Shown: positions 1-10,704 of the stretch, one piece after another
Numbering within the stretch: the stretch's first letter is position 1
Layout of the letters: each line of letters starts with the position of its first letter
NCBI GenBank assembly: GCA_903916205.1
Contig: CAIWVX010000180.1
Coordinates: 1-10,704 of the forward strand
DNA length: 10,704 nt
Direction of reading: 5' to 3'
Source: an uncultured beta proteobacterium
GTDB taxonomy: Bacteria > Pseudomonadota > Gammaproteobacteria > Burkholderiales > Rhodocyclaceae
Notes under the pieces: generated by a model
The model's database searches: none
Told to the model about the DNA's origin: nothing
The model's input: the letters and a program-made list of their open reading frames with translations, nothing else
Program-made: the position numbers and the translations under genes

Positions 1-1
1 C

Positions 2-892
2 TGCGCTGGCTTCATTGGCAAAAAATTCGACGGCCAGTTAGCCGCTACTGACGCCGCTTGGATCAAGCCCTTGCGCGAGGCCGCATCTCGCATTGCCGAA
101 GCCTACGAACAACGCGAATTTGGCCGCGCCCTGCGCGAAATCATGGCCTTAGCCGACGCCGCCAATGTCGTGGTTAACGACCGCAAACCCTGGGAACTGG
201 CCAAACAAAACGGCAAAGAGACCGAGTTGCAAGCGGCCTGTTCGGAGGCCATCGAAGCCTTTCGTCTGCTGACGCTTTATCTGAAACCGGTACTACCCAA
301 AGTCGCCGAAGCCGTTGAAGATTTTCTCGGCATTGCCCCACTGACCTGGGGCGACGTGGCAACGCCGCTGCCCGTCGGCCACACCATCAAAAACTACAGC
401 CACCTGATGACACGCATTGACCCCAAACTGATCACCGCACTCGTCGAAGCCAACAAAACCTCGCTGACCCCAAGCGAAGCGCCAGCCCCGGCGGCAACCC
501 AAGCCACACCGGCTCCCTCTGTAGTCGCCGCCGAAAATAATCTCATCAACATCGACGACTTCATGAAAGTCGATCTGCGCATTGCCCGCATTGTCGACGC
601 CGGTCATGTCGAAGGCGCCGAAAAGCTGATTCGTCTGTCGCTAGACATCGGCGAAACAGAAAATGGACAAATGCGACCGCGCCAAGTGTTTGCCGGCATC
701 AAATCGGCCTACGATCCGGCGCTACTCATCGGCCGCATGACGGTCATGGTTGCCAATCTAGCCCCGCGCAAAATGAAATTCGGCCTGAGCGAAGGCATGG
801 TTCTCGCGGGTTCAGACACCGAAGGCCAAACCCCCGGTATTTTCTTGCTGACGCCTGACGCCGGAGCGCAGCCGGGAATGCGAGTCAAGTAA
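2..892 (+). CDS. metG: Methionyl-tRNA synthetase, C-terminal part (partial, 5' end outside window)
   Basis: The frame is open from base 2 to TAA at 890-892, giving 296 residues of the C-terminal part of cytoplasmic MetRS, which charges tRNA-Met with methionine. The internal TTG at 71 is not the start; the catalytic Rossmann domain lies upstream of the window. Visible first is the helical anticodon-binding domain: [11 protein letters not shown] includes the Trp (codon 191-193) equivalent to the one that reads the CAU anticodon in E. coli MetRS. An Ala/Pro-rich linker (about bases 475-535) leads to a C-terminal EMAP/Trbp111-like OB-fold tRNA-binding domain, with the motifs [21 protein letters not shown] and [15 protein letters not shown]. 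This appended domain is known to dimerise MetRS and strengthen tRNA binding. The gene ends 46 bp before the next + strand gene with no terminator visible, so read-through into the downstream operon is possible. Identity is secure. Confidence 0.97.
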
Positions 893-938
893 CGTAGGAA
901 AATCACAAACTAAAAGAAGCGCGTAAAATAATCCCGCT

Positions 939-1187
939 ATGCAAAAAATCCAGCGACCACAATTGACCTTGAAAATTCTGTTCTACGCGGCGTTCGACGT
1001 GGCCGGAATGTTGGCGTTTGCCACAGGAGCATTGTGGCTCGTGCGCAAACAAGCGCTGCTCGTTGAGGGGTTTCCGACCAGTACCGCTGAAGCCGTGATT
1101 CTCACCCTCGCCGGGCTTCTGCTGATGCTCTGGGCCGCTGCGCAAATTATGCGCGAGTTATTTATTCGCCCGACCAACCATGTCTGA
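939..1187 (+). CDS. Small two-helix membrane protein at head of Hyf-like operon, function unknown
   Basis: An 82-residue protein that I cannot assign to a named family. It has two clear hydrophobic segments, about residues 13-35 and 51-70. A basic N-terminus (KIQRPQLTLK) precedes the first, RKQ follows it, and the C-terminus ends in charged residues (RELFIRP). By the positive-inside rule both ends would be cytoplasmic with a short loop between. Its 3' end overlaps the hyfB start by 8 nt (ATGTCTGA), so translation is probably coupled and the product may be a subunit or assembly factor of the same complex. The ATG at 939 has only a weak, distant purine stretch upstream (916-919), so the start is less certain than the frame. 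It sits first in the operon, where E. coli hyf has the ferredoxin gene hyfA, but has no cysteine and cannot bind an Fe-S cluster. Confidence 0.75.
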   Translation: MQKIQRPQLTLKILFYAAFDVAGMLAFATGALWLVRKQALLVEGFPTSTAEAVILTLAGLLLMLWAAAQIMRELFIRPTNHV

Positions 1188-3189
1188 AATCAGCCTACTC
1201 GACGGGATTTTAATCACCGCTTCAAGCTGGTTGGTGATTGGGTTGACTGGGGCTGTTTTCTCGAACCGTTTTAGTCTCATCACCCGCGTACTTTTCCCGC
1301 TCGGCGCGGCGCTCGGTGTTCTGCTTGCGCTGCTCGCACTGTCCAGCATGGGGGGTGGAATGCAAGTACGTACTCTGCCGCTCGGCCTGCCCGGCGCACC
1401 GTTTCATCTGCGCCTCGATGCGCTTTCGGCCTTCTTTCTCTTTTTGCTTGGTGCCACTTCCGCCGGTATTTCAATTTATACAGCGGGCTATTTGCGCCGC
1501 AACGAGGGGCCGGCGCCTGGCTTGCAATGTCTGCTTTTCCATGTGTTCTTAGCCAGCATGTGTTTCGTCATGCTGGCCGACGACGGCTATGCCTTTATGG
1601 TGGCCTGGGAGTCGATGGCGCTTAGTTCGTATTTCTTGGTGACCTCAGAACATCATCATGCAGAAATCCGTCGGGCGGGCTATCTTTACCTGCTGGTGGC
1701 GCACATTGGAGCCATCGGCATCCTGCTCTCTTTCGGCGTAATGGCCGGGAGTGCCGGTGACTATACCTTCGACGCCATGCGAAAATTTTCGACCCTTGGC
1801 AGCTTGCCGACTATCGCCTTTCTGCTGGCGCTGTTTGGGTTCGGTGCCAAGGCCGGTATTTTGCCGCTGCATGTTTGGCTCCCCGAAGCGCACCCCGCCG
1901 CGCCCTCGCCGATTTCCGCGATGATGAGCGGCGTCATGCTAAAAACCGCCATCTACGGCCTGCTACGCGTCAGTTTCGATCTGCTCTACGCTCAGATCTG
2001 GTGGTGGGGGCTTCTGCTGTTGGTTATCGGCCTAATCAGCGCTTTGTTCGGCGTTATTTTCTCGGCGATTCAAAACGATATGAAACGCCTGCTGGCCTAT
2101 TCCTCGATTGAAAATATCGGTTTGATTTTTGTCGGTTTTGGATTGACACTGATTTTTAATTCGTTCCTATTGCCGCATCTGGCGGCACTGGCGCTCACCG
2201 CGACCCTCTATCACTGCCTGAACCACGCTTTTTTTAAAAGCCTACTGTTTCTGTGCTCGGGTTCCGTGTTGCACGCCACCGGCGAGCGCAACTTGAGCAA
2301 ACTCGGTGGGCTAATTCATCGTATGCCGTGGGTCACTTGGCTCGCGCTGATTGGCGTTTTGGCCTCGACTGGTCTGCCGCCACTCAACGGATTTATTTCG
2401 GAATGGCTATTGCTGCAAAGCTTTCTGTTCACCTCCGGCTTGCCGCAAGGCTATCTCCACATGTTGCTCCCGGTTGCGGCGGCGGCGGTGGCCTTGATCG
2501 CGGCGCTGGCGGCTTTTGCTATGGTCAAATTTTTCGGCGTGGTTTTTCTCGGTCAGCCGCGTGAGCAAAAATTGGCACAAACGCACGACGCCGGAATTTT
2601 CGAACGTATCGGTCTACTTTGGCTGGCGCTCGGCTGCGTCCTGCTCGGTCTACTGCCTAATAGCGTCATTGCTTTACTTGATCCAGTCACCCGTTTGCTC
2701 GTCGGTAGCAGCCTGATTTCTGCGGCCAGCAGTCATGGCTGGTGGTTACTGGCCCCGATCAGCGAAGATCGCGCCAGCTACAGCGCGGCCATTTTGTTTG
2801 GCAGTCTGGCGCTATTCATTCCCGCCTTGTTTTTTACCGTCAAATCGTTTTACCACGGACGCCAGAAGCGCGTTCCGCCTTGGGATTGCGGTTTTCCGCT
2901 GCAAACACCGCGTATGCAAGACACCGCCGAAGGTTTTGGGCAGCCGATCCGGCGTATTTTCTCCTCCTTCATGCGCCGCTCACGCGAGCACCCCAGCCCA
3001 TTCGACGCTCAGCCGCGTTACCGCAGCGTGGTCGAAGATCCTTTCTGGTACTGGATTTACCTGCCCATCGCCCGGCTGGTCGAGCACGGCACACGGCTGA
3101 TCGCCTTCCTCCAGCACGGACGAATCGCCATTTATTTGCTCTACAGCTTCGTCACCCTGCTCGCGCTTCTGGTTATAACAAAAGGGTGA
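1180..3189 (+). CDS. hyfB: Hydrogenase-4 component B-like proton antiporter subunit (NuoL/MrpA family)
   Basis: A 669-residue polytopic inner-membrane protein of the complex I/Mrp antiporter family, of HyfB/HycC type. In this family it forms one ion-translocating channel of the membrane arm. Key residues are present: E144 in VAWESMALSSYF, aligning with the conserved Glu of NuoL/NuoM, and K224 in GFGAKAGILPLHVWLPEAH, the conserved Lys of the broken helix, followed by the hallmark PAAPSPISAMMSGVM stretch. A second core stretch, about residues 290-320 (QNDMKRLLAYSSIENIG), is also typical. The C-terminal region carries the HyfB signature WDCGFPLQTPRM near residue 568 and a last hydrophobic helix at the end. 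The length matches HyfB (about 670). It starts inside the preceding 82-aa gene (8-nt overlap) and is followed 4 nt later by hyfC. Family is certain; whether H+ or Na+ is moved cannot be read. Confidence 0.93.
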   Translation: MSEISLLDGILITASSWLVIGLTGAVFSNRFSLITRVLFPLGAALGVLLALLALSSMGGGMQVRTLPLGLPGAPFHLRLDALSAFFLFLLGATSAGISIYTAGYLRRNEGPAPGLQCLLFHVFLASMCFVMLADDGYAFMVAWESMALSSYFLVTSEHHHAEIRRAGYLYLLVAHIGAIGILLSFGVMAGSAGDYTFDAMRKFSTLGSLPTIAFLLALFGFGAKAGILPLHVWLPEAHPAAPSPISAMMSGVMLKTAIYGLLRVSFDLLYAQIWWWGLLLLVIGLISALFGVIFSAIQNDMKRLLAYSSIENIGLIFVGFGLTLIFNSFLLPHLAALALTATLYHCLNHAFFKSLLFLCSGSVLHATGERNLSKLGGLIHRMPWVTWLALIGVLASTGLPPLNGFISEWLLLQSFLFTSGLPQGYLHMLLPVAAAAVALIAALAAFAMVKFFGVVFLGQPREQKLAQTHDAGIFERIGLLWLALGCVLLGLLPNSVIALLDPVTRLLVGSSLISAASSHGWWLLAPISEDRASYSAAILFGSLALFIPALFFTVKSFYHGRQKRVPPWDCGFPLQTPRMQDTAEGFGQPIRRIFSSFMRRSREHPSPFDAQPRYRSVVEDPFWYWIYLPIARLVEHGTRLIAFLQHGRIAIYLLYSFVTLLALLVITKG

Positions 3190-3193
3190 GCTG

Positions 3194-4147
3194 ATGAATT
3201 TTTACGCCATTTTTGCCCAATTTCTTGAACTGCTGATCGCTTTGATCATGGCGCCAATGCTCAATGGCTGGGTCAACCAATGCCGGGCCTGGCTACAAAA
3301 CCGTTCGGCACCACCGCTGTTGCAAACCTATTACACGCTGAACAAGCTATTTAACAAAGAAGTCTTGCTGGCCCACAACGCCTCTTCGCTATTTCGCGCC
3401 GCGCCTTACATCATCTTTTCGTGCATGGCCTTGGCTTCGGCCATTGTTCCAACGCTATCCACCGACCTCATTTTTTCGCCCGCCGCCGACGCCATCGCTC
3501 TGGTTGGCCTGTTCGCCTTGGCTCGCGTCTTCATTGCGCTGGCCGGGATGGATGTTGGCACCGCCTTCGGCTCACTCGGTGCACGACGTGAAATGTTGAT
3601 TGGCTTCCTAGCCGAACCGGCCTTGCTGATGGTTTTCTTTACGGCTTCGCTCATCTCGCAATCGACCTCGCTATCGACCATCGTAGAAACCTTGGCGCAC
3701 CGCGAATTTGCTATTTTCCCAAGCTTGGCTTTTTCCGGGGTCGCCTTCACGATGGTCTCGCTGGCCGAAAACTCCCGCGTTCCGGTCGACAACCCGACCA
3801 CCCACCTCGAACTCACGATGATTCATGAAGCCATGATTCTTGAATACTCAGGCCGCCATTTGGCGCTCATCGAGTGGGCCGCCTGCCTCAAATTGTTTGC
3901 CTATTCGTGCCTCGGCATTGCGCTGTTTTTCCCCTTCGGCATCCCCGAAGCCGCCGACCCGGCGTCCCTAGCCCTCGCTGGCCTCATCCTGATTTTGAAA
4001 CTGACTATCGGCGGTTTTCTACTGGCGCTGATCGAAACCCTGAGCGCCAAAATGCGCATTTTCCGCGCCCCGGAGTTTCTCGGCACCGCCTTCCTACTCG
4101 CGGTTCTAGCCATGCTGGTGCATCTATTGCTGGAGGCCGGGCTATGA
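3194..4147 (+). CDS. hyfC: Hydrogenase-4 component C-like membrane anchor subunit (NuoH/HycD family)
   Basis: A 317-residue polytopic membrane protein of the complex I subunit 1 (NuoH)/HycD/HyfC family, which docks the peripheral arm to the membrane arm. Family stretches are clear: LNKLFNKE near residue 50; GMDVGTAFGSLGARREMLIG in the middle, followed by FLAEPALLM; and ENSRVPVDNPTTHLELTMIH followed by EAMILEYSGR, rich in the acidic residues that line the NuoH connecting cavity. The length is normal for HyfC (about 315). The ribosome-binding site GGTGAG overlaps the hyfB stop codon (3187-3189) and lies 4-5 nt before ATG 3194, which supports this start and coupling. The stop overlaps the hyfE start by ATGA. 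In complex I this subunit also shapes the quinone chamber; whether a quinone is used here is unknown. Confidence 0.93.
   Translation: MNFYAIFAQFLELLIALIMAPMLNGWVNQCRAWLQNRSAPPLLQTYYTLNKLFNKEVLLAHNASSLFRAAPYIIFSCMALASAIVPTLSTDLIFSPAADAIALVGLFALARVFIALAGMDVGTAFGSLGARREMLIGFLAEPALLMVFFTASLISQSTSLSTIVETLAHREFAIFPSLAFSGVAFTMVSLAENSRVPVDNPTTHLELTMIHEAMILEYSGRHLALIEWAACLKLFAYSCLGIALFFPFGIPEAADPASLALAGLILILKLTIGGFLLALIETLSAKMRIFRAPEFLGTAFLLAVLAMLVHLLLEAGL
4132..4136 (+). promoter_or_regulatory. Ribosome binding site fixing the hyfE start
   Basis: A perfect GGAGG lies inside the 3' end of hyfC, 7 nt before ATG 4144. The hyfE frame stays open far upstream (a possible ATG at 3874), so this site, the ATGA overlap with hyfC and the usual HyfE length decide that translation starts at 4144. 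Confidence 0.8.
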
Positions 4148-4824
4148 ACTTAGTCTTACTTCACAGCATTTCGCTCAACAGCCAAGTCATCAACCTATGT
4201 GCCGCCATCATGCTCTTGCTGGCCTTTGCCATGCTCGCCCAGCGCCGCATCCTGACCTTAATCAATCTCTTTATGCTACAAGGAATGGTGCTCTTTGCCT
4301 CAACGCTGATCGTCGCGCTGACCACGCATCAGAGCCATCTACTGTGGTCAGCGGGATTAACCTTGATCCTTAAAGTCATCGCGCTGCCTTACATCCTGCA
4401 CCGCTTGATCCGCCGTCTGTCGGTCAAATGGGACATCGAAACCCTGCTTAACATTCCGACCACGATGCTGATCGGCATCGCTTTAGTGGTTATCGCCTTC
4501 AACGTGGCACAGCCGATTTCCCAACTTTCGGGCACCATCACCCGGGCCACCATAGGCATTGCGCTGGCTTGCGTGTTGCTGGCTTTCCTGATGATGATTA
4601 CCCGCAGCAAGGCGGTGCCGCAGGTCATCGCTTTTCTGTCGATGGAAAACGGCCTGTTTTTTGCCGCCACCAGTGCCACTTATGGCATGCCGATGGTCGT
4701 TGAACTCGGTATCGCCCTCGATGTCATGGTCGGCATGGTCATTCTCGGCGTGTTCTTTTTCCAAATCAGGCAGCAATTTGACAGCCTCGATATCCGACAT
4801 ATGGAGAGGATCAAGGAAGAATGA
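4144..4824 (+). CDS. hyfE: Hydrogenase-4 component E-like membrane subunit
   Basis: A 226-residue, very hydrophobic membrane protein that matches HyfE in length (about 216 in E. coli) and position between hyfC and hyfF. In the HyfE family the N-terminal part resembles NuoK (the small MrpC-like subunit). Here LNSQVINLCAAIMLLLAFAM and the helix after RRILTLINLF fit that part. Two long hydrophobic blocks follow, and then the conserved stretch AFLSMENGLFFAAT with a membrane-embedded Glu and GIALDVMVGMVILGVFFF. The tail QQFDSLDIRHMERIKEE is hydrophilic and probably cytoplasmic, as in HyfE. The start is set by GGAGG at 4132-4136. It overlaps hyfC by 4 nt at the start and hyfF by 4 nt at the end (both ATGA). 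Confidence 0.9.
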   Translation: MNLVLLHSISLNSQVINLCAAIMLLLAFAMLAQRRILTLINLFMLQGMVLFASTLIVALTTHQSHLLWSAGLTLILKVIALPYILHRLIRRLSVKWDIETLLNIPTTMLIGIALVVIAFNVAQPISQLSGTITRATIGIALACVLLAFLMMITRSKAVPQVIAFLSMENGLFFAATSATYGMPMVVELGIALDVMVGMVILGVFFFQIRQQFDSLDIRHMERIKEE

Positions 4825-6272
4825 TCGAACTGGCCAGCGTTATCGCCATTCCTTTTGTCACGGCTTTGGTCTTGGCCCTGGTGGGGCATCGCCGCTGGGC
4901 CGCCGAGATTAACATCCTCGGCAGTCTGCTGACCTTGATTGCTGCCGGAATGCTGACCCTCAAAATCGTCAACCACGGCTCGATGATCCTTTTTGACGAG
5001 CAATTTTTTATCGACCCGCTCAATGTTTTTCTAATTGCGCTAACCGCCTTTGTTGGCTTCACCACCGCGCTTTTTTCACGCCCCTACATCCGTATCGAGC
5101 AGGACAAAGGACGCTTGTCATCGGGCCGTTTACGGCTTTACCACAGCATGTTTCAGATGTTTATGTGCACCATGCTGGTGGCGCTCTCCACCAACAACCT
5201 CGGGATTTTATGGGTGGCGATGGAAACCGCGACCCTAACGACCGTGCTATTGGTTGCGCTCTACCGCACCCCGGCCAGCCTTGAAGCGGCCTGGAAATAT
5301 TTCATCCTGTGCGGTGTCGGCATTGCCCAAGCCTTATTTGGCACCATTTTGATTTATTTCGCCGCCGAACAGATGCTTGGCCCCGAGGGCGGGGCCTTGT
5401 TATGGACACACCTCAACGCCGTCAAATACGACCTTGAACCGACGGTTCTCTCTTTGGCTTTCATCTTCCTGTTTGTCGGTTACGGCACCAAAACAGGTCT
5501 GGTGCCGCTGCACAACTGGCTGCCCGACGCTCACGCCGAAGGCCCGACGCCGGTTTCCGCCGTCCTCTCCGGTTTACTGCTCAACGTCGCGCTTTACGCC
5601 ATTATTCGCTGCAAGGTGCTGGTTGACGGGGCGCTGGATACGCGCTTTGCCGGCCATTTGATGATGGCTTTCGGCTTGCTGACCATCGTGGTTCCGGCCT
5701 TCTACCTGTCACGCCAAAAAGACATCAAGCGGCTTTTTGGTTACTCGTCAATCGAACACATGGGCTTAATCACCTTTGCTTTCGGCATGGGCGGCCCGGT
5801 CGCCAACTTTGCCGGATTGCTGCACATGACCGTCCACTCACTGACCAAATCAGCGATTTTCTTCACCGTCGGTCACGCCGCACAAATGGCGGGCACCCAG
5901 ACTATCGAAGACATCAAAGGGCTAATCAAGCGTTCGCCGAGTATGGGCTGGGGCCTGATGCTCGGCACGCTGGCCATTCTTGGAATGCCCCCCTTCGGCG
6001 TATTCACCAGCGAATTCATGATCCTAACCACGACGATCAAACATTACCCGTGGGCCACCCCGATCGTGCTAATCGCGCTGGGCGTGGCTTTTGCCTCTCT
6101 GTTCCACAAAGTGCAAGGCATGACCTTCGGTGAGCCAAACATCAAGCCGCTATCGCACAATCCGGCCTTGCTGCCGGTCTTTTTACATCTCGGGCTGGTG
6201 CTCATGCTCGGTCTGTGGATACCGCCCTACCTTGCCGACTGGTTCCGACAAGCGGCTAAATTCATCGGATAA
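4821..6272 (+). CDS. hyfF: Hydrogenase-4 component F-like proton antiporter subunit (NuoL/M/N family)
   Basis: A 483-residue polytopic protein of the complex I antiporter family, HyfF type, the second predicted ion channel of the complex. Conserved residues are in place: E135 in LWVAMETATLTTVLL and K224 in GYGTKTGLVPLHNWLPDAHA, followed by EGPTPVSAVLSGLLLNVALY. The core stretches RQKDIKRLFGYSSIEHMGLI and LLHMTVHSLTKSAIFF carry the further Lys and His residues typical of the channel. The C-terminus (PPYLADWFRQAAKFIG) resembles the short HyfF end, without the long lateral helix of NuoL. ATG 4821 overlaps the hyfE stop (ATGA), with AAGGA at 4813-4817. Eight nt separate its stop from hyfG. Confidence 0.93.
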   Translation: MIELASVIAIPFVTALVLALVGHRRWAAEINILGSLLTLIAAGMLTLKIVNHGSMILFDEQFFIDPLNVFLIALTAFVGFTTALFSRPYIRIEQDKGRLSSGRLRLYHSMFQMFMCTMLVALSTNNLGILWVAMETATLTTVLLVALYRTPASLEAAWKYFILCGVGIAQALFGTILIYFAAEQMLGPEGGALLWTHLNAVKYDLEPTVLSLAFIFLFVGYGTKTGLVPLHNWLPDAHAEGPTPVSAVLSGLLLNVALYAIIRCKVLVDGALDTRFAGHLMMAFGLLTIVVPAFYLSRQKDIKRLFGYSSIEHMGLITFAFGMGGPVANFAGLLHMTVHSLTKSAIFFTVGHAAQMAGTQTIEDIKGLIKRSPSMGWGLMLGTLAILGMPPFGVFTSEFMILTTTIKHYPWATPIVLIALGVAFASLFHKVQGMTFGEPNIKPLSHNPALLPVFLHLGLVLMLGLWIPPYLADWFRQAAKFIG

Positions 6273-6280
6273 GCGCGGCC

Positions 6281-7828
6281 ATGCAATTTCTCGATCAAGC
6301 CATTGAATTCCAGCCATTAAGCGGCCAAGCCACGCCGACCTTCACCGCCCAAGTGACGGATGACGAACTGCAAGCCTTCTGTCAAGCCGTCCGCCACGCC
6401 CAACGCCGACTGGTGGCGCTCTGGGGCAGCGACCAACGGGATCGTCACGCAACGCACGGTTACGCCTTGCATACCGCCTTTGATTTAGTCGAAGGGCTGG
6501 TCTGCCTGACGTTGCCACTGGCCACAGAAAACCCGACCTTTCCCGATCTATCTCAGTTTTTCCCCGCCGCCAAGCGCATGCAGCGCACCGTCCGTGATCT
6601 GCTTGGGGCCACTTCAGAAGACAGCGACCAACGCCCTTGGCTGCGCCATGCCAACTGGCCGGAGGATCACTACCCCTTACGCCGCGATACCCCTGACGCA
6701 CACTTTGAAAATCAAAATGAAATCTATGATTTTGTCCGCGTCGAAGGCGACGGCGTGCACGAAGTGGCCGTTGGGCCGATTCACGCCGGAATCATCGAGC
6801 CGGGGCATTTTCGCTTTTCGGTCATCGGCGAAGGCGTGTTGCGCCTCGAAGAACGTCTCGGCTGGAAACACAAAGGCATCGAGCGCCGCTTTGTCGGCAT
6901 GACTTTAGTCGAGGGAGCACAACTCGCCGGTCGTGTCTCCGGCGATTCAACAGTCGCCTACGCCTGGGCCTACAGTCAGGCCGCTGAAGCCATCAGCCAA
7001 ACCACGCCACCGGCCCGCGCCCTCTGGCTGCGGGCGCTGCTGCTCGAACGCGAACGCATTGCCAACCACTTGGGTGACTTAGGCTATCTCGGCAACGATG
7101 TCGCGCTGGCCTTCGGATTGATGCAATTCATGCGCCTCAAGGAAGACTGGGTGCGGCTCAACGCCACCCTGTTCGGCCACCGCCTGTTGATGGATCGCAT
7201 TATTCCCGGCGGCGTCAGTGTCGATCTGGAACCCGACGGCATCCAAGCCATCAACCAGCAATGCCATAGGGTTGAGCAGGAAGTGCGCTCGCTAAAGAGC
7301 ATTTATGACGAACACGCCGGTCTTCAAGATCGTTTTCTCACCACCGGATGTATCCCGCCGCCGCTCGCCGCGCAACTGGGGGTCATTGGTCTGGCCGGAC
7401 GCGCCAGCGAGCAGCGCTGGGATCAACGCTGCAATCACCCGTGCCAACCTTATGTCCAACTGGCCCCGAAGATGGCGATTGAAGCCAACGGCGATGTCGC
7501 CGCACGAGCGCTGGTGCGCTTTGCCGAAATAGTCGAATCACTGAACTTAATCCGCACAATCCTCCGCGATCTACCCAGTGGCGCACTCCGTGCCGAGGTA
7601 CGCAGCGCCGCCGACCAACGGGGTTTCGGCTGGATCGAAGGCTGGCGTGGTGACATCCTAGTGGCGCTAGAAACCGGCAGCGATGGCAAGCTTCGGCGCG
7701 GCCACTGTCACGACCCGTCCTGGCAGAATTGGCCGGCATTAGAACACGCGGTCATCGACAACATCGTTCCCGATTTCCCGCTAATCAACAAATCGTTCAA
7801 CCTTTCTTACTCTGGAGCCGATCTCTAA
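6281..7828 (+). CDS. hyfG: HyfG/NuoCD-like large subunit lacking Ni-Fe ligands (Ehr type)
   Basis: A 515-residue fusion like HycE/HyfG. About residues 1-140 form a NuoC-like (30-kDa) domain, ending in FPAAKRMQRTVRDLLG and WPEDHYPLRRD. The rest is the NuoD/hydrogenase large-subunit domain: GPIHAGIIEPGHFRF (H168), EERLGWKHKGIERRF, LERERIANHLGDLGYLGND and PGGVSVDL. Catalytic hydrogenases have RxCGxC in motif L1; here it is R218-V-S220-G-D-S223. They have DPCxxC in motif L2; here it is N507-L-S509-Y-S-G512. All four Ni-ligating cysteines are therefore absent. The protein ends at GADL515, directly after motif L2, so there is no tail for a HycI-type endopeptidase. This matches the 'energy-converting hydrogenase-related' (Ehr) group. 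Cysteines elsewhere (C384-NHP-C388, H475-C-H477) are not in ligand positions. The ribosome-binding site before ATG 6281 is weak. It overlaps the next gene by one base (TAATG). Confidence 0.92.
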   Translation: MQFLDQAIEFQPLSGQATPTFTAQVTDDELQAFCQAVRHAQRRLVALWGSDQRDRHATHGYALHTAFDLVEGLVCLTLPLATENPTFPDLSQFFPAAKRMQRTVRDLLGATSEDSDQRPWLRHANWPEDHYPLRRDTPDAHFENQNEIYDFVRVEGDGVHEVAVGPIHAGIIEPGHFRFSVIGEGVLRLEERLGWKHKGIERRFVGMTLVEGAQLAGRVSGDSTVAYAWAYSQAAEAISQTTPPARALWLRALLLERERIANHLGDLGYLGNDVALAFGLMQFMRLKEDWVRLNATLFGHRLLMDRIIPGGVSVDLEPDGIQAINQQCHRVEQEVRSLKSIYDEHAGLQDRFLTTGCIPPPLAAQLGVIGLAGRASEQRWDQRCNHPCQPYVQLAPKMAIEANGDVAARALVRFAEIVESLNLIRTILRDLPSGALRAEVRSAADQRGFGWIEGWRGDILVALETGSDGKLRRGHCHDPSWQNWPALEHAVIDNIVPDFPLINKSFNLSYSGADL

Positions 7829-8343
7829 TGTTCCCGATGCTGCGCCAAATCGTCCGTACCGGCATCCTCTCCGAGCCGCAGCCTAAAGCCGATGACCGTT
7901 TGCGTACCCGCACTCAAAAGCTCTCCGAAACGGTACTCAAACAACTCGGACGGGCCTTGGTCATCCGCCACATAGACGCCGGATCATGCAATGGCTGTGA
8001 GCTAGAAATCCACGCCCTGAACAACCCGTATTACAACCTTGAGTCCATCGGCATCAAATTCGCGGCCAGTCCGCGCCACGCCGATCTATTAATGGTCACC
8101 GGCCCGGTGGCTAAAAACATGGAAGTCGCCGTCAAGCGGGCTTATGACGCCACCCCGGAACCCAAACTCGTCGTCGCCGTTGGCGAATGCGGGTGCACCG
8201 GAGGCATTTTCGGCGAGAGTTATGCCTCGTGCGGACGCGTCGCCAACGTCATCCCGGTCGACGTTTCCATCCCCGGCTGCCCGCCTACGCCCCTACAACT
8301 AATCGAAGGCATTTTGGCCGCGCTGCTTCCAACGCCAACGTAA
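7828..8343 (+). CDS. hyfI: HyfI/NuoB-like small subunit with one predicted [4Fe-4S] cluster
   Basis: A 171-residue soluble subunit of the NuoB/HycG/HyfI family, which carries the cluster nearest to the active site at the junction with the large subunit. Ligand cysteines are visible: C54-N-G-C57 in DAGSCNGCELEIHALNNPYY, C121 in VGECGCTGGIFGESYASCG, and C151 in PGCPPTP. The CxxC spacing is the hydrogenase (HycG/HyfI) form, not the adjacent Cys pair of NuoB in complex I. LLMVTGPV is also a family hallmark. The frame runs upstream into hyfG, but ATG 7828, overlapping the hyfG stop as TAATG with GGAG at 7813-7816, gives the usual start. It is the last gene of the operon and is convergent with a - strand gene whose stop is 27 nt away. 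Confidence 0.94.
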   Translation: MFPMLRQIVRTGILSEPQPKADDRLRTRTQKLSETVLKQLGRALVIRHIDAGSCNGCELEIHALNNPYYNLESIGIKFAASPRHADLLMVTGPVAKNMEVAVKRAYDATPEPKLVVAVGECGCTGGIFGESYASCGRVANVIPVDVSIPGCPPTPLQLIEGILAALLPTPT

Positions 8344-8370
8344 AAGCACGACAGCGCCTCTCAAGCGCAC

Positions 8371-8709
8371 TCAATCGAGCTTAGACACAACCGATTTATT
8401 AGCCTCATTTTGCGCCGATGAATCCGCTTCATCTAGGCCAACAGCGTTCTCACCCGAATCCTCCAGCAAAGCCGCTTTTTCACTGGCTAAAACCGCCGTG
8501 TAAGTCTTGATAAAAAACATCGCCCACAACGCTCCGGCGAACATGGCACCAAATTTTGGGCCGAGCAATAAGGCCGCATTCAAGGTCAGCGAAGGCACAA
8601 TAAAACTGGCGATTAAAGTCAGCGCGCAGCAAAGCAAAAAGAGACCGCCAAACAAAATCAGCAACGGTCGGCAAAACATCAGTCGAAGGGTATATTTAAG
8701 CGCCGGCAT
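8371..8709 (-). CDS. Small integral membrane protein, function unknown
   Basis: A 112-residue protein beginning MPALKYTLRLMF. Hydrophobic segments lie at about residues 15-38 (LLILFGGLFLLCCALTLIAS and beyond) and about 43-72 (AALLLGPKFGAMFAGALWAM and beyond, possibly two short helices). They are followed by a hydrophilic, acidic tail of about 35 residues (ALLEDSGENAVGLDEADSSA), which would be a soluble domain. I do not recognise the family. A longer start at 8715 (MTMPAL...) is possible in frame, but TAGGA (8719-8715) sits exactly 5 nt before ATG 8709 and directly abuts ATG 8715, so 8709 is preferred. It has its own promoter (8746-8774) and is convergent with the Hyf-like operon, so it is probably unrelated to it. 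Confidence 0.7.
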   Translation of the reverse strand: MPALKYTLRLMFCRPLLILFGGLFLLCCALTLIASFIVPSLTLNAALLLGPKFGAMFAGALWAMFFIKTYTAVLASEKAALLEDSGENAVGLDEADSSAQNEANKSVVSKLD

Positions 8710-8714
8710 GGTCA

Positions 8715-8719
8715 TCCTA
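8715..8719 (-). promoter_or_regulatory. Ribosome binding site deciding the start at 8709
   Basis: TAGGA on the - strand lies 5 nt before ATG 8709. The alternative ATG at 8715-8713 overlaps it and would have no usable spacing. Confidence 0.6.
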
Positions 8720-8745
8720 CGGGACAGTGGTCAACGAAGCGCCCT

Positions 8746-8774
8746 ATTATAGGTCCCGACAAGCGATGCGTCAT
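8746..8774 (-). promoter_or_regulatory. Sigma-70-type promoter for the small membrane protein gene
   Basis: Read on the - strand, ATGACG (8774-8769; 4 of 6 matches to TTGACA) is followed after exactly 17 nt by a perfect TATAAT (8751-8746). The expected transcription start is near 8739, giving a leader of about 30 nt before ATG 8709. It is the best promoter match I noticed in the window. Confidence 0.6.
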
Positions 8775-8820
8775 GTGGCCCAATAGCCGGGGGACGATTC
8801 TTTTGTCTGTTGGATTCATC

Positions 8821-9606
8821 TCAAATCGTCAATAATTGTGCCGGCCTAATCATCCGTAAGCTAAGCTGGGTAAGACCCAACACGGGAAGTGCCGCTTGCA
8901 GACGCTCGGGGCGGGCCGTGGCCATCAGTGTGAGTCGGCACTGGCCACTGGCCGACACTCCGGCTAGTCGCACGCACTGGCGTGCAACCGCCTCGGCGAC
9001 ATCAACCAACACGGCGCGGCCTGCAACTATCGATTCAAGAACCGGTGCCAGAAAAGCGTAATGGGTGCAGCCGAGCACAATCTGGTCAGCTCCGGCAGCG
9101 AGTGTTGGTGCCAGATGTCGCCTTGCCACATCGGCAAAGTCGGGGTCGTCAAGGTGCAGTGTCTCGACACGGGAGGCCCATCCTGGACAAGGCAAAATAT
9201 CGACCTGAATCGATTGTGCGTGTTTGCGGATCAGATCGGCCAGTCGATCACTGCGTGCAGTAGAAGCTGTCGTTAGTACGACAATATGGCTATTGATTGA
9301 AGCGCTGACGGCGGGCTTGACACCGGGTTCGACGCCAATGACCGCAATGCTTGGCAGTGTCTCGCGCAGCATCTCGACGGCGGCCGCCGTCGCTGTATTG
9401 CAGGCGACGACAATCAGCGTACAGCCTTGATTCACAAGATACTGACCAATGGACAAAACGCGCCTTTGAATAAAGGCATCATCCTTGTCACCGTAGGGAA
9501 CGTGGGCGGTATCGGCAAGGTAGACGAGATCGGCCTGTGGTAAAGCCTCGACAATGGCGGCAAGCACCGAAAGGCCGCCAAGTCCGCTATCGAAAACGCC
9601 GATCAT
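8821..9606 (-). CDS. murI: Glutamate racemase
   Basis: A 261-residue cytoplasmic enzyme that interconverts L- and D-glutamate without a cofactor, supplying D-Glu for peptidoglycan. Motifs are complete: FDSGLGGLSV at the N-terminus (D6, S7), DTAHVPYGDK, the first catalytic Cys in VVACNTATA (C69), TTASTARSD, E148, and the second catalytic Cys in LGCTHYAF (C180, with H182). The length is normal for MurI (about 260-285). The ATG at 9606 gives the usual MIGVFDSG beginning, though no strong ribosome-binding site precedes it. The stop lies about 110 nt upstream of the start of the next - strand gene, which has its own promoter, so murI is probably a single-gene unit. The sequence shows no link to the Hyf-like operon. 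Confidence 0.97.
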   Translation of the reverse strand: MIGVFDSGLGGLSVLAAIVEALPQADLVYLADTAHVPYGDKDDAFIQRRVLSIGQYLVNQGCTLIVVACNTATAAAVEMLRETLPSIAVIGVEPGVKPAVSASINSHIVVLTTASTARSDRLADLIRKHAQSIQVDILPCPGWASRVETLHLDDPDFADVARRHLAPTLAAGADQIVLGCTHYAFLAPVLESIVAGRAVLVDVAEAVARQCVRLAGVSASGQCRLTLMATARPERLQAALPVLGLTQLSLRMIRPAQLLTI

Positions 9607-9958
9607 GCGCTGAAATGGCGGGTTAAAAGGTCGTTGCGGACATGTTTCATGAGCACTATTTTAATTTTTGCTTGGAAAGTTCGTGATTTTTTCAAATTCC
9701 TGCTCGAATTCAGGTCGTTCGGTACGGTTGAAGAATGCGAGGCTCCAAGCTAACAGCAAGCTGAATATATTTCGCCTCGATGAGCGACAAAGGCTGACGG
9801 TGCAGGTATCTACATCGCGGGCGACGGTGCCCAAGGGTTTGCACGGCATCCAGCCACTCCGGGCCGAAGCGCCCTCCGAGCCAGATGTCCCGATGGCCCC
9901 GAGAATGACACCGCCAGACTGAACAAATACGCTTGGGCGACGCACCGGGCTGCCGGAC
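9607..9958. other. Intergenic stretch without an identifiable gene
   Basis: About 350 bp between the murI start and the stop of the adhesin-like gene. The part next to murI (9650-9695) is AT-rich and must hold the murI promoter, but no convincing -35/-10 pair stands out. Bases 9700-9950 are GC-rich and open on both strands (+ 9668-9922, 84 codons; - 9945-9661, 94 codons), and the - frame of the adhesin-like gene also stays open for about 80 codons after its stop. None of these translations resembles a protein I know, and none has a good ribosome-binding site. It may be remnant coding sequence, a decayed mobile element or plain spacer; I cannot tell which. Confidence 0.4.
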
Positions 9959-10704
9959 TTAGTTAAAAAGGGCTATGGTATCGAAAACATACGACCCTAG
10001 CGGGTTGCCCGCTAGGTCAGTTATGTCATTTCCAGTCAAACCAATTTGGCTGTACGTGACTGATGCTGCGCTAATTGAGGCAGGGGCCCTCCATAATTTG
10101 TATACCTTGGGATCGATCGCGCTTTGTGTGAGGGTGTCTAGTGCTGGGTCTTGGAGATGACTTGCGGTTGATGTTGATTTCCATCCAGTGAGACCAGTAA
10201 CGTCGCTATCATCAAAGGATTTGACCTCTTCAGAGAAAGTAAAGGTGAAACAGACGTCGTCGGTATAATTACCACTAGCAGCACTAGAGGCGTACGTGCT
10301 ATGAGCGGGGTCGTAAGTCGCACTATCGGTAATCACGACCGTCGGGGCCGTGTTGTCGACTTTATAGTTCGAGTTAGAACCGACCTTATTGTAAGAAGTG
10401 CTCGCTATCGTCGCTTTATTACCGGCTAAATCAGTCATATAAAGCTCACTGGCAGCGATCCATTCCGTAGTCAAGTAACCGATGCCGATGCCGTCAGTAT
10501 CCGTGTCACCCGAGGCAATGGTGTAGGTAAAATAAAGCAGACTGGAATTGAGCCCGCTCGCATAGCGCGCAATTTTCTGGCTATTATTAAAATTTAGGTT
10601 AATGAAGTGCTCTAAAGGTTGGGAGGAGATCACGTTTTCGCTCATCGTCACCGCCACGGTGACGACATCGCCCTGGTTCAAGAAACTGCTTTGCACCCCA
10701 GAGA
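9959..10704 (-). CDS. Large Ig-like-repeat surface protein, C-terminal fragment (partial, 5' end outside window)
   Basis: The frame is open from the window edge to TAA at 9961-9959, 247 residues of the C-terminal end; the GTG at 10696 is internal. At least two bacterial Ig-like repeats are visible. The first has GDVVTVAVTMSENV, then LYMTDLAGNKATI. The linker YKVDNTAPTVVITDSATYDP opens the second, which has CFTFTFSEEVKSFDDSDVTG and ends in ITDLAGNPLGSYVFDTIALF. The 'VDNTAPTV... FTFSEEV... FDxSDVT... DLAGN' pattern is common in very large secreted or surface adhesins of proteobacteria. The protein stops right after the last repeat, with no RTX repeats, LPxTG-like signal or membrane anchor in view, so how it is exported is unclear and the end may be truncated. 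Base composition is visibly more AT-rich than the Hyf-like operon. A function in adhesion is inferred only from the repeats. Confidence 0.75.
   Translation of the reverse strand, partial: SGVQSSFLNQGDVVTVAVTMSENVISSQPLEHFINLNFNNSQKIARYASGLNSSLLYFTYTIASGDTDTDGIGIGYLTTEWIAASELYMTDLAGNKATIASTSYNKVGSNSNYKVDNTAPTVVITDSATYDPAHSTYASSAASGNYTDDVCFTFTFSEEVKSFDDSDVTGLTGWKSTSTASHLQDPALDTLTQSAIDPKVYKLWRAPASISAASVTYSQIGLTGNDITDLAGNPLGSYVFDTIALFN
9996..10016. repeat. Perfect 9-bp inverted repeat with 3-nt loop, inside the adhesin-like gene
   Basis: CCTAGCGGG (9996-10004), TTG, CCCGCTAGG (10008-10016). It lies about 35 bp from the stop codon, in the codons for DLAGNPLG, and could form a hairpin in DNA or mRNA. 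No T-run follows closely on either strand, so it is not a classical terminator. Confidence 0.7.
10645..10665. repeat. Second perfect 9-bp inverted repeat with 3-nt loop, inside the adhesin-like gene
   Basis: TCGTCACCG (10645-10653), CCA, CGGTGACGA (10657-10665). It lies in the codons for DVVTVAVT of the upstream Ig-like repeat. It has the same stem and loop lengths as the repeat at 9996-10016 but a different sequence. Confidence 0.7.

Follow-up and report, generated by a model that had tools for sequence, protein, structure and literature searches.

Ehr (energy-converting or Ech hydrogenase-related) complexes were reportedly treated by Coppi in 2005 and by Marreiros et al. in 2013. They share a large subunit without Ni-Fe ligands, a small subunit resembling HyfI and NuoB, and a membrane arm of HyfB-, HyfC-, HyfE- and HyfF-like proteins. 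Three articles describe such complexes (PMC6349859, PMC10284858, PMC7894505); in their available parts neither reaction nor substrate is established, which agrees with the preliminary description of the locus treated here. In the Geobacter proteome, according to the available part of one of them, the subunits are more abundant on formate (PMC7894505). The Pyrococcus complex MBS, in the portion of its description available, has no Ni-Fe site, its proximal cluster being the place where sulfane sulfur is reduced, and its large subunit MbsL retains two of the four cysteines and lacks an equivalent of E21 (PMC7684303). A 2024 review, as far as its available text goes, reads the enzyme associated with fluoride riboswitches as formate hydrogen lyase (PMC11139923).

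The present locus lies in a window of 10,704 nucleotides, the whole stretch of DNA analysed, which corresponds to positions 1-10704 of contig C180 in a Propionivibrio-like draft genome (G000; 2.25 Mb, 501 contigs, 79% complete). Its nearest kin are Propionivibrio, Accumulibacter and other Rhodocyclaceae; the top protein match reaches 84% among the matches listed, and a Rhodocyclaceae contig 79%. Six tightly packed genes occupy 1180-8343 of the plus strand, in the order HyfB-, HyfC-, HyfE-, HyfF-, HyfG- and HyfI-like. The membrane arm consists of a HyfB-like antiporter subunit of NuoL type (1180..3189; 669 aa; PF00361, 185.3 bits; NF005086, 868.3 bits, cut-off 667) with conserved charged residues, a HyfC-like anchor of NuoH type (3194..4147; 317 aa; PF00146, 129.1 bits), a HyfE-like subunit (4144..4824; NF008556, 82.1 bits, under the cut-off of 136) whose start overlaps the hyfC stop (ATGA), and a HyfF-like antiporter subunit of NuoM/N type (4821..6272; 483 aa; PF00361, 178.1 bits; NF005045, 848.6 bits, cut-off 543). 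Many charged residues are conserved in these subunits, some of them common to E. coli HyfB, HyfC and HyfF. The soluble arm follows as ehrL (6281..7828) and ehrS (7828..8343; 171 aa; HyfI/NuoB-like; PF01058, 107.6 bits), the start of the latter overlapping the stop of the former (TAATG).

The rest of the operon had been called intact, which holds for the counterparts of hyfB, hyfC, hyfE, hyfF, hyfG and hyfI; hyfA, hyfD, hyfH and maturation genes are not recognised in the window. Among the ORFs of loci L005-L161, those with E. coli HyfH as best hit are confined to the real formate hydrogenlyase (FHL) loci L155 and L156, apart from a weak case in L070 (57 bits, opposite strand). All six frames of the window lack a CxxCxxCxxxC ferredoxin motif, no NADH module, formate dehydrogenase, NuoE or NuoF genes are recognised there beside the operon, and none of the ten window proteins scanned has a Pfam match to DUF2309 (DabA). 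Upstream lie the C-terminal part of methionyl-tRNA synthetase (71..892, plus strand; PF01588, 74.2 bits) and a hydrophobic ORF of 82 aa (939..1187, plus strand) that overlaps the hyfB start and has no Pfam or NCBIfam match. This ORF is rejected as a general Ehr subunit: 124 upstream regions hold five full-length homologues and one fragment, and homologues precede hyfB only in Propionivibrio/Accumulibacter-type loci, with a shortened copy in L005. By eye, a reading frame at 9959-10696 (minus strand) has DNTAP and DLAGN stretches resembling the Ig/cadherin-like repeats of a surface protein. Elsewhere, G000 has a NuoF-type PF10589 match and, on another contig, one SulP match; no HypD, PF00374 or RuBisCO match appears in this 79% complete genome, whose incompleteness limits these absences and perhaps also explains why PF00346 is matched by the window copy only.

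EhrL is a single open frame of 515 residues, from an ATG at 6281 to a TAA at 7828 on the plus strand (PF00346, 105.6 bits; PF00329, 42.4 bits). It resembles HyfG and NuoCD; the closest solved relative and best PDB match is E. coli HycE, and the fold is also close to NuoCD. The L1 motif (6932..6949, plus strand) reads R218-V-S220-G-D-S223 and the L2 motif (7799..7816, plus strand) N507-L-S509-Y-S-G512, where group 4 [NiFe] hydrogenases have RxCGxC and DPCxxC, and none of the four ligand positions (S220, S223, S509, G512) holds a cysteine. When aligned by phmmer with HycE (chain 7z0s_E, E 1.4e-56), RVCGIC stands opposite RVSGDS and DPCYSC opposite NLSYSG. A MAFFT alignment with HycE, HyfG and NuoCD, part of the comparison proposed in the preliminary description, yields the same L1 and L2 columns, and the replacement of all four cysteines asserted there is borne out by both alignments.

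The canonical Ni-Fe ligands are missing, and the replaced positions are conserved in a new form. This is seen over 255 aligned Ehr rows, which comprise the window, 119 search proteins and 135 locus proteins (the homologue list of the window protein being the best 120 of 8000 scored). The four ligand columns contain no cysteine in 241 rows, one in 14 and two in none. Position 220 is S in 242 rows and C in 13, position 223 is S in 222, T in 27, A in 5 and C in 1, and position 509 is S in 245 and A in 9; N507 and G512 are each kept in 253, G221 and D222 are invariant, and R218, N503, K504, S505 and D514 do not vary wherever a letter is present. The seven cysteines of the window protein all lie outside the ligand columns and are common to 6 to 188 of the 255 rows. 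They are rejected as substitute ligands; in the RCNHPC stretch C384 is found in 108 rows and C388 in 144. The proton-path glutamate, Glu173, is kept. The positions of the NuoD quinone ligands His38 and Tyr87 (Thermus Nqo4 numbering) are occupied by I172 and G221 throughout the 255 rows, so that quinone binding of the complex I type is unlikely. In the model of EhrL, loops 163-176 and 491-515, the latter with L2, are predicted at low confidence. EhrL is almost certainly not a hydrogenase subunit, and the window complex most likely neither makes nor uses H2. The warning that a 'hydrogenase 4' label would mislead is well placed, as membrane subunits of the window pass the cut-offs of the NCBIfam models 'hydrogenase 4 subunit B' and 'F'. 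Thirteen of the 255 large subunits, for example L133, P0031, P0040 and P0042, retain one cysteine, in the first position of L1 (RVCGDS).

The careful tree unites the 27 ligand-less large subunits used, the window's included, in one clade (100/99) and sets five cysteine-bearing FHL subunits apart (90/78); the window lies outside the latter group, as the preliminary description had anticipated for such a tree. Within the ligand-less clade, seven fluoride-riboswitch rows form one clade (91/96) and the other 20, with the window, a second (99/94), although the long rows L149, L157, L164, L150 and L163 may be misplaced even here. The absent ligands, the Ehr-type operon subunits and the single clade apart from FHL subunits leave very little doubt that the complex belongs to the Ehr class, to which it had been provisionally assigned; the window system is a member of an already known family. 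Within the window's order 70 of 250 genomes match EhrL at E <= 1e-20, and 64 of these are counted as window-type Ehr (at a threshold of about 317 bits, one match being split into two pieces; six genomes with weaker matches fall below it), 25 of the 64 being without a HypD match. Ehr as a replacement for complex I is rejected, since a NuoF-type PF10589 match is present in 250 of 250 genomes, G000 included. Some genomes carry two different Ehr operons, namely those of L043, L053 and L094, G103 (L129, L160) and G182 (L089, L090); in L043, L053 and L094 the two lie near each other, and for the large subunit the identity of the second type is about 45%. Window-type and fluoride-branch Ehr occur together in G010 (L114, L157), G045 (L100, L153) and G161 (L125, L158).

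In several loci the sister branch lies among fluoride genes. Plasmid-borne relatives from M. branderi and B. cenocepacia, 30 to 35% identical to the window's EhrL, have neighbours annotated as crcB, voltage-gated chloride channel family, inorganic diphosphatase, enolase, universal stress protein and DUF190, and an Alicyclobacillus relative adjoins crcB and DUF190. The fluoride riboswitch of Rfam, RF01734, is located 5' of the operon or the large-subunit gene in nine of the ten sister-branch loci scanned (L149, L151, L153, L154, L157, L162, L164, L175, L176), the tenth, L158, being a contig end without the upstream part; L175 and L176 were chosen by protein similarity alone, before the upstream scan. 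The gene order is C-E-F-G-I-B in eight of the nine loci with an upstream part, the exception being L164, where only the large subunit is recognised, and in L154 and L176 crcB lies between a riboswitch and the operon. Outside the sister branch, RF01734 was found by Rfam in none of 18 Ehr loci (the window, L085, L086, L107, L113, L120, L145-L148, L150, L152, L160, L163, L165-L168). Our own covariance model, for which L149 and L151 served as positive controls, likewise detected no fluoride riboswitch in L005-L084 or the window; a further run, without a positive control, gave none in L085-L148, L150, L152, L160, L163 and L165-L168. Covariance model R1 found none in L170-L174, short fluoride-branch stretches (G045, G161, G306, G190, G277) without the upstream part; longer stretches were scanned for G306 and G277 and, as L153 and L154, for G045 and G190, and the G161 contig ends. 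Fluoride control of the window operon is rejected, as neither the window nor the G000 sequence has a riboswitch.

None of the best 120 of 1859 homologues of the L151 large subunit has a cysteine at any ligand column, and many of these 120 are named 'formate hydrogenlyase subunit 5'. All four ligand cysteines are present in the real FHL loci L155, L156 and L169. Judged by sequence, the fluoride-riboswitch-linked 'formate hydrogenlyase' proteins seen here are Ehr.

The small subunits differ in their proximal cluster. EhrS of the window includes the proximal [4Fe-4S] cysteines C54, C57, C121 and C151, conserved in 140 of 140 rows, and its CxxC spacing is of the hydrogenase type, without the adjacent cysteine pair of NuoB. 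All four are absent from the M. branderi small subunit (L149:12513-13307) and from 120 of 120 of its homologues (the best 120 of 5037, those with a name being Mycobacterium or Mycolicibacter). In these 120 the positions are occupied by D/N, D, D and mostly A/S, and an N-terminal CxxCxxC is kept in every one. The proximal-cluster cysteines are also lost in Allomeiothermus and in the Ehr small subunit at L150:12254-13135; all four are present in L151, L153 and L154, and three of the four in L157. In subunits without any of the four, the known route of electrons to the old active site is interrupted, and the mycobacterial loss speaks against a redox mechanism common to the whole family.

Among the relatives of the window, 123 operons have hyfB and the large subunit, 111 of them with at least 1.5 kb upstream; six of the 111, in L145-L148, L152 and L160, come from the plasmid collection or the second Ehr type. 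A SulP gene precedes hyfB on the same strand, with a gap below 700 bp (81 to 350 bp as judged from the aligned parts), in 26 of the 111 operons, and equally close on the opposite strand in none of the 111. With near-identical rows removed the count is 21 of 101, corresponding to at least 13 changes on a quick tree, whereas chance would place a SulP gene there in far fewer than 1% of operons (133 matched SulP stretches, 60 genomes, assuming roughly one gene per kb). The SulP reference proteins are 24 to 82% identical to each other, which suggests that SulPs of different kinds were recruited. For one of them, sulfate and SLC26 transporters are the best PDB matches and 6ki1, which we take to be BicA, ranks lower. 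SulP lies directly upstream in many lineages (L021, L033/L085, L086, L041, L066, L088, L107, L116, L120 and others), and at times a gene for a CsoSCA-like carbonic anhydrase lies downstream in these loci.

A carbonic-anhydrase-like gene is found in nine operon loci and RuBisCO in four, L033 and L085 being the same contig in both counts; the likeness to CsoSCA is weak (Pfam 30.8 bits, cut-off 21.5; PDB E 6.2e-5). In a few loci RuBisCO lies beyond the Ehr large subunit, at about 6.4 kb in G014 and G243 and about 8 kb in the Thiobacillus locus L066. A RuBisCO match is present in 43 of 64 genomes with Ehr and 49 of 186 without (odds ratio 5.7); HypD shows the same association (39 of 64 and 39 of 186, odds ratio 5.9), so that lifestyle suffices as an explanation. 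The gene metG lies directly 5' on the same strand in 24 of the 111 operons; it is upstream in the window and in eight of ten near-kin loci, and of these ten none has SulP and one has its upstream part cut off. The window and its near kin have no SulP, carbonic-anhydrase-like or RuBisCO gene beside the operon. With neither SulP nor riboswitch in the window, the neighbour evidence comes from relatives, and an anion or acid role would be extended from them. Neighbour clusters recurring in at least 4 of 80 relatives' loci include no recognised redox partner or formate dehydrogenase; these clusters stem from mechanical gene calls and are not all identified, and some of them, such as c5, c8, c12 and c16, which look antisense or out of frame, were not used.

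On balance, these data favour Ehr as a six-subunit, complex I-like ion pump whose cytoplasmic arm stems from a group 4 [NiFe] hydrogenase and no longer has the metal site. The complex retains the predicted fold, the proximal-cluster cysteines, the proton-path glutamate and the conserved charged pump residues. Ion translocation by the window complex is probable, and a need for electron transfer in the window's branch is slightly favoured; the proximal cluster kept there suggests that the pump is probably still electron-driven, although the window operon encodes no electron-input subunit. Most simply read, it is a pump with a single Fe-S cluster to which a soluble carrier delivers electrons directly. 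This low-potential donor (a ferredoxin) would bind to EhrS itself, HyfH being absent, and reduce the [4Fe-4S] cluster; the electrons would then move on to a small acceptor that occupies the former Ni-Fe pocket, with its predicted polar lining of S220, D222, S/T223, N503, K504, N507, S509 and Y510 plus E173 and R456. This transfer would drive H+ (or Na+/H+) through HyfB, HyfF and HyfC. More tentatively, the complex may serve proton or ion balance under acid or anion load, a role that we consider possible rather than probable. The load might be CO2/bicarbonate in those relatives that have SulP and carbonic-anhydrase-like genes, fluoride for the sister branch and perhaps formate in Geobacter, all three being weak-acid systems that would fit a pump restoring pH or ion gradients.

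A hydrogenase-derived pseudogene or a sequencing error has a negligible probability. The frame is intact, the starts overlap and the replacement residues are conserved over 255 rows, which rules it out, with nothing found in its favour; the earlier view that ehrL is no decayed pseudogene stands. More serious, if unlikely, is a pump without redox drive, in which the cytoplasmic arm would couple ion flow to an acid-base reaction or a transport step, by analogy with CO2 hydration in DAB/DAC complexes, where a NuoL-like subunit is partnered by DUF2309 (DabA). The cluster cysteines lost in the 120 mycobacterial small subunits (best 120 of 5037) and Allomeiothermus, and the SulP, carbonic-anhydrase-like and fluoride genes as neighbours, point in this direction. 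However, the four cysteines in 140 of 140 rows of the window's branch are hard to explain in this way, unless their role is structural, the mycobacterial proteins keep their N-terminal CxxCxxC in 120 of 120 cases, and no DUF2309-type gene is recognised in the window.

A quinone or polysulfide reductase akin to complex I or MBS, the emptied pocket taking a hydrophobic acceptor, is improbable. The fold of EhrL close to NuoCD is consistent with it, as is the precedent of MBS, which reduces sulfane sulfur at the proximal cluster without a Ni-Fe site (PMC7684303, in the part available), but the complex I quinone ligands are absent throughout the 255 rows, the residues conserved in the pocket are polar, and the CxxC spacing of EhrS is hydrogenase-like and lacks the NuoB cysteine pair. 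A respiratory unit of formate dehydrogenase and Ehr, as proposed for Margulisbacteria and Saganbacteria (PMC6349859, available in part), agrees with the formate response in Geobacter (PMC7894505, likewise) and is very unlikely here, with no formate dehydrogenase recognised in the window or in the identified clusters recurring in at least 4 of 80 loci. The electron-driven pump is retained as the preferred reading for the window's branch. A more far-reaching picture takes Ehr complexes as anion- or acid-stress machines, some of them without redox: the fluoride-inducible branch would have been misread as formate hydrogenlyase, with mycobacterial members lacking the proximal cluster and thereby any known redox path to the former active site, and the window's branch would have been recruited beside SulP and carbonic-anhydrase-like genes, serving bicarbonate/CO2 or pH balance. 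As a whole this combination is speculative and unlikely to hold.

Ehr is common in the order (64 of 250 genomes) and is annotated as hydrogenase or NADH dehydrogenase. Correcting the labels would remove false hydrogen-metabolism calls from genome surveys, together with the doubtful inference that fluoride-responsive operons encode formate-to-H2 metabolism. The fluoride riboswitch provides a concrete predicted inducer for one Ehr branch and the recurrent SulP neighbour a second lead, and both make the function of the family testable by growth and pH assays. In the literature searched (mostly open-access articles, no preprints) we found no published link between Ehr and SulP, no statement that the fluoride-associated formate hydrogenlyase lacks Ni-Fe ligands, and no report of the cluster-cysteine loss in the mycobacterial sister branch.

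Compared with known systems, the window complex differs from E. coli formate hydrogenlyase and hydrogenase 4 (HycE/HyfG) by lacking the four cysteine ligands, HyfA, HyfD, HyfH and the maturation genes. With respiratory complex I it shares the fold of NuoCD/NuoD and homologues of NuoB, NuoH and the antiporters, but has I172 and G221 at the quinone His/Tyr positions and no NADH module genes in the window. By bit score EhrL is closer to HycE (195.7) than to MBH (91.6) and Thermus NuoD (78.2), and its replacement residues differ in the alignment from those of NuoD at the same positions; besides the evolutionary bridge between complex I and group 4 hydrogenases put forward in the preliminary description, a loss of the cysteines independent of the one in complex I would thus fit as well. 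MBS is likewise a group 4 relative that lost the Ni-Fe site, with Mrp-like subunits; EhrL, in contrast to MbsL, keeps none of the cysteines and keeps the glutamate. The DAB/DAC complexes differ by their DUF2309 partner, to which the window Ehr has no match. The published Ehr complexes of Geobacter and Nitrospira are likened to the window by description, and formate dehydrogenase, NuoE and NuoF genes are not recognised beside its operon. The fluoride-riboswitch 'formate hydrogen lyase' (PMC11139923, in its available part) is the sister branch of the window Ehr in the tree, and differs from it by the gene order C-E-F-G-I-B, a small subunit that, where read, is longer and extended at its N-terminus, and a fluoride riboswitch upstream.
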